NCBI RefSeq assembly: GCF_900104745.1
Contig: NZ_LT629732.1
Coordinates: forward strand, 1,054,001 to 1,118,000
Reading direction: 5' to 3'
Source of the DNA: Actinopolymorpha singaporensis
Lineage (GTDB): Bacteria > Actinomycetota > Actinomycetes > Propionibacteriales > Actinopolymorphaceae
DNA length: 64,000 nucleotides
The notes under the pieces were generated by a model that ran no database searches, was not told where the DNA came from, and saw nothing but the letters and a program-made list of their open reading frames with translations. Made by a program: the position numbers and the translations under genes. Positions 1 to 64,000 of this stretch are shown in pieces (the stretch's first letter is position 1; each line of letters opens with the position of its first letter).

Positions 1-529
1 GACCACAGATGTCGATGCGGATCAGATGTGTCCACCGCCGGTGGACTTGGACTTGGCCGGAGCGTGCGTAGCAGGTGGAGCCGAGGGACCGGATGCGTTC
101 CTCGACGTCTTCCACGCAGATCCCGCCGACCAGGACCATCCAGGCTCGTTCACCGACCCTTGTGGGGTAGATGAACAGCAGCCACGGCAGCCTGCCGGAC
201 CGGTTGCGGAGCCCGTTCTCGGCCATGAAGGTGCGCAGCCGGTGCCGGGTCACGTCGACCCAGAACACCGCCACGAGGATCCTGCCCGAGTACGGCACCA
301 CCAGGGCGACGGCGACGGGTGCGACGATCACTGACCCGGCTGCCCAGGCGGGCAGGTTCATCCGGACCAGATACACGAACACCGTCGCCGTAGTGCCGGC
401 CAGCGCCAGTTCCGGCAGCCACCGCCAAAACGCGAGAAGCAGCTGCGCACCCCACCGTTGGTGGATGCGGGGTTTGACGTTCTCCACCGCACGAGCCCGG
501 TTACTGCGGCCACCTCGCTTACGCGGCAT
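1..529 (-). CDS. FtsK/TraB-like conjugal translocase, N-terminal membrane part (runs off the left edge)
   Basis: An open frame starts with ATG at 529 and stays open to base 1 (176 codons). It opens with a basic tail (MPRKRGGR), then two hydrophobic stretches at about residues 37-53 and 58-78, then a soluble part that begins with Arg-rich sequence (RHRLRTF). This arrangement matches the N-terminal region of the FtsK/SpoIIIE-type DNA translocases of actinomycete conjugative elements, in which the motor domain comes later; the motor itself is outside the window, so the assignment is inference from layout and neighbours. The start codon lies inside the last codons of the upstream gene (11-nt overlap), which points to translational coupling. 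Confidence 0.55.
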   Translation of the reverse strand, partial: MPRKRGGRSNRARAVENVKPRIHQRWGAQLLLAFWRWLPELALAGTTATVFVYLVRMNLPAWAAGSVIVAPVAVALVVPYSGRILVAVFWVDVTRHRLRTFMAENGLRNRSGRLPWLLFIYPTRVGERAWMVLVGGICVEDVEERIRSLGSTCYARSGQVQVHRRWTHLIRIDICG

Positions 530-1091
530 CGTCGCCACCTCCATGGATGTCGGAGGCGGTTGCTTTGGCGATGTCGTCGAGGGCGGCTTGGGCCTTGTAG
601 AAGGTCTTGTGGACCTGGCCCGTCTTGAACGCGTTCTGACCGAAGATCGCGCACACCACTTCGGCGGCACGGTCCCGTTCGCCGGCGATCGTCGCCGTCA
701 TCGCGGTCGCATCTTTGAAGACGGCCTCGCCCTGGCGGCAGTCCATGTCCGCATCGAACTCGCGGGCATCGTTGAGAACCTGCTCCTGCACCTTCAGTTC
801 CGCGGCCATCCAGTCGACCGCCTGGCGCAGGTGCTCATACACCGCCATCAGCCGGTAACCACGCAGCAGCATCTGCCGCAACGCCCAGCTCAAACCGGCG
901 ATGTCATCGAGGTCATCGATGTCGTCGTCTGACTCAGCCTCCGGCTCCTCGGCCGGCTCATCGGCGAGCCCGTTGGTGTTGGTTGTGAACTCGTGATCAG
1001 CGCCATTGGGCGCGTCAGCCGGAGTGTCCTGAGGGGTCATCGGGTCCCGGTACGGGTCCTCAGGCGACTGGTTGTAGGTAGCATCAGACAT
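519..1091 (-). CDS. acidic conserved hypothetical protein of conjugative elements
   Basis: This 190-residue protein has a disordered acidic N-terminal third (Glu/Asp/Pro-rich, about residues 1-65, ending in DDDIDDLDDIAG) and a helical remainder without membrane segments or cysteine clusters. The start has a strong Shine-Dalgarno sequence, GAGGAGG, about 9 nt upstream. Its last codons overlap the start of the FtsK-like gene, so the two are probably coupled and made together. Proteins of this size and acidic layout commonly sit directly before the translocase gene in Streptomyces-type elements; the molecular role is not known to me. It could be an adaptor that docks on the translocase, but nothing in the sequence proves that. 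Confidence 0.6.
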   Translation of the reverse strand: MSDATYNQSPEDPYRDPMTPQDTPADAPNGADHEFTTNTNGLADEPAEEPEAESDDDIDDLDDIAGLSWALRQMLLRGYRLMAVYEHLRQAVDWMAAELKVQEQVLNDAREFDADMDCRQGEAVFKDATAMTATIAGERDRAAEVVCAIFGQNAFKTGQVHKTFYKAQAALDDIAKATASDIHGGGDDAA

Positions 1092-1126
1092 GCCACAGCC
1101 CTCCTCATCAGGGTGTGTGGAAGGCA

Positions 1127-1163
1127 GAGAGCCGGAAGGTTTCCAGGCCTTGTTCCGGCTCTC
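1127..1163 (-). terminator. hairpin between the two minus-strand element genes
   Basis: GAGAGCCGGAA (1127-1137) pairs perfectly with TTCCGGCTCTC (1153-1163), an 11-bp stem with a 15-nt loop, located just before the start of the acidic-protein gene. There is no U-tract, so it may act as an attenuator or a transcript-stabilising structure rather than a full terminator. Confidence 0.45.
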
Positions 1164-1176
1164 CGCCGTCTGTGGG

Positions 1177-1200
1177 GAGCGGCCCCTTCGGGGGCCGCTC
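1177..1200 (-). terminator. strong TTCG-loop hairpin downstream of the 106-residue gene
   Basis: GAGCGGCCCC and GGGGCCGCTC form a perfect 10-bp stem closed by a TTCG/CGAA tetraloop. It lies 120 nt after the stop of the minus-strand gene at 1321-1641 and before the next gene, so it probably ends or thins that transcript. It is symmetrical and could act on either strand. Confidence 0.6.
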
Positions 1201-1320
1201 TTCTACTTGTTGTGGATCGCGCCGCTCAGCGGCGCCACCTGCCCACGATTGGCAGGCTGCTCAACGGTTGGGCACTCGAACTCGAAGGGTGTCTCGGCGT
1301 TCACAGCTGTGACTGGGGGT

Positions 1321-1641
1321 TCAGGCCGCCTTGACCGCCTGCTTGGCCTCCAGCGCCTTCGCACGGAAGGCGACACCGTTCCGGCCGCCCGTCGCCCACG
1401 GGATGGCTTCCAGCTCGACCGGGGTAACGGACTGCCCCACGGCCACCTTCGGCGGTGCACCCGCCACAGTGATCGTGATGATGTCCGCCCCGGACTCAGG
1501 TTCGAGCGCCATCACCTGCACAACGAACAACAACTCACCGGTCCTCCGATCCGCCTTGTGCCGACCATCCTGATCAGTCTTCGGCTCCGCCGCCTTCGTC
1601 ACCGTGAACGTGTGAACCGAGGTATCGACGATCAACTTCAT
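1321..1641 (-). CDS. small conserved protein of actinomycete integrative elements
   Basis: The 106-residue protein begins MKLIVDTSVHTFTV and is predicted mostly beta-strand, with the segment ELLFVVQVMALEPESG followed by ITITVAG and VELEAIPWATGG. Small proteins of this shape are frequently found between the XRE regulator and the transfer or replication genes of actinomycete elements (recollection of the family, role unknown); a beta-rich single-strand-DNA-binding-like fold would fit but is not shown. GGGAG precedes the ATG at a good distance. It is the first minus-strand gene, divergent from the XRE regulator, and is separated from the next minus gene by two hairpins. Confidence 0.65.
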   Translation of the reverse strand: MKLIVDTSVHTFTVTKAAEPKTDQDGRHKADRRTGELLFVVQVMALEPESGADIITITVAGAPPKVAVGQSVTPVELEAIPWATGGRNGVAFRAKALEAKQAVKAA

Positions 1642-1842
1642 GAGTGCACTCCCTTGACTGGGATCGATGGAAACGAGGCACCACTCCTCGTGCCGCTATG
1701 AGATCCCCACGCGGGCTTCTCGCACCACGAACGGGATGCATACGAGGCCGACGCATATGCGCGCGATACATACGGACGAGTGTCACGGAGCGCGTGCGTG
1801 CTCTCACTGTCGTAAGCTCAGTCGCGACCACAGGGGGTTTCC
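1642..1842. promoter_or_regulatory. divergent control region between the small element gene and the XRE regulator
   Basis: This 200-bp gap separates two divergent genes and should hold both promoters. It contains a perfect 10-bp palindrome CGCATATGCG (1752-1761), flanked by related ATACG-containing words at 1740-1744 and 1769-1773. Such repeated elements are plausible operator sites for the XRE protein. No clear -35/-10 pair can be assigned. Confidence 0.35.
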
Positions 1843-3225
1843 ACGTGCGCGTACACCAGGCGAGAGCTCAGGGCACCGCAGACACGGAAGCGTGCCCGCC
1901 GACCCCTGCCTGACGAGTTCTGGCAGCAGGCAGAGATTCAGCATGCTGCCCGGAGCAGGCACTTCGGCTACCTGCTCAAGGCGTACAGGGAGCTGCAGAG
2001 TCCTCTCGTCCGCCAAAGTCAGTTGGCCGGATGGTTGGGGCTCAGTCAGGGGCAGGTCAGCCGGATCGAGCGAGGAAGCACCAATACGCACGACCTCGAG
2101 AAGCTCGCCAAATGGTCACGGCTCTTGCACATCCCACGATATGTCGTGTGGTTCGACCTGACGGCCCAGGTTGAGCACGCAACCGAGGAGGACGAGCCGG
2201 ACGTGGACAGGCGACAGCTAATCAAGTCGGTCGGCGTCGGAGCGGTCCTGCTTGGCACCGAGGCCTCGGACGCCGCCGGACGCGTGCTTACTGCTAGCCC
2301 TTCGCGCGTCATCGGGAAGAAGGACATCGACTCCCTCAGGTACTGGACGCAGGCCTTCCGGCAGGCTGACAACCGGTTCGGTGGCGGCGAGAGTCTGCAG
2401 CAGGCCGTTGCCTTCATCAAGAACCGTGTTGCCCCCGTCCTGAACACTTCCCGCGGCTCGTCGAAGATCCGGTGTGACCTCTTCGCGGCCGTCGCAGAAC
2501 TCTTCCAGCTGGCCGGCTGGATGTCCTACGACATCGGCGACCAAGCTGTCGGGCGTCGCTTCCTCCACCAAGCTCTCCAACTAGCGCGAGAAGCCGCAGA
2601 CAGGGCCCTGGTCGCCGAAATGCTCTTGGGCATGAGCCATCAGGCAGCATTCTTCAACTCCCCAGACGAAGCTCTCGACCTCGCCATGGCTGCACGCCAG
2701 CTCGCGGAGTCGACAGGCATAGCCGCACTAGTCGCCGAGGCCGCAGCGATGGAAGCCCATGCGCATGCTCTGAGACAAGATGCCTCGGCATCCCACAGAG
2801 CGCTGGGACACGCCGAGGCGTACTTCTGCCGCATGCGATCGAACGACGCACCGACGTGGCTCGTCTACTTCGACCAGGCGTACCTGTCGGCGAAGTTCGC
2901 GCACACACTGAGAGAGCTCGGCCAGGCCTCCGACGCCGAGCAGTTCGCACGTCAGTCATTGCGGATGACCGAGGGGTACGACCGCGGCCGGGTGTTCAAC
3001 ACAGCCTTGCTGGCCGGCACCCTGGCGGACCAAGGCAAGGTCGATGAGGCTGTTGCGTACGCTAGCGATGCCCTGGACCTGACACCTAGTGTCCGCTCGA
3101 CAAGGACGACGGCCTACATGACCGACGTGGCGGTTCGACTGTCTCCCTTCCGCCAGCAGCCGGCGGTGCGCGGGGTCTACAAGCAGATGACGGCTCAACG
3201 CATCCCGCTCCGCCGAGTGGCTTAG
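1843..3225 (+). CDS. XRE-family regulator with TPR-like C-terminal domain
   Basis: The helix-turn-helix (SQLAGWLGLSQGQVSRIERG) is followed by a linker containing DRRQLIKSVG and a long helical TPR-like region with repeated Ala/Leu-rich helices to the end. This is the usual layout of the regulators that control actinomycete integrative elements. The first ordinary start codon, TTG at 2023, would cut into the helix-turn-helix, yet coding-like sequence in the same frame continues upstream (PLPDEFWQQAEIQ, LLKAYRELQSP) to a TAA at 1813. No ATG, GTG or TTG lies there. I place the start provisionally at ACG 1843, five bases after AGGGGG; CTG 1906 or a small indel near 1850 are alternatives. It ends in a 4-nt tail-to-tail overlap with the NUDIX gene. 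Confidence 0.75.
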   Translation, partial: TCAYTRRELRAPQTRKRARRPLPDEFWQQAEIQHAARSRHFGYLLKAYRELQSPLVRQSQLAGWLGLSQGQVSRIERGSTNTHDLEKLAKWSRLLHIPRYVVWFDLTAQVEHATEEDEPDVDRRQLIKSVGVGAVLLGTEASDAAGRVLTASPSRVIGKKDIDSLRYWTQAFRQADNRFGGGESLQQAVAFIKNRVAPVLNTSRGSSKIRCDLFAAVAELFQLAGWMSYDIGDQAVGRRFLHQALQLAREAADRALVAEMLLGMSHQAAFFNSPDEALDLAMAARQLAESTGIAALVAEAAAMEAHAHALRQDASASHRALGHAEAYFCRMRSNDAPTWLVYFDQAYLSAKFAHTLRELGQASDAEQFARQSLRMTEGYDRGRVFNTALLAGTLADQGKVDEAVAYASDALDLTPSVRSTRTTAYMTDVAVRLSPFRQQPAVRGVYKQMTAQRIPLRRVA

Positions 3226-3788
3226 CCGGCCCGGGACAGCAAGACGTGGAGCAGCCCGATCTGAGCGGCCGCTCCGTCGATCTCACCGCGCTCCATCCGC
3301 TCTTTGACGGTTGACAGGTCCACCCAGTCGACCTTCGACGCCTCGTTGATATCCGGCGACTTGCCTGTGGGCTCCGCGCCCTCGGAGATGAAGAGCAGAT
3401 TCTCGAAGTCGGCCGTACCCGAAAGCGGCTGGAAGCTCCCGAGCGGACGCATGTTGCGTGGCCGCCAACCGGTCTCTTCCTCCACTTCCCGCACCGCGCA
3501 GTCGAGCGGATCCTCATCCGGGTCGACGTAGCCACCCGGCAGCTCCCACGTCCATCGGTCAGGTACGAATCGATGACGCCAGATCATCAGGACGCGTTCG
3601 CCGGCGTCGTCCAGGACGATGGCGATAGAGGCCTTCGGCATACGCAGGACGTACTGCTCGAAGTGCACCCCATCGGGGAGCTCCACATGAGCGATGCTTA
3701 GCCGAAGTCTTCGAGTGTCGTCCACGAGCCTCTCCTCGTGGATCGTCCAACGCGCCACCTCGCCTGAGTCTCCTTGATCAGCAGCCAC
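3222..3788 (-). CDS. NUDIX hydrolase
   Basis: The 188-residue protein carries a complete Nudix box: a glycine at GGYVDPDED, then REVEEETGW, matching Gx5Ex7REUXEEXGU at about residues 88-110. Family members split nucleoside diphosphates linked to another group, using Mg2+ held by the box glutamates; the substrate cannot be read. The neighbouring segments (MIWRHRFVPDRWTWELPGG) are those of the ADP-ribose pyrophosphatase-like branch. NUDIX genes are a frequent neighbour of the XRE regulator in actinomycete conjugative elements, here converging on it with overlapping stops. A housekeeping role for the element or nucleotide clean-up are both possible. Confidence 0.85.
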   Translation of the reverse strand: MAADQGDSGEVARWTIHEERLVDDTRRLRLSIAHVELPDGVHFEQYVLRMPKASIAIVLDDAGERVLMIWRHRFVPDRWTWELPGGYVDPDEDPLDCAVREVEEETGWRPRNMRPLGSFQPLSGTADFENLLFISEGAEPTGKSPDINEASKVDWVDLSTVKERMERGEIDGAAAQIGLLHVLLSRAG

Positions 3789-4042
3789 GCAGCAACGCTA
3801 TCGGACGTCACAGAACCAACCTCTGCCGATCCAGCGGACCCGGCGACTCACCGTCAGCCAGACGCGCATCTGCGGGCGCCCCAGCGACGCGACAGAAGGA
3901 GGATCGCTACCTCGTCGCTTAGGTGCCCGACCTCCAACGAGCAGGAAGACGAGCGTCCAAGTTCGGCATCAGTTTGGAAATAGTGCACATCTCGGAATAG
4001 CCGTACTAAACTGTTCCTACGCATAGAAAGGTCCGGGGGGAA

Positions 4043-4594
4043 ATGCGCAAGAAACGCAGGGCAACCCGCAACAGCGCTCGGCCAGCTCGCCGAAACAAGG
4101 GAAAGTCCACCGGCGTAGTATTTTGGGGCTTTCTCATATATGCCTCGATCTACAGCTTCAGCCATGGTCAAGTACTAGCAGGCGCCGAATGTGCGTCCCT
4201 AGTTATCGGCGCCCCGTTATGGTGGTATTTTTTCACTAGGCCGACTTTTTGCGGTGTGCAAACTCCTAATACAAGCTACTGTACACACCAGACTTACGGG
4301 CTGCTATTCGGCTGCACAAATCCAAAGAACCACCAGTGGGGAAAGGTGTCCGCACGGGCGGGACGCTATATCGAATTTCTCAATCGCCACTCGACTATCA
4401 CACTCGCCGAGTCATCGCGGCCGCCACGGACAACTCCACGGAATACCCGCAGAGGATCTAAAAGACCGCCGATAACTAACGGCACATCCAAAATTGAATC
4501 CGCCGGTCTTGTAGTAGCTGTGTTGAGCCTAATCGGGACCGCCATCCAGACTGTCATTACAATACTATTGTATGCTTCGGCCCTGACCTCTTGA
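4043..4594 (+). CDS. small membrane protein with Cys/His cluster, unknown function
   Basis: The 183-residue protein starts with a basic tail (MRKKRRATRNSARP), has hydrophobic segments at about residues 24-41 and 45-62, a Cys/His-rich middle (C69, C80, C90 and the following NPKNH, a possible metal site) and a last hydrophobic helix near the C-terminus (residues 157-180). GGGGGG lies just before the ATG. Codon use is clearly AT-richer than the flanking chromosome, with TTA (in PLWWYFF) and ATA codons, which marks it as acquired cargo. I do not recognise the family. The topology, cytoplasmic metal cluster between membrane helices, is compatible with a small sensor or immunity-type protein, but that is a guess. 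Confidence 0.6.
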   Translation: MRKKRRATRNSARPARRNKGKSTGVVFWGFLIYASIYSFSHGQVLAGAECASLVIGAPLWWYFFTRPTFCGVQTPNTSYCTHQTYGLLFGCTNPKNHQWGKVSARAGRYIEFLNRHSTITLAESSRPPRTTPRNTRRGSKRPPITNGTSKIESAGLVVAVLSLIGTAIQTVITILLYASALTS

Positions 4595-4710
4595 CCTCAA
4601 ACAGTCGGTCAGTGCCGATCCCTACGAGCCATTCCAACTAAGCACGTGTCTGAGGCTTCGCCTAAACGGAAGCATGAGCGGGAGGTCGTCGCTGTGTGTA
4701 ACACTGCACC

Positions 4711-4753
4711 TTCCGCCCGCGGGGCAGAGTCCACTGCGCTACACCACCGAGCC
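4711..4753 (-). other. degenerate tRNA-like 5' half
   Basis: Read on the minus strand, the sequence starts GGCTCGGTGGTGTAGCGCAG and continues with a GC-rich stem-loop, which looks like the acceptor, D-arm and anticodon arm of a tRNA. The D stem does not close, the anticodon loop lacks U33, and no T-arm (GGTTCGAATC type) follows, so it is not a working tRNA. It may be the trace of an old integration or an element-borne tRNA, or chance similarity. Confidence 0.25.
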
Positions 4754-4810
4754 GATCCAGTACGTACCTAGCAGTACCTCGTCAGGATCCAATAGGCCAT
4801 CATTGCCGGT

Positions 4811-5575
4811 ATGACTCAAGACATTTTTGGACTCCCGATCGAGGCGTGGGACGCCATCGGCAGTATCGCCACCGGACTTGGCGTCCTCGCAGCCGGCTTC
4901 GCAGCTGCGATAGCAGCCAGGCAGCTTCGGTACAACAAGAAGGTTGAAATCGATAAGAATCGACCCTATGTCGTCGTCACGTTCGAGCAGGGCCTATCGC
5001 ATTTTCCTCACGTCGATATTCTAGTTCGGAACGTTGGCGCCGGGCCGGCACACGATGTGACAGTTAAGGTTGACCCACCTCTCCAACGTGCAAGCGAGAT
5101 CGACGACATCCCAATAGCACGAGCTAGATATTTCAACGATACCATTCCGCTTATGCCACCAGGCTATCAGTTGCGTACCTACTTCGATTCCATGCAGGAG
5201 CGAAAAGACATGGGTCTGCCGGAGCGATACACCTTCACTATCGAGTACCACGATGGACATGGCCACTCATGGTCAGAAAAATCCATCACTGACCTCGGAC
5301 TACACGACGATCTGCTGTTCACTAAGACCTATGGCTTGCACGACTTGACACTTGCGATCCGCGGAATAGCCAAAGACCTGAAGGCGTCAGCACTGGCGAA
5401 GGGAGAGGTACAAGCAACGATTGAGACTAGGGCAGGGCGCGATGAACGCAGACGCCGCCAAGTGGAGACTCTCGCTGCAAGACGGTCTGACTTCGTACAG
5501 CGACGGCGTAATCAGAGTGATGCGAGCCAAACATCAGGTGCAGGCAGTGATCAAGGGGATAGGACCAGCTCGTGA
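4811..5575 (+). CDS. single-span membrane-anchored protein, unknown function
   Basis: The 254-residue protein has one N-terminal hydrophobic helix (about residues 13-36, IGSIATGLGVLAAGF), then KNRPYVVVTFEQG, which opens a beta-rich domain of about 130 residues, and finally a basic, helical C-terminal tail rich in Arg (RAGRDERRRRQVETL). Proteins with this anchor-plus-beta-domain layout are widespread and uncharacterised in actinomycetes; I recognise the layout, not a function. Codon use is moderately AT-rich. It stands alone on the plus strand between the two other unknown plus-strand genes and shares no operon-like spacing with them. Confidence 0.6.
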   Translation: MTQDIFGLPIEAWDAIGSIATGLGVLAAGFAAAIAARQLRYNKKVEIDKNRPYVVVTFEQGLSHFPHVDILVRNVGAGPAHDVTVKVDPPLQRASEIDDIPIARARYFNDTIPLMPPGYQLRTYFDSMQERKDMGLPERYTFTIEYHDGHGHSWSEKSITDLGLHDDLLFTKTYGLHDLTLAIRGIAKDLKASALAKGEVQATIETRAGRDERRRRQVETLAARRSDFVQRRRNQSDASQTSGAGSDQGDRTSS

Positions 5576-5935
5576 CGCCGGACGCATCTCGTGGGTGCAT
5601 TTCGAATCTGTTCACAGGCCAAGCCACGCTCGCAGTCGCTCCAGTACGCCCGGGCTGCTGAAAGGCGTTGGGGAGGAACTTCTCCTAGGCACTGCCTCAT
5701 CCGACGTACCTGGCTGCGTACCAACCAAATCCTTGGCATGAGTCTCCGCTTCTAGCGAGCCAGCCTGGACCATCCACGGCCTGGGCGCTTCCCTAGCTAC
5801 CGCCACTCGCTCCGCTGCAGGGCGTCGGTAAGACCACGGATGTCCATGGCGCCTACTCCCGACCAGATCTGGCGAATCGGACCAAACATCCGATCCACCA
5901 GATTATCGTGAGAGGCAAACGATGGCGGGGGGACT
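5576..5935. other. gene-free stretch
   Basis: No convincing gene, RNA or repeat is visible in these 360 bases. Short open frames occur on both strands but lack ribosome sites and coding-like composition. The promoter of the following gene should lie near its right end, where GGCGGGGGG precedes the ATG at 5936. Confidence 0.4.
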
Positions 5936-6730
5936 ATGGCTCTTTGCGGTGCTCGAACATTAGACGGAACCAGCTGCCGAAGGAAGGTCCGTCAGGAGGG
6001 CATGCTGTGCTCGATTCACGGTGGCAGCCCGTCACTTCCACCTAACCGCAGACCCAGGAAGCGCCGGTCCCCTCCGACGCAGCGACGCCGGCCACGCAAG
6101 CAGGGCAAACAAACGGTCCGCCGCTTAGCCAAACGATCTAGTCATAGGGTGCGAGTCGCCGTTAAGCGGCGAAGAGACGCACAGCGACAGCGCACACGGC
6201 GTGTATCGATAGCAGCAAATCTCTGCGCTGGCGTCCTTATAGATGGATGGGCAGACACTGTCGCCGACAAGGCAAGTGAGTATGCGACAAATAAGACACT
6301 GACACAACTTCTCCGACACAACCAATGGCGCCACTGCAGAACTCTCGCTCATCTGGCACGAGAAATTCTAACCGTCAAGCAGTCAGTGCACGATGCCATA
6401 GGTAGACTTGGCAGTCTAGCGATGCGCTTTCTTGGATTTGAACACACTGAGCGGACATTCATGAAGGAATTGTTATCCAAGATCCCACTACCTGAAGTCG
6501 ACAAACTGACCGCAGTTGCTCGCAGCCTGCAGGTAACCGGCATCGCTATCTGTCTATTAGACGGTCGTAAGCTCACTCGCTGCCAGTGCTTCAGAGACTT
6601 GGCGCTAGCCGAGTCTAGCGAGCGCATGAAGCAGATCTTCCGGACTGCTCTAATCGACTTCTCCAACCTCGCCCGGTTCGGTTCGCCGAGCCCCACCCCC
6701 ACCATCATCGCAATGAATGCAGACCGATAG
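5936..6730 (+). CDS. Cys/His HGG-motif protein, unknown function
   Basis: The 264-residue protein opens with a compact metal-binding motif: C4, C14, C25 and H28 in CGARTLDGTSC and CSIHGGSP. This C-x9-C-x10-C-x2-HGG signature recurs in many phage and mobile-element proteins, where it is thought to bind zinc. It is followed by a very basic, disordered segment (about residues 36-95, many RR/KR runs) and then an all-helical C-terminal half. The basic region and zinc knuckle suggest nucleic-acid binding; that is inference. A GGGGGG ribosome site is suitably placed. Codon use is island-like. It points toward the convergent ImmA gene, with 48 bp between the stops. Confidence 0.6.
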   Translation: MALCGARTLDGTSCRRKVRQEGMLCSIHGGSPSLPPNRRPRKRRSPPTQRRRPRKQGKQTVRRLAKRSSHRVRVAVKRRRDAQRQRTRRVSIAANLCAGVLIDGWADTVADKASEYATNKTLTQLLRHNQWRHCRTLAHLAREILTVKQSVHDAIGRLGSLAMRFLGFEHTERTFMKELLSKIPLPEVDKLTAVARSLQVTGIAICLLDGRKLTRCQCFRDLALAESSERMKQIFRTALIDFSNLARFGSPSPTPTIIAMNADR

Positions 6731-6778
6731 AACATCCCAAATCGAGTTCTCAGGCTAGCCGCATATACAGAGACGGGT

Positions 6779-7933
6779 CTACCCCCGCGAACCGCCGCTA
6801 CCACGAGATCGAGCACCGCCCTGCAACACCTTGAGGTCTGCCCGCGTGAGCCTAGACCCACCTTCCCTCTCAGCGTGTTCGAACTGGCCCCCAGATACGA
6901 CGGTAGGAGTAAGGCCGAAGATCAGTTCATTTACGTCGTCGGGTACGACAGCTAGATCATTGCATAACTGCTCGAACCCGCCTGGGGTCCTTCTTAGGTC
7001 TGCGAGAACCTTCCCTAGCAAGCGGGACGATTCTCGCCTCATACCTTGCGGCTCACCAGACCGATAGCCCATTCTCGATAGATTCACGCAAGTCGTATGG
7101 TAATGCCAGTCAGTCATCAGACCTAGATCATGTAGTCGATAAGCAAGAGCGATTGCAGAGACTCCCCATCTAGTTTTCTTTCGCGTGAGATCCCCGAGAC
7201 GAGGATTCATCGAAAATTGGGCATGTATGTCCGCCTCAGGCATTAAGAAAGAGGAGGCGAAAGCATCTGCTTCGCGTTCTGCCTCAACGCCGGACGGACG
7301 GACCGGCCCGCAGTGCAAAACAAGATGACCCAACTCATGGGCTGCATCAAACCGCCCGCGTTCTGCAGACTTGGCAGTACTTAAAAGCACGAAAGGCTGC
7401 CCCGAAGCGTAAAAGGAAAAAGCGTCTAGAGCCCGAGCTTCAGTCTTCACGGAGAATACTGCAACTCCATGTAGTTCTAGCAGATGAACCATATTTCCAA
7501 GGGGAGCGACCCCTAAGCCCCACTTAGCGCGTACAACGTACGCAGCCTCACTCGCGGCTGCCAAACCTACATATTTGTGTAAGCTAGGAACATCTATAGG
7601 GGGGACGCTGTAACGCTCATCGATCCATCGACGAAGCTCAACAGCATGAGAGGCGACCGACAGTGCCATCTCCCGGTTACGCGCAGTCATCTTGGTTGGC
7701 GCCCGAAAGCTAACGGCCTCCGCAGGAACCTCCTCAAGCGGCGGCTTAGATAGGTAGGCGACTGATACTTCTAGTGCTTCTGCCAGGTGCCGAAGCGTAT
7801 CCCGAGAAGGAACCTTCTTGTTGTTCTCGTAATCGGAAATACTCTTAGTGCTTATCTGACTCTTTCCACTAAGAGCGGTTATCGTCAAACCGCGGCGCTT
7901 TCGCGCTGATACTAGCCGCGGCGAAGAAAACAT
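6779..7933 (-). CDS. XRE-ImmA/IrrE metallopeptidase fusion
   Basis: Residues 1-62 form an XRE helix-turn-helix (LVSARKRRGLTITALS, then ISTKSISDYENNKK). Residues about 110-290 form a COG2856 peptidase of the ImmA/IrrE type: HELGH at 199-203 holds the zinc and catalytic Glu, and EREADAFASSFLMP supplies the third ligand. ImmA of ICEBs1 and IrrE of Deinococcus cleave a cognate repressor to release a stress or excision response; a protein with both domains can bind DNA and respond in one polypeptide. It follows the 213-residue partner gene by 19 nt on the same strand, so the two form one transcription unit. All catalytic residues are present. The target cannot be told from sequence; the island position fits control of a mobile element or defence cargo. 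Confidence 0.85.
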   Translation of the reverse strand: MFSSPRLVSARKRRGLTITALSGKSQISTKSISDYENNKKVPSRDTLRHLAEALEVSVAYLSKPPLEEVPAEAVSFRAPTKMTARNREMALSVASHAVELRRWIDERYSVPPIDVPSLHKYVGLAAASEAAYVVRAKWGLGVAPLGNMVHLLELHGVAVFSVKTEARALDAFSFYASGQPFVLLSTAKSAERGRFDAAHELGHLVLHCGPVRPSGVEAEREADAFASSFLMPEADIHAQFSMNPRLGDLTRKKTRWGVSAIALAYRLHDLGLMTDWHYHTTCVNLSRMGYRSGEPQGMRRESSRLLGKVLADLRRTPGGFEQLCNDLAVVPDDVNELIFGLTPTVVSGGQFEHAEREGGSRLTRADLKVLQGGARSRGSGGSRG

Positions 7934-7952
7934 ATACGCCTACTCCAATCAC

Positions 7953-8594
7953 CTATCTCCGAGCAACAGGGAAATCATATCCTGGCGGTTCCTCGCGGTT
8001 ACGGCCAGATCCTCGATCGAAGGGATCTACGATCGGTATGATGATGCGATGAGTCCAGACAGTTACATGTTCGTTTGCCATCTCTTCCGGCAGGCTGACC
8101 TCTGACAGCAGAGAACCATGCACGTCTACGTAGGTCATCAATAGCCACGTTTCTCGAAGCCCCGCCAGGGAAGCGTTGAGGGTTTCTGCAGATATCAATA
8201 CGTTGACGTCATGGTAACCACCGATAGACCTGTTATCCTTGACAGCTTGCCGAATACTGGTGCCTTTTGGGTTACGGTTCGTCGGTTTTCCATTCAATAT
8301 GCCAGTTCCCGCGGTCCCGCTTGTGACCACGAGGCAGTGCTTATTGTTTGGATGGACGAGAGTTGGCTGGTTCATCGGGTTGAGACGCTTCCAGCCCTCG
8401 GGTTTAAGTATTTCAGTCATCCGACGGACGTGTCGCGACCATCGCGCACTCTCACTGCTCCCTGGAGCATCATCATCCGTGTAGGTAGCACTTTCAGCCT
8501 CACCAAAGCGCAGCGCATCATGGATCGACTCAACGTTGAGTCCCAACGCGGCTAGGCGAGCACGCCCCGATGCTGAACCACCGTCGTAAATCAC
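7953..8594 (-). CDS. conserved partner of the ImmA-type peptidase, unknown function
   Basis: The 213-residue protein is cytosolic, without cysteine clusters or membrane helices. It contains LVVTSGTAGTGILNG followed by NPKGTSIRQAVKDN in its middle, a pattern I associate with proteins encoded beside XRE-ImmA genes in actinomycetes (recollection, unnamed family). The C-terminus is rich in beta-strands and Pro (EEPPGYDFPVARR). It starts with GTG, preceded by GGGGAAGG, and its stop is 19 nt before the peptidase gene, which implies cotranscription. It may be the substrate, the sensor or the effector of the peptidase; the sequence does not decide. Confidence 0.65.
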   Translation of the reverse strand: MIYDGGSASGRARLAALGLNVESIHDALRFGEAESATYTDDDAPGSSESARWSRHVRRMTEILKPEGWKRLNPMNQPTLVHPNNKHCLVVTSGTAGTGILNGKPTNRNPKGTSIRQAVKDNRSIGGYHDVNVLISAETLNASLAGLRETWLLMTYVDVHGSLLSEVSLPEEMANEHVTVWTHRIIIPIVDPFDRGSGRNREEPPGYDFPVARR

Positions 8595-8848
8595 TCCTGG
8601 CCTTCCCCGTACTTAGGCACCAGCCTCCGTGGAGGTTCACGATACACGACTCAAACCTAGGGGAGAGAAACGCGAACTCGGCGTGTCGAGCGGGTCAGAC
8701 ACCTTCGGGGCCAGATGCGGATCTAGGTGGCGGGTGGACGCCGCAGGTTTGGTTGTCGGGGATCGCAGGTCCAAAGGCTCTGCCGGCCGCGGATGTCTAG
8801 ACGGCGGCCGAGGATCCGCAGGGCACGTTCGGCGACTGCTGTCAGGCC

Positions 8849-9372
8849 TCAGGCATGGCGGGAGAGTCTTCGGTGAGGATGACGATCTTCCCGCCCGGCC
8901 GTGTTGTTTTCCATGGCCCGGTGTGCCTCGCGAACGTCTTCGAGATGGAAGGCGTTGCCGAGGGAGACGGTGGCTTGGTCAGCCGCGACCGCGTTGAGGA
9001 GCTCCTGGAGCACCGCCGGCGGGAGGTCAGTGGCGTCGCCGGTGTAGCCGGTGAGCTGCACAGACGTCACCGGTGGGGTAGAAGTCGGGCAGCGTCCACT
9101 GGATGGACAGCATCCCCGACGTACATATGGTGGCGTGGACACAGCGGCGTGCAGGCAGTCGAACAGTGTGGGCGCGCCTACCAGGTCCAGGGCAGCATCA
9201 ACGCCTCCGGGCACGATCTTACGGACCGCCGTGGCGAGCGGACTGTCGTCGACATGCACGTGGTCGGCTCCCTTGCCGGTGAGCAGCCCACCCCGTGCCG
9301 AGCCGCGGCAGGGGAACGTTCCGATCTGCAATGCCTCCACCGAACCTCGCCGTCCAACACGACTGCGCGCAT
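8849..9372 (-). pseudogene. decayed zinc-type alcohol dehydrogenase / quinone oxidoreductase
   Basis: The reading on the minus strand begins like a medium-chain dehydrogenase (MRAVVLD from ATG 9372), jumps at once into the second half of the cofactor domain (KGADHVHVDDSP, then GGVDAALDLVGAPTLFDCL) and ends with the usual C-terminus (LEDVREAHRAMENN). About 150 residues in between are missing and at least two frame changes are needed, one after the N-terminal fragment and one around 9080-9130 where the strand becomes Cys/Arg-rich nonsense. The gene is therefore a remnant with an internal deletion. It separates the ImmA unit from the NTPase-TPR gene. Confidence 0.7.
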
Positions 9373-9510
9373 GCAGACACCCTTTATCCAGCAGTTCTCA
9401 GCTGTCCCGCCCGGAGCCGGACATCTCACCAGGCGCCACGTCGACCGTCAAACTGGCACGTCATCACGACGGCATCCACCGCACCCCAGTCGCATGCCGC
9501 AGGCGAACGA

Positions 9511-12145
9511 TCACGGGCTAGCTGAACTTGCCGAATTGGAGCCAGGATCATCTTCGGTTCGGCGGCGAACCATCCGACCGTCGTCGAGGACCAACAAGTC
9601 TGGTGCACAGCCGCGGAGTTGACGGATGATGTCGGCGAGGAGCTGTTGGTCGGGAAATTCGCTTGCACGAACGATTCTTAGCGCACGGAGTATAAAGTCC
9701 CGAGCGCTGACATGTTCCCCTAGTCTCTGCGACACTGCGCCGAGGTCGGCCAACGCGGCTGCGAACTTTGGGTGGTCTGCTCCAAACGCGAGCTCATAGA
9801 TAGTTAGAGCGCGCTCCTGCATCTTGCGAGACTGAACAGGCTTGTCCGCTAGGCAGCACTGTGCGCCCACAGTTAGCGCGTACGCGACCTCCGGATGGTT
9901 CGGCCCAAACGCATTCTCATTGATGTTCAGGGCTCGCTCATACATTTGCCAGGCCCGATGGTTCCCCTAGATCATGGAGCACTCGGCAGAGGCTGATCAA
10001 CGTTTTGGCAACGTCTGGGTGATCGAGGCCTAATGCGCGCTCACTGATATTCAGCGCCCGCAACAAGGTTCTCCGAGCCTGATCTAACTTCCCGAAATAG
10101 TGCCAGACATCGCCTAGGTTGTTTAGTACGGTGGCGGCCTTTGGGTGGTCCCGCCCTAATGCGCTCTGGCTGATATTCAGTGCCCGCTCAAACGTTTGCC
10201 GAGCTAGGTCCGGCCTCCCCAGGGCAAACCAGGCATTACCAAGATCATTCAACGCGTCGGCAACATTAGGGTGGTGTGGTCCGAATGCGTGCTGGCTGAT
10301 GGCCAAGGCCCGTTCATACATTTGGCGCGCCAAATCCGGCCTCCCCAGGGTAAGCCACGCATTGCCGAGGTTACCTGCTGTGGCACCGACGCCTGGGGCA
10401 TTTGAGCCGAGGGTGCGCTCACTGATGGCCAAAGCCCGCTCATACATTTGACGAGCCGAATCCGGCCTCCCCAAGGTAAGCCAGACATTACCGAGGTTGT
10501 TGATCGTGGCGCCGACCTCTGGGGCGTCTAATCCGAACACCTGCTCCCTGATGATCAAAGCCCGCTCCCACATTTTCCGGGCTTGATCGCACTGTCCAAG
10601 TTTATAAAAGACCGTGCCAAGTTCATTCAGCGCGGTCGCAACCTTCGGATGGTTCAAGCCGTACATTCCAGAGTATAAGTTCAATATTCTAGTACGTATC
10701 GACAGTTCATTCCGGTATTCGCCTTGCGCTCTACTGTAGCTAGCGGCACGCTCGATATACCGCTCATTGCTTGAGTCAATTGCTTCCCATGCCCTACTTG
10801 AAATATCTAAGCACCCTCGCACATGGGCCTTGAATCCAATTCTTCCTATGTTCCTGGAGTCGCCATCTATGCTCGCTTCCCCAAGTGCCGCCTCCCAAAT
10901 CCTTTTAGGAGGATTCTCATGCACCGAAACTATCTCGGCAACTTGCTTATGAGCCATAAGCGTGACGCTACCGTCTGCAGTGACCTCACGGACTAAGCGA
11001 GCTCCTTCTACAGTCGGCGCTGTTGCCCATTCGATGGCCCCGGCCATATGTTGGGAATCGACCGACTCGGAGCTAGCTCGGTAGCCAAGGACCAAATCCG
11101 GAATTAGGGCTATAGGTAAGCCCCGCTTGGTCCCAGTATTGGCCCAGTTCAACGCAACGGCGACGGTGCTTCGAGACACAGAGCAATCGCCGCCGGTTGG
11201 ATCGTATGGGCACATCGAATTTCCGCTTCGTAGCCTATCCAGCAGGCCAGAGACCTCCGAAAATGCTGCCGCGATCCCATGGCCAAAATCGACCTCAGGG
11301 TAACTCGCAACCGCCCGGCGAAGTTCATCTTCCGACGGTAGTCTCTCGAGGAAAACCGGTCGACCAAATTCTTCTGCTAGATGGTGATGCTCCGCCTTCC
11401 AAGTATCGTACTCTAGTGACGAAATGGTCGCCACTACGCGCATGCCGCGAAGATGCTCTCGGCAACGTTGCAACATTTCCACTGTGAGACCGACATTAGA
11501 AAATTCATTGATCCGATCTAGCCATAGCACGATCTTTTCTGATGGCTCCAGGTGAGACAGAAGCCCTAATTCATCTAGAGCTTTCCGAAAGCCGTCTGGG
11601 GGCAGGGGTGCAATAACTCGTCTCCGCGTTACCTCGTCTTGGGCCATCTCGAACGCGGTCCGGGTCTCGCCACTGGCAGGGGCGCCAATAAGCAGAAGTA
11701 GGCCCGATCTCCGCAAGGTAGAGCGTGCATCTTCGTCATGATCGCGGCGAATATATGGGGGTCGGTGCTCACCATTCCTAAGATATGAGTCAGCCAGATG
11801 AGATCTCTTTACTCCAAGAATGGACTGGTCAACTTCATCGACAAACGGTAGCGGCCACACCGTCAAGCATCGATTGATCTCATTTTGCCAATCGGCTTCC
11901 TTCTTAGCTTCTTGCCGTGCAGAAAGTTCGTCGGCCCGTCGCTTCTCCTGTAGGTTACGTAGCTCTAACATCAAGGCAAAAATAGCCGCGACTACTATGA
12001 CCGCTACCTGAAGCGTTCTCGGTGCTCCTACCGCTCCCAGTGCCTGCTGTATGGCTGCTATAGCAACAAGGCATATGCCAAGAGATGCCAACCAGTGGTC
12101 CCGAAGCCACCTAACCATTTTACGAATCAGAACCACCAGACCCAC
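9511..12145 (-). pseudogene. membrane-anchored STAND-like NTPase with TPR array, frameshifted
   Basis: The first 735 codons give two N-terminal membrane helices (about 19-38 and 44-62), a P-loop NTPase domain (about 95-400) and five 42-residue kinesin-light-chain-type TPR units. The Walker A motif reads GAPASGET at 154-161, with Glu (GAG) where Lys (AAG) is expected, and the Walker B region reads VLWLDRINEF. The frame then ends at 9938, but the TPR array resumes in another frame at 9945 (MYERALNINENAFG) for 144 more residues; one extra or two missing bases near 9955 restore RAWQMYERAL. The intact ancestor was about 880 residues. Such NTPase-TPR proteins are often signal-transducing or antiviral STAND relatives. 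Base composition is island-like. The two lesions suggest loss of function, though the second part could still be translated by coupling. Confidence 0.7.
10100..10640 (-). repeat. 126-bp tandem repeats encoding TPR units
   Basis: The DNA repeats every 126 bp (42 codons) within the NTPase-TPR gene, with near-identical copies of the segment encoding LGNxWLTLGRPDxARQMYERAL. The near identity at DNA level suggests recent duplication or gene conversion between units. Confidence 0.7.
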
Positions 12146-12932
12146 GTCCCTTTCCGGCGAAGAGTCGGCCGTCGTGGCTTGTCCCCGATGAACGAAGTCC
12201 TATTTAGTCTGACAGACCATCGTCGAACCTGCGACACCCACGACGACACAATCAGGACGAGCCAACCGCGTGCATGCGTCACGCGTATCAACATCGCCAA
12301 CCGCGATCCAGGTCTCCCAAGCCCACGACCTCACAGAAGGCTGCCGATCAGGTTGGCCGGACGCTACTGGTGTAAAGCATCAGGTGGCACACGACTGTCA
12401 ACCATCAACCGGCACAGGACGCCTGGCCCGTCATCGATCGGTGAAGACTTTCCCTACGTCTTCAAGGGCGGCCACCGGCCGCCGCGCGCCCGCCTGAACG
12501 GCGCCGGCCCTCCCTCCGCGCCTTCGGCGCCCGGTCGGCCGGCGCGGCTGGGCGCGACAAAAGGGCCGCCAGAACACTGGCGACCCTCATCAACTCCCGC
12601 TCCGCGGGAGACCGTGCGTGGCTGGTGCCGGGCCGGAGGCTTTACCCACCTCGCTTGGCCCGGGACCCCAAGAGCGGCGGCCCACGGTGGGCGGTTACCG
12701 GCGGGCAGCCAAGCTGCCCACCGCGCCGGGACAGGCTACGGGCCGCCACTCTCCCGGACCAAGCCAGGCCACCGGCCAAACCCTCCAACCCTCCTGTGAT
12801 CGTCCCGACCCCCGATAACGGCTTCGGCAAAGAGGACGACCTCACTTCCGAAGCCGTGGCGAGAACCCGCCGGGACGAACACCGTCGACGCTACGACCGT
12901 CCCCGACCACTCGCAACCGGGCCGAGTAACTG
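12146..12932. other. long gene-free GC-rich stretch with hairpins
   Basis: No supported gene lies in these 790 bases. The left end is the promoter side of the NTPase-TPR gene. The middle is dominated by inverted repeats: CTCCCGC-TCC-GCGGGAG (12594-12610), a GCGCC/GGCGC hairpin near 12518-12530, and CGCCAG-AACA-CTGGCG near 12568-12584. Their density suggests a cis-acting site of the element, such as a transfer or replication locus, or multiple terminators; nothing decides between these. Confidence 0.4.
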
Positions 12933-13430
12933 CTACCGATCGGGCTCGTCTGACTGCTCCTGCTCAGCCTCGCGTTCGTCGACCAGGCGCGCTCGTTCAT
13001 CGGCGACGTCTGCGCGTTCGCCGGCGGCCCGCATCCCTTCGTCAAGCATCGACGCCTGTGCAGCAGTGTCGCGGTCGCGCCGATCCAGAGCCGCTTCTCG
13101 CCGATCCAGGGCTGCTTCTCGCTCGTCGGCCTCAGCCTCTCGACGGTCGGCAATACGGTCGCGCTCATCGGCGACTGCATCGCGATCGTCGGCCACCCGT
13201 AGGCGTTCCTCCGCAGCCCGGTCTGCGCGCTCCTGCCGCTGTGTCGCCGCAGCATGATCACGCGCCAAGTTGAACGAGTGCATCTCTTCGACGCACTGGT
13301 CAAGATCCTGCGCTGCCCGATCCCGTAGCTCCGCCGCGAACTTGCGTAGTTCGTCCTCCCGCTGCCGAAGCCGGCGAACAGCCTCTTCAGTGTTCTCGGG
13401 ACCACCATGGGCGGGGGGCTTTGGGCCCAT
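12933..13430 (-). CDS. Arg/Asp/Glu-rich coiled-coil protein
   Basis: From ATG 13430 (MGPKPPAHGG) the frame gives 165 residues that are almost wholly charged helix, with heptad-like repeats such as ADERDRIADRREAEADERE and ALDRREAALDRRD. This is a long coiled coil, probably dimeric, with no other domain. Proteins built of ADERD/ADRRE repeats are common and uncharacterised in actinomycetes. Longer open frames on the same strand that begin further upstream add low-complexity sequence unlike protein, so I reject those starts. Function unknown. Confidence 0.55.
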   Translation of the reverse strand: MGPKPPAHGGPENTEEAVRRLRQREDELRKFAAELRDRAAQDLDQCVEEMHSFNLARDHAAATQRQERADRAAEERLRVADDRDAVADERDRIADRREAEADEREAALDRREAALDRRDRDTAAQASMLDEGMRAAGERADVADERARLVDEREAEQEQSDEPDR

Positions 13431-13801
13431 ACCTCGGAGTCTAGGCGCGCCTCGAACCAGGCCTCCCGCCCACGTCGCCCACCAACCACGCTCGGCGGCA
13501 CGATGCGTGCCAAACAGCCCAGACGTAACCGTCGGGCCGAAGACCCGTCGATCACCACCGCACACCGAGCGAACCGTCGGCCGGCAGGAGAGCCGTGCCA
13601 TACAGCAGAGAAGTACAGCAACCAGGCCGGCCAGGGACACGCACCCATGATCGCTAGTAACCCGCTGGCCTGCGCAAACATCCTCCGCCGACCACCTCGC
13701 CCGTTGATGGCATCAAGAGGATCACCCCCGCGGGCCGACTGCCCGGGAGACCCCATGAGCATCTGGCCGGACATACGCGCACGCCGAGTAGATTCGGGCA
13801 C
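13431..13801. other. gene-free stretch before the alarmone synthetase
   Basis: This 370-bp gap between divergent genes holds no convincing coding sequence, RNA or repeat; it should contain the promoters of both the coiled-coil gene and the alarmone synthetase. Confidence 0.35.
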
Positions 13802-14512
13802 GTGGTGAACGAGGACAGTCCATCACGCGGCGGCCCGCGCGAGTGGCCCTATCCGCAGCCCAGCGCCATCGAGCAGCTCGGGGACATGGACCGCGACGAC
13901 GCCCTCGCCTTCTTGCGCCAGCTCCGCGACTTGCTGATGGTGCACAAGTTCGGCGTCGACGAGCTCATGACCAAGCTGCGGATCTGGAGCGAGGAGTTCG
14001 ACCACGCCCACGAGCACGATCCGATCGAGCACATCAGCTCGCGGATCAAGCGCCCGGAAGCGATCGCCGCCAAGCTCGCCCGTCGCGGGCTGCCGGTCGA
14101 CCCGGTGTCGGCCCGCGAACACCTCACCGACATCGCCGGCGTGCGAGTCGCGTGCAAGTTCATCTCCGACGTCTACCTCATCCGCGATCTCATCCGCCAG
14201 CACCAGATTGAGATCGTGCAGACCAAGGACTACATCGCCGCGCCGAAGCCGAACGGCTACCGCAGCCTGCACCTGATCATCAACGTGCCGGTGCACCTGT
14301 CCGACCGCACCGAGCTGGTCGCCGTCGAGCTCCAGCTGCGCACCATCGCGATGGACTTCTGGGCCGCCGTCGAACACGAACTGCTCTACAAGAGCGGCGG
14401 CCAGGTGCCGGAGACCTTCGCCGCCAAGCTCAAAGCGGCGGCCGAGGCCGCTGCCAGACTCGACGCCCAGATGACTTCGCTGCACGAGCGCAGCGAGAGG
14501 GCATCCGGTTAG
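13802..14512 (+). CDS. small alarmone synthetase, RelA/SpoT-domain protein
   Basis: The 236-residue protein is a single RelA/SpoT nucleotidyltransferase domain with the diagnostic segments DIAGVRVACKF, the G-loop-like PKPNGYRSLH and VELQLRTIAMDFWAAVEHEL. It lacks the HD hydrolase, TGS and ACT domains of long Rel, so it should be a synthesis-only enzyme that transfers pyrophosphate from ATP to GDP or GTP. The length and the flanking helices fit the RelP/RelQ type. The start is one of two adjacent GTG codons (13802 or 13805). It sits between the tRNA-Ser and the island genes, so it may be island cargo; synthetases of this kind also occur in phages and toxin modules. Confidence 0.85.
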   Translation: MVNEDSPSRGGPREWPYPQPSAIEQLGDMDRDDALAFLRQLRDLLMVHKFGVDELMTKLRIWSEEFDHAHEHDPIEHISSRIKRPEAIAAKLARRGLPVDPVSAREHLTDIAGVRVACKFISDVYLIRDLIRQHQIEIVQTKDYIAAPKPNGYRSLHLIINVPVHLSDRTELVAVELQLRTIAMDFWAAVEHELLYKSGGQVPETFAAKLKAAAEAAARLDAQMTSLHERSERASG

Positions 14513-14691
14513 ACCAGCCAACCTGGCCACATCGAGGGCAACAGGGCGCCCGATCCTGGCCCGCGTATGGCCCGCAAACGCCGAGATCTGGCCGGACAGA
14601 GCAAGCCACGCCGAGCCCTGCCGAGCATGATCCAAAAGGCGCCTCAGAACGGCGTTTCCGCAGGTCAGGGCGGCTAAGAGGCAGGTCAGGG

Positions 14692-14782
14692 CGGAGGGCA
14701 TGGGATTCGAACCCATGACCGAGAGGGGTCCCTCGGTAGCGGTTTTCAAGACCGCCGCACTAGGCCACTATGCGAGCCCTCC
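14692..14782 (-). tRNA. tRNA-Ser (anticodon UGA)
   Basis: The acceptor stem is GGAGGGC pairing with GCCCTCC plus discriminator G; the anticodon loop is CTTGAAA (anticodon TGA), the T-arm reads GGGTTCGAATCCC, and the long variable arm (TACCGAGGGACCCCTCTCGGT) is typical for serine. CCA is not encoded. The 3' end faces the accessory island, as expected for an integration site. Confidence 0.95.
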
Positions 14783-14978
14783 CGACCTGCGGTGCGACGC
14801 CGACCTCGGGTCGGCACCCGATCAAACGACCAGACCCCCACCCCGGCGAAACCCCGCAGATCCGCCCTCGGAGCCAGGCTCGAGGGCAACGCCGACCATT
14901 GTCCCATCCGGGTACGACACCCCGTCCCACCCCCGGCGCCGAGACGCAGGCCGAAGGCCCAGCCAAGTCGACCCGCAC

Positions 14979-16415
14979 TCAGCCCGTCGGAGGGATGTTG
15001 TGGTTGAGGCGGAAGAGGTTCTGCGGGTCGAAGCGCCGCTTGAGTTCGACCAGGCGCGCGTAGTTGTCCCCGAAGGTGGACCGCGTTAGTTCGTCCGCCT
15101 CGTAGAAGCCCGGGAAGTTCAGGTACTCCCGCCCGTCGGAGTACGCGCCCGTCTGCTCGTACACCTCACGCGCCCAGCCGATGTTGGCGTCGTCGTCCTC
15201 GGGAAGCTCCCAGTTGGCTTCAATGCCCAGCATGTACGGCATCGACCGGTCGCCGAACGCGGTGTCCCCCGCCGGCACCCGCGCCATCGCGCCGCCGAGC
15301 GGCCACACGTCGATGCTGGAACGCGGCGACGGAGCCGCCTCGCCAAGCTCCACGATCGTGTCGATGAGCGCGTCGTCCAGCCCGGTGAGGAAGCGGGACT
15401 TCCAGTAGTAGCGGAGTTCGCGCGCGGGATAGTCGCCGTCGAAGAACTGCTGCAGGTCGAGGTACGTACGCCGTCCGCTGAGGTCGGCGACCGGCCGGCC
15501 GAGGGCGCGGGCCGCGGCCAGAACGCGCTCGCCCTCGTCGGGGTCACCGACGTACGTGGCGAGGTGGATCAGCACCGGTCGCCCGACGTACTCCTGCGGG
15601 AGCCCGTCCATCGGTGGCCCGTCCATCAGGATGGCGAGCGTGGTCACCTCGTCCGGGATCGTCTCCTTCCACGACCGGATCGCCCGCAGCACGTCGCCCG
15701 CGTCCGCGCCGGCGTGCACGACGAGCGCGCAGAACAGGTCCGGCCCGACCGGGTGCGCACGGAACTCGAACTCCGTGACGATCCCGAAGTTGCCACCGCC
15801 TCCGCGCAGCGCCCACAGCAGGTCCGGGTCCTCGCTGGGCTTCGTCCCGGCGCGCACCGTACCCCCGTCGGAGGTCACCACCTCGGCGGCCAGCAGGTTG
15901 TCGCAGCTCAGGCCGTGTTTGCGGAACAGCCAGCCGAACCCGCCGCCGAGCGTGAGGCCGGCCGCCCCGGTGTCGCTCACCACGCCCATCGGGACGGCCA
16001 GGTCGAACGGCTGGGTCGCCTGGTCGAGGTCGGCGATGCGCACGCCACCCTGAGCCCGGACGATCTCGGTGGCGGGATTGGTCAGGGCGGCGCTCATCGG
16101 GGACAGGTCGACGACCAGGCCACCGTCACAGGACGCGATGCCGGAAACGTTGTGCCCGCCACCGCGGACGGCGAGGAGCAGGTCGTGCTCACGGGCGAAG
16201 TTCACCGCGGTGGCGACGTCACCGGAGTCCGCGCAGCGTGCGATCAGTCCGGGCCGCTTGTCCACCAGGCCGTTCCACACCGACCGGGCCGTGTCGTACT
16301 CGGGGTCGATGGGCTGGATGAGGCGGCCGCGCAGCTCGTCCGCGAACCTCTCCAACGCCCCTTCGGGCACCTCGACGAGATCGCCGGCGAAGGAGTGCAG
16401 TCGTACGACGCCCAC
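14979..16415 (-). CDS. FAD-binding oxidoreductase (PCMH/BBE family)
   Basis: The 478-residue protein has a PCMH-type FAD domain with the flavin-attachment motif VRGGGHNVSG and a C-terminal berberine-bridge-enzyme-like segment (LKRRFDPQNLFRLNHNIPP). Family members oxidise sugars, alkaloids or polyketides with oxygen as acceptor, often with covalently bound FAD through the motif His; the substrate here is unknown. The start GTG 16415 has GAGGGGG about 9 nt upstream. Frames extending further upstream run through three 13-bp direct repeats and lack protein-like composition. It is monocistronic and divergent from the P-loop kinase. Confidence 0.85.
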   Translation of the reverse strand: MGVVRLHSFAGDLVEVPEGALERFADELRGRLIQPIDPEYDTARSVWNGLVDKRPGLIARCADSGDVATAVNFAREHDLLLAVRGGGHNVSGIASCDGGLVVDLSPMSAALTNPATEIVRAQGGVRIADLDQATQPFDLAVPMGVVSDTGAAGLTLGGGFGWLFRKHGLSCDNLLAAEVVTSDGGTVRAGTKPSEDPDLLWALRGGGGNFGIVTEFEFRAHPVGPDLFCALVVHAGADAGDVLRAIRSWKETIPDEVTTLAILMDGPPMDGLPQEYVGRPVLIHLATYVGDPDEGERVLAAARALGRPVADLSGRRTYLDLQQFFDGDYPARELRYYWKSRFLTGLDDALIDTIVELGEAAPSPRSSIDVWPLGGAMARVPAGDTAFGDRSMPYMLGIEANWELPEDDDANIGWAREVYEQTGAYSDGREYLNFPGFYEADELTRSTFGDNYARLVELKRRFDPQNLFRLNHNIPPTG

Positions 16416-16436
16416 GGCCGGACCCCCTCGGAACGG

Positions 16437-16476
16437 CGGAGAGACAAAGCGGAGACACACAGCGGAGACACACAAG
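16437..16476. repeat. three 13-bp direct repeats upstream of the FAD oxidoreductase
   Basis: CGGAGAGACAAAG, CGGAGACACACAG and CGGAGACACACAAG follow each other without gaps, 22 bp before the GTG of the oxidoreductase. Head-to-tail repeats in this position may be an operator or a slippage array. Confidence 0.5.
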
Positions 16477-16695
16477 GACGCGCGGACGCGGCGGACCACG
16501 CCTGCTCTCCCGGCATCCCACCATCGGCGGACGCGTGGCGGCTCGGATATGTAGCCCCTCTCACCATGGGCCTCCGGTCCGCGAGCACCCGGGCCGATCG
16601 GCCGGCTCTGTCGTGTTCGGGGAGGCGAGACTGCGCGGGGCCGGCGAGATCCAAACCAGGTGCACCGCGTCGCGCCCGCGCTGCACGATGGTGCG

Positions 16696-17253
16696 ATGGT
16701 CCCCCACCCCGAGACGCCCGAGGTCCCCAAGGTCATCGTGGTGACCGGCATCATGGCCGCCGGCAAGTCGACCGTCGCGCAGTTGCTGGCCGAGCACCTG
16801 GACCGGTCCGCGCACGTACGCGGCGACGTGTTCCGCCGGATGATCGTGTCGGGGGCCGCGCCGATCGTGCCGGACGGCGGGGAGGCCATGGACGCCGAGC
16901 TGCGCCTGCGCTACCGGATCTCCGCCTCGGTCGCCGACGCCTACGCCGAGGCCGGCTACATCGCCGTCGTACAGGACATCCTCATCGGGCGGCATCTGAC
17001 GGAGTACGTGCAGTCGCTGGTCGCCCGCCCGGTCGGCGTGGTCGTCCTCGCACCGCGGCCGGAGGTGGTGGAGCGCCGGGAGGCCGGCCGGGGCAAGACG
17101 GGGTACGCCGACGGCTGGACCGCCGCCGAGCTCGACGCCGCGCTACGCCTCGAGACGCCCCGGCTCGGGCTGTGGCTGGACACCTCCGACCAGTCGCCGG
17201 AGCAGACCGTGACGCAGATCCTGGACCGGCTCCCGGAAACCCGGGTCGCCTGA
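16696..17253 (+). CDS. P-loop small-molecule kinase
   Basis: The 185-residue protein begins with VIVVTGIMAAGKSTVAQLL, a clear Walker A (GIMAAGKS), followed by AHVRGDVFRRM and a lid-like Arg-rich segment (RREAGRGKTGYADGW). This is the chloramphenicol-phosphotransferase/shikimate-kinase-like kinase class, small cytosolic enzymes that phosphorylate metabolites or drugs. The substrate cannot be assigned. I choose ATG 16696; an in-frame ATG at 16660 adds 12 residues of unlikely sequence. Confidence 0.8.
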   Translation: MVPHPETPEVPKVIVVTGIMAAGKSTVAQLLAEHLDRSAHVRGDVFRRMIVSGAAPIVPDGGEAMDAELRLRYRISASVADAYAEAGYIAVVQDILIGRHLTEYVQSLVARPVGVVVLAPRPEVVERREAGRGKTGYADGWTAAELDAALRLETPRLGLWLDTSDQSPEQTVTQILDRLPETRVA

Positions 17254-17285
17254 GGCCGAACCAGGCCGCTCCGACCGGTCCGCGG

Positions 17286-17744
17286 TCAGGGCTGTTTGAA
17301 GCCGGTCACCCGGTGGGTGGCGTCGCGCATCGCGGCGTTCGCCTGCTCCGGCGTCACGTCGCCGCGCCCGATCCGGATCAGCTCCTCGGCGGCTTCCCTG
17401 ACGTTGCCCGTGCCGTTCAGAGCCGCGTCCAGGTCGATCCCGGCTGCCCCGGTCAGCTCGGACATGAGCTCCTGGCTGCGCTCGGCCAGCGCCGCGTGCG
17501 CCCGGTTGATCGTCTCCCTGAGCTCCTCGGCGAGGTCCTCGGACGCCTTGCGCATGACGCGGGGGTTGAGCTCGATCGCGGCGACCTGGCCCTTCGCGTC
17601 CACGGTGACGGTGATGTACTCGTCCTCGCTGGTGGCGCCGGCCGTCAGGTCGTTCATCCGCTGCTGGATCGTCTCGAGCTGGTCGACCATGTTCAGCAGG
17701 CCGTCCATGTTGGCGTCGAGCTCGGGGATCCCGAAGAAGCTCAT
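17286..17744 (-). CDS. YbaB/EbfC-family nucleoid-associated protein
   Basis: The 152-residue protein shows the YbaB layout: an N-terminal helix (MDGLLNMVDQLETIQQRM), a central beta-sheet (YITVTVDAKGQVAAIELNP) and C-terminal helices. Family members are dimers that bind DNA as tweezers. In actinomycetes, divergent YbaB proteins of this size commonly precede WXG100-like proteins, which is the case here: the next gene downstream on this strand lies upstream at 18874-17810 and ends 65 nt before this start. ATG 17744 has GGGAGGACA at the right distance, so it is preferred to the in-frame ATG 11 codons earlier. Confidence 0.8.
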   Translation of the reverse strand: MSFFGIPELDANMDGLLNMVDQLETIQQRMNDLTAGATSEDEYITVTVDAKGQVAAIELNPRVMRKASEDLAEELRETINRAHAALAERSQELMSELTGAAGIDLDAALNGTGNVREAAEELIRIGRGDVTPEQANAAMRDATHRVTGFKQP

Positions 17745-17809
17745 GTGCGCTGTCCTCCCGGCCGTTGGGGTGCCCAATCCAGTGGCTCAGTTGGGACCGC
17801 GCGGTCAGC

Positions 17810-18874
17810 TCACGCCTTCGCCCAGTCCTCGGTGGGATCCTTCAGGTCGATGAACGTCTGTTCGTCACCGCCCGGCCCGATCTCCAGCTTCTTGAACTGT
17901 CCGGCGCTGGCGATTGACGTGGCGTTACCTGCCCACGTGGTGATGAACGACAGGATCGCGGCCGCCACCGCCGTCGTCGCGATCGCGTTGGTGATCGCCA
18001 CGGCGACCTGGCCGAGCTTGCCCGCCAGCGTGGTGAGCGGGAACGCCTCCATGATCTTGAAGCAGATCATCGCGACCAGACAGGCGGCGTCGGTGATCAC
18101 CATGCCGGTCTGGATTCCCCGGATGGCCGAGACGACGCCGTCGATCGCGGTCGCCTGACTGGACGCGGCGTCCTTGGCGTCGTTCAGCTCGACCTGGAAG
18201 TCGGCCAGCCAGGCGTTGAACTGCCTGCGGGAGTCGTTCTCCACCGACCAGGCGTCCTCGCTCAGCCCCATCGCCGTGTCGAGGTCACCGATGTTCTTCA
18301 GGTGCTCGGCCGTCTGCTCCCAGGCTCCCTTCGCCTGACTGAGGGACTCCTCGTCGGGCTCCAGCGCCGCCCAGGTCCCCACGCTGATCAGGGCGAGCGG
18401 GCACAGTCTGGCCGTGGCGTTCTTCGTGACGATCGAGAAGACCCAGTGCGGCCGAAGTGCCACCGCCGCGACCACCGTGAGCGGAACCCCGCCGGCGGCG
18501 TAGCCGTCGACGATCGACCCGAGCAGCGACGTTGCCGGCTTTGGTCTGGTGGCCTCGAGCTTCTCCTTGCCGTCGGCGGTGAGGGTGTTGGCCTTCTCCG
18601 CCGTCCAGTACGTGTGGGCGACCTGTGCCAGGCCCTCCACCATCTGCCTGAGCTTCTCCCGGCCGTCCCTGAGGTTGTGCAGCTGGCTTTCCCGCGCCGC
18701 GTCGTAGGAGCCGGCCAGGATGGTCGCGGGCAGCGCGCCGAACGCGTGCCAGGGAAGCTTGGTGTATTTGTCGACGTAGTCGACGGCGACGTTGAGGTGT
18801 GGACCGGCCTTGTCGGCGGCCGCCTGAGCCGCCGCCTCGATCAGGTGCCTGGTGTGTTTGTTCTGCGGTGCCAC
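17810..18874 (-). CDS. large helical membrane protein paired with YbaB (WXG100/ESX-associated type)
   Basis: The 354-residue protein has a helical N-terminal half, a WXG-like helical hairpin around residues 195-245 (GAWEQTAEHLKNIGD and AWLADFQVELNDAKD) and two to three hydrophobic helices near the C-terminus (VITDAACLVAMICF; VAVAITNAIATTAVAAAILSF). It looks like a type VII-secretion-type helical bundle protein with membrane-active segments. GTG 18874 follows GGAGG. It lies directly before the YbaB gene on the same strand, and the pairing of YbaB-like and WXG-like genes is recurrent in actinomycetes. Whether it is secreted, membrane-resident or a polymorphic toxin component is not clear; no toxin domain is visible. 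Confidence 0.6.
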   Translation of the reverse strand: MAPQNKHTRHLIEAAAQAAADKAGPHLNVAVDYVDKYTKLPWHAFGALPATILAGSYDAARESQLHNLRDGREKLRQMVEGLAQVAHTYWTAEKANTLTADGKEKLEATRPKPATSLLGSIVDGYAAGGVPLTVVAAVALRPHWVFSIVTKNATARLCPLALISVGTWAALEPDEESLSQAKGAWEQTAEHLKNIGDLDTAMGLSEDAWSVENDSRRQFNAWLADFQVELNDAKDAASSQATAIDGVVSAIRGIQTGMVITDAACLVAMICFKIMEAFPLTTLAGKLGQVAVAITNAIATTAVAAAILSFITTWAGNATSIASAGQFKKLEIGPGGDEQTFIDLKDPTEDWAKA

Positions 18875-19111
18875 CGATCCGGCCTCCGTCGTCCCGTTGC
18901 CCACCCGGACCAGTCCCCGGCCGCCGGCCCGGCCTCCCGATCCCGGTATGTCGCGAGGCGAGGTGCCGAGCCTACTGGTGCGGACGGTGATGCCGGACCT
19001 GCCGGCAGGTGCACCTGTGGACAACACCGGCGCGGATCTGGCTGTGGACAACCACGGGTCAGACCGAGCGGTCGGCACGTGCGGTCGGCACGTGCGGATA
19101 CCCTGTCGGCC

Positions 19112-19636
19112 GTGCGCGCCAGAGAAGTGTTCCGACCCAGCCCGCTGGGCACGTTCCTCGGCGCCGTCGTACTCCCGGTGATGGCGCTCTTCCTGGTCGG
19201 CGCGGCCGTCGTGATGCTGGTCAGGTCTCCCGGCCCTTCCGGCGTACTCGGGTTCGTCCTGTTCGGCGCGGCGGCGTTCCTGCCCGGCATCGGTGGCTAC
19301 CTGATGCTGCGCGGCTGGTTCGCGATCGAGGTCGACGAGGCGGCGCTGTCCATGGTCGGACTGTTCAACACCAACCGGCTGCGAATGCCGTGGGGCGACC
19401 TGGACGGCGTCGGGCTGGTGAAGTGGCGCGGTGCCCGCTTCCTGTCCGTACGCCCGACGCGGGGGTGGGAGACGAAGCCGCACCGCTGGGCGATGCGCTG
19501 GGAGCCCAACCGCCGGCTGCTGCTGATCGCCGGCGTCGAACGCTGGTCGCGGCCGACCGAGGAACTGCTGGGGTGCGTACGCGAGCACGCGGGTACGAAG
19601 TGGCGCGACCCGCTGGACGAACCCCTTGCCGACTGA
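19112..19636 (+). CDS. PH-like domain membrane protein
   Basis: The 174-residue protein has two membrane helices (about residues 12-36 and 45-65, LGAVVLPVMALFLVGAAVV and GVLGFVLFGAAAFLPGIGG) followed by a bacterial pleckstrin-homology-like domain (IEVDEAALSMVGLF, RMPWGDLDGVGLV). Such proteins are small envelope components of unknown biochemical role. GTG 19112 is the first start that fits; longer upstream reading is antisense to the neighbouring gene. Confidence 0.7.
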   Translation: MRAREVFRPSPLGTFLGAVVLPVMALFLVGAAVVMLVRSPGPSGVLGFVLFGAAAFLPGIGGYLMLRGWFAIEVDEAALSMVGLFNTNRLRMPWGDLDGVGLVKWRGARFLSVRPTRGWETKPHRWAMRWEPNRRLLLIAGVERWSRPTEELLGCVREHAGTKWRDPLDEPLAD

Positions 19637-19655
19637 GCCCGTCCCAGAGTCGGTC

Positions 19656-20405
19656 TCAGAGCCGTACGTCCACCACGACGGGCAGGTGGTCGGAGGCGTC
19701 CGCGCCGGTGAGCACCTGGCGGCGGGCGGGCGTCAGGTCGGGTGAGACGAGCACGTAGTCGATCCGCCGGTCGGGTACGGCGACCGGGATCGTGTGGCCG
19801 GGGTCGTCGCCCTCGTCCGGCCAGGCGTCGACGAGTACGTCGGTGAGCGGCTTGGTCTCCGGCGCGGCGGGCAGGGCGTTCAGGTCCCCGGTGAGGATGG
19901 TCCGCCGCGGTGCGCGCCCTAGAAGGTCGGCGACCCGGGTGGCCTCGCTTTCCCGGGCGCGCGGGTCGGCCTCGGACAGATGCGTGGTGGCGAAGCGCAA
20001 CCGCGTTCCGTCGACGTCGACCTCGACGGCAAGGAGCCCGCGGAGTTCGAGCGCCGGGTCGGCCTCCGGCCCGTGCGGCAACAACTCGTGCAGCACCGAC
20101 AGGATCGGGAAGCGGGACAGCACCGCGAGGCCGTACTGCCGGCGCTCCGGCCCGGGCCCGTCTGGATCGGGGTCGAGGTCGAGATTGGCCCCGTACGCCA
20201 CGTGCATGCCCAGGGTCCCCGCCAGCCACTTCCCCTGGTCGGCGAACGCACTGCGTTCGGACCAGTGCCGGTCGACCTCCTGCAGCCCGATCAGGTCGGC
20301 GCCCGAACGCGCGAGCACCGCGGCGGTCCGGGCGAGGTCGAGCCGGTCCTCCGCGTCCGCGCCGTGGTGGATGTTGTACGTGACGACGCGGAGGGCGGTG
20401 GCCAC
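19656..20405 (-). CDS. endonuclease/exonuclease/phosphatase-family protein
   Basis: This 249-residue protein is a complete EEP fold: VVTYNIHHG, GLQEVDRHW, RFATTHLSE, LTGDLNALP and ASDHLPVV contain the metal-binding Asn, Glu, Asp and the catalytic His. Family members hydrolyse phosphodiesters in DNA, phosphoinositides or sphingomyelin. It lacks a signal peptide, so it is probably cytosolic, unlike its paralogue at 20517-21383. I prefer GTG 20405, which has GGAGGG upstream and starts at the fold; a GTG at 20474 would add residues encoded by a parS-like palindrome (RFHVEHE) and has no ribosome site. Confidence 0.8.
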   Translation of the reverse strand: MATALRVVTYNIHHGADAEDRLDLARTAAVLARSGADLIGLQEVDRHWSERSAFADQGKWLAGTLGMHVAYGANLDLDPDPDGPGPERRQYGLAVLSRFPILSVLHELLPHGPEADPALELRGLLAVEVDVDGTRLRFATTHLSEADPRARESEATRVADLLGRAPRRTILTGDLNALPAAPETKPLTDVLVDAWPDEGDDPGHTIPVAVPDRRIDYVLVSPDLTPARRQVLTGADASDHLPVVVDVRL

Positions 20406-20446
20406 CTCGTGACCACCGCCCTCCGAAGGACCGTGCGGGTGTTCGT

Positions 20447-20460
20447 GTTCCACGTGGAAC
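20447..20460. promoter_or_regulatory. parS-like palindrome
   Basis: GTTCCACGTGGAAC is a perfect 14-bp palindrome, two symmetric changes from the canonical ParB site GTTTCACGTGAAAC. It lies between two EEP genes if the GTG at 20405 is the true start. An identical copy is at 51426-51439. Confidence 0.5.
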
Positions 20461-20516
20461 CGCGGGCTGCTCACCCGGTGCAGGCTACGGGTGCGGCGGG
20501 CGAACTGCTCCCGCCG

Positions 20517-21383
20517 TCAGCGGCGGACGGCGAAGTCGGCCACCACCGGCAGGTGGTCGGAACCGTCGGCGTCGGTGGCCACCCGGGCGTGCAGGGGCTG
20601 CACGTCCGGCGAGGACATCACGAAGTCGATCCGGTTGTGCGGGTCCTCCTGGGAGTACGTGAACCCGTCGCCCACGCCGACCGCCGCCCAGGCGTCGGTG
20701 AACACGTTGGTGAGGATCTTGATCTCGGCCGCACCGGCACTGGCGTTCAGGTCGCCGGTGAGGAACGTCCGGGTGGGCTGGTCGCCGAGGAGTTCGACGA
20801 TCCGCTGCGCCTGCGCCTGGCGTTCGAGGTTGTCGTTGTGCTGCAGGTGCGTGTTGGCGAACCGCATCATCACGCCGCGCACCTTGATGTCGGCGACGAG
20901 CAGGCCGCGCTGTTCGTGGTCACCGAACTTCGGCAGCAACGTGTTGGTGGAGGAGAGGATCGGGAAGCGGGACAGGATCGCGGTGCCGTACTGACGGCGC
21001 TCGCCGCCGGGTGTGGCAGGGTCCAGGTCGAGGTTGGCGGCATAGGCGACGTACATGTCCAGCCGGTCGGCCAGCCAGGCGGCCTCGTCGAGGTTGTCGC
21101 TGCGGTCGCCCCAGTGCCGGTCGACCTCCTGCAGGCCGATCACGTCCGCATGCAGGTCGCGGATCTCGCCGGCCACGTCGGGCAGGTCGAGCACGTTGTC
21201 CGGGCCCGCACCGTGGTGGATGTTGTAGCTGGCCACTCGCACCCGTACCGGCTGGGCCTGGGCGGCGCCGGCCTGGTCGGCGCTGGCCGGCGCGGCCGCG
21301 AGCCCGACGGAGGTGGCGAGCGCGAGTGCGGCCGCACCCACGAGGGTGAGTGCACGCGTGAGTCGTGGCGTACGTCGAAGCAC
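20517..21383 (-). CDS. secreted endonuclease/exonuclease/phosphatase-family protein
   Basis: The 288-residue product starts at GTG 21383 after GGGAG and has a signal peptide (RRTPRLTRALTLVGAAALA, cleavage near ASA-DQ). The mature part carries the EEP motifs VASYNIHHG, GLQEVDRHW, FANTHLQHN, LTGDLNASA and GSDHLPVV. It is a secreted paralogue of the gene just downstream, which it resembles closely, including RRQYG and LSRFPILS. Tandem duplication followed by loss or gain of the signal is likely. Substrates may be extracellular nucleic acids or phospholipids. Confidence 0.85.
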   Translation of the reverse strand: MLRRTPRLTRALTLVGAAALALATSVGLAAAPASADQAGAAQAQPVRVRVASYNIHHGAGPDNVLDLPDVAGEIRDLHADVIGLQEVDRHWGDRSDNLDEAAWLADRLDMYVAYAANLDLDPATPGGERRQYGTAILSRFPILSSTNTLLPKFGDHEQRGLLVADIKVRGVMMRFANTHLQHNDNLERQAQAQRIVELLGDQPTRTFLTGDLNASAGAAEIKILTNVFTDAWAAVGVGDGFTYSQEDPHNRIDFVMSSPDVQPLHARVATDADGSDHLPVVADFAVRR

Positions 21384-21634
21384 GAACTGCTCCCTTCCCG
21401 GCAACAGGGGTAGGGCACCCATCCCACCGGCGCCCCCGCACGAAGGCGGGGCGTACGCATGGACGGCGTACGAACCCCCGGTGACGGTATGACCCGACCC
21501 GCGAAACGAACCAGCACCCGGCGGCAACAGGGTGCGTGCGGGTCACGTTAACGGGTTTCGGTCCGGAGTGGATCTTCGTACGCAACTGCCGCGGCCGGTC
21601 CCGGTCACGCTCGCCAGGGTTGAGCCACGCGAAG

Positions 21635-22645
21635 TCAGCGGCGCAGGCTCGCGGGGTCGACCGGCCGGCCTGTGCGTGCCGACTCCTCAGCGGCGAGCGC
21701 GATCGCAAGCGCGGTCAGGCCGTCCTCGGCGGTGACCCGGGGCTCCACGCCGCCGGCGAACGCGGTGACGAACTCGGCGAACTGTTCGGCGAACGGATCG
21801 ACCGAGCCGTCGTCGGCGTACACCACCGCACCGGTCCCGTCTGTCACCACCTGCCTCGGCGCGGAGTCGAACCGCAGCACGCCCTCGTCGCCGGCGAGCT
21901 CGAACGTCGACCGCACCGGGGTGCCCGGCACGTCCCAGACCGCCTCCACCCGCGTGGTCACCCCGTCGACGTGGGTGAGCGTCGCGGCGCTCCGCTGCGG
22001 CGACCCGGCGTCGGCGCGCGGTGTCGTACGGCCGACGACCTCGCTCACCTCGCCGGCCACCCAGCGCGCGTAGTCCAGGTCGTGGATGGCCAGGTCGACC
22101 AGGAGGCCGCCGGACCGGACCACGTCGGCGAACCAGGTCTGCGCACCCGGACTCTCCGCCTCCCGGAAGAACGTGAACTCCTTCGGCCGCCCGATCCGGC
22201 CGGCGGCGACGGCGTCCCTCGCCGCGACGTACGCCGGGAAGTAGCGCAGCACCTGCGCCACGCACAGCCCGACACCGGCGTCGATGCACGCGTCGATCAT
22301 CGTCCGGCCCTCGGCGGGCTCGCGGGCCAGCGGCTTCTCGCAGACGACATGCCGGCCGGCGCCGGCGGCCCAGTGGGCGAGCGTCGCGTGGGTGTCGGTG
22401 GGCGTGCAGATGTCGATGACGTCGGCGGCGGCGAGCACCTCGCTCGGCTCGGTCACCGACCGCACACCGTGCTCGGACGCGAACGCCCGCCCGCGTTCGG
22501 CCGAACGGGAATGGACCACGACCTCGGCCCCGAGGCGTTGCCAGGCCTCGACGTGCCGGCTGCCCATCTGGCCGGTGCCGATGATCGCGACCCTGGGCCG
22601 GGCCGTCGCGTCGAGCGTCCGCGCGCCCTCCGCCGCTGCGGTCAC
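21635..22645 (-). CDS. Gfo/Idh/MocA-family oxidoreductase
   Basis: The 336-residue protein has an N-terminal Rossmann fold (VAIIGTGQMGSRHVEAW), the EKPLA motif (VVCEKPLAREPAEG) with the catalytic Lys, and the family's C-terminal sheet domain (FFREAESPGAQTW). These enzymes oxidise or reduce sugars and inositols with NAD(P). GTG 22645 overlaps the stop of the DegT gene (GTGA), so translation is coupled. It is the last gene of a three-gene operon. The pairing with an aminotransferase suggests work on a keto-sugar or inosose. Confidence 0.9.
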   Translation of the reverse strand: MTAAAEGARTLDATARPRVAIIGTGQMGSRHVEAWQRLGAEVVVHSRSAERGRAFASEHGVRSVTEPSEVLAAADVIDICTPTDTHATLAHWAAGAGRHVVCEKPLAREPAEGRTMIDACIDAGVGLCVAQVLRYFPAYVAARDAVAAGRIGRPKEFTFFREAESPGAQTWFADVVRSGGLLVDLAIHDLDYARWVAGEVSEVVGRTTPRADAGSPQRSAATLTHVDGVTTRVEAVWDVPGTPVRSTFELAGDEGVLRFDSAPRQVVTDGTGAVVYADDGSVDPFAEQFAEFVTAFAGGVEPRVTAEDGLTALAIALAAEESARTGRPVDPASLRR

Positions 22646-23910
22646 GTCGCCTCCACCAGGGTGTCCGCCGCCGCCGAGACCTTCTCCGCAGCTGTGACGA
22701 TATCGGCCATGTCGGCGTCGGAGCCGAGGAGGACCTGTTGGGGAATCCACACCAGTTCCGCGCAGAAACGCTCGGTCACCGGCAGGTGGAGCCGGCCGTA
22801 GTCGGTCGCGGGGTAGGACGGGTCGAAGCCGGTCGCGCGCTGGTCGAAACGCCGCTGTGCGAACACGCCCTGCCGGTCGAGGGGTACGCCGTAGCCGGGA
22901 CTGGCCGGGATGCCCTCGGCGTTCAGGGCGGCGGTGAAGCGCTCGCGGGGCAGCCCGCCGAAAGCGTTCGGGTCGTACCGGAACTGGTACAGGTGGTAGC
23001 CGTGCGTCGTGCACCGCGGGTCGCGGCCCAGCGGGGTGAGTCCAGTGATCCGGGCCAGCCCCTCGTCGAGGACGCGGGCGCTGCGTTCACGGCGTTCCAG
23101 CTGCTCGTCCAGGTCGGCGAGCTGGGCCAGCAGGATCGCGCTCTGGAACTCCGTCAGGCGGTAGTTGCCGCCGAGGATGCCGTGGTCGTACCACGCGCCG
23201 GCCCGCGAACGCCCGCAGTGGTGGAAGCTCCACGCCCGCTCGGCGAGTTCGTCGTCGCTGGTCACCACCATGCCGCCCTCACCCGCGGTCATGTTCTTGC
23301 TGGCCTGGAACGACCAGCAGCCGAAGATGCCGAACGAACCGACCCGCCGCCCCCGCCAACTGGCGCCGTGCGCGTGCGCGGCGTCCTCGATCAGCGCCAA
23401 CCCGTGCTTGACAGCGAGGTCGGCGAGCCGGTCCAGATCGGCCGGGTGCCCCGCGAGGTGGACCGGGATGATCGCCTTCGTGCGCGGGGTGATCGCTGCC
23501 TCCACCGCGTCCGGGTCCAGGCAGGCGTACTCCGGGTCGACGTCGGCGAACACCGGCAGCGCGTTCACGCCCAGCACGGAGGTCGCGGTGGCGAGGAACG
23601 TGTAGCCCGGCACGATCACCTCGTCGCCGCTGCCGATCCCGAGCGACTTCAGCGCGATCTCCAGGGCGATGGTCCCGTTGCACACCCCCAGCCCGTGCCG
23701 CGCGCCGTGGTAGGACGCGAACGCCCGCTCGAACTCCGTCTTCATCGGGCCGTCGGCGGCCGACCAGATGCCGGCCTCGGCGGCCTCGGTGACCGCACGA
23801 ACGGCCGCGTCGTTCACCGGCGGCCAGGCGGGCCAGCCGGCGGAGCGTACGGGGGTGCCGCCCAGCAGGGCCGGCCGGTCGGCGTCCGTCGTGGGTCTGG
23901 TCGCCGTCAT
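22642..23910 (-). CDS. DegT/DnrJ/EryC1/StrS aminotransferase
   Basis: The 422-residue PLP enzyme has the family's substrate helix (GLGVCNGTIALEIALKSLG), the Asp-stabilised site IEDAAHAHG and the catalytic lysine in SFQASKNMTAGEGG. It transaminates keto-sugars or cyclitols with glutamate or glutamine. The closest resemblance by eye is to scyllo-inosose/AHBA-type members. Both ends overlap the neighbours: ATGA with the ceramidase-like gene at 23907-23910 and GTGA with the dehydrogenase. The operon context argues for a modified cyclitol or amino-sugar. Confidence 0.9.
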   Translation of the reverse strand: MTATRPTTDADRPALLGGTPVRSAGWPAWPPVNDAAVRAVTEAAEAGIWSAADGPMKTEFERAFASYHGARHGLGVCNGTIALEIALKSLGIGSGDEVIVPGYTFLATATSVLGVNALPVFADVDPEYACLDPDAVEAAITPRTKAIIPVHLAGHPADLDRLADLAVKHGLALIEDAAHAHGASWRGRRVGSFGIFGCWSFQASKNMTAGEGGMVVTSDDELAERAWSFHHCGRSRAGAWYDHGILGGNYRLTEFQSAILLAQLADLDEQLERRERSARVLDEGLARITGLTPLGRDPRCTTHGYHLYQFRYDPNAFGGLPRERFTAALNAEGIPASPGYGVPLDRQGVFAQRRFDQRATGFDPSYPATDYGRLHLPVTERFCAELVWIPQQVLLGSDADMADIVTAAEKVSAAADTLVEAT

Positions 23911-25259
23911 CGCTGGTCTCCGATCTGCGCGGGCGCGGGTTCGCCGAGCACCTCGTCGAGCGCGGTCAGTACGCGGTCCTGCACCGCGGGCGCGAACCTG
24001 CCCGCGCGGTAGACGTACGGATAGGACTGGTCCGGTTCGTACCCGCCCTCGCGCAACTGCGCGGCGGTGACGACGTACCCGATCATTCCGTTGGTGTACG
24101 GGATCGGCAGCGCGGCGCCGGACGTACGGCGCTTCACGTGGTGCCCGTACGCCACGCTCACCTCCGCGTCGAAGCCGACCAACGTGAGGCCGCCGGCGAG
24201 GTCCGCCCTGGTCAGCCGCAACTGCACCTGATCGACCAGGCGCCCGGGCTCGGCGAGCAGCCGTCGTGCCCAGTCACCGTCGATCCCGGGCGCCTCCCGG
24301 CGGCGGGCCAGTTCGTCGCGCGAGGGCACCTGCAAGGGCAGGTTGACGGTGTGGGTCCGCACCGCGACACCGCCGGGCGGCAGCGGAGGCAGCCGTCGCA
24401 GCGGCCGGTCGAGGACGGCGGCGACCGCGGCGGCCAACTGCCGGCCGATCGCCTCGATCTCCTCGTCGCCGCCACGGTGGAACTCCCCGTCCCGTACGAC
24501 GTTCGGGTTGATGTCACCGCAGCAGCCCTGCAGGAAGGCGATGGGTACGCCCGCCCCGACCGTGTGTTCCAGCGCCGACCGCATCGCGCCCGGGTAGTCC
24601 GGCGACACCTGCGGGTCCGCGGATACGACGGGGTGACAGGTGTAGTGGACCAGCAGCGCCCGGGTCGAGCCGTCCGGGCGGGCGAGCCGGAGCACGCCCA
24701 CCTCCGGGTCGTTCGGGCCGTCGGGATTCGGGCCGCCGTAGGTGCCGTCGGGGTTGGCCCTCCTGCGGTTGATGCCGAACCCGCAGGTGCCGGTCCCCCG
24801 CTCGACGTACACCGGTTCCATCCCGGCCAGCGCCGCACCGACAGCGGCGAGCACGGAGTCGGTCAGGCGGGCGACGTAGGCGGGGTCGCCGCTGCCGAGA
24901 AGGGGCGAGAACGTCAGCCCCGGTTGCGGTGCGCAGTGGGTGTGCGAGGCGTGCAGGACGACGCTTCCCTGCGGTACGCCGTGCTCGGTCTCGATCCGCC
25001 GGGTCAGGTCGGCCACCGTGTCCGGTCCCCACCACAACAGGTCGGCGCAGATTAGCAGCGCTTCGCAGGTGCCGGCCGCCTCGCCGAACGCGAACACCTG
25101 CGCGGACAGCGGCGCCCGCACCTTCTCCCAGGGTTCGAGCCGCACCGCGAAGCCGGCCAGCGGCACGGGAGCGGTGGGGGTGATGTCGGCGGTGGCGGTT
25201 CCGACGTACAGCTCGGCTTGGGTCCTGGAGAAGGGAGTGGTTTCCGAGGTCGCCGTCAC
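23907..25259 (-). CDS. neutral/alkaline ceramidase N-terminal-domain protein
   Basis: The 450-residue protein starts VGTATADITP and contains the zinc-site segment LHASHTHCAPQPG and HYTCHPVVSADP with further metal ligands, plus LQGCCGDINPN, all characteristic of the neutral-ceramidase-like family. True ceramidases are about 700 residues and have an Ig-like tail; this one has only the N-terminal hydrolase region and no signal peptide, so it is more likely an intracellular amidase or esterase acting on a sugar-linked amide. It is the first gene of the operon; its stop overlaps the start of the aminotransferase. Confidence 0.85.
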   Translation of the reverse strand: MTATSETTPFSRTQAELYVGTATADITPTAPVPLAGFAVRLEPWEKVRAPLSAQVFAFGEAAGTCEALLICADLLWWGPDTVADLTRRIETEHGVPQGSVVLHASHTHCAPQPGLTFSPLLGSGDPAYVARLTDSVLAAVGAALAGMEPVYVERGTGTCGFGINRRRANPDGTYGGPNPDGPNDPEVGVLRLARPDGSTRALLVHYTCHPVVSADPQVSPDYPGAMRSALEHTVGAGVPIAFLQGCCGDINPNVVRDGEFHRGGDEEIEAIGRQLAAAVAAVLDRPLRRLPPLPPGGVAVRTHTVNLPLQVPSRDELARRREAPGIDGDWARRLLAEPGRLVDQVQLRLTRADLAGGLTLVGFDAEVSVAYGHHVKRRTSGAALPIPYTNGMIGYVVTAAQLREGGYEPDQSYPYVYRAGRFAPAVQDRVLTALDEVLGEPAPAQIGDQR

Positions 25260-25385
25260 GGTCGTGTCGCCTCCCGGCCAAGGCTTACTGGTGTGGCCAA
25301 GTATGGCGAACGATCACTGCGGGCGACAGCGTGCGAACCTGCCGCGGACGACCGGAACCGTCCACTGAGACAGCGACCAGGGCCG

Positions 25386-26738
25386 TCAACCGCGAGAGTG
25401 CCCGGAGCCGTCCACGTCGGCGCGCTCGCCGGCTCGGTCGTCGGTGGGGTTCGGCTCGGCGGAGAGGTGCTGCGCCGCGTCCGCGGCGGCCAGCTCGTCG
25501 TCGACGTACCTCGGCCGGGCCGCCATCAGCCCGGTCGCCACCTGCGGCACGACGAGCACCAGCAGCAGCCCGATCGGCACCGTCCACCCGCCGGTCACGT
25601 CGAACAGCGCTCCCATCGCCAGCGGCCCGCAGGCCGCCAGCAGGTAACCCACGCTCTGGGTGAACCCGGACAGCCGCGCCGTCAGGTCGTGCGAGCGCGA
25701 CCGCAGCCCGATCATCGTCAGCGTCAGCGGGAACGCGCCGCCGCCCAGGCCGAGCAGGATCGCCCAGGCGACCGCCCCGGAGGCGGGCGCGAGCAGCAGC
25801 CCGACGTAACCGACGACGTACGCCCCGCCGCACGCCCACACCAGCGGCCGCTGGTCGGGCAGCCGCGCGGCCAGCGACGGGAAGAGCAGCGACAGGGGTA
25901 CGCCCACCAGCGGAAGGATCGCCAGCAGCAACCCCGCGTGGGCGGCGTCCACGCCTGCGTCACGGAAGATCTGCGGCAGCCAGCCGAACGCGGCGTACGC
26001 CTGCAACGACTGCAGCCCGAAGTACCCCGCCAGCGACCACGCCAGCGGTGACCGCCCGACCGACCACAGCGACTCGTGCCGGTTGCTCGAACCGGCCGGT
26101 CGAGCGACCACGCCCCGGCGCCGGGCCAGCACCAGCCACGGCAGCAGCGCCACGCCGGCGGCCACCGCCCAGGCTCCGAGGCCGAACCGCCAGCCGCCGA
26201 ACGCCTGCGCGATCGGCACGGTCAGCGCGGCCGGCAACGTGGTGCCCACCGCCATCGACGTGGTGTACGCGGCGGTGGCCAGGCCGACCCGTCCCGGGAA
26301 GTACGCCTTCACGAACGCGGGGACGAGGACGTTCCCGGCCGCCATCCCGGCCAGCGCGACCGTCGTGGCCAGCAGGAAGACCGGCACGGAGGGTACGAGC
26401 ACCCGCACCAGCTGGCCGGCCACCACGGCGAGCAGCGCCGCGGCCAGCACCCGCCGGGCACCGAACCGGCGCGACCAGCCGGGCGCCATCGCACCGAACG
26501 CGGCGAAGCTCAGTACCGGCAGCGTGGTCAGGACACCGGCCACCAGCGCGGAGACGCCGAGGTCCGCGCTCACCTCGTCCAGGACCGCGCCCAGGCCGGA
26601 GACGGCGGGGCGGAGGTTGAAGGCGAGGAGGACGACGGCGGCGAGGAGCAGCCAGGCCGGCCAGCCGCCGCGGGCCGGCGCCGACTGTGCCGCCACGGTC
26701 GGCTGCGCCGTGGCCCGCTCCGCGTCCAGCGTCGCCAC
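25386..26738 (-). CDS. CynX/NimT-family MFS transporter
   Basis: The protein has about 12 membrane helices with the CynX/NimT opening (LLAFNLRPAVSGLGAVLDE) and the mid-segment GYFGLQSLQAYAAFGWLPQIF. Members export or import cyanate, 2-nitroimidazole or small anions; substrate unknown. The C-terminal tail is acidic and cytosolic. The start is uncertain: GTG 26738 precedes ATLDAERATAQ and the first helix, while a longer frame upstream lacks a ribosome site. It lies 126 bp downstream of the ceramidase-operon promoter region and is transcribed the same way, but the gap makes it a separate unit. Confidence 0.8.
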   Translation of the reverse strand: MATLDAERATAQPTVAAQSAPARGGWPAWLLLAAVVLLAFNLRPAVSGLGAVLDEVSADLGVSALVAGVLTTLPVLSFAAFGAMAPGWSRRFGARRVLAAALLAVVAGQLVRVLVPSVPVFLLATTVALAGMAAGNVLVPAFVKAYFPGRVGLATAAYTTSMAVGTTLPAALTVPIAQAFGGWRFGLGAWAVAAGVALLPWLVLARRRGVVARPAGSSNRHESLWSVGRSPLAWSLAGYFGLQSLQAYAAFGWLPQIFRDAGVDAAHAGLLLAILPLVGVPLSLLFPSLAARLPDQRPLVWACGGAYVVGYVGLLLAPASGAVAWAILLGLGGGAFPLTLTMIGLRSRSHDLTARLSGFTQSVGYLLAACGPLAMGALFDVTGGWTVPIGLLLVLVVPQVATGLMAARPRYVDDELAAADAAQHLSAEPNPTDDRAGERADVDGSGHSRG

Positions 26739-27008
26739 GGCGACGTCGGAGTAGGTGGGGCTGCGGTGGGACTCCGCGGCGCTGCCGGCGGGCGCCACTA
26801 ATGACCGGGAGGAGGCCGACGAGCCGGCGGATTCGCAGGTTGATGACACGTGGGCCAATCGTATGGGGTGTCTCGCGGACGGCCCACTCGTTATCCGAAC
26901 CGGCTCCGGCCCACGGAGCGTCACCACCGGAGTCGCCCCGGTGTCGGCCCCCTGTCGGCCCCGGTGTCGGCCCCGTAGTCGAACCTCCGGAACGATCAGC
27001 CCGGAGGG

Positions 27009-27773
27009 TCAGCCGCGTGCGGTACGGGTCCGGCGCACCATCGCCCGCAGGACCAGGGCGAGGAACCTCGTGTTGGTCACGGCGTACCGCGTGAACAACC
27101 GGCGGGGCTCCTGCAGCAGCCGGAACAACCACTCCAGCCCGAGTCGCTGCATGTACGCCGGTGCGCGGCGCAGGTCGCCGGCCAGGACGTCGAAGCTGCC
27201 GCCCACCCCGATACACACCGGCACCCGGGCCTGGTGGGCGCCCTCGATGATGAAGCGCTCCTTGGTCGGGGTCGGCATCCCGACGAAGACCACGTCCGGG
27301 TCGGTGGACCGGACCTCGTCCCACACCCGGGAGGCGTCGTCGGGACGGAAGTAGCCGTCGCGGTGACCGACGATGCGAACGCCCCTGGCGCTGAGCTGGC
27401 CGGCCAGACGGCGGACCACCTCGTCGCGGCCGCCGAGCAGGTAGACCCGCCAGCCGGTCTCCCGGGACCGGTCGAGCACCTGCTCCATCAGGTCGATGCC
27501 GGCGACGCGCTCCGGCAGCGGCTGGCCGAGGGCGCGGGCCGCCCAGACGAACGGCTGCCCGTCGGAGCCGATCAGGTCGCCGCGTTCGAGGACGGCGAGG
27601 TACTCGGGGTCGTCGTGCGCGCGAACCACGTTCGCCGCGTTGACGCACAGGTGGGTGCCGCTCTCGCGGCTGGCGACCCGTTCCTCGACCCAGTTCAACG
27701 TGCCTTGCATGTCGACTGCGTCGACGGGCACTCCGAGCACTCGTAGCCGACGACTCACACTCGTCACGGCCAT
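27009..27773 (-). CDS. WecB/TagA/CpsF-family glycosyltransferase
   Basis: The 254-residue protein has the family motifs THLCVNAANVVRA, SDGQPFVWAARALG, VYLLGGRDEVV, DVVFVGMPTPTKERFI and CIGVGGSFDVLAGDLRRAP. These enzymes add ManNAc- or glucosyl-type residues to lipid-linked oligosaccharides at the inner face of the membrane and bind via basic C-terminal helices (here RRLFTRYAV and RRTRTARG). ATG 27773 lies 10 nt after AAAGGGG; a GTG at 27782 is too close to it. It stands alone. Confidence 0.85.
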   Translation of the reverse strand: MAVTSVSRRLRVLGVPVDAVDMQGTLNWVEERVASRESGTHLCVNAANVVRAHDDPEYLAVLERGDLIGSDGQPFVWAARALGQPLPERVAGIDLMEQVLDRSRETGWRVYLLGGRDEVVRRLAGQLSARGVRIVGHRDGYFRPDDASRVWDEVRSTDPDVVFVGMPTPTKERFIIEGAHQARVPVCIGVGGSFDVLAGDLRRAPAYMQRLGLEWLFRLLQEPRRLFTRYAVTNTRFLALVLRAMVRRTRTARG

Positions 27774-27943
27774 GTGTCGCACACCCCTTTAGGAGACGAG
27801 CCCCCCAGCCTGTCCTTGCCTTGATCAGGTTTTCGCAAGCACAGACCATAGAGGTGACGAAGTGGATCAGGCGTACCGGGCGCCGGTTTTTGTCCCACAC
27901 ATCGATTTTCGGGACGTTTGAAGGGGTTTTCGTCACCCACAGC

Positions 27944-28744
27944 TCACGGTAGCGAACGGACGGTGAACCGTCGATGCCGCAGCGTGGGGTTGCGGGAACG
28001 CGCCTGCGCCAGGCGTTCGACCTCGACCTCGCCGACCGTCGCGCCCACCTGTTCGCCCAGGGAGGTCGCCACGACACCCATCGGGTCGACGAGCATGCTT
28101 CGGCCGGAGTACGCGGGACCACACTGCCCGGAGGCGGCGACGTAGCTGGTGTTCTCGATCGCCCGGGCCCGCGTCAGCGTGACCCAGTGGTCCTCCTTCA
28201 GCGGGCCGCGCATCCAGGCGGCCGGCACCACCAGGACGTCCGCCCCGGCGTCGACCAGCGTCCTCGCGAACTCGGGGAAGCGGAGGTCGTAGCAGGTGAG
28301 CAGGCCGAGCCGGTGGTCGCCGACGTCCACGGTGACCGGCGTCGGCTCACCGGCCACCAGCCGGTCGGACTCGCGGTAGCCGAACGCGTCGTACAGGTGG
28401 ATCTTGCGGTAGGTCGCGGCCAGCGAACCGTCGGGCCGTACGGCGACGAGCGTGTTGTACGCCCGCCCTGCCGGGTCGTCGGCGACGCGTTCGAACATGC
28501 CCGCCACGACGACCGCTCCCAGCTCGCCCGCGAGGTCGGACAGGCCCCGCACGAACGGGCCGTCCAGCGGCTCGGCGTACTCCCCGAGCACGGTGTCGGC
28601 CGAGCCGAAGTCGCACATGCTCGCCTCCGGGCACACCACGACCGCGGGCCGGTCGGCGGCGACGGAGCGGGCCAGGCGCCCGATCTCGGCGAGGTTGCGC
28701 TCCTTGTCGAGCGTGGCGGTGAACTGCAGCAGGGCGATACGCAC
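27944..28744 (-). CDS. nitrilase-superfamily carbon-nitrogen hydrolase
   Basis: The 266-residue enzyme carries the Glu-Lys-Cys triad of the family: Glu in VVCPEASMCDF, Lys in YRKIHLYDAFGY and Cys in LLTCYDLRFPE. It is an amidase or omega-amidase-like hydrolase of the class that clears deaminated glutathione and similar amides. GTG 28744 gives MRIALLQFTATLD. It is divergent from the MobA-like gene with a 39-bp shared promoter gap, and the two may be coregulated. Confidence 0.9.
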   Translation of the reverse strand: MRIALLQFTATLDKERNLAEIGRLARSVAADRPAVVVCPEASMCDFGSADTVLGEYAEPLDGPFVRGLSDLAGELGAVVVAGMFERVADDPAGRAYNTLVAVRPDGSLAATYRKIHLYDAFGYRESDRLVAGEPTPVTVDVGDHRLGLLTCYDLRFPEFARTLVDAGADVLVVPAAWMRGPLKEDHWVTLTRARAIENTSYVAASGQCGPAYSGRSMLVDPMGVVATSLGEQVGATVGEVEVERLAQARSRNPTLRHRRFTVRSLP

Positions 28745-28783
28745 GCGCCCAGTCTGCCGCTCCCTGGTGGAACACTCGACCCC

Positions 28784-29770
28784 GTGACCATTCCGACGGC
28801 GCCCGATCAGGCTGCGGACGATCCGGCCGCGGACGATCAGGCGTACGACGTGATCGTGCTCGCCGGTGGCGGCGCGCGCCGGTTCGGCGGTACCGACAAG
28901 GTGCTGCTCCCGGTCGGAGGCCGGCCGATGCTGGACCGGGTGCTCGCCGCCTGTGCGGGGGCGGCCTCCGTCACTGTGGTCGGCCCGCAGCGTCCGGTGG
29001 ACCCGCACCTTCCCGTACGCCCGCACTGGGCCCGGGAGGATCCGCCTGGCTCGGGGCCACTCGCGGCGGTGGCGGCCGGACTGGGCGGAGGTGCCGCACC
29101 CGTCGTGGTGGTGCTGGCCGCGGACATGCCGCTGCTGGACCCGGACGTGGTGGCCGGCCTGGCCGCGGAACTGGCGAGCGGGCCGAACCCGGACCTGGAG
29201 GGGGTCACGCTGACCGACGGCACCGGGCGTACGCAGCCGCTGGCCGCGGCCTACCGGCGTACCGCCGTCGAACGGGTTCTGGCCGAGACCGGCGATCCGC
29301 GCGACCAGCCCGCCCGCCGGCTCACCACGCACCTGAAGTGCGCGACGCTCCACTCTCCCCGGGCGGCCCGCGACTGCGACACCCCGGACGACCTCGCCGC
29401 CGCCGACCGGCTCGCCCGTACCCCCACCGAAAGCACCGAAAGGCCACCCATGCTCCTCGACTGGGCCCAGCAGCTCACCACCGCGCTGTCCGCCGACGCG
29501 ACCGAAACCGGCGGGAGCCCGGTGGTCGACGCCGACCTGATCAACACCGTGCTCGACCTGGCCCGCGACGCGGCACACAACGTCGACCGGCCCGCTGCGC
29601 CGCTGACGACGTTCCTGGTGGGGTACGCCGCCGCGCGCCGGGGCGGCTCACCGGCCGACCTCGCGGCCTGTGTCGAGCTGGCCCGCGGCCTCGCCCGGCA
29701 GTGGCAGACCCGCGGTGGTTCGGCTGATCCGTCGTCTCCTGGGGGTACGGAGAGCGGCTCGGCGGACTGA
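28784..29770 (+). CDS. MobA-like nucleotidyltransferase fused to DUF6457
   Basis: The 328-residue protein starts with a MobA-type glycosyltransferase-A fold (IVLAGGGARRFGGTDKVLL, then LAADMPLLDPDVV with the metal-binding DMP) and ends with a helical DUF6457 domain (LLDWAQQLTTALS, LARDAAHNVDRPAAPLTTF). MobA joins GMP to molybdopterin. The C-terminal helical domain is usual in actinomycete MobA-like proteins. It may act on molybdopterin or another nucleotide sugar. It is preceded by GTG 28784. Confidence 0.85.
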   Translation: MTIPTAPDQAADDPAADDQAYDVIVLAGGGARRFGGTDKVLLPVGGRPMLDRVLAACAGAASVTVVGPQRPVDPHLPVRPHWAREDPPGSGPLAAVAAGLGGGAAPVVVVLAADMPLLDPDVVAGLAAELASGPNPDLEGVTLTDGTGRTQPLAAAYRRTAVERVLAETGDPRDQPARRLTTHLKCATLHSPRAARDCDTPDDLAAADRLARTPTESTERPPMLLDWAQQLTTALSADATETGGSPVVDADLINTVLDLARDAAHNVDRPAAPLTTFLVGYAAARRGGSPADLAACVELARGLARQWQTRGGSADPSSPGGTESGSAD

Positions 29771-29803
29771 CCGAAGCCGGCTGGCGCTACTGTCGTTGCC
29801 GCC

Positions 29804-31036
29804 ATGTCACTTCCGCAGCGTCCCAACCGCGCGGCGCCGCACCTGTTCGGTGAGGTGCGTCTCCCCGAGAGCTACGTCCCGCCCCTACGCCAGATCGCCA
29901 TCCGCGTCGCCGCCGCGCTCGGCCTGCTGGCGCTGGTGGTCGCGGTGGTCTACCTCGACCGGGACGGATATCGGGACGCCGCCGGCGGGTCACTCAACGT
30001 GCTCGACTCGCTGTACTACGCGACCGTCAGCCTCACCACCACCGGGTACGGCGACATCACCCCGATCACCCAACAGGCCCGGCTGACGAACGTCCTGCTC
30101 GTCACGCCGCTGCGGATCGCCTTCCTTATCGTGTTGGTCGGCACGACCCTGGAGGTCCTGGCCACGCGGAGCCGGGAGCAGTGGCGCATCTCGCGATGGA
30201 GGACCAGGTTGCGCGATCACACCGTCGTCGTCGGGTACGGCACCAAGGGCCGCAGCGCCGTCGACACCCTCGTCAACGGCGGCATCCCCGCCGACCAGAT
30301 CGTCGTCGTCGACGCGTCACCGGGCGCCGTTGCCGAGGCGAACGCCGCCGGGCTGAGCGGGGTGGTCGGCGACGCCACGCGGGCCGACGTGCTCCGGCGT
30401 GCCGAGCTTGCTGCCGCCTCCCGGGTCATCGTCACCGCCCACCGGGACGACACGGCGGTCCTCGTCACGCTCACCGCCCGCCAGCTCAACCCCAGCGCCA
30501 CGGTGGTGGTGTCGGTGCGGGAGGCGGAGAACATCCGCCTGCTGCGCCAGAGTGGTGCCGACGTCACCGTCACCTCCTCCGACGCGGTGGGCCGGATCAT
30601 GGGACTCTCCACGGTCAGCCCGGCGCTCGGCACGGTCCTGGAGGACCTGCTCAGCTACGGCGAGGGCATGGAGGTCGCCGAACGCCCCGTACTCCCCCGC
30701 GAGGAGGGCCGTTCGCCGCGCAACCTGGACGACGTGGCGGTGGCCGTCGTCCGAGGCGGTGAGGTCTACCGCTACTTCGACCCCACCGTGTCGCAGTTGC
30801 TGCGCGGCGACCGGGTAATCGTGGTCCGGCCCGCGGAGGAACTCCCGTGGGCGCCGCGGCCGGGCGGAGAACACGAGGTTCACCACGAGGACGAGTCCGA
30901 CGACGCCGAGGAGCCCGGGCCGATCAGGCCGGCCGGGTCGGACGTACGCGGCGGACCCAACGGTCCCGGCGCACCCGGAAGCTCCCGCGCCAACGACGGA
31001 TCAGGCACCAACGGCTCTGGCGACAAGACCGTCTAG
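29804..31036 (+). CDS. two-TM potassium channel with TrkA-N (RCK) domain
   Basis: The 410-residue protein has two membrane helices around a pore loop with the K+ selectivity filter TTTGYGD, then a Rossmann RCK/TrkA-N domain (VVVGYGTKGRSAVDTL) and a TrkA-C-like region. The C-terminal 60 residues are acidic and disordered. It forms a gated K+ channel whose opening depends on ligand binding at the RCK domain. It begins 33 nt after the MobA-like gene on the same strand, so cotranscription is possible. Confidence 0.9.
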   Translation: MSLPQRPNRAAPHLFGEVRLPESYVPPLRQIAIRVAAALGLLALVVAVVYLDRDGYRDAAGGSLNVLDSLYYATVSLTTTGYGDITPITQQARLTNVLLVTPLRIAFLIVLVGTTLEVLATRSREQWRISRWRTRLRDHTVVVGYGTKGRSAVDTLVNGGIPADQIVVVDASPGAVAEANAAGLSGVVGDATRADVLRRAELAAASRVIVTAHRDDTAVLVTLTARQLNPSATVVVSVREAENIRLLRQSGADVTVTSSDAVGRIMGLSTVSPALGTVLEDLLSYGEGMEVAERPVLPREEGRSPRNLDDVAVAVVRGGEVYRYFDPTVSQLLRGDRVIVVRPAEELPWAPRPGGEHEVHHEDESDDAEEPGPIRPAGSDVRGGPNGPGAPGSSRANDGSGTNGSGDKTV

Positions 31037-31111
31037 GGGTTCAGGGCGTCGAACGGATCCAATAACGACCGGGTAGGCGACAAGGCGGTCGACCGGGAGG
31101 AGAGCCGAACG

Positions 31112-32098
31112 ATGCGTGCAGTCGTACTCGAGGGTGCGGGTGGTCCTGAGGTCCTGACGCTCCGGGATGTGCCGGACCCGGAGCCCGGCCCCGGCGAGGT
31201 GGTCGTCGACGTGGTGGCGGCCGGCGTCAACCGTGCCGACATCATGCAACGCCAGGGCAACTACCCGCCTCCGCCGGGCGCGTCGGACATCCCCGGCCTG
31301 GAGTGTTCGGGCCGGATCGCCGCGCTGGGCCCGGACGTGGACGGGTTCGCGGTCGGAGACGAGGTGTGCGCCCTGCTGGCCGGTGGCGGGTACGCCGAGA
31401 AGGTGGCGGTCCCCGCCGGCCAGGTACTCCCTCGCCCGGAGGGCGTGAGCCTGGTCGAGGCGGCCGCGCTGCCGGAGGCGGTCTGCACCGTGTGGTCCAA
31501 CGTGTTCATGCTCGCGGGGCTGCAGCCTCGGGAGACCCTGCTGGTGCACGGCGGTGCAAGCGGCATCGGCACCACGGCGATCCAGTTGGCCACCGCACTC
31601 GGTGCGCGGGTGCTTGCCACGGCGGGTGGGCCGGCCAAGTGCGCGGCGTGCCGGGACCTGGGCGCCGATGTCGCCATCGACTACCGCGAGCAGGACTTCG
31701 TGGAGGTCGTACGCGACGCCACCGACAGCCACGGCGCCGACGTGATCCTCGACATCGTGGGCGGGCCGTACCTCGACCGCAACGTCTCCACGCTGGCCAC
31801 CGAGGGCCGGCTGGTCGTCATCGGGATGCAGGGCGGCCGCAAGGGTGAACTCGACCTGGGTCGCCTGCTGGTCAAGCGGGCCGCGGTCATCGCCACCGGC
31901 TTGCGTGCCCGGCCCGTGGCGGAGAAGGCCGCCATCGTGGCGAGCGTGCGGGAGAACGTCTGGCCGCTGGTCGCCGACGGGCATCTGCGCCCGGTCGTCG
32001 ACCGGGTCGTGCCGATCGATCAGGTGGCGGAGGCGCACGGCGTCCTCGACCGCGGCGAGCAGGTCGGCAAGGTGCTCCTGGCCGTCCGCGAGGAGTAG
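31112..32098 (+). CDS. NAD(P)H-quinone oxidoreductase, PIG3 type
   Basis: The 328-residue protein is a zinc-free medium-chain dehydrogenase: MRAVVLEGAGGPEVL, GVNRADIMQRQGNYPPPPG, a Rossmann LVHGGASGIGTTAIQLA and VILDIVGGPYLDRN. These features are those of the PIG3-type quinone oxidoreductases that reduce quinones with NADPH. GGAGGAGAG lies just before the ATG. It is a single gene and is intact, unlike the related remnant at 8849-9372. Confidence 0.9.
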   Translation: MRAVVLEGAGGPEVLTLRDVPDPEPGPGEVVVDVVAAGVNRADIMQRQGNYPPPPGASDIPGLECSGRIAALGPDVDGFAVGDEVCALLAGGGYAEKVAVPAGQVLPRPEGVSLVEAAALPEAVCTVWSNVFMLAGLQPRETLLVHGGASGIGTTAIQLATALGARVLATAGGPAKCAACRDLGADVAIDYREQDFVEVVRDATDSHGADVILDIVGGPYLDRNVSTLATEGRLVVIGMQGGRKGELDLGRLLVKRAAVIATGLRARPVAEKAAIVASVRENVWPLVADGHLRPVVDRVVPIDQVAEAHGVLDRGEQVGKVLLAVREE

Positions 32099-32538
32099 CC
32101 GGCGGCCGCCGACAAATCTCCCGAGGAACCGCCGAGGAACGGCAAAAACGGACAAACCGAAAAAATCTGGTCGGGGAGGCAACCGTGGCGCTGTCCAGCC
32201 CGTCCCACCTGTAACTCGCGGCGGCAGGCCGGCCACCACGGCCGCTCCGAACCCGTCGCGGCAGGACACGGCGTGCGAGGGCGGCGCACCGACGACGAGG
32301 CGGGTGAGCGGAATGAACATCGACTACACGCAGAGGGCGCAGCGACTCGCCCGCATCCGCATCCGAGCCGAGGTCGCCCGCCGCCGGGCCGAACGCCTCC
32401 GCAGGTCCGGTGACACCGACCGCCGCACTTCGCGGGGCCGCTCCGCCCGCCACACCGACCCACATGCCTGAGGCGTCTCACCCGGAGGTCCCCGTTGGTC
32501 CGGGGGCGCCCTCGCGTCTGCGATCGGGAGAGGTAAGG
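32099..32538. other. gap before bpa with one small possible gene
   Basis: This 440-bp gap holds the promoter of bpa and the small reading frame at 32313-32471, listed separately. The left part contains an A-rich run (AAAAACGGACAAACCGAAAAAAT near 32141-32165) that stands out in this GC-rich DNA and could mark a promoter. No RNA or repeat is evident. Confidence 0.35.
32313..32471 (+). CDS. small basic protein, doubtful
   Basis: The frame encodes 52 residues beginning MNIDYTQRAQRLARIR, strongly basic and helical. The ribosome site is weak (GTGAGCGGA). It could be a small DNA-binding or ribosome-associated protein, or chance. It precedes bpa by 67 nt. Confidence 0.3.
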   Translation: MNIDYTQRAQRLARIRIRAEVARRRAERLRRSGDTDRRTSRGRSARHTDPHA

Positions 32539-33153
32539 ATGGGTGCCATGACCGATCCCTTCTTCGCCTCTGACGCCGGCTCGACCGGCTCCGACCACCC
32601 TCGCGGCGGCGAGGAATCGCCCCGAGTCGTGATCGTCGGCCCCGACGGCATGGCCGTGGAGGGCCCACCCGCCAGGGACGACGACGCGGACGGCGAGTCG
32701 CACGACGACGAGCGCTCGGTCACCGACCTGGTCGAGCAGCCGGCCAAGGTGATGCGTATCGGCAGCATGATCAAGCAGCTGCTGGACGAGGTGAAGGCCG
32801 CGCCGCTGGACGAGGCGAGCCGGCAGCGCCTCCGCGAGATCCACAAGTCGTCGATCGCCGAGCTGGAGAAGGGCCTCGCCCCGGAGCTGGTCGAGGAGCT
32901 CAGCCGCCTCTCGCTGCCGTTCGAGGATGGCGTTGTTCCCTCCGAGGCGGAGCTGCGGGTCGCGCAGGCCCAGCTGGTCGGCTGGCTGGAGGGCCTGTTC
33001 CACGGCATCCAGACGGCGTTGTTCGCCCAGCAGATGGCGGCCCGGGCCCAGCTGGAGCAGATGCGCCGTTCGCTCCCGCCGGGCAGCCAGCTCCCGCCGC
33101 AGATGCAGCCGGCGCCGCCGGAGGCCGAGCGCCCCGGAGGCATGTACCTCTGA
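32539..33153 (+). CDS. bpa: bacterial proteasome activator
   Basis: The 204-residue protein matches Bpa (Rv3780 of M. tuberculosis): DLVEQPAKVMRIGSMIKQLL, then AELRVAQAQLVGWLEGLFHG, TALFAQQMAARAQLEQMR, and a C-terminus GGMYL, equivalent to the GQYL tail that docks on the 20S proteasome rings. Bpa forms a dodecameric ring that opens the proteasome without ATP to degrade unfolded proteins. The N-terminal 45 residues are disordered and acidic. ATG 32539 follows GAGAGG; a second ATG lies nine bases later. The presence of this gene confirms a proteasome-bearing actinomycete. Confidence 0.92.
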   Translation: MGAMTDPFFASDAGSTGSDHPRGGEESPRVVIVGPDGMAVEGPPARDDDADGESHDDERSVTDLVEQPAKVMRIGSMIKQLLDEVKAAPLDEASRQRLREIHKSSIAELEKGLAPELVEELSRLSLPFEDGVVPSEAELRVAQAQLVGWLEGLFHGIQTALFAQQMAARAQLEQMRRSLPPGSQLPPQMQPAPPEAERPGGMYL

Positions 33154-33185
33154 GCCGATCGCGGGTCGCAGCCGACCCGGACGAA

Positions 33186-33217
33186 GGTGGTACGACGGCA
33201 GAAACCGTCGTACCACC
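33186..33217. terminator. bidirectional terminator between bpa and the HAD pseudogene
   Basis: GGTGGTACGACGG (33186-33198) and CCGTCGTACCACC (33205-33217) form a perfect 13-bp stem with a CAGAAA loop. It sits between convergent genes (stop 33153 and stop 33221), so it can end both transcripts. Confidence 0.8.
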
Positions 33218-33220
33218 GGC

Positions 33221-34039
33221 TCAGAGGTAGATGCTCTCCAGCACCCGCGCGACGCCGTCCTCGTCGTTGGACGGGCAGCGGCGTTCGACCGATGCGAGCA
33301 CCTCCGGATGCGCGGTCGCCATCGCGAACGCCGTACCAGCCCAGGCGAGCATGGCCAAGTCGTTCGGCATGTCACCGAACGCCACCACCTCCGTGGGGTC
33401 GATCCCGCGTTCCTCGCACAGCGCGGCCAGTGTCGTGGCCTTCGAGATCCCCTGGGCGGAGATCTCCAGCAGGCCCACCTTGCTGGAGTGGGTGAGCTCG
33501 ACCAGGTGGCCGGCCGCTTCACGGGCCTTCGCCAGCAACTCGTCCGGGTGGTAGGTCTCGTGGCGGACGAGGAGCTTCACCATCGGCTGGACCAGCAGGT
33601 CGGAGATCTCTCCGACTTAGACCTCACCCGCGACGTCGCCGTCGACGATGTAGGTCTCCTCGTGGCCGAACCGGTCGCCGGACTCCACCCCGAACGACAC
33701 CCCGGGGATCGCCGCCCGGATCGACTCCACCACCGACCTGCCGATCTCCGGAGACAGCGGGAACTGCTGGACCACCTGCTCCTGGTGCAGGTCGTAGATC
33801 AGGGCGCCGTTGGAGCAGACCGCGATCCCGCGGTGTCCGGTCTGCTCGGCCACCGGCCGCATCCACCGCGGCGGCCGCCCGGTCGCGAACACCACCGTCG
33901 CGCCGGCCTCCTCCGCCGCTGCCAGCGCGGCCCGGGTCCGGGCCGAGACCGTCCCGTCGGAGCGCAGGAGGGTGCCGTCGAGGTCGCTGACGACGAGGCG
34001 GGGCGGGCTGGACGGCAGGTGATGCGGCGGTACGGTCAC
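33221..34039 (-). pseudogene. Cof-type HAD phosphatase with an in-frame stop
   Basis: The frame from ATG 34039 encodes a Cof-type HAD phosphatase (catalytic VSDLDGTLL, FATGRPP, AVCSNGALIYD) but ends at TAA 33617-33619 after GDVAGEV. The same frame goes straight on as VGEISDLLVQPMVKLL and completes the family (GISKATTLAALC, EVVAFGDMPNDLAML). One base change separates it from a full 272-residue protein. All catalytic residues are split across the stop: the nucleophile Asp before, the GDMPND metal site after. It is either a recent pseudogene or a sequencing error. Readthrough or restart at ATG 33583 would not give a normal enzyme. Confidence 0.8.
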
Positions 34040-34069
34040 CCGCCCATCCTCCCAGAGCGGGCGCGAGGG

Positions 34070-34804
34070 TCAGTTGGTGGCGTTCTGGAGCCTGTCGGCG
34101 ATCTTGGGTACGACCTGGCCGGCGATGTCCCGGGCCTCCGACCGGCTGTCGGCCCAGACGTAGACGGCGCTGAGCAGGTCACCCTCGGCCTGGTACACCG
34201 CGAGGTAGGAGTACGTCCGGCCGTCGCGGGCGTCGACGCCGCGCCACGCGAACGCGCCCTTGACCGCGCCCGACGGCGGGTCGACCACTGTCACGTCACG
34301 GATCTGTCCCTGATCGTGCTTCCACCCGTCGCAGTCGGCGACCGCTCGCTCGATCTCGGCCAGCGCCTTCGAACCGGTGCCCGGCTCGTAGGCGACGGCC
34401 TCCCCGCTGACCACCAGCGACGGGGACGAGGCCGACTTCCAGAAGAAGTCCTGGTTGCGGGCGAGCCGCTTCCTGTCCCCGGCCCACTTCCGGCCGCAGA
34501 TGTCGTTCGTCGGCGTGGACAGGCTGTCGTCCTGGTTCTGGATCTGGACGTCGTGGCCGATCTCCTTGTCGGTGAGGACGATCTTGCCGATCGACCCCTT
34601 CAGCTCCTCGGCCGTCTTCGGCTCGGCCGTCGGGGTCGGAGTCGGCGTGGACGTCTTCGTCGGCTTCGCGGCCCGGGTCTCGGCCACCTTGGCCGGGGGC
34701 TTGCCGTGCTGCGCACCAGCCGAGTCGTCGTCGCTGGAACCACAACCGGCGAGGGCCACCGCGCAACTGGCGACGAGGGCGAGCGCAAGTCGGAATCTTG
34801 GCAC
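34070..34804 (-). CDS. secreted lipoprotein with PknH-like sensor-domain features
   Basis: From GTG 34804 the product has a lipoprotein signal (FRLALALVASCAVALAGC, lipobox LAGC), a Thr/Pro-rich spacer (TKTSTPTPTPTAEPK) and a globular domain of about 180 residues with paired cysteines (DICGRKW and VADCDGW). The domain resembles the extracellular sensor domains of mycobacterial PknH-like proteins; that is a judgement from the Cys pattern. It would be anchored on the outer face of the membrane. Role unknown. Confidence 0.7.
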   Translation of the reverse strand: MPRFRLALALVASCAVALAGCGSSDDDSAGAQHGKPPAKVAETRAAKPTKTSTPTPTPTAEPKTAEELKGSIGKIVLTDKEIGHDVQIQNQDDSLSTPTNDICGRKWAGDRKRLARNQDFFWKSASSPSLVVSGEAVAYEPGTGSKALAEIERAVADCDGWKHDQGQIRDVTVVDPPSGAVKGAFAWRGVDARDGRTYSYLAVYQAEGDLLSAVYVWADSRSEARDIAGQVVPKIADRLQNATN

Positions 34805-34889
34805 GAGTCGGAACTCTAAACCACCGAACGAATCCGGGCCGCAACCCGCCCACATCGCCGTGACGTCACCTCGACGGTCCCGTCGGCCG

Positions 34890-36581
34890 TCACGTCGCCG
34901 GCACTTCCTCCCTTCGCTCCTCCGTCACCTCCGGCCTCACGTCCGGCCTCACTTCCGGCCTCACCTCCAGGCGCGGGAAGACCGGCGCCGGATCGGGCAA
35001 CCGCTCGCCGGGCAGGCCTGAGCCGACCTGGACGAGCACGCGCTCGGCGAGCGTGGGCACGAACGGTGCGAGCTCGGCACCGATCGCGCGTACGGCCGCG
35101 GTGAGGACGCCGAGCACAACGTCGAGCCGGCGCCCGGCGTCCCGGTCTCCGGCGCGTTCGGCCTTGGCCAGCGTCCACGGTGCGGTGTCCTCGACGTACC
35201 GGTTGGCCTGCGCGATCACCGCCCGCACCGCCCGCGTCGCCGCCCGCAGGTCGAACGCCGCCAGCGCGTCGTCGATCCGGTCCGGCAAACCGTTCGCCTC
35301 GGCCAGGAGCGCGGTGCCGGCGAAGTGCTCGCGTACGTCATCCCGCTCCGGGCCCTCGGGACCCTCGGGAACGATACCGGCACGGTAGCGGTGCACCATG
35401 CTGACCACCCGCTGTGTGAGGTTGCCGATCCCGCCGGCCAGGTCCTGGTTGGCCACGTCCACGAGCCGGTCGAGGGTGAAGTCGGTGTCGCCGACCTTGG
35501 GCACCCTGGCCGTGAGCCACCAGCGCAGCGCGTCGGTGCCGTACTCCTCCGTCAGCCTCACCGGGTCGACCACGGTGCCGAGCGACTTGCTGAGCTTGCG
35601 GCCGTTCGCGGTGAGGAAGTCGTGCACCAGGATCTCGGTGGGCAGCGGCAGCCCGGCCGACAGCAACATCGCCGGCCAGTAGATCGCGTGGAAACGCAGG
35701 ATGTCCTTGCCGACTACGTGCACCCGGCGGCTGCCGGAGGCGCCCTCGCCGCGCCACCAGGTCCGAAACGCCGGTGCGTCCGGTCCGTCGCCGTAGTCCA
35801 GGCCGGTGAGGTAGTTGCCGAGCGCGTCCCACCAGACGTACATCACCTGGGTGGGGTCGCCGGGTACCGGCACGCCCCAGCCGCGGGCCCGGTCCACCGA
35901 CCTGGAGATCGAGAAGTCGGTCAGGCCCGCCTCGACGAAGGCCCGCACCTCGTTCGCGCGTACGGCCGGTTCGATCCGCAGCCGGCCACTGGCGTAGAGG
36001 TCGAGCAGCTGCTGCTGGTAGCGGGACAGGCGGAAGAACCAGTTCTCCTCGCTCACCGGTTGTGGCCGGGTCTCGTGCTGGGGACACAGCCCGTCGGCGA
36101 GTTCGTCCTCGGCGTAGAACTGCTCGCAGCCCACGCAGTACAGGCCCTCGTAGTGCTTGCGGTAGAGGTCGCCCGCGTCGGCGCAGGCGCGCCACAGCCG
36201 CTCGGCACCCGGGCGGTGGCGGGGATCGCGGCTGGTGCGCAGGAAGTCGTCGTAGGAGAGGTCGAGGACCTCGCGCTGTCGTGCGAACGCGGCGGCGTGG
36301 GCGTCCACGAAGTCCTGGGTGGGTACGCCGGCCCGCTCGGCGGCCTGGACGTTCTTGAGGGCGTTGTCGTCGGTCCCGGACTGGAAGCGCACCTGGTCAC
36401 CGCGCAGGCGGCGGTGCCGGGCGAGGACGTCGGCCTGGACGAGTTCGAGGGCGAACCCGAGGTGCGGGTCGGCGTTGACGTACGGGATCGAGGTGGTGAC
36501 GTAGAACCGGCGCGGCGCGGCCGGGCGGGCTGACGCGGCCAGCCGGGTCGGGGAGGTCGGCTGGGTCGGACTGGCGGACAT
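34890..36581 (-). CDS. metG: methionyl-tRNA synthetase
   Basis: The 563-residue enzyme has the HIGH-equivalent PHLGF in IPYVNADPHLGFALEL, a zinc-knuckle (CVGCEQFYAEDELADGLC) and the KMSKS-equivalent GRKLSKSLG, followed by the anticodon-binding helical domain. It has no C-terminal EMAP-type domain. It charges tRNA-Met with methionine using ATP. The knuckle type and short form suggest the second MetRS class, often an additional copy in actinomycetes. The leader (36582-36768) has a hairpin but no T-box motif. GAAGGGAA precedes ATG 36581. Confidence 0.9.
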   Translation of the reverse strand: MSASPTQPTSPTRLAASARPAAPRRFYVTTSIPYVNADPHLGFALELVQADVLARHRRLRGDQVRFQSGTDDNALKNVQAAERAGVPTQDFVDAHAAAFARQREVLDLSYDDFLRTSRDPRHRPGAERLWRACADAGDLYRKHYEGLYCVGCEQFYAEDELADGLCPQHETRPQPVSEENWFFRLSRYQQQLLDLYASGRLRIEPAVRANEVRAFVEAGLTDFSISRSVDRARGWGVPVPGDPTQVMYVWWDALGNYLTGLDYGDGPDAPAFRTWWRGEGASGSRRVHVVGKDILRFHAIYWPAMLLSAGLPLPTEILVHDFLTANGRKLSKSLGTVVDPVRLTEEYGTDALRWWLTARVPKVGDTDFTLDRLVDVANQDLAGGIGNLTQRVVSMVHRYRAGIVPEGPEGPERDDVREHFAGTALLAEANGLPDRIDDALAAFDLRAATRAVRAVIAQANRYVEDTAPWTLAKAERAGDRDAGRRLDVVLGVLTAAVRAIGAELAPFVPTLAERVLVQVGSGLPGERLPDPAPVFPRLEVRPEVRPDVRPEVTEERREEVPAT

Positions 36582-36634
36582 CGGGCAGGTTCCCTTCGTC
36601 TGCTCGCGAGGGGAGGCCCGGTCCTGAGATGCAA

Positions 36635-36661
36635 GAAGGCCCGCTCTCGCGAGGGGCCTTC
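36635..36661 (-). terminator. hairpin upstream of metG
   Basis: GAAGGCCC and GGGCCTTC form an 8-bp stem around a self-complementary CTCGCGAG core, 108 nt after the stop of the HAD gene and 54 nt before metG. Read on the minus strand it is followed by TTGCAT. It may end the HAD-serS transcript or form a leader attenuator of metG. CTCGCGAG occurs again at 36603-36610. Confidence 0.5.
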
Positions 36662-36768
36662 GGCTGTGGATACGGCACGGAAGCGACCCCTAGCGGGGCC
36701 GCATCATCTCCTGGTGCCGGAACGTCATGCCGGAAGCTTACCCGCTCCCCGAACCGCCGCAGAGCGGG

Positions 36769-37659
36769 TCAGCTCGCCGGGACGGTGACGTTGGGGAACC
36801 AGCGGGCGAGCTCGACGGCCACCCCGTGGTCCTCCTGCAGCGCGGTCACGTGATCGGCGACCCGCTGGATCTCGATCGCGGCGTTGCCCATCGCCACACC
36901 GCGCCCGGCCCACGACAGCATCTCGGCGTCGTTGTCGCCGTCACCGATCGCCAGGATGTCCTCCCGGTCGACGTCGAGGCGTTCGGCGACCTTGGCCAGT
37001 CCGGTGGCCTTGCTGACGCCTTCGGGGGCGAGGTCGAGCCAGGCGGTGTAACCGATGTAGTAGGCGACCCCGTGCAGGCCCACGCGGTCGATGATGTCCA
37101 GGAACTGCTCGGCCTCGATGCTGGGCTCGCGCAGGATGACACGGGTGGCGGGCTCGGCGACGAGCTGGGCGATCGACTGCACCTCGATCTCCCCGGTCAG
37201 CTCACCCGGGGGAAAGTGCGCGTTGACGCGGTAGCCGACGCCCAGCTCCTCCACGGCGACGAGCACACCGGGCAACCGGGAGAGCAGCATCCGCACCACC
37301 GGCTCGGGGTCGAACGTCACCACGTCGACGAGTTCGACCCCGCGGCCGTCGACCGAGCCGTCGTGGGTCAGTGCAGCGCCCTCCGGGTGCAGGCGTACGG
37401 TCACCGCGCCGTTGCTGCACACGAGGTACGGCGTGGGCAGGTCGAAGTGCTGCGCCAGGGGGCGGGTCGCCGTCAGCCCGCGTCCGGTGGCGAGCACCAC
37501 GTGCGCCCCGGCCCGCACCACCTCGCGAACAGCGGCGTCCACCACCGGGGACAGCTGGTTCCTCGCGTCGACGAGAGTTCCGTCGATGTCGAGCGCCACC
37601 AGGCGGGGGCGCCAGCTCTCGGCGATCCGGTCAGGCGAGGTCGTCGAGTGAGCTGTCAC
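36769..37659 (-). CDS. Cof-type HAD phosphatase
   Basis: The 296-residue enzyme has all HAD motifs: [12 protein letters not shown] with the nucleophile Asp, [14 protein letters not shown], and [14 protein letters not shown] for metal binding, with the Cof-type cap between. Such enzymes dephosphorylate sugar phosphates and flavin cofactors. GTG 37659 overlaps the serS stop (GTGA), so it is translated with serS. Synteny of serS with a HAD phosphatase is usual in actinomycetes. Confidence 0.9.
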
Positions 37660-38930
37660 GCGCGCGGCTCCAGCAGAACCCGGCCACCGAGGTAGGACTG
37701 CAGGGCCTTGGGCACCAGGACCGAGCCGTCGGCCTGCTGGTGGTTTTCCAGCAGCGCGACGATGGCCCGGGCGATCGCGACGAGGGTGCCGTTCAGCGTC
37801 GCCACCGGGCGTACGCCGTCGGCGTCCCGGAACCGCACTCCCAGCCTGCGGGCCTGGAACTCGGTGCAGTTGGACGTCGAGGTGACCTCGCGGTAGCGAC
37901 CCTGGGTGGGGATCCACGCCTCGATGTCGTACTTGCGCGCCGCGCTGGCACCGAGGTCACCGGCCGCGGTGTCGATCACGCGGTACGGGATCTCCAGCCG
38001 GTCCCAGAACTCCCGCTCCCAGGCGAGGAACCGCTGGTGCTCCTCACGCGCCTGGTCGGGGTGACAGAACGAGAACATCTCGACCTTGTCGAACCAGTGC
38101 ACCCGGATGATTCCCCTGGTGTCCTTGCCGTAGGAGCCGGCCTCGCGCCGGAACGCCGGGCTGCTGCCGGCGTACCGCAGCGGCAGCGCGTCCGCGTCGA
38201 GGATCTCGTCCATGTGGTAGGCGGCGAGGGGGACCTCGGACGTCCCGACGAGGTAGAGGTCGTCCTGTTCGACCCGGTAGACGTCGTCGGCTGCCTGGCC
38301 GAGGAAGCCGGTGCCCTCCATCGCCCGCGGCTTCACCAGCGACGGCGGGATCATCGGGGTGAAGCCGTACGCCATCGCCTGTTCGACGGCCATGTTGATC
38401 AGCGCCATCTCCAGCAGCGCGCCGACACCGGTGAGGTAGTAGAACCGCGCACCGGAGACCTTGGCGCCCCGCTCGATGTCGATCGCGGCGAGCAACTGCC
38501 CGAGCTCCACGTGGTCGCGCGGTTCGAACCCCTCGGCGGCGAAGTCGCGGGGGCTGCCGACCTCCTCGAGTACGACATAGTCGTCCTCGCCGCCCGGCGG
38601 GACGTCGTCCTCGACGAGGTTGTCGAGCTCCAGCATCAGTCGCTGGAACTCCCGCTCACCTTCGGCCTGCTCCGCCTCGGCCGCCTTGACCTGTCCCGAC
38701 AGCTCCCGGGTACGGGCCAACAGGGCCTGCTTCTCCTCGCCCTGGGCGCGCGCGACCTGCTTGCCGAGGGACTTCTGCTCGGACCGCAACTGCTCGAACG
38801 AGGCGATCGAGGACCGGCGCCGCTCGTCGGCGGCGAGCAACTGGTCGACGAGTTCGACCGAGGCGCCGCGACGCCGCTGGCTTTCGCGGACCCGGTCGGG
38901 GTCTTCTCGGAGCAGTTTGGGGTCGATCAC
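37656..38930 (-). CDS. serS: seryl-tRNA synthetase
   Basis: The 424-residue enzyme begins [20 protein letters not shown] with the tRNA-binding coiled-coil arm (about residues 30-110) and has the class II motifs: motif 2 [15 protein letters not shown] and motif 3 in [17 protein letters not shown], with TSEVPLAAY for serine binding. It charges tRNA-Ser and tRNA-Sec. GTG 38930 starts at the conserved N-terminus; longer frames upstream are basic low-complexity sequence. It is divergent from the PAP2-kinase gene and shares its stop with the HAD gene start. Confidence 0.95.
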
Positions 38931-39147
38931 GGCATCGAGAGTACGCGGGTGGGCAGGTGGCCTCGCCACCGGTTTACCTGGTAAGCCCTGGCCGGACCAG
39001 GCACGACGTCGTTCAGGAGCCGGAACCGTCCCGGGCCGCAGTTCGGGCCGCGGCCGGGCGGTGCCCGGCCGCGAGCGGAGCCGGCGAGGACGCGCCGGGG
39101 CGCCGGGCGCCCCTGCGGTCTGCGAACTGGCCGATCCCGGGGTAGAC

Positions 39148-41199
39148 ATGCTTTCCGTGAGCAGCAAGACGGGGGCCAGGGACCGCCGGCGGCGCCGACG
39201 GCGCGGTGTGAAGGCACCTGTGCCCGCCGCTCCGAAGGTCGCGACGGCGCCGAAGAACGGCCGGCCCGTCGTCGGCAAAGCCGACCGCGCCGACAGAGCC
39301 GACCGCGCCGACAGAGCCGACCGCGCCGACGGCGCCGACCGCCGGTACGCGGAAGCACCCGAACCCGCACAGGAGCGCTCCGAGCACGGCGAGCAAACCG
39401 GGCAGGCCGAGCGGAACGGGACGCAACGAAACGGATCGCAGTCGCCCGACCGTTCCGGCACGGATGCCACGGTGACCGCACCGGGCGCCGCCACCGGCCG
39501 GCCGGGGAGATACCGCGCCGGAAACCGGCCCGACGGCGACGGCCGGGGCAGAGCCGGAAGAGCCGGCCGGTCCGCCCAGCACCGTGCCGCCCGGGCCGCC
39601 CGGCAGCGGGCGGCGCGGAACCGGGCGGTCGAGCGCCGGGCGATGTTCGCCACGCTGGCCGGAAGCGCCGGGTTCGCCGTCCTCCTCGTTCTCGTCGTCA
39701 TCCAGTGGGCACCGCTGGCCGGCCTGGACCGCTCGGTGGCCACCTGGTGGACGACGGTGGTGACACCGGGCTCGGGGCTCGCGGACTTCTTCGTCGTGGT
39801 GCAGGCGATCAGCCAGCCGTGGGTGCTGCGGGCCGCCGCGGTGGTGGTGGCGGCGTTCGTGATCAGGGCCGGGCACCGCCGGCTCGGCCTCTGGCTGATC
39901 GGGGCGGTCGCGGTCGGCACGCTGCTCGAGTGGTTCCTCAAGGCGCTGGTCGCGCGGCCACGGCCGCCGGTGGCGCGGCCGGTCTCGGAGCCGCTCGGTT
40001 ACTCCTTCCCGTCCGGACATGCCCTGATGTCGGCCCTCGTGGCGGTCGCGCTGGTGATCGTCGCGCTCCGGCTGCGGGTCCGTACGCGCGGCAAGGTCGC
40101 GGCGATCGTCGCGGCAGGCGGGACGATCCTGCTGGTCGGGCTGGATCGGGTAGCCCTGTCGGTGCACTACGTTTCAGACGTGCTAGCCGCCTGGATACTC
40201 GCGCCCGCCCTGCTCGGAGCCACAGTTCTCGCCTTCGGGCTGGGTCGCCCCCGTGACCCGGCAGGTGAGCACGAGCCGGAACGCCCCCGCCGCCGCGTCG
40301 CCGTGGTGCTCAATCCCTCGAAGATCGACGACGCCACCGACTTCCGCAACCAGGTCGAACGCACGGCCCAGCGCGGAGGGTGGGAGCCGCCGGAGTGGTT
40401 CGAGACCACCGTGGACGACCCCGGTCACGCGATGTCCAAGGCCGCGCTCGCCGCCCAGGTCGACCTGGTGATCGCCGCCGGCGGCGACGGCACGGTCCGG
40501 GTCGTCTGTTCCGAACTCGCCGGCAGCGACGTTCCGGTCGGAATCGTGCCCGTCGGCACCGGCAACCTGCTGGTCCGCAACCTCGGCCTGCCGCTGGACC
40601 TGCAGGAGGCGATCGAGGTGTCGTTCACCGGTTCCGACCGGCGGCTCGATCTCGTGCGGGTCGAAGGGGACAGCCTGGAGGCCGACCGGTTCGCGGTGAT
40701 GGCCGGGCTCGGGCTGGACGCGGCCGTGGTGGGCGAGGCGCCGGCCAAGCTCAAGCGGCGGGTCGGCTGGGCGGCGTACGCGGTGTCCATCGCACGTAAC
40801 CTGTCGTTCCCCGCGCTGAGGGTGGACATCGCCGTCGACGACGATCCGCCGGTACGCCGGTGGGTGCGCACCGTTCTGATCGGCAACGTCGGCACCCTGC
40901 ACGGCGGGCTCGAACTCCTCCCCGAGGCCGAACCGGACGACGGGATGCTGGACGTGGTGGCGGTGGCGCCGCGCCGGCTGACCGAGTGGCCGCACGTGGC
41001 GTGGCGGGTGATCCGGCGGTCGAAGGAACAGGACGAACGCCTGCACACCTGGCGCGGCCGCCGGGTCGTCGTGACCGCCGCGGAGGACTGCCCGCGCCAG
41101 CTCGACGGCGACGTCATCGACGCAGGGCGCGAGCTGCGATGCGAGATCGAGCCGGGCGTCCTGCTCATCCGGATGCCGCAGACGGAGCGCCGCACCTAG
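39148..41199 (+). CDS. PAP2 phosphatase fused to a diacylglycerol-kinase-family lipid kinase
   Basis: The 683-residue protein has a basic, disordered N-terminal region (about 1-165) that includes an ADRADR repeat, then a PAP2-type membrane phosphatase (several helices, [10 protein letters not shown] and [11 protein letters not shown] and [12 protein letters not shown] carry the three conserved motifs), then a DAGK catalytic domain ([35 protein letters not shown]) to the end. It could remove and add phosphate on membrane lipids such as undecaprenyl or diacylglycerol phosphates. ATG 39148 is the best start; GTG 39157 is possible. Confidence 0.85.
39280..39333 (+). repeat. 18-bp tandem repeat in the PAP2-kinase gene
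   Basis: GCCGACCGCGCCGACAGA occurs three times head to tail, with the third copy slightly changed, encoding ADRADRADR. It is a coding microsatellite in the disordered N-terminal tail and may vary in copy number between strains. Confidence 0.8.
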
Positions 41200-41228
41200 C
41201 TCTGTCCTGGCTCCGCCTACTGGCTGCC

Positions 41229-44200
41229 CTACGCGGGCTCCCCGTCAGCGGGTCGCTCGTCGAAGGCGGCCTCCACGACGTACGCCGGCACCTGGTCGGG
41301 TTCGGCGAGCACGGCCGCGACGGCGTACCGAAGGTCCCACCGGCCGCTCGCCCAGGCCAGCGCCCGGGCGAGCCCGGCACCTGTGGCCGCGTGCGGGCGC
41401 CCGTCGTCGTCCACCCACCACTCCACCGACTGACCGTCGACGTGCAGGTCGTCGTACTCCCGCCAGCTCGTGGGCACGTCCGGGAGCAGCAGGCGGACCG
41501 CCTCCGGCACCGGGCGTTCGCCGCCGTCACCCGCAGGCTCTCCCTCGACCTCACCGGCGGCGAGCTCGGAGGCCAGCGGCAGGTCGAGGAGTTCGGCGAG
41601 ATTGTCCGCGGCCTCGCCGGTCGCCACGACCTGCTCGCCCAGGTCGGTGCGCTGCGCCCACATCGGTGCGTCCACGACCACCGCGTCGTCGGCGTCGACC
41701 ACCCGGGTCTGCCGGCCGGCCAGGACGCGGACGCGCTCCGGGGCGGAGTCCGTGCCCAGCAGCTGCGGGTCGAGTGAGCCGAGCTGCGCCCACAGCCGCA
41801 CCATCGTCGGCGCGTCCACGACCAGGGCGGGGTCGGCGAGCCGGTGCAGGATCCGGCGCAGGCCTGCGCTGTCCAGGTCGTCGGCGGTCCGGACGAGGCC
41901 GATCGCCTGCCGGGCCGCCGGGTCGAACGCCGCCAGCCAGGCCGGGGCCGGGCGGGCCAGCGCGGCGATCGCGGGTTCGGCGTCGGGGTCGGCGTACGCG
42001 GGGATCGGCAGGCCGTCGACGTGGACGTGCCGTCGGATCCACCAGGCGGAGTACGACGGGACGTCCACCGCAGGCAGCTCCGGCCGGCGCGGGTCCCGCA
42101 GCCGCGCGGGAACCACCAGTGCCCGGCGCAGTGCCGGCTCGGCGACCAGCAGCGCGAGTGCCCGCGGCCAGGCGTCCTCGCGTACGAAGTCGACGTCGCG
42201 CACGGCGAGGAACTCACCGACCGTTCCGCCGCCGTCGCCTGCCTCGAGCTCGTCGGCGGCCTCGCTGGCCCAGGTCTCGATGTCGTCGAGTTCGGCGAGT
42301 TCGTCCGGCGGGGCGGTGAGGTCGACGTCGGAGGCGGTGACCAGACCGAGCGTGCCCACCACGCCGGCCGCCTCCAGCACCTGCGGACCCCAGCGTTCGA
42401 ACACCGCCCGATCGAGCGGAGCGAGGTCCTCGGGGTCGAACAGCTCCTCCGCCCGCGAGCCGGGGAGGACGAGTGCGCTGGCGGGGGCCAGTTCGCCGGT
42501 GTCGTCGGGCAGGGCGAGGTCGCCGAGCCACGGCAGCTCACCGGGCTGCAGTCCCCCGGCGCGCACCGCGGCGGCGACCAGGGCGAGCACCGCGTCGGCG
42601 ACCTCGGCCGGCTCGTCGGCGTCCGGGGAGTCCTGGACCGCCGCCCGGACCGCTCCGTCGTCGAGGATCCCGCGCGGACTGGCGGGTGTCGCGCCGAGGC
42701 GTTCGAGGATGTCGAACGCGGGTTCGGCCGCGGCCACGGGATGGATCAGCCGAAGGCCGTACGACGCGAGGACGCCCGTCGTCTCCTCGGGGAGTTCGGC
42801 GCCGCCGGGCAGCAGCAGGCCACGCGCACCGCGGGCGACCCGGCCGTCGGCCAGCGGGATCGGCAGCGCGCCCAGCGCCTCCCGGCGTTCGGGGTCGGCG
42901 GCGGCACCGGCGAGGGCGACGTACAGGTCGTGCCACCAGTCCGGCGGGTGCGCGTCGGCCACCGCGCCGAGTTCGTCGACCAGGTCGGCCAGCGGAAGCC
43001 GGCGTACGCCGAGCGCGTCGAGGGCTGAGCCGTGCCGGGGCTCCGGGGCGACCAGCCCGCCGACCACGGACGCGAGAGTGCGTACGAGCACCGGGTCGGC
43101 GTTGTCGACGACGACCGCCTCCCGCGGGCGCAGCAGGAGGTGCGGGTCCTCCGCCGACGGCAGCAGCGGCGTGCCCGGGAGCCGCTGGGCGATGGCGTCG
43201 CGCAGGGCGCCGTCGAGCCGGCCCGCCGGCAGGCCGAGGGGCACGAGGTCGAGCGGGTCGGCACCGGACTCGGCGCGGGCGCGGGCGAGTTCGGCGTACG
43301 CCGCGGCCGCCTCCTGCACCAGCCGGTCGGTGAGCGGACCGGGTGCGACGTGCCGGCGGGTCGGGTCGAGCGGGAACGACGCCAGCAGAAGGGCCGGGAC
43401 CGACAGGGGTTCGTCGGTCGGCGTGGGCGCGTGTACGACCCGCGGCAGCGCCGACTGGGCGGTCCACCCTCCACCGAGCGGGTCGACCGGCGCGGCGTCG
43501 CGGGGCACCGCCCACAGCACCGACCAGTACGGCCGGTCGCGTTCCTCGGTGGGGCGGTCCGCCAGCAGCGTGGCGCGTTCGGCGTCCGTCCAGGTTCCGC
43601 CGGCCCGGACGGTGTGCCAGCGCGCGGCGGCGTCGGACAGCACACGTACGGGTGCGGTGCCGGTGTCGATCTCGACCCGGTCCAGGTGGGGCAGAGCCAG
43701 CAGCAGGGTGTCGTCGACCTCGGCCAGCAACTCGCGTACCAACTCCGCCGCGGCCTCGTCGCGCAGCGGCAGCACCACGGCCGTGTCGAACCCCTCCGGC
43801 GGCTCGCCCTCCGCGGGGAACGGCAGCCGCAACGCCGGCACCTGGCCCCCGCGCCGGCGTACCTCCGTGTCCAGTCCGGTCGCCTCTCGCGCGGCCTCGG
43901 CGACCAGCGCGGCGGTGTCGGCGCGGGAGAACCGCACCCCGCCGGACCGGGACAGCACGACCGGCTCGTCGGTGACCGCGAGCACGGCCGCGAACCCGAC
44001 CCCGAACCGGCCGACGGCCGACTCGACCGGCTCTAACGGCTCGACCGGCTCCAGCGGCTCTAGCGGCTCTAGCGGCTCGGACAACTCTGAGGGCTCACCG
44101 GGACGGACAAGGCCGGTCGGTCGGGCCAGTCCGGTCGGTTCGGTCGGTTCGGTCGGTTCTGCGCGCTTGGCGGAGGCCCGCAGCGTCGCCAGCGACTGCA

Positions 44201-44501
44201 CCCCGTCGGCGGTCAGCCCGGCGCCGGTGTTCTCCACGACGAGGACGGGTCCGCCGGACGCGGACCACGCCGGAGCGTCGTCGCGCAACGTGAACCGGAC
44301 GACGCCGGGTACGCCTGCACGCGCGGCGGCGTCGGCGGCGTTCTGTGCCAACTCGACGACCAGCCGGTCGCGGTAGCCGCCGAGCGCCAGGTCCTCCTCG
44401 GCGTTGGCGTCCTCCCGGAAGCGCGCCGGTGACGCCGACCAACCGGCCAGCACCCGGTCGCGGATCTGCCCTGTCGCAAACGGATCGCTCACCGTAGGCA
44501 T
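41229..44501 (-). CDS. sacsin-like GHKL ATP-binding protein
   Basis: The 1090-residue protein starts with a Bergerat-fold ATPase of the sacsin/HSP90 type: ELAQNAADAAARAGV is the N-box and VVENTGAGLTADG the G1 box, and ESAVGRFGVGFAAVLAV the G2 box. Between G1 and G2, at about residues 114-158, lies a low-complexity lid insert rich in EPLEP and EPTEP repeats. The remaining 800 residues are not recognised domains. Sacsin-type proteins are ATP-driven chaperones, and relatives in actinomycetes are uncharacterised. ATG 44501 is the start; upstream frames are antisense or unrelated. Confidence 0.8.
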   Translation of the reverse strand: MPTVSDPFATGQIRDRVLAGWSASPARFREDANAEEDLALGGYRDRLVVELAQNAADAAARAGVPGVVRFTLRDDAPAWSASGGPVLVVENTGAGLTADGVQSLATLRASAKRAEPTEPTEPTGLARPTGLVRPGEPSELSEPLEPLEPLEPVEPLEPVESAVGRFGVGFAAVLAVTDEPVVLSRSGGVRFSRADTAALVAEAAREATGLDTEVRRRGGQVPALRLPFPAEGEPPEGFDTAVVLPLRDEAAAELVRELLAEVDDTLLLALPHLDRVEIDTGTAPVRVLSDAAARWHTVRAGGTWTDAERATLLADRPTEERDRPYWSVLWAVPRDAAPVDPLGGGWTAQSALPRVVHAPTPTDEPLSVPALLLASFPLDPTRRHVAPGPLTDRLVQEAAAAYAELARARAESGADPLDLVPLGLPAGRLDGALRDAIAQRLPGTPLLPSAEDPHLLLRPREAVVVDNADPVLVRTLASVVGGLVAPEPRHGSALDALGVRRLPLADLVDELGAVADAHPPDWWHDLYVALAGAAADPERREALGALPIPLADGRVARGARGLLLPGGAELPEETTGVLASYGLRLIHPVAAAEPAFDILERLGATPASPRGILDDGAVRAAVQDSPDADEPAEVADAVLALVAAAVRAGGLQPGELPWLGDLALPDDTGELAPASALVLPGSRAEELFDPEDLAPLDRAVFERWGPQVLEAAGVVGTLGLVTASDVDLTAPPDELAELDDIETWASEAADELEAGDGGGTVGEFLAVRDVDFVREDAWPRALALLVAEPALRRALVVPARLRDPRRPELPAVDVPSYSAWWIRRHVHVDGLPIPAYADPDAEPAIAALARPAPAWLAAFDPAARQAIGLVRTADDLDSAGLRRILHRLADPALVVDAPTMVRLWAQLGSLDPQLLGTDSAPERVRVLAGRQTRVVDADDAVVVDAPMWAQRTDLGEQVVATGEAADNLAELLDLPLASELAAGEVEGEPAGDGGERPVPEAVRLLLPDVPTSWREYDDLHVDGQSVEWWVDDDGRPHAATGAGLARALAWASGRWDLRYAVAAVLAEPDQVPAYVVEAAFDERPADGEPA
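44028..44160 (-). repeat. two 9-bp repeat tracts inside the sacsin-like gene
   Basis: CGGCTCNNN units repeat six times at 44028-44083 (encoding EPL/EPV) and CGGTCGGTT-type units repeat at 44132-44160 (encoding EPT). Both fall in the predicted ATP-lid loop and are likely prone to slippage. Confidence 0.75.
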
Positions 44502-44723
44502 TATCGACCCGCCCGGACCTGCCCGCGGCCGGGGCCTGCGGGCAGGTCCGGCGCGATTCACGCGATTCACGCGGATAGGGTTGGGCTCGCCGCGACTGGC
44601 GCGGATGGATCCGACCATCGGGAAGCGGCGAACCGGCCTCGGTCGACTCTGGGGCCTGGACCGGCCTCGACCGCCTGGGGGCCTCGGTCTGCAGCATCCA
44701 CCTGCGACCGAGGGAGAACCCCG

Positions 44724-45722
44724 ATGCAGCTGCGGTACGGCATGAATCCCCACCTGCCGGCGTCCGTGACGCCCGTACGACCCGGCGAGTGGCCGCTCGA
44801 GGTGGTCAACGGCACGCCGTCGTACCTCAACCTGCTGGACGCGCTGGCCGGCTGGCGGCTGGTCAGGGAGGCCGCCGACCTGTTTGGCCGGCCCGCCGCC
44901 GCGTCCATCAAGCACCTGTCCCCGGCCGGCGCCGCCCTCGACGGCCCGGTGGACGAGGTGGCGGCGACCACCTTCGGCGTGGGCGGCAGCGTCGACGCGG
45001 CGGGGCTGAGTCCGGTGGCACGGGCCTACGTACGTGCACGGGACACCGACCCACAGTCGTCGTACGGCGACGTCATCGCGGTGTCCGCGCCCGTCGACGT
45101 GACTCTCGCCCGGCTGTTGCGCCGCAAGGTGTCGGACGCGATCATCGCCCCGGCGTACGAGCAAGGCGCGGTTGACATCCTGGCGCCCAAGAAGAGCGGG
45201 CGTTTCCTCGTCCTGCGGACGGATCCGGCGTACGAGCCTCCTGAGGAGGAGGTCCGCGAGCTCCACGGCCTGCGCCTCGTCCAGCCCGTCGACAAGCTGA
45301 GGTTGACACCCGAGCTCGTACGCGTGGACACGGCGGGGCAGCCGCTGCCGGCACACGCCGTCGAGGACCTGCTGTTCGGCCAGGTCGTACTCCGGCACAC
45401 CCAGTCGAACTCCGTCGTCTACGTGCGCGCCGGCGTGACCCTCGGCGTCGGCGCCGGTCAGCAGTCCCGGATCGCCTGCACCCGGATCGCCGGGGCGAAG
45501 GCCGACGCCTGGTGGGAGCGCCGCCACGAGCGGCCGGCCGACGTCGCGTTCGGGTCGGACGCGATGGTGAACTTCCGCGACAACGTGGACGAGGCCGCCC
45601 GGCACGGCGTGCGGTGGTTCGCCGAGCCGGGCGGTTCGATCCGCGACGACGAGGTGGCCCGGGCCTGCCACGAGCACGGGATCAGGCTCGTCCGGACCGG
45701 AGTACGCCTCTTCCGGCACTGA
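44724..45722 (+). CDS. single-domain AICAR transformylase (PurH C-terminal-domain type)
   Basis: The 332-residue protein corresponds to the AICAR formyltransferase half of PurH and lacks the IMP cyclohydrolase half. Diagnostic segments are LRYGMNPHLPA, SIKHLSPAGAA (canonical KHxNPCG), TDPQSSYGDVIA (canonical DPxSAFGG), RIACTRIAGAKAD and FGSDAMVNFRDNVDEA. It would transfer formyl from 10-formyl-THF to AICAR in purine synthesis, but several motif residues differ, so it may act on another substrate. GGGAG lies near the ATG. No other purine gene is nearby. Confidence 0.75.
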   Translation: MQLRYGMNPHLPASVTPVRPGEWPLEVVNGTPSYLNLLDALAGWRLVREAADLFGRPAAASIKHLSPAGAALDGPVDEVAATTFGVGGSVDAAGLSPVARAYVRARDTDPQSSYGDVIAVSAPVDVTLARLLRRKVSDAIIAPAYEQGAVDILAPKKSGRFLVLRTDPAYEPPEEEVRELHGLRLVQPVDKLRLTPELVRVDTAGQPLPAHAVEDLLFGQVVLRHTQSNSVVYVRAGVTLGVGAGQQSRIACTRIAGAKADAWWERRHERPADVAFGSDAMVNFRDNVDEAARHGVRWFAEPGGSIRDDEVARACHEHGIRLVRTGVRLFRH

Positions 45723-45736
45723 GGCCCTGGCGGGTC

Positions 45737-46315
45737 TCAGCCACGGGCGAGGACGGTGCGCAGGGCCCGGCCGAGCTCGGCCCGGGCATCGGTGCCGGCG
45801 GGCGCCTCGGCCGACCGCCAGGCGACCACCCCGCCCGGGCGGACCAGCACCGCACCGTCGGCACCGGTCCCGTGCCGTGCCGGACCGTCGGCGGCGGTCA
45901 GGTCGGAGCCGAAACGGTACGTCCCCGACCGGCACCTCCAGCCCGGCCGACACCGACCCAGCCGCGTCGGTCCGTGCCTGCCCGGCCGGCCCGGCGAGCA
46001 ACACGAAGTCCCGTCCGTACAGGTCGAGCGTGGAGATCTCCGCACCGGCGTGCCCGACCACGACGTGCGGTGCCCGGGTGCCGGGCTGCCCGGACAGCGC
46101 GCCCTGTGGCAGCGGCGACGCGTCCTCGTCGGCGCCGACCACCGCGGCGGAGCGGTACTGGTAGCCCATCGCGACCGCGGAGTACTCCAGCATCTGCACG
46201 TCCGCGTCGGGCCCCATCCGGTTACCGAACCGCGCGTACGCCTGCTCCATGGTGAGGCGGCGTCGCCGACCAGGAAGACCCGGCCGGCGGCGCGGGAACG
46301 GACAAGTGTCGGTGG
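45737..46315 (-). pseudogene. remnant of an FAD-dependent aromatic-ring monooxygenase
   Basis: The minus strand holds scattered pieces of a PHBH-type monooxygenase C-terminus: GRVFLVGDAA (the DG/GD motif) near 46270, then in another frame MEQAYARFGNRMGPDADVQM and DLYGRDFVLLAGPAG, and again in the first frame GADGAVLVRPGGVVAWRS at the end. At least two frame changes and loss of the entire N-terminal FAD domain make it a remnant. Confidence 0.65.
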
Positions 46316-46430
46316 TCCCTGCCAAGGTGTTCTCGTGCTGGTACCGCGGCGTCCCACGCCCGCCGCGGTGCCGAGCACGGAGCAGCACCGCAGGACCACG
46401 CGGCAAGCAGTGAGCGCGCAGGTCAGCGAC

Positions 46431-47369
46431 TCAGCTGCGACCCTCCCGCACACGGGCCAGCCAGTCCGCCGCGCCCCGGAAGTCGGCGTCGGTGGTGCCA
46501 ATGCGCAGGTCGATCCGGGCGCCGTCCGCGCGCGGATACGACCCGAGGAAGCGCACCTCCGCGCACACCCGGCGCAGGCCCATCAGCGCCTCGCCGACCC
46601 GCGCCTCATCGACGTGCCCCTCGCAGTCGATGGAGAAGTTGTACCGGCCGATGCCGTCACCGGTCGGCCGGGACTCGATCCGGGTCAGGTTGACCCCGCG
46701 TACGGCGAACTCGTCCAGGATCTCCAGCAGCGCTCCCGGGTGGTCGTCGCGGATGAACGCCACCAGGGACGTCTTGTCGGCACCGGTCATCGGCCCCGGT
46801 GCGGCCGGCCGGGTGGCCAGCACGAACCTCGTCACCGCGTCGGCGTTGTCCTCGATCTCGTTCGCGAGCACGTCGAGCCGGTACCGCTCACCCGCGATCC
46901 GGGGTGCCACCGCCGCGTCGAACTCCGACCCCTCCTCCGCGACGGCGGCCGCCGCGGCGGCCGTGGACGAGGCCAGCGTCACCTCCGCCTGCGGGAGGTT
47001 GTCGGCCAGCCACCGCCGGCACTGCGCGGCGGCGTGCGGGTGGGTGCTGATCCGCTTGCAGTCGGCCAACTGGGTGCCGGGCCGGGCCAGCAGCGCGAAC
47101 GACACCGGCAGCAGGATCTCCCGGGTGATCATCAGGTGGCCGCCGGCAAGCTCGTCCAGTGTGACCGGGACGCCGCCCTCGACGGAGTTCTCGATGGGTA
47201 CGACCGCACCGTCGGCCGTGCCGGAGCGTACGGCGTCCAGGGCGGCGGGGACGGTCGCGCAGGGTTCGGGGTCGATCCGGTCGAGGTGGGGCAGGGTGCG
47301 CAGGGCCGCCTCGGTGAAGGTCCCGGCGGGGCCGAGGTAGGCGTACCGGACTCGTGCGGCTTCGGTCAC
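46431..47369 (-). CDS. pheA: prephenate dehydratase
   Basis: The 312-residue enzyme starts VRYAYLGPAGTFTEAAL, has the catalytic TRF motif (DNADAVTRFVLA) and a C-terminal ACT domain (GALLEILDEFAVRGVNLTRIESRP truncated here to its core GVNLTRIESRP). It converts prephenate to phenylpyruvate for phenylalanine synthesis; the ACT domain senses Phe. It lacks the chorismate mutase domain of E. coli PheA. GTG 47369 is the start. It is divergent from nothing close and stands alone. Confidence 0.93.
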   Translation of the reverse strand: MTEAARVRYAYLGPAGTFTEAALRTLPHLDRIDPEPCATVPAALDAVRSGTADGAVVPIENSVEGGVPVTLDELAGGHLMITREILLPVSFALLARPGTQLADCKRISTHPHAAAQCRRWLADNLPQAEVTLASSTAAAAAAVAEEGSEFDAAVAPRIAGERYRLDVLANEIEDNADAVTRFVLATRPAAPGPMTGADKTSLVAFIRDDHPGALLEILDEFAVRGVNLTRIESRPTGDGIGRYNFSIDCEGHVDEARVGEALMGLRRVCAEVRFLGSYPRADGARIDLRIGTTDADFRGAADWLARVREGRS

Positions 47370-47420
47370 GCTCCGAGAGTAGACCGGCAGGTTCGATCAG
47401 CCCCGCCAGGCCCGGGCCCA

Positions 47421-47462
47421 CAGGAGCGAGGACCCAGGAGCAAGGACCCAGGAGCGAGGCCT
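47421..47462. repeat. 14-bp direct repeats downstream of the TetR gene
   Basis: CAGGAGCGAGGACC, CAGGAGCAAGGACC and CAGGAGCGAGGCCT follow each other without gaps between the TetR stop and the pheA start. No stem is formed; the function is unknown. Confidence 0.6.
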
Positions 47463-47514
47463 GGGAGCGACGCTCGGCAGCGAGGCCCGGGGAGGTCGCC
47501 CGCCCCGCCCCGGC

Positions 47515-48276
47515 TCAGGCGTCGGAACGTTCCACCCTCCCGGCGACCCCGTCCAGGATGAGTTCGAGCCCGAACGCGAAGTCGGCGTCGCTCGCGGCCG
47601 TGTCGGAGGTGTCCGGCGGCGAGGCCTCGAACAGCCCGGACGAGAACATCTGGGCGGTCTGCGGAAAGCGCCCGGGCTCGACGAGTCGTTCCAGTGCCCG
47701 GCCGTACGCGCGCTCGGCCTCGACCTGCCCCTGCCCCTCGGCCCTGCCCTCGGCGAGCTCACCGGACTGGCGTACCGACTGGGCGACGTAGCCGCTGACC
47801 AGCAACAGGATGCCCATCTTGGCCCCCCAGTCCAGGTGGGTGCCGGACAGAACCTTCAGTGCCGCCTCCATCCAGGCAACCTGGTGTGGCCCGGCCGGCG
47901 GCCCGGAGACAGGTACCCGGGTCAGCCACGGCCGGCGCCGGAACACTTCGCGCTGCGCGTACGCCCAGGTACGCAGCCCTTCCCGCCAGTCCCGCGAATC
48001 GATACTCGGCGGCTCGCCCAGGGCGGCGTCGGCCATCAGGGTGAGCAACTCGTCCTTGGACCCGACGTGCCGGTAGAGCGACATGCCGGTGAAGCCGAGG
48101 TTCTTGCCGACCCGGGGAAGCGTCACGCCGCCCAAGCCCTCGCGGTCGGCGATCTCCACCGCCGCGGCGACCACCTGGTTGACGTCGAGAGCCGCGGGCC
48201 GGCCGAGGCGCGAGGTCTCGGGGATTCGCCACAGCCGGCGTAGCGGCGCCGGCACGTAGTCGTCGTCGCTGCCCAT
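47515..48276 (-). CDS. TetR-family regulator with TetR_C_1 domain
   Basis: The 253-residue protein has the TetR helix-turn-helix with VVAAAVEIADREGLGGVTLPRVGKNLGFTGMSLYRHVGSKDEL and a C-terminal ligand-binding domain of the TetR_C_1 type (the longer, about 150-residue form). Such regulators control efflux or detoxification genes. It is divergent from the DUF418 gene with 134 bp between the starts, so it probably controls that gene. GAGGGGG precedes ATG 48276. Confidence 0.85.
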   Translation of the reverse strand: MGSDDDYVPAPLRRLWRIPETSRLGRPAALDVNQVVAAAVEIADREGLGGVTLPRVGKNLGFTGMSLYRHVGSKDELLTLMADAALGEPPSIDSRDWREGLRTWAYAQREVFRRRPWLTRVPVSGPPAGPHQVAWMEAALKVLSGTHLDWGAKMGILLLVSGYVAQSVRQSGELAEGRAEGQGQVEAERAYGRALERLVEPGRFPQTAQMFSSGLFEASPPDTSDTAASDADFAFGLELILDGVAGRVERSDA

Positions 48277-48410
48277 GGCCCCCTCGTTCGCCCGGAATGT
48301 ACCCGGGGGATGTGACCGCCATCCTGCCAGACGAGCTTAGTTTGTCTCTGATAGTTTGTGTCCGCAAGTTAGTCCGGAATCCAGGCAGGACCTGACCCCA
48401 GGGGGACACC

Positions 48411-49625
48411 ATCAACGTCCACGTCGCACCGCAGACCCGCAGAGGGCCGGTCCGGCCCGCCGAACGCGCCCTCGCACCCGACCTGGCCCGAGGCGCGATG
48501 CTGTTGATCATCGCCGTGGCCAACGTCGCCGGGGTCGTCTTCGCGGGCGAACCGGGCCTCGACGCCACTCCGCACGGCGCCGAGCGCGTGATCGACTTCT
48601 GGCTCTTCGACCTCGTGCACGCCCGCGGCTATCCCGTCTTCGCCGTGATGTTCGGCTACGGGGTCGTCCAGCTCGCCCGCCGCCAGGAAGCCGCGGGAGC
48701 CACGCCGGAACACATCCGCTCGGTGCTACTGCGCCGCAACGCCTGGCTCGTGGTCTTCGGGCTCGTGCACGCCGTCTCGCTGTACTACGGCGACTTCCTC
48801 GCCGCCTACGGCATCGTCGGGATCGTGATGACACTGGTGCTGTTGCGCCGCGGCGACAGGTTCCACCGGATCGTGCCGGTGATCTGGGCGCTCATGCTGG
48901 TGGAGGTCGTGGTCATCGCGGCCCTGGTGACGAGCCGTCTCATCGTCGGAGGTTCGAGCGGCGCGGCCGGCCTTCCGTCCAAGCACGTCGACTCACTCGC
49001 CGCGACGAATTACGCGGCGTCCGTGCTGGACCGCCTCGGCGAGTGGCCCGTGCACACGCTGACCGTGCTGCCTTTCATCCTCATCACCTGGCTGGGCATG
49101 TGGGCCGCGCGCCGCCGCGTTCTCGAGGAGCCCACCCGTCACCGGACCCTGCTCAGGTGGACGGCAGGGCTGGGGTTGGGGATCGCCGTCGCCGGAGGCC
49201 TCCCGGCCGCCCTGATCGCCGCCGGGACGCTGCACGTCGACGAGTCGGCCGCGGGCCTGGCGCTCACCCTCCACGGAGCCAGCGGCATGTTCGCCGGACC
49301 TGGGTACGTGGCGCTCTTCGGGCTGGTCGCCGCGCGGGTGGCCCGGCCGGGACCGGTGGTCGGGGCCCTCTCCGCCCTGGGTCGGCGCTCGCTGTCGGGG
49401 TACCTGGCCCAGTCGGTGGCCTGGCTCGTCCTGCTGGCGCCGTTCACCCTCGCCCTCGGCGGCCGGTTCGGAAGCCCCACCGTGACCGGCCTGGTCGTCG
49501 CGGTGGCCGTCTGGCTCGGGACCGTCGTGGCCGCCGACCGGCTCGACCGGCGTGGTCGGCCGGGCCCGGCGGAGTACGTGCTGCGACGGCTGACGTACGG
49601 ACCTCGTGGTCAGAGCGGGTTGTAG
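48411..49625 (+). CDS. DUF418 polytopic membrane protein
   Basis: The protein has seven or more membrane helices with the DUF418 core: FDLVHARGYPVFAVMFGYG near the N-terminus, ITWLGMWAARRRVLEE, and the C-terminal ALGRRSLSGYLAQSVAW motif. It is a multi-pass transport or signalling component of unknown substrate. The first ordinary ATG, 48498, would cut into the first helix (ALAPDLARGAM precedes it). Coding sequence in frame runs back to 48396 without ATG, GTG or TTG; AGGGGG five bases before ATC 48411 suggests this near-cognate start. Confidence 0.75.
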   Translation: MNVHVAPQTRRGPVRPAERALAPDLARGAMLLIIAVANVAGVVFAGEPGLDATPHGAERVIDFWLFDLVHARGYPVFAVMFGYGVVQLARRQEAAGATPEHIRSVLLRRNAWLVVFGLVHAVSLYYGDFLAAYGIVGIVMTLVLLRRGDRFHRIVPVIWALMLVEVVVIAALVTSRLIVGGSSGAAGLPSKHVDSLAATNYAASVLDRLGEWPVHTLTVLPFILITWLGMWAARRRVLEEPTRHRTLLRWTAGLGLGIAVAGGLPAALIAAGTLHVDESAAGLALTLHGASGMFAGPGYVALFGLVAARVARPGPVVGALSALGRRSLSGYLAQSVAWLVLLAPFTLALGGRFGSPTVTGLVVAVAVWLGTVVAADRLDRRGRPGPAEYVLRRLTYGPRGQSGL

Positions 49626-49744
49626 GGGGCATCCGAAGGGGGCCGACGGGCGCTGCTGGTCGGCGCCTGTTCCGGCTGATTGGCCCGGGATCGTCGGTCA
49701 CCTTCGGCCCGGTCACCCGGTCCGCATGCTCCTACGTTGGACGC

Positions 49745-50821
49745 ATGACGAACCAGCAGACCGGCACGTTCCACCAGACCGGCACCTCCCCCGCAACGCC
49801 GCCCACCACGTTGCCCACCACCAGCCCCACCCTCGCCCGGCGGCTCGGCCGTACCGACATCCAACCCAGCGCCCTCGGTCTCGGCTGCTGGGCGATCGGC
49901 GGGCCGTTCACGATGTTCGGCCAGCCCGACGGCTGGGGTGAGGTGGACGACGAAGAGTCGATGCGGGCGGTCCGCCGCGCACTCGACCTCGGAGTGACAT
50001 TCTTCGACACCGCCGACGCGTACGGCACCGGGCACAGCGAACGCGTGCTCGGCCGGGCGCTCGGCGCCGCCCGCGAGCGGGTCGTGGTGGCCACGAAGTT
50101 CGGCTACACCCACGACGAGGAACGCCGCGACCTGACCGGCACCGACACCTCACCGGCGTACGTCCGGCGCGCCTGCGAGGCCTCGCTGCGGCGCCTGGGC
50201 ACCGACTACATCGATCTGTACCAGCTCCATGTCGGTGACCTGCCGGTGAGCGAGGCGCTCGCGGTCATGGAGACGCTGGAGGACCTCGTCGCCGCCGGCA
50301 CGATCCGGGCGTACGGCTGGAGCACCGACGACGCCGAGCGCGCGGAGTTCTTCGCCTCCGGCACGAACTGCGCGGCGATCCAGCACGACCTCAACGTGTT
50401 CCGCCCGGCCACCGACCTGCTCGCCACCTGCGCCCGGCACGACCTCACCAGCATCAACCGGACACCGCTCGCGATGGGCCTGCTCACCGGGAAGTACGGC
50501 GCGGGCTCCCAGCTTCCGGCCGACGACGTACGCACGGTCTCGACCTGGCAGCCGTGGTTCGACGGGGGCCGGCCGTCGCCCACTCTGCTGGCCAAGCTGG
50601 ACGGCGTACGCGAGATCCTTCGCAGCGGTGGTCGGACGTTGGCACAGGGCGCGCTGGCCTGGATCTGGGGCAGCAGTGACCGGACGATCCCGATCCCCGG
50701 CTTCCGCACCGTCGCCCAGGTGGAGGACAACGCGGGCGCGCTCGCGCACGGTCCGCTCACGGCGGCGCAGGTCGCCGAGGTGAACGCCCTGCTGCGCGGC
50801 CCGGACGACGAGACCGTGTGA
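49745..50821 (+). CDS. aldo/keto reductase
   Basis: The 358-residue protein opens with a Thr-rich tail, then LARRLGRTDIQPSALGLG, and carries the AKR catalytic Tyr in FFDTADAYGTGHSE, Lys in VVVATKFGY and DLYQLHVGD; the C-terminal IPIPGFRTVAQVEDNAGA binds NADPH. AKRs reduce aldehydes and ketones. It starts 119 bp after the DUF418 gene and may be controlled by the same TetR protein. Confidence 0.88.
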   Translation: MTNQQTGTFHQTGTSPATPPTTLPTTSPTLARRLGRTDIQPSALGLGCWAIGGPFTMFGQPDGWGEVDDEESMRAVRRALDLGVTFFDTADAYGTGHSERVLGRALGAARERVVVATKFGYTHDEERRDLTGTDTSPAYVRRACEASLRRLGTDYIDLYQLHVGDLPVSEALAVMETLEDLVAAGTIRAYGWSTDDAERAEFFASGTNCAAIQHDLNVFRPATDLLATCARHDLTSINRTPLAMGLLTGKYGAGSQLPADDVRTVSTWQPWFDGGRPSPTLLAKLDGVREILRSGGRTLAQGALAWIWGSSDRTIPIPGFRTVAQVEDNAGALAHGPLTAAQVAEVNALLRGPDDETV

Positions 50822-50870
50822 CGCGAGAGTGGGACGCCGAGACGGTGCGCGGGTGGACGCGGGCCGGGCG

Positions 50871-51323
50871 TCAGGCCCGGGCGATGGCGTCGACGTGGGC
50901 GACATTGGCCCGGTCGTCGGCCTCCTCGCTCGGCCGACCCTCGAACCACGCGTCCAGAATCTCGGTCAGCAGCGGCCCGGAGACCACCCGGAGGCTGAGG
51001 GCAAGGGCGTTCGCGTCGTTCCAGCGCCGCGCACCGGTGGCGGTGTAGGCGTCGGCGCACAGGGCCGCCCGCACACCCGGCACCTTGTTGGCGGCGATCG
51101 ACGCTCCGGTACCCGTCCAGCAGCACACGACGGCCTGGTCGGCGCGGCCGTCGGCGACGTCACGGGCCGCCGCCTCACTCGCCCAGGCCCAGTCGTCACG
51201 GTCGTCAGCGTCACCGGGGTTCAGCGCGCCGTGGGTCAGCACGTCGTGGCCGCGCCGGCGAAGGTCGGCGACCAGTGCGTCGGCGACACCGGCCGCCATG
51301 TCGGAGGACACCGAGATGCGCAT
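50871..51323 (-). CDS. RpiB/LacA/LacB-family sugar-phosphate isomerase
   Basis: The 150-residue protein fits the RpiB fold, with MRISVSSDMAAGV, VCCWTGTGASIAANKVPG (the conserved Cys and GTG loop) and RAALCADAYTATGARRWNDAN (the phosphate-binding DAxTA and catalytic-pocket residues). Members isomerise ribose-5-phosphate or allose/galactose phosphates. Short length and missing N-terminal part of the canonical RpiB motif suggest a divergent substrate. It lies just downstream of gnd, so it may take part in pentose phosphate flux. Confidence 0.85.
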   Translation of the reverse strand: MRISVSSDMAAGVADALVADLRRRGHDVLTHGALNPGDADDRDDWAWASEAAARDVADGRADQAVVCCWTGTGASIAANKVPGVRAALCADAYTATGARRWNDANALALSLRVVSGPLLTEILDAWFEGRPSEEADDRANVAHVDAIARA

Positions 51324-51414
51324 GTCGGTGACCGTACTCCGAAAGACCCCCGAGACGACACGTCGGTGGGCCCCCGGGGAAGCCCGGAGCCCACCGACAC
51401 CATGCCGAACAGTT

Positions 51415-51450
51415 CGGCCGCGTTCGTTCCACGTGGAACGAACGCGGCCG
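51415..51450. promoter_or_regulatory. perfect 36-bp inverted repeat with parS-like centre
   Basis: From 51415 to 51450 the sequence is a perfect inverted repeat with 18-bp arms and no loop; its centre is GTTCCACGTGGAAC (51426-51439), two symmetric changes from canonical parS. It lies between gnd and the RpiB gene, 23 bp after the gnd stop, and could also act as a transcription terminator. Confidence 0.65.
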
Positions 51451-51472
51451 GACCGTTGTCAGAGCTCGACGA

Positions 51473-53005
51473 TCAGGCTTCGCGCTCGGACCGGTCGCCG
51501 GACCATTCGAGGTGGAACGAACCCTCCGCGTCGGTACGGCGGTAGGTGTGCGCACCGAACAGATCGCGCAGCCCCTGCAGCAGGGCCGCCGGCAGCCGGT
51601 CGCGGCGCAGCGCGTCGAAGTACGACAGCGCGGCACCGAAGCCGGGCACCGGGACACCGGCGGCGGCCGCGGTCGCGACCACCCGGCGCCAGGCCTCCTG
51701 ACCCTCGTTGACCGTCCGCGCGAAGTACGGGTCGACCAGCAGCGAGGGCAGGTCGGGCGTCTTCTCGTACGCCTCGCGGATCCGGTCCAGGAAGCGCGCC
51801 CGGATGATGCAGCCACCGCGCCAGATGGTGGCCATCGCGCCGAGGTCGATGTTCCAGTCGTAGGCCTCCGCGCCGGCCCGGATCATGTCGAACCCCTGGG
51901 CGTAGGCGACCACCTTCGACGCGTACAGCGCGCGGCGAACGTCCTCGACGAACTGGTCGGCATTGTCGACGGCCACCTTCTCCGACGGCTCCGACGGCCC
52001 CTCGAGCACGCCCCGGGCCGCGTCGCGCTGCTCGGCGTGACCGGACACCGATCGAGCGAAGACCGCCTCGGCGATGCCGGACACCGGGGTGCCGAGGTCG
52101 AGCGCGATCTGCACCGTCCAGCGGCCGGTGCCCTTCTGCTCGGTCTGGTCGAGCACCTTGTCGACGAACGCGCCCTCGCCGCCACGCGGGTCCTTCGCGG
52201 CAAGGACCTCCGCGGTGATCTCGATCAGGAACGACTCGAGGTCGCCGGTGTTCCACGTCCGGAAGATCTCGGCCAGCTCGTCGGGCGTCTTGCCCAGGAC
52301 CGTGCGCAGCAGGTCGTACGACTCGCCGATGAGCTGCATGTCGGCGTACTCGATGCCGTTGTGCACCATCTTCACGAAGTGCCCGGCACCGTCGGCGCCG
52401 ACATGGGTGCAGCACGGCGTGCCGTCTACCTGTGCGGAGATGGACTCCAGGATCGGTCCGAGCGTCTTGTACGCCTCGGCGGTGCCACCGGGCATGATGC
52501 TCGGGCCGTTCAGCGCGCCTTCCTCGCCGCCGGAGATGCCGGTGCCGACGAAGTGCAGGCCGCGCTCGCGCAGCGCCGACTCGCGCCGGCGGGTGTCGAT
52601 GAAGTGGGCGTTGCCGCCGTCGACCAGGATGTCGCCCGGCTCCAGCAACTCGGCCAGCTGGTCGATGACCTCGTCCGTACCCGCGCCGGCCTGGACCATG
52701 ACGATGACCTTGCGCGGCCGCTTCAGGGAGCGGACCACGTCGGCGAGCGACTCGCAGGCGATGAAGTTGCCCTCGCCGCTGTACTCCGCGATCAGGGAGT
52801 CGGTGCGCTTCCGGGTGCGGTTGTGCACCGCGACCGTGTGGCCGTTCCGGGCGAGGTTGCGGGCCAGGTTGCGGCCCATGGTGGCCAGGCCGGTCACGGC
52901 GATGTCGGCCTTGTCCGGCGTCTCGGGCGTCTGCACGGACGCCTCCTTCTCGGACTGCTCCGGCTGCGCGGCCGTGCCGCCGGGCTCGGTCGTCGTTTCG
53001 GTCAT
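51473..53005 (-). CDS. gnd: 6-phosphogluconate dehydrogenase
   Basis: The 510-residue enzyme has the NADP-binding start (IAVTGLATMGRNLARNLARNG), the substrate-binding LVDGGNAHFIDTRRR, FVGTGISGGEEGALNGPS and the catalytic lysine in GHFVKMVHNGIEYADMQ. It oxidises 6-phosphogluconate to ribulose-5-phosphate, making NADPH. ATG 53005 has GAGAGG 9 nt upstream; the N-terminal 30 residues are an unusual Pro/Glu-rich extension. Its start overlaps the anmK stop (ATGA), so it is translated from the same message. Confidence 0.95.
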   Translation of the reverse strand: MTETTTEPGGTAAQPEQSEKEASVQTPETPDKADIAVTGLATMGRNLARNLARNGHTVAVHNRTRKRTDSLIAEYSGEGNFIACESLADVVRSLKRPRKVIVMVQAGAGTDEVIDQLAELLEPGDILVDGGNAHFIDTRRRESALRERGLHFVGTGISGGEEGALNGPSIMPGGTAEAYKTLGPILESISAQVDGTPCCTHVGADGAGHFVKMVHNGIEYADMQLIGESYDLLRTVLGKTPDELAEIFRTWNTGDLESFLIEITAEVLAAKDPRGGEGAFVDKVLDQTEQKGTGRWTVQIALDLGTPVSGIAEAVFARSVSGHAEQRDAARGVLEGPSEPSEKVAVDNADQFVEDVRRALYASKVVAYAQGFDMIRAGAEAYDWNIDLGAMATIWRGGCIIRARFLDRIREAYEKTPDLPSLLVDPYFARTVNEGQEAWRRVVATAAAAGVPVPGFGAALSYFDALRRDRLPAALLQGLRDLFGAHTYRRTDAEGSFHLEWSGDRSEREA

Positions 53006-54204
53006 GCCTTCGATCCTCTCGCTACGGGCGGCTCGATCCGCAGTCGGGTCGGTACCACGCCGGGTGGTTCGGGGAGCCGGAGCGGGCTGTGACCGGGAGT
53101 GATGCTCCCGAGGACGGTCGCCGTGTCCGCGCCGGTGCAGGCCGGGACCGTTCCGGTCACCCCGTGGAAGGTGAGAAATCCCAACAGGGCGAATGCATAC
53201 GCCTCCTTCCCGTCGGACGGAAGCCCCAGGTCGTCGATCGGCCGAATCCGCACCGCGGCATCTCCGGCGCGGGCGAGTTCCCGGATCCGACGCATCAGCC
53301 AGCCGTTCCGGACCCCACCGCCCGACACGATCAGCTCGCCCACGCGGTGAGTGCCGCATTCGGTCGCCACCAGCCGGGCGGTCAGCTCGGTGACCGTGGC
53401 CACGATGTCGTCCGGGGCGAGGTCGGGTACGCCGAGCAGGGCGGCGTCGAGGTAGCCGCCGTGGAACAGCTCCTTGCCGGTCGACTTGGGCGGGGACCGG
53501 CGGAAGTACGGCTCGTCCAGCAGGGCGGCGAGCAGTTTCTCGCTCACCGAACCGGACGCCGCGATCTCCCCGTCGACGTCGTACGGCCGGCCGAAGTAGC
53601 GCCGGCAGGCGAGGTCGACGAGCGCGTTGGCCGGCCCCAGGTCGTACGCCAGTACGTCGCCGTCCGGCCGGACCAGCGTCAGGTTGGCGATGCCACCGAG
53701 GTTGAGCGCCGCACGTGCCGTCGGTCCCGGCGGCAGCAGGAGGACGTCGAGGATGCTGACCAGCGGCGCACCCTGCCCGCCCCGGGTGATGTCGCGGCTG
53801 CGCAGGTCGGAGACGACGGGGAGGCCGGTGCGTTCGGCGATCCACGCAGGCTGGCCGAGTTGCAGGGTGCCGCGGGCCCGGCCGTCGTCGATCCAGTGGA
53901 AGAGCGTCTGACCGTGGGACACAACGAGGTCTGCCCGCCCGTCGGCCAACTCCTCCGCGCCGCGGGCAGCCGCCTCACCGAACGCCTGGCCGAGCACGGT
54001 GTCCAGCCGGCACGCGTCGGCCATCGAGGTCTGGGCCGGCGGCAGGGCGGCGCCGACCAGTTCGCGGATACCGGGGTCCAGGGGGTAGCCGAGCGCGCCG
54101 AGGGGGTGGAGCACGATCTCGCTCCCGTCGAAGGCGAGGTCCGCGGCGGCGACGTCGATTCCGTCGTACGACGTACCGGACATCAGGCCGACCACCCGGG
54201 TCAC
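53002..54204 (-). CDS. anmK: anhydro-N-acetylmuramic acid kinase
   Basis: The 400-residue kinase has the diagnostic MSGTSYDGIDVA and VSHGQTLFHWIDDGRARGTLQLG, GQGAPLVSILDVLLL, NLGGIANLTLV and ELIVSGGGVRNGWLM. It phosphorylates anhydro-MurNAc from cell-wall turnover to MurNAc-6-phosphate, opening the anhydro ring. GTG 54204 starts at VTRVVGLMSGTS. It is the first gene of an anmK-gnd unit with a 4-nt overlap. Confidence 0.93.
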   Translation of the reverse strand: MTRVVGLMSGTSYDGIDVAAADLAFDGSEIVLHPLGALGYPLDPGIRELVGAALPPAQTSMADACRLDTVLGQAFGEAAARGAEELADGRADLVVSHGQTLFHWIDDGRARGTLQLGQPAWIAERTGLPVVSDLRSRDITRGGQGAPLVSILDVLLLPPGPTARAALNLGGIANLTLVRPDGDVLAYDLGPANALVDLACRRYFGRPYDVDGEIAASGSVSEKLLAALLDEPYFRRSPPKSTGKELFHGGYLDAALLGVPDLAPDDIVATVTELTARLVATECGTHRVGELIVSGGGVRNGWLMRRIRELARAGDAAVRIRPIDDLGLPSDGKEAYAFALLGFLTFHGVTGTVPACTGADTATVLGSITPGHSPLRLPEPPGVVPTRLRIEPPVARGSKA

Positions 54205-54543
54205 CGGACCCTGCCCTGAACTCTGCTTTGGACTCTGCCCCGGCCCGGGTCCCGAGCGTTCGGGTCGGCCCACGTCTCCGCCTGCACTCGCTGCCGCCTC
54301 CCGCCCGTGAACGTTGCCCGGTGAAGGTTGCCCGGTGAATCTCACCCGGTCTGTCCTGTCGGCACGACAGACTACGGCGACCAGGACCACCCGCTCGCCC
54401 AGCGGCTGGAAGCGGCCATCGGCGCGAGTGATGTGTCGCCCCGGCGGCCGACCTCTGATTCGCCTTGATTTATATAAGTCGGCGGCAAAGGATGGCCGTG
54501 TCGCTCCGGTGCTCCCGCCGGGCCGAGGACGGAGGGGACCGCC
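54205..54543. other. divergent gap between anmK and the SRPBCC gene
   Basis: The 339-bp gap holds two divergent promoters and the AT-rich palindrome described at 54468-54479. No gene or RNA is visible. A run of CCCGGTGAA words around 54310-54335 is repeated twice (TTGCCCGGTGAA). Confidence 0.4.
54468..54479. promoter_or_regulatory. AT-rich palindromic operator candidate upstream of the SRPBCC-ArsR genes
   Basis: ATTTATATAAGT is a near-perfect palindrome (one mismatch) of A/T bases in otherwise GC-rich DNA, about 65 bp before ATG 54544. It contains TATATAA and could be both a -10 element and the site for the ArsR-type regulator encoded in the same unit. Confidence 0.45.
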
Positions 54544-55158
54544 ATGGCAGCACGCGCCGACGTACGCACCGCTGCAGCCGGCGACGCAGGCAGCGGCAGC
54601 ACGGACCTGCCCGCCGGCGAGGCCGCCGAGCTGGCGGCGGCTTCCTGGCCGGCCGTCCACGCGGGTACGCCGGCAACGGCCGGAGCCCGCCTGGAAGTCG
54701 TCCGCACCTACCCGCTCCCGTACGGCGAAGTGTGGTCGGCGGTCACCGAGCCGGAGCGGCTCGGCCGGTGGTTCGCCGACGTCACCGGCCACCTGCGGGT
54801 GGGCGGCACCTGGAACGCGACGTTCCCCCAGGGCTCGGCGTCCGGTGTCGTCGCCGAATGCGAGCCGGCGGCCCGGATCGTCACCTCCTGGCGGTGGGCC
54901 CACGAGCCGGGCGGCATCGCGCCGGGCCGGCTGACCGTGACCGTCGAGCCCGAGGCCGACGCCACCAGGCTGCTGCTCGTCCACGAGAGCGTCACCGGGA
55001 ACGCGACCGGACAGGCCGCGGGCTGGTACGCACACCTCGCCGGGCTCGCGTCCCACCTGCGCGGCAAGGACCGGGGCGGGGCCGACTGGGAAGCGGAGTT
55101 CGCCCGGGCTCTCGGCGTGCTGCGCGCCCCGGGTGCCGGCGGCTCCAGGGTGTTCTGA
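54544..55158 (+). CDS. SRPBCC (AHSA1-type) domain protein
   Basis: The 204-residue protein has a disordered Ala-rich N-terminal 45 residues and a single AHSA1-type START-like domain (LEVVRTYPLPYGEVW, LGRWFADVTGHLRVGG, TSWRWAHEPGG). Such domains bind lipophilic ligands. In actinomycetes the pairing SRPBCC then ArsR is common, the two proteins sharing one transcript, as seen here (gap of 11 nt). GGAGGGG lies before the ATG. Confidence 0.85.
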   Translation: MAARADVRTAAAGDAGSGSTDLPAGEAAELAAASWPAVHAGTPATAGARLEVVRTYPLPYGEVWSAVTEPERLGRWFADVTGHLRVGGTWNATFPQGSASGVVAECEPAARIVTSWRWAHEPGGIAPGRLTVTVEPEADATRLLLVHESVTGNATGQAAGWYAHLAGLASHLRGKDRGGADWEAEFARALGVLRAPGAGGSRVF

Positions 55159-55169
55159 AGGATCGACCC

Positions 55170-55505
55170 GTGCACGCCTTCGACGTTCTCGGCGATCCCG
55201 TACGACGGCGCATCCTCGAACTCCTCGCCGACGGCGAGCAGTCCGCGGGGGCGATCGTGGAGACGATCCGGGCGGAGTTCGGGATCAGCCAGCCGGCGGT
55301 GAGCCAGCACCTGCGGGTGCTCCGCGAGAACGGCTTCGCGCACGTCCGGGCCGAGGGCACCCGCCGCCTGTACGCCGTCGACACCGCGCCGCTGCGGGAG
55401 ATCGACGAGTGGCTGGAGCGTTACCGCCGGTTCTGGACGCAGCGGTTGGACGCGCTCGGGACCGAACTCCGCCGCGGCCGGCGCGCCCGCGGCGAGGATT
55501 CCTAG
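55170..55505 (+). CDS. ArsR-family winged-helix regulator
   Basis: The 111-residue protein is one winged helix: DPVRRRILELLADG, then ISQPAVSQHLRVLRENGFAHV and EGTRRLYAVD. It lacks the metal-binding Cys of ArsR/SmtB, so it likely responds to another signal, perhaps through the SRPBCC partner. GTG 55170 follows AAGGA. It overlaps tail-to-tail by 4 nt with the WYL gene. Confidence 0.88.
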   Translation: MHAFDVLGDPVRRRILELLADGEQSAGAIVETIRAEFGISQPAVSQHLRVLRENGFAHVRAEGTRRLYAVDTAPLREIDEWLERYRRFWTQRLDALGTELRRGRRARGEDS

Positions 55506-56500
55506 GGGCCGGCACCGCGGTCGGCGTACCCCTGCAGCGCCGCGCCGAGCGCGCGTACCTCCGCCCGCAACTCGGCCGGACGGCGCACCTCGAACGGCCA
55601 GCCGAGGCCGGCCAGCATCAGCGCGGCGCCGGCGAGACGTTCGGCCCGCATGGTCAGCAGGACTCCGCCGTCCACCTCCGCGAGTGTGGCCAGCGTCGCG
55701 GGGATCCGCCGGCGTACGTCGGCCAGCGGGGCGTCAAGGACCACCTCGACCTCGTGCGCCCACGGAACCCGGGCCAGCGACTCGCTCACCCGGGCGACCG
55801 GATCGAAGCCGGCCGGTGGGTCGAAGCCGATGTCGGTCGTGGTGGCCGCGAGGATCCGGTCCACCCGGAAGGTGCGCACCTCGTCGCGCCGGTGGTCGTG
55901 GCCGGTGACGTACCACCTGCCCTGGTCGACGACCAGGCCGTACGGGTCGAGGTCACGCTCGGACCGCTCGCCGCCGCGGCCCGCGTAGACCAGGTGCACC
56001 CGTCGCCGGCGCCGCGCGGCGGACGCGAGGGTGAGGACCACCTCGGTCGGCGGCACTTCGCCGGACCGGGGGGGCCTGGTCAGGCCGAGGGTCTTCTGCA
56101 CGGCGGTCACCCGGTCGCGAACGGCCTGGGGCAGGACGCGGGAGATCTTGGCCAGCGCACTCTCGGTCGCGGTCGCCGTCGTGGAGGTGGCCGGACCGGC
56201 GGCGCGCGCCGCGACAAGCCCGAGCACGACGGCGGTGGCCTCGTCGTCGGTCAACATCAGCGGGGGCAGCTTGTAGCCCGGACGCAGGCGGTAGCCGCCG
56301 TAGCGGCCGCGTTCGGCCTCGACCGGTACGCCGAACTCGGTCAGCCGGGTTGCGTACCGGCGCACGGTGCGCTCGTCGACGCCCAGCCGGTCGGCCAACT
56401 CGGCGCCGCCGAGCCGATGGTGGGCCTGCAGGAGTTCGAGCAGGGCGAGCATCCGGGTCGTGGGGTGGGGCCGGTCGGCGGACGACGGGTTCGGCGGCAT
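55502..56500 (-). CDS. WYL-domain transcriptional regulator (YafY type)
   Basis: The 332-residue protein has an N-terminal HTH (RMLALLELLQAHHRLGGAELADRLGVDERTVRRY truncated to its core, HTH about residues 10-60), a central WYL domain (RVHLVYAGRGGERSERDLDPYGLVVDQGRWY) and a C-terminal WCX extension. WYL proteins bind ligands or nucleic acids and regulate stress, DNA repair or transport. It is divergent from the alpha/beta hydrolase gene (120 bp gap) and likely controls it. Confidence 0.88.
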   Translation of the reverse strand: MPPNPSSADRPHPTTRMLALLELLQAHHRLGGAELADRLGVDERTVRRYATRLTEFGVPVEAERGRYGGYRLRPGYKLPPLMLTDDEATAVVLGLVAARAAGPATSTTATATESALAKISRVLPQAVRDRVTAVQKTLGLTRPPRSGEVPPTEVVLTLASAARRRRRVHLVYAGRGGERSERDLDPYGLVVDQGRWYVTGHDHRRDEVRTFRVDRILAATTTDIGFDPPAGFDPVARVSESLARVPWAHEVEVVLDAPLADVRRRIPATLATLAEVDGGVLLTMRAERLAGAALMLAGLGWPFEVRRPAELRAEVRALGAALQGYADRGAGP

Positions 56501-56620
56501 GTTTCCAGGATGCCGCGTAATGCGGGCGGATTCGGTCCGGATTCGGTTCTACGGTGGCCGGCGTGGGCTTGAACAGCCGACTTCTCCGCTCTCCCGAGCG
56601 TTCCCGAAAGGAATCCGCAG

Positions 56621-57370
56621 ATGGCCACCTACGTACTCGTCGCCGGCAACTGGCTCGGCGCCTGGGCCTGGTCGAAGGTCACCGCGCGCCTGCGCGCCGC
56701 CGGCCACGACGTCCACCCCGTCACGCTCACCGGCCTGGGCGACCGGGTGCACCTCACGTCCCGGGAGGTCGACCTGGACACCCACATCGCCGACGTCGTG
56801 AACACGATCGAGTACGCCGACCTGCACGAGGTGATCCTGGTCGGCCACAGCTACGGGGGCTTCCCGGTGACGGGCGCGGCCGAGCGCATGCCGGACCGGC
56901 TCGCGCGCCTGGTCTACGTCGAGAGCGGGCCGCTGCCCGACGGCACCTCCCAACTGGACATGACCGGACCGGAGGAGCGCGAAGCGATACTGCGGCGCAT
57001 GAAGGAGCGCGAGGACGGCTGGCTCCTTCCGCCGCCCTCCCCGGCCGAACTCGCCTCCGGCGTACCGGTGTACGCCGGGCTCGACGAGGCGGCCCGGGCG
57101 TCGTTCACCGCCCGTGCCGTGCCGCAGCCGCTCAACGCCAACGCCCAGCCACTCCGGCTCGCCGACGACGGGCGGCGCCACGGCCTGCCGCACACCCTGG
57201 TCACGTGCATGTTTCCCGTGGAACAGGTGCGGGCGATGGTTGCCGAGGGCCATCCGTACTTCGCCGGGTTCGCGGGCAAGGAGTGGACCTACGTCGAGCT
57301 GCCGACCGGACACTGGCCGATGCTGTCCGAACCGGAGCGGCTGGCGCAGGCGCTCGCCGACCTGAGCTGA
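56621..57370 (+). CDS. alpha/beta hydrolase
   Basis: The 249-residue enzyme has the nucleophile elbow GHSYGG (Ser at about 77), an acid in the core, and His in TGHWPML. It resembles the salicylate-esterase/hydroxynitrile-lyase-like branch (YVLVAGNWLGAWAWSKV, LTGLGDRVHL). GAAAGGA is upstream of the ATG. It is divergent from the WYL regulator. Confidence 0.85.
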   Translation: MATYVLVAGNWLGAWAWSKVTARLRAAGHDVHPVTLTGLGDRVHLTSREVDLDTHIADVVNTIEYADLHEVILVGHSYGGFPVTGAAERMPDRLARLVYVESGPLPDGTSQLDMTGPEEREAILRRMKEREDGWLLPPPSPAELASGVPVYAGLDEAARASFTARAVPQPLNANAQPLRLADDGRRHGLPHTLVTCMFPVEQVRAMVAEGHPYFAGFAGKEWTYVELPTGHWPMLSEPERLAQALADLS

Positions 57371-57409
57371 GCGACCCGATCTCTCCGAGGCAGAGGTGGC
57401 CGAGGTGGC

Positions 57410-58420
57410 CTACTTCGAGCCGGTGGAGCCGGTCGAGCTGGACGAGGTGTTCGAGGCCCCGGCGAAAGAGCCGTACCGGTCGCCGACCGCGGGCGGCAGC
57501 GCGTCCAGCTCGGCCAGCGCGTCGGCCGGGAGTTCCAGGTCGCCGGCGGCGGCGTTCTCCTCGAGGTAGCGCAGGCGCTTGGTGCCGGGGATGGGAACGA
57601 CGTAGCGTCCCTGGGCGACCACCCACGCGAGCGCGACCTGGCCGGGGGTGGCCCCCACGCGCTCGGCCACCGCGCGGACCTTCGTCACCAGCGCCTGGTT
57701 GGCGTCGAACGCCTCGCCCTGGAAGCGCGGCAGCTGCCGGCGCATGTCGCCCTCGGGCAGGTCGGCCGCGGAGGTGATCGCGCCGGTGAGGAACCCACGC
57801 CCGAGCGGTGAGAACGGCAGGAACGCGATCCCCTGCTCCTCGGTGTAGGGCACGACGTCGTCGAGCTGGCCGCGGGTCCACAGCGACAGCTCGGACTGGA
57901 CGCTGGCCACCGGGTGGATCGCCTGCGCCTCCCTGATCTCGTCCAGCGTCGCCTCGGACAGTCCGATCGCCCGGACCTTGCCCTGTTTCACGAGTTCGGC
58001 CAGCGCGCCCCAGCTCTCCGCCAGCGGCACGGCCGGGTCGACGCGGTGCAGCTGGTAGAGGTCGATGTGGTCCACGCCGAGGCGGGCGAGGCTGCCCTCG
58101 ATCGCGCCGCGGATGTACTCCGGCCTGGCGTTGCGGTGGAGCTGGCGCGCACCGTCCGGGATCAGCCCGACCTTGGTGGCCAGCACCGCCCGGTCACGCC
58201 GGTCGCGCAGTGCCCGGCCGACGAGCTGTTCGTTGGAGTACGGGCCGTACGCGTCGGCGGTGTCGATCAGCGTGACGCCGAGGTCGAGCGCACGGTGGAT
58301 CACCTTGATCGAGGCGGCGTCGTCACGGTCGGCCTCGGTGTACGCCCAGGACATTCCCATGCAGCCCAGGCCGATCCGGCCGACCTGCGGACCTTCGGCA
58401 CCGAGCGTCGTCGTTCGCAT
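57410..58420 (-). CDS. aldo/keto reductase
   Basis: The 336-residue enzyme begins MRTTTLGAEGPQVGRIGLGCMGM and has the catalytic Tyr in IDTADAYGPYSNE, the Lys in AVLATKVGL and a C-terminal NADPH-binding VVPIPGTKRLRYLEENAAA. It is in the AKR13-like branch. It shares its promoter gap with the HTH gene at 58628, which carries two palindromic operators, so it is probably the target of that regulator. Confidence 0.9.
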   Translation of the reverse strand: MRTTTLGAEGPQVGRIGLGCMGMSWAYTEADRDDAASIKVIHRALDLGVTLIDTADAYGPYSNEQLVGRALRDRRDRAVLATKVGLIPDGARQLHRNARPEYIRGAIEGSLARLGVDHIDLYQLHRVDPAVPLAESWGALAELVKQGKVRAIGLSEATLDEIREAQAIHPVASVQSELSLWTRGQLDDVVPYTEEQGIAFLPFSPLGRGFLTGAITSAADLPEGDMRRQLPRFQGEAFDANQALVTKVRAVAERVGATPGQVALAWVVAQGRYVVPIPGTKRLRYLEENAAAGDLELPADALAELDALPPAVGDRYGSFAGASNTSSSSTGSTGSK

Positions 58421-58538
58421 CGTTTACAGGCCCCTTCCACCCTGGCGGACAGTCACACCGTCGAGCCTGCCAGACCGGCCGCGGGCCGCCCAACGACAGT
58501 CCGCCGCAGTTCAGCGTGGATCCGGCGCGCCTACGTCC

Positions 58539-58601
58539 CTTGACACTGCCCGTCAAGTAACTTGACGATACAGGTCAAGTGACTTGACCTTCTGTGTCAA
58601 G
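58539..58601. promoter_or_regulatory. twin palindromic operators between the aldo/keto reductase and the HTH gene
   Basis: GTCAAGTAACTTGAC (58552-58566) and AGGTCAAGTGACTTGACCT (58572-58590) are perfect inverted repeats with one-base centres, 22 bp apart centre to centre, so on the same helix face. Half-sites CTTGACA (58539-58545) and TGTCAAG (58595-58601) flank them. This is a classic operator layout for the divergent pair. Confidence 0.8.
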
Positions 58602-58627
58602 CTGCAGGCGTAAGCGAGGAGACACGC

Positions 58628-59110
58628 ATGAGCGCCGCCGACCGGGAACACCGAGAGCTCGCCGCGCACCTGCTGCAGCTCCTGGAACGGCGACTCTTCG
58701 ATCCGCTGGAGATCCTGCTCGGCACCGGCCCACAGCTGGACGAGCTTCGCGACCGCGCGGCCATCCAGGCGGCGGCGTGGGCGTCCGACCTGCTCGACGA
58801 CACCGAACGCCAGGCCGCCCACACGCTGGCCCGGCTGGTGGGCACCCTCTGGCCCGGTGACGAGGTGTTCGACCCGCCCGCCTCGTGGTGGCGGACGCCG
58901 CTGGGGCAGGTCGCCGTGCGCCGGGTCGGCCACCCGACGGCGGCGGCGGTGACGTACGCCGTGGCCGGCGCGATGCTCGGCGTCACCCGGCAGGGCGTAC
59001 ACGACCTGCTCACCCGGGGAAAGCTGGACCGTCACCCCGACGGCGGCGTCACCGTCGCGTCGGTTCGCGAACGGCTCCGCCTGCGCGAGGCCGCTTACCG
59101 AGGCTGGTGA
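58628..59110 (+). CDS. small DNA-binding protein, autoregulator candidate
   Basis: The 160-residue protein is helical, with an N-terminal all-alpha domain and a C-terminal MerR/excisionase-like HTH (MLGVTRQGVHDLLTRGKLDRH, then GGVTVASVRERLRLR). GAGGAG precedes the ATG. It is divergent from the aldo/keto reductase with two palindromic operators in between and probably represses both. No ligand-binding domain is recognised; the N-terminal helices may serve that role. Confidence 0.7.
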   Translation: MSAADREHRELAAHLLQLLERRLFDPLEILLGTGPQLDELRDRAAIQAAAWASDLLDDTERQAAHTLARLVGTLWPGDEVFDPPASWWRTPLGQVAVRRVGHPTAAAVTYAVAGAMLGVTRQGVHDLLTRGKLDRHPDGGVTVASVRERLRLREAAYRGW

Positions 59111-59180
59111 CCGTCAACCCAGGCTTGCCGACGTCAGTCATCCCTTGCCCGGTGTCCATCGCCATCATCAACTCGGCCCC

Positions 59181-59399
59181 GGCCACCCATGCCCGGCCAC
59201 CCTGCCCGGCCACCCATGCCCGGCCACCCTGCCCGGCCACCCATGCCCGGCCACCCATGCCCGGCCACCCTGCCCGGCCACCCTGCCCGGCCACCCTGCC
59301 CGGCCACCCATGCCCGGCCACCCTGCCCGGCCACCCTTGCCTGGCCACCCTTGCCTGGCCACCCTTGCCTGGCCACCCTGCCCGGCCACCCTGCCCGGC
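59181..59399 (+). repeat. 13-14-bp minisatellite, 16 copies
   Basis: GGCCACCC occurs 16 times, as units ACCC[A/T]TGCC[C/T]GGCC of 13 or 14 bp, from 59181 to 59399, in the gap between the HTH gene and the hydrolase. Units alternate between three variants (ACCCATGCCCGGCC, ACCCTGCCCGGCC, ACCCTTGCCTGGCC), with the last type clustered in one block, which suggests slippage or unequal exchange. It is followed immediately by GGAGGA and the hydrolase start. Confidence 0.9.
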
Positions 59400-59431
59400 A
59401 AACTGCCACGCTCAGTACGGAGGAACTCGCC

Positions 59432-60367
59432 ATGTCCACCTCTCCCGTCAACGCTGTAAGGGATCTCGTGGTCGACACCGGTCCCGTCCCCATCGCCGTA
59501 CGAGACTTCGGCGGCGCCGGCCGGTCACTCCTCCTGTTGCACGGCGCCGGCGGCAACCTCGCGGTCTGGACGTCGTTCGCACGGCTGCTGACGCCGGACT
59601 TCCGCGTTGTCGCGCCGGACCTGCGTGGGCACGGCCGTTCGGGCAGCGGGCCGTGGACCTGGGCAGACGTGCTCGCCGACCTCGAGGCCGTCGTCGAGCA
59701 CCTCGGCCTGGCCGACCCCGTGGTCGTCGGGCACTCCCTGGGCGGCTGCCTGGCCGCATGGTGGGGGCGAACCCACCCCGACTGTCCGGCGGTCGTCGAC
59801 CTCGACGGACATCGTGGCGCCGAGACCAGCCCGGACAACTACCCGGGGCTGGATCCGGGGCAGGTCACCCGTGACCTCGCCGCACTGTCCCAGGTCTTCA
59901 CCGACCAGGCGGCGGCAATGGCCGAGCCGCTCGCGCCGAAGCAGGTCGCGGCGATGCGCGAGCGCCTGGTCGGCGCGATGACCGCGACGGGGCTGCCGCC
60001 CGAGCAGGCGAACGAGCTGTTCGACCGTGGGCTGGTCGTACGCGAGGGCCGGACCTTCCTGCGGCCGGAGGCGGAGACCGTGCAGGAGATCCGGCCGCTG
60101 TTGCGGGACGGCGACCTGCTGGACACCCTCCACGAGGTGCGCAGCCCGACCCTGCTCTGCGTGGCCACGAAGGACCTCCCCGCCGCGCAGGCGTTCGGTG
60201 ACCTGATGGCTGCGTACCGGCGAGGGCTCGACCGCGACCTGGACCTGCTGGAGGCGGCCCACCCTGCGGTCACCGTCAGGCGGCTGGACACGAGCCACGC
60301 GATGCCGCTGGAGCAACCGGCCCTGGTCGCCGGGTTGGTACGCGACTTCGTTGCCGCGCACCTCTGA
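59432..60367 (+). CDS. alpha/beta hydrolase
   Basis: The 311-residue enzyme has LLLLHGAGGNLAVW (oxyanion HG), the nucleophile elbow VVGHSLGGCL, an acid in TLLCVATKDLP and the catalytic His in DTSHAMPLEQP. Substrate unknown; the cap domain is large. ATG 59432 has GGAGGAAC upstream. Longer frames starting inside the minisatellite are rejected. It may be regulated through the array or by the upstream HTH protein. Confidence 0.88.
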   Translation: MSTSPVNAVRDLVVDTGPVPIAVRDFGGAGRSLLLLHGAGGNLAVWTSFARLLTPDFRVVAPDLRGHGRSGSGPWTWADVLADLEAVVEHLGLADPVVVGHSLGGCLAAWWGRTHPDCPAVVDLDGHRGAETSPDNYPGLDPGQVTRDLAALSQVFTDQAAAMAEPLAPKQVAAMRERLVGAMTATGLPPEQANELFDRGLVVREGRTFLRPEAETVQEIRPLLRDGDLLDTLHEVRSPTLLCVATKDLPAAQAFGDLMAAYRRGLDRDLDLLEAAHPAVTVRRLDTSHAMPLEQPALVAGLVRDFVAAHL

Positions 60368-60379
60368 CCGGCCCGCGTG

Positions 60380-60598
60380 TCAACCGTGTCTTGCAGCCGT
60401 CGCCGCCGGCTCGGCCGACCTGGGCGCCGCAGCCGCGAACTGACGCGTCGACACGAACACCGCGACCAGGCCCAGCGCCACGGCCGCAGCCGCCACCAGC
60501 GCCGGCACACCGGGGCCGTGCACGAGCGCCAGTGTGCCGACCACCCCGGCGACAGCCTGACCGGCGTAGATCGCCGAGGTGCCGGCCGCGATCCGCAC
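60380..60598 (-). pseudogene. C-terminal fragment of an MFS transporter
   Basis: The 72-codon frame encodes the last two membrane helices of an MFS protein (GTSAIYAGQAVAGVVGTLAL and ALVAAAAVALGLVAVFV) but no start region or other helices. The rest is missing, so it is a deletion remnant. Confidence 0.55.
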
Positions 60599-60636
60599 CT
60601 CGACCTCAGCGAGGCACTGTCAACCCATCCTTGCCG

Positions 60637-61248
60637 TCAACCGGCAGTCGTGGCCTGAAGGCCGACGCCGCGCTCGTCGGTCTCGCCCGCGGCCCACGCG
60701 TCCACCCACTCGCTGACCAGGTGCAGCACAAGCAGGTGCATCTCCTGGATACGCGCGGTCGTGCTCGACGGGACCAGCAGCGACACGTCGGCGTGCTCGG
60801 CCGCCTTCCCGCCCGAGCCGGCGGCGAAGAGCACCGTACGGGCGCCCACCTCCCGCGCGGCGGCCAGCCCGGCCACGACGTTCGCGGACATGCCGCTGGT
60901 GGTGAACCCCGCCACGACGTCGCCTGGCCGGGCCAGCGCGGTGGCCTGCCGGGCGAACACGTCGCCGAAGCTGTAGTCGTTGCCGATGCAGGTCACCACG
61001 GACGGGTCGACACTCAGAGCCACGGCGGGCAGCGGACGGCGTTCGCGCTTGTAGCGGCCGATCAGCTCCGCGGCCAGGTGCTGTGCGTCGGCGGCACTGC
61101 CGCCGTTGCCGAACGTGTAGAGCCGTCCCCCGGCCGCGAACGTCGTACACAGCAGTTCGCCGAGCTCACCGACCCGCGCCAGCAGGGGCTCGACCGCCCG
61201 CGCCGTGTCCACGTGGTCGGCAAGCTGCCTGGCCAGAAGGTCATGCAT
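60637..61248 (-). CDS. SIS-domain phosphosugar isomerase-like protein (GmhA type)
   Basis: The 203-residue protein has the GmhA signature FGNGGSAADAQHLAAELIGRY and the SIS loop FTTSGMSANVVAGLAAARE. GmhA isomerises sedoheptulose-7-phosphate; related SIS proteins deaminate or isomerise other phosphosugars. ATG 61248 lies inside the last codons of the mannosidase gene (8-nt overlap), so translation is coupled. The pairing with a mannosidase hints at use of mannose-derived phosphosugars. Confidence 0.85.
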   Translation of the reverse strand: MHDLLARQLADHVDTARAVEPLLARVGELGELLCTTFAAGGRLYTFGNGGSAADAQHLAAELIGRYKRERRPLPAVALSVDPSVVTCIGNDYSFGDVFARQATALARPGDVVAGFTTSGMSANVVAGLAAAREVGARTVLFAAGSGGKAAEHADVSLLVPSSTTARIQEMHLLVLHLVSEWVDAWAAGETDERGVGLQATTAG

Positions 61249-63868
61249 CACCAGGAACTCCCTCGTCGGCGGTGTTCGTCGCGGCCGCCACCGCCGCCGC
61301 CACCTCGGGGGTCGCGGACTCCGCACCGGCAGGCTCGAGGGAGGGCTCGGTGGCGGACTCGGTGGCGGACTCGAGAGAGGGCTCCGTGTCGGCGAGCGGG
61401 TCTTCGAGCAGGTCGATCTCCACGACCGGCCGGTCGGGATCGAACGGCACGAGGAACGACCTGATCTCGTGCGGGGCGAAGGTCGCGCTGACCGTACGCC
61501 CGGCGAAGCCGAGGTCCAGGCTCCACGCGGCCGGCACCCCTGCCGACTCGTACGCCCGGACGACCAGGCCGTCACCGTCCTCGGCACGCTTCAGCACGGT
61601 CGTGACGACGGAGCCCGCCCTCCCGTGCTCACCCTCCACAGCGAACGACGCCGTCGCCGGTCGCACGCCCGGGTGGAACGACTCGTACGCCGGCTGGGCG
61701 GGTTCGGTCAGCTCCGCCGCCAGCCGGACGACTCCGGCGTCACGCCAGTCACCCGCATGCGGCACCAGGAGGTAGCGGAACGTCTGCCGGCCCTGGTCCT
61801 GGTAGCTGTAGAGCCCGTCAGGCTCGAGTTGACGCGGCTCGTGCCAGGCGTAGACCGGGCTCCGCGCCGCGGTGATGCCGATGTCGGAGCCGCTGACGTC
61901 GTACGCCGACTTGGCGTCGTTGACCACGGCCAGCCCGGCCCGGGTGCCGTTGGCGTGCGTGCCACTCACGTCCACCCAGGACTGGCCGGGTTCCTCCGCG
62001 CCGTCGGCCGGCCGGGTGAGGTGGCCGTACGGAATCTCGTACGCCGCCGAGGGATCCTGCAGACCGACCGGGAACCGCAGCTTCAGCAGCCGGAGCTTCT
62101 CCTGCCAGTCCAGGTCGACCCGCACCTCGAGATGCCGGGCGTCCGCACCGAGCATGATCTCCTCGACCAGCCTGGAGCGTTCGTACGTGCTCTCCACCCG
62201 GACGACGGTGCGCACCGGCCCGCTCTCCACGATCCGGGCCGAGGTGCAGGTGAACGGCGTACCCGGGCCGGCGTAGGAGACCACCCGGTGACCCCAGGTG
62301 TCGGTGGGGTCGTCGGTGACCACCGTGTGCGGCGCGTCCACTCCGGCCATCAGGTCGACGCCGGTCGCCTTGTCCAGCAGGGTGCGCAGCCAGCCGGTCG
62401 CGGGATCGACCTCGGCCCGCAGGTGAGCGTTCTCCAGCACCGGCGCGGAGGCGGGCCCGCGCACCGCGGAGCCGTGATCGCCAACGGAGCCAGGCGCCTG
62501 CGAGCCCGGCCGGATCCAGTACAGCCGGTGTCCCAACGGTGGAAGGTCTGCCGGGAACGCGATCCGCTTCGGGTTGGAGGTGGTGGCCAGCGGGCGGGTG
62601 GACTGCGAGGGCACCGGCTGTCCCGCGTCGTCCTCCACCCACGGACGCTCGATGGCCAGGCCGAACTCGCACTCGACGTCGGCGCGGACCCGCCACGGAT
62701 GAGGGTTGAACACCAGCACCGGCTGGGTGCCCTCACGGAACGGGATATCCGTGTCACGCGCCAGCGTCTGCAAGGCGAGGTTGACAGTACGCCGCGCGAT
62801 GGACCGGGCCTCGCCGAGCTGGTCGCGGGCGTCGTCGTAGGCAGGCTCGATCGACGTACCGGGCAGGATGTCGTGGAACTGGTTGAACAGCACCTGCTTC
62901 CACGCGTGCGTGAGCGACTCGTGTGGATACGGCGTGCCCGCGACGGCCGAGGCCACGCTCGCCCAGCGTTCGGCCACCACCAGCGCGTGCTCGGCGGACC
63001 GCATCCACGCCTTGATGCCGGAGTGCGCGGCGTAGCAGCCGGCCGCGTGGTGCTGGAGGTCGCCGCGCCACACCGGAAGCTCCACCCCGGAGGCGAACAC
63101 GTCCTCGACGTACGCGAGCGGGCTGGACAGCCGGAGTTCGCCGTACGCACCGAGCCGGTCCAGCCGGTGCACGCTGTCGATGTTGTCCTTGGTGGGGCCG
63201 CCGCCGTGGTCGCCGACGCCGTAGAAGACCATCGCCGAGTCGAGCCCCGGCGGTAGCTGGGCCATCGCCTTGTCGGTGTGGTGGGCGATGTCGGCCCGCG
63301 GGCTGCAGTACTCGTGGGGAATGCGGTAGGCCAGCACCCGGGATCCGTCGGCTGCCTCCCACCAGAACGGGTTGCCGGGCAGCTGCGCCTCGTGCGGGCC
63401 CGGGCGCAGGAAGCAGTACGCCTCCAGCCCCTGCTTGCGCAGGATCTGCGGAAGGGTCGCGTTGTGGCCGAACGGGTCGGCGTTCAGCCCGACCGTGGCG
63501 GCGACCCCGAACTTCTCCCGCAGGTAACGCTGGCCGAGCAGGCCCTGGCGTACGAACGACTCACCGGTGGGCACGTTGCAGTCGGGTTCGACCCACCAGC
63601 CGCCGACGTTGACCCACCGCCCGTCCGCGACCCGCTTGCGGATCTCCTCGAACAACGCGGGGTCGGCCTCCTCCACGAAGGCGAGCAACGCCACCTGATC
63701 ACAGGTGAAGACGAAGTCGGGATACTCCGCCATCCGGTGGATCGCCGACCAGAACGTCGCCCGGGCCTCCTGGAACCCCTCCGGCCACTGCCACAGCCAC
63801 ACCGGGTCGATGTGGGCGTTGCCGATCATGTGCAGGAGCCGCGCGGGCGCGGCCGCTGGTCGAGACAT
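61241..63868 (-). CDS. GH38-family alpha-mannosidase
   Basis: The 875-residue enzyme begins ARLLHMIGNAHIDPVWLWQW with the zinc-binding His/Asp of GH38, has the catalytic nucleophile Asp in GLNADPFGHNATLPQILR and a long C-terminal beta-domain. It hydrolyses alpha-mannosidic links of oligosaccharides and has no signal peptide, so it acts in the cytosol on imported sugars. ATG 63868 follows GAGGAG. It is the first gene of an operon with the SIS protein; the region 63869-64000 upstream should carry the promoter and holds no gene. Confidence 0.9.
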   Translation of the reverse strand: MSRPAAAPARLLHMIGNAHIDPVWLWQWPEGFQEARATFWSAIHRMAEYPDFVFTCDQVALLAFVEEADPALFEEIRKRVADGRWVNVGGWWVEPDCNVPTGESFVRQGLLGQRYLREKFGVAATVGLNADPFGHNATLPQILRKQGLEAYCFLRPGPHEAQLPGNPFWWEAADGSRVLAYRIPHEYCSPRADIAHHTDKAMAQLPPGLDSAMVFYGVGDHGGGPTKDNIDSVHRLDRLGAYGELRLSSPLAYVEDVFASGVELPVWRGDLQHHAAGCYAAHSGIKAWMRSAEHALVVAERWASVASAVAGTPYPHESLTHAWKQVLFNQFHDILPGTSIEPAYDDARDQLGEARSIARRTVNLALQTLARDTDIPFREGTQPVLVFNPHPWRVRADVECEFGLAIERPWVEDDAGQPVPSQSTRPLATTSNPKRIAFPADLPPLGHRLYWIRPGSQAPGSVGDHGSAVRGPASAPVLENAHLRAEVDPATGWLRTLLDKATGVDLMAGVDAPHTVVTDDPTDTWGHRVVSYAGPGTPFTCTSARIVESGPVRTVVRVESTYERSRLVEEIMLGADARHLEVRVDLDWQEKLRLLKLRFPVGLQDPSAAYEIPYGHLTRPADGAEEPGQSWVDVSGTHANGTRAGLAVVNDAKSAYDVSGSDIGITAARSPVYAWHEPRQLEPDGLYSYQDQGRQTFRYLLVPHAGDWRDAGVVRLAAELTEPAQPAYESFHPGVRPATASFAVEGEHGRAGSVVTTVLKRAEDGDGLVVRAYESAGVPAAWSLDLGFAGRTVSATFAPHEIRSFLVPFDPDRPVVEIDLLEDPLADTEPSLESATESATEPSLEPAGAESATPEVAAAVAAATNTADEGVPGDA

Positions 63869-64000
63869 TGGCGGGTGACTCCTCGGGGGGCGGGGTTGTG
63901 CGGGCGCAGCAGCTGGCATCGTTCCCACACGAACGTAGATGGCTCCCGCGATCTACGTCAACGCGCCGGCTCGGCGTCCACGTATCAGCCGGATCTACGC

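Follow-up and report, generated by a model that had tools for sequence, protein, structure and literature searches.

A putative outer-tier parS site in a perfect palindrome downstream of gnd in Actinopolymorpha singaporensis

Just behind the gnd gene of Actinopolymorpha singaporensis lies a perfect inverted repeat of 36 bp. A first-pass annotation had suggested that it could be a loading site for ParB, a terminator of transcription, or both, and the question raised by the locus is which of these it is. The window in which we have analysed it is a stretch of 64,000 nucleotides (positions 1,054,001-1,118,000 of the single contig of 6,403,569 bp; genome G000), and window coordinates are used below for the features in Table 1.

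The gnd palindrome and its conserved centre

The palindrome is located at exactly 51415-51450, with arms of 18 bp and a spacer of zero, and has the parS-like sequence GTTCCACGTGGAAC at its centre (51426-51439), as the first-pass annotation had described. With some mispairing it can be extended to arms of 25 nt (51408-51457, 92% complementary). Just one other zero-spacer palindrome with arms of at least 9 is present in the window, and its arms are 9 in length. The palindrome begins 22 bases past the stop codon of gnd, within a non-coding gap of 149 bp between gnd and an rpiB-type gene, both of which are on the minus strand.

The core is an exact 14-mer match to the 14-16 bp palindrome GTTYCACGTGRAAC, which occurs in this genome in two spellings that we term C/C (GTTCCACGTGGAAC) and T/T (GTTTCACGTGAAAC). 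The window contains two exact copies of GTTCCACGTGGAAC and a further copy with two mismatches; shuffled versions of the window gave a mean of 0.30 matches with up to two mismatches. Base composition by itself predicts 0.017 copies of GTTCCACGTGGAAC in the 6.4-Mb genome. The genome-wide count gave two, both of them in the window. The core has the bases that mark parS, G at position 1 and A at position 6, and lacks those of a Noc binding site (NBS), by the criterion given in the relevant part of PMC7383237. The outer bases of the gnd site are C...G, compared with T...A in the 16-mer consensus. These outer positions also vary among the T/T sites of the genome itself, and the consensus of Myxococcus xanthus ends in G, so T...A was not counted as strictly defining for parS.

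Table 1. Features of the window discussed in the text.
Feature	Position	Strand	Basis
parS core GTTCCACGTGGAAC, C/C class, putative	51426..51439		window and genome counts; identical in the same place in 4/6 genomes of the genus
Conserved 18-bp palindrome, TC + core + GA	51424..51441		positions -9 to +9 invariant in 4 genomes
Full perfect palindrome, 18-bp arms	51415..51450		long outer arms in this strain, imperfectly in G004
GC-rich hairpin after gnd, candidate terminator or 3'-end stabiliser	51362..51398	-	folds and covariation, four genomes
gnd, 6-phosphogluconate dehydrogenase, 510 aa from ATG	51473..53005	-	Pfam 6PGD, NAD_binding_2
RpiB/LacAB-type sugar-phosphate isomerase gene, downstream of gnd	50871..51323	-	Pfam LacAB_rpiB
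Second C/C site, putative parS	20447..20460		very start of an endonuclease/exonuclease/phosphatase-family frame; identical in 4 genomes
Weak parS-like site GTTTCCCGTGGAAC, one mismatch to GTTYCACGTGRAAC	57211..57224	+	identical in G004 and G005; not found in G002

The conserved part of the gnd palindrome is its 18-bp centre, and not the long arms. Every pairwise comparison of four genomes (G000, G002, G004 and G005) shows identity from position -9 to +9, while the adjoining 11 bases are 39% and 45% identical on the two sides. The farther flanks are 27-61% identical, in an ungapped comparison that underrates identity where small insertions occur. Across the four genomes the arms are 18, 9, 12 and 10 in length. 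Long outer arms are found in G000 and, imperfectly, in G004; they are gone or much shorter in G002 and G005.

These four, out of six genomes of the genus, each have exactly two C/C sites, 30-33 kb apart and in matching places. The second site, at 20447, is in well-conserved surroundings, so its identity across genomes tells less than that of the gnd site. No C/C site was found in the other two members of the genus, G001 (a draft) and G003, nor in G006 and G007 of the family. The gap between gnd and rpiB in G003 is shorter and has no such element, and its Gnd is 90% identical.

Related sites in the genome and across the order

A search of the whole genome gave seven exact matches to GTTNCACGTGNAAC and none in a backwards-read control. 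The seven comprise five T/T and two C/C sites, and all are within 129 kb of dnaA (at 1,202,547). The T/T sites lie between 1,193,546 and 1,198,940, beside parAB and dnaA; the C/C sites, both inside the window, are 97 and 128 kb from dnaA, the gnd site being 97 kb upstream of it. Chromosomal ParA and ParB are both encoded in the same genome. One ParB-family gene was found (E<=0.001), at 1,191,848; its product has the N-terminal, helix-turn-helix and C-terminal domains, and matches ParB/Spo0J chains such as 6t1f and 4umk. In the 19 kb at dnaA there is no clear switch in GC skew, and only one perfect DnaA box was found using four familiar spellings of the motif, so the position of oriC was taken from dnaA/dnaN.

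The first-pass annotation had connected the palindrome with the origin by way of gnd, as a gene close to the origin in many actinomycetes. The site is indeed linked to the origin; the argument from gnd is weak, as the genome has two gnd-like genes and the one at the palindrome is 97 kb from dnaA. The other, about 40% identical with an open frame of 340 aa (G000:C1:1205380-1206129), adjoins dnaN and may be the origin-linked gnd that was intended. A general link between parS and gnd in actinomycetes was rejected: GTTYCACGTGRAAC was found at none of 80 named gnd loci (the best 80 of at least 589 matches, with the stretches around each), so the site is a clade-level feature and no fixture of gnd.

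Allowing one mismatch added seven sites in the genome, compared with two in the backwards control. Four of these, all GTTYCCCGTGRAAC, are within 92 kb of dnaA, at 1,111,211 (57211 in the window), 1,171,495, 1,269,875 and 1,283,337; the other three are at least 300 kb away (872,792, 1,503,470 and 4,148,754). The sites at 1,171,495, 1,269,875 and 1,283,337 are identical in G002, G004 and G005, and that at 1,171,495 is present with two changes in G003. We note that these asymmetric sites near dnaA, mostly identical in relatives, are possible weak parS sites. Among all of the sites those with one mismatch need the most caution as candidate parS, by comparison with the partial occupancy in Pseudomonas aeruginosa, where four of ten proposed parS sites were those mostly bound (PMC5098823).

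Across the order GTTCCACGTGGAAC is present in 56 of 117 genomes. Among the sites listed there are 75 C/C sites in 53 genomes, 69 of which share a contig with dnaA and 6 of which are on a contig without it. None of the 69 placed sites among those listed is farther than 153 kb from dnaA: 8 are no more than 7 kb away, and for the other 61 the distance exceeds 20 kb.

The distribution of the T/T spelling was surveyed in 42 genomes. Four of these (G001, G003, G006 and G007) are without C/C sites, and the others are 38 from among the 53 for which C/C sites were listed; in 20 of the 42 the survey covered just the 20-kb stretch at dnaA. The remaining 22 are eight of this family and 14 picked from C/C-positive genomes having no C/C site near dnaA, a choice that inflates the C/C count and that left out G040, G032, G067, G069, G093 and G013 (C/C near dnaA or at 22 kb). 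In these 22 genomes none of the 74 T/T sites is more than 13 kb from dnaA, and the distances of the 31 C/C sites are all between 32 and 152 kb. Of 23 mixed sites, 19 are near and four are far (22, 71, 105 and 2448 kb); the site GTTTCACGTGCAAC, which has G at the variable position (G005, contig C11), was excluded from the count. The 20 kb at dnaA in the 20 further genomes, which include the six left out of the chosen set, contain 50 T/T, 5 mixed and 8 C/C sites.

Those eight C/C sites, within 7 kb of dnaA, belong to five genomes. In the 20-kb stretch of G032 and G067 (group f2; loci L219 and L220) both of the two sites are C/C and there is no T/T, and in G040 (f4; L218) two of three are C/C and one is mixed, again with no T/T. 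G069 and G093 each have one T/T site beside the C/C, and G013 has three T/T sites near dnaA with a C/C site at 22 kb. From these counts C/C seems to be the main parS in G032, G067 and G040, which suggests that the main spelling has switched within the order. The sorting of C/C and T/T by distance thus has no exceptions among the genomes of f1 and f3 that were surveyed, and is also seen in two f2 genomes (G091 and G038) and several of f4; it fails in two of f2 (G032 and G067) and three of f4 (G040, G069 and G093).

The 44 placed C/C sites of f3 fall into three bands, at about -110 to -82, -35 to -32 and +119 to +152 kb, and their flanks are similar within a band and different between bands. When the 276 reading frames of the window were compared with 19 loci (16 of f3, three of f4) for shared gene context there was no match at E<=1e-20, and two at E<=1e-5. 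The frame at 56573-57367, which contains the weak site at 57211, is 31% identical over 267 residues to a gene of L204 (G081). The L204 C/C site is near the start of the protein match and 57211 is late in the window frame; with positions that differ in this way a single inherited site is disfavoured, and the match was taken to reflect a common gene family. Given band-specific flanks, and no shared gene context beyond this weak match, the outer C/C sites probably arose several times.

One further observation concerns parA, outside the window. The gene forms the end of an open frame of 1886 aa (G000:C1:1192567-1198227; L155:2568-8228, minus strand), in which some 1580 low-complexity residues rich in Ser, Ala, Asp, Gly and Thr precede the ParA ATPase domain. 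Four of the five T/T sites are inside this frame, and VSRET is the reading of three of these. Frames of giant size, 1698-1905 aa from stop to stop, are found in G000, G002, G004 and G005, the same four genomes that have the two C/C sites. The parA frames are shorter elsewhere, at 430-491 aa in G003, G006 and G007 and 375-755 aa in four genomes of f3 and f4. In 11 of 11 genomes (f1, f3 and f4) the parA frame contains a T/T site, read as VSRET, that precedes the aligned ATPase core by 87-366 nt. A search of the literature gave no account of the giant frame.

Alternative explanations of the palindrome and its spelling

Could the palindrome act chiefly as RNA, by terminating transcription of gnd or forming a hairpin at the 3' end of its message, with a parS-like centre that is coincidental? 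Its closeness to the gnd stop codon would suit this, as would the calculated fold of a 58-nt stretch (-40.9 kcal/mol in G000) and seven Rfam matches in the region at E<=1, most of them overlapping the palindrome. The fold is -36.2 kcal/mol in G004, and in the weakest case, G005, it is -20.1. All seven Rfam matches are far below the gathering scores, however, and assignment to a known RNA family was rejected for that reason. The invariant part of the element would form just the loop and upper stem, the outer stem being lost or shorter in G002 and G005, and the same 14-mer is found, without long arms, at 20447 and, in other families, close to dnaA. No T-run was found on either strand between 50800 and 52200. 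Moreover, 16 bases past the palindrome on the rpiB side there is another hairpin (51362-51398), with a folding energy of -33 to -41 kcal/mol in the four genomes. In the four sequences all 64 cells of its 16 pairs are standard and three pairs have changed on both sides, a covariation value matched by 8 of 500 shuffles and by none of the slid versions. Although this hairpin is also without a T-run, it appears the better candidate for a terminator. With outer arms that are not conserved, no T-run and a covarying hairpin adjacent, the first-pass suggestion that the palindrome acts as a terminator was rejected, and we regard it as very unlikely that the element is mainly RNA.

A further alternative combines the two functions, with a parS site whose outer arms, in this strain and in part in G004, form a hairpin that helps to end or block transcription near bound ParB. 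The perfect outer arms are not explained by ParB binding alone. The extended stems of G000 and G004, and the position between two genes on the same strand, are consistent with such a dual site; yet stems of this kind are present in two of the four genomes only, and are already followed by a separate conserved hairpin. On balance we think it unlikely that the palindrome has both roles.

Two other possibilities concern the spelling. C/C at the outer sites might be a by-product of coding or of G+C pressure, with a ParB that tolerates either base. GTTTCACGTGAAAC places a TGA stop codon in one of three frames, and the G+C content of the window is 70%. At the f3 sites between -82 and -110 kb and at the f4 locus L204 the plausible frame, assigned by eye, reads ACG TGG, which T/T would convert to ACG TGA. 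But the gnd site is non-coding, and at 20447, read as FHVEH, T/T would yield no stop in that frame. Drift should also give many mixed outer sites, and beyond 20 kb there are 31 C/C, four mixed and no T/T sites (22 genomes, 14 of them chosen for C/C). Avoidance of stop codons may explain some of the C/C sites in coding sequence, though not the intergenic gnd site or that at 20447; overall, a by-product falls not far short of an even chance. Alternatively the C/C sites might be read not by ParB but by another protein, Noc-like or some other regulator, and the clean parting of spelling class and distance in f1 and f3 could be taken that way. Against this, only one ParB-family gene was found in the genome, the dnaA cluster is entirely C/C in G032 and G067 and mostly so in G040, and parS and NBS differ at positions 1 and 6, elsewhere than C/C and T/T do (available part of PMC7383237). 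We consider a different reader highly improbable.

Proposed role and comparison with known systems

The palindrome behind gnd is, very probably, a chromosomal parS site belonging to an outer tier around the inner T/T cluster. This assignment is made from sequence comparison, and draws on the invariant centre, the genome count, the nearness to dnaA and the fact that C/C is the parS spelling of Pseudomonas and Myxococcus; count, position, conservation and the pattern across species together lend strong support to the ParB loading site predicted in the first-pass annotation. The element itself is of a known kind and can be placed securely; it is the arrangement that is unusual.

The loading of ParB as a clamp and its recruitment of SMC are well established. 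At the parS palindrome a ParB dimer would dock, load as a CTP-bound clamp and slide onto the adjacent DNA, allowing ParA to move the origin region and SMC to be loaded. The inner T/T cluster is most likely where the bulk of ParB collects. The outer tier, two C/C and four one-mismatch sites spread over about 209 kb around the five T/T sites at parAB, would extend the loading of ParB and SMC along the flanks of the origin domain or seed it anew there. We infer that the ParB of G000 binds the gnd site, that labour is divided between the inner and outer tiers, and that the gnd site serves as an additional loading point for ParB and SMC at the edge of this domain.

More tentatively, and as a proposal likelier to be wrong than right, many chromosomes of the order may have a two-tier centromere. 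A tight T/T cluster at parAB would be accompanied by C/C outposts some 30-150 kb away, gained repeatedly in different genes, and spelling would be matched to distance because C/C differs in ParB loading or residence, a property that would determine how wide the origin domain organised by ParB and SMC becomes. We found no report of parS spelling sorted by origin distance or of a two-tier layout, which is weak evidence of novelty as the search took in few subscription papers. For the question of how the number, spacing and strength of parS sites set the size of this domain, the spellings sorted by distance in the genomes surveyed from f1 and f3, and in some of those from f2 and f4, offer a test bed for position-tuned parS sequence, and the takeover by C/C at dnaA in G032, G067 and largely G040 is a natural contrast for ParB specificity.

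The elements of this scheme have precedents. Dimers of ParB with bound CTP are loaded at parS, from which they spread, and they recruit SMC (PMC12511625). In a binding study in Burkholderiales the same double change, to C/C, retained high binding (PMC5450999). A close likeness is seen with parS1-4 of P. aeruginosa, which have the same 14-bp core GTTCCACGTGGAAC as the gnd site; by ChIP-seq, ParB is found mostly at sites with this core, and the region surrounding oriC in which a parS works spans about 650 kb (PMC5098823). New parS clusters near the native one are tolerated in Caulobacter (PMC5815017). The sites here are within distances such as those in these two bacteria. In P. aeruginosa, however, C/C forms the main cluster, whereas here that place is taken by T/T, with C/C in the outer tier. 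M. xanthus has 22 sites with the parS consensus TGTTCCACGTGGAACG; the single consensus is given in the part of PMC7022226 consulted, where a second class is unmentioned. Among actinobacteria, Mycobacterium smegmatis has GTTTCACGTGAAAC, as in the inner cluster here, but in three sites of a single spelling (same source). In Corynebacterium glutamicum parS1-10 lie tens of kb from oriC, in a 35-kb cluster at 73 kb, and there is ParB-dependent enrichment of SMC; unlike the arrangement in A. singaporensis, this is a single cluster of 16-mers like those of Bacillus subtilis, with no two tiers described in the portion of PMC7083940 available.
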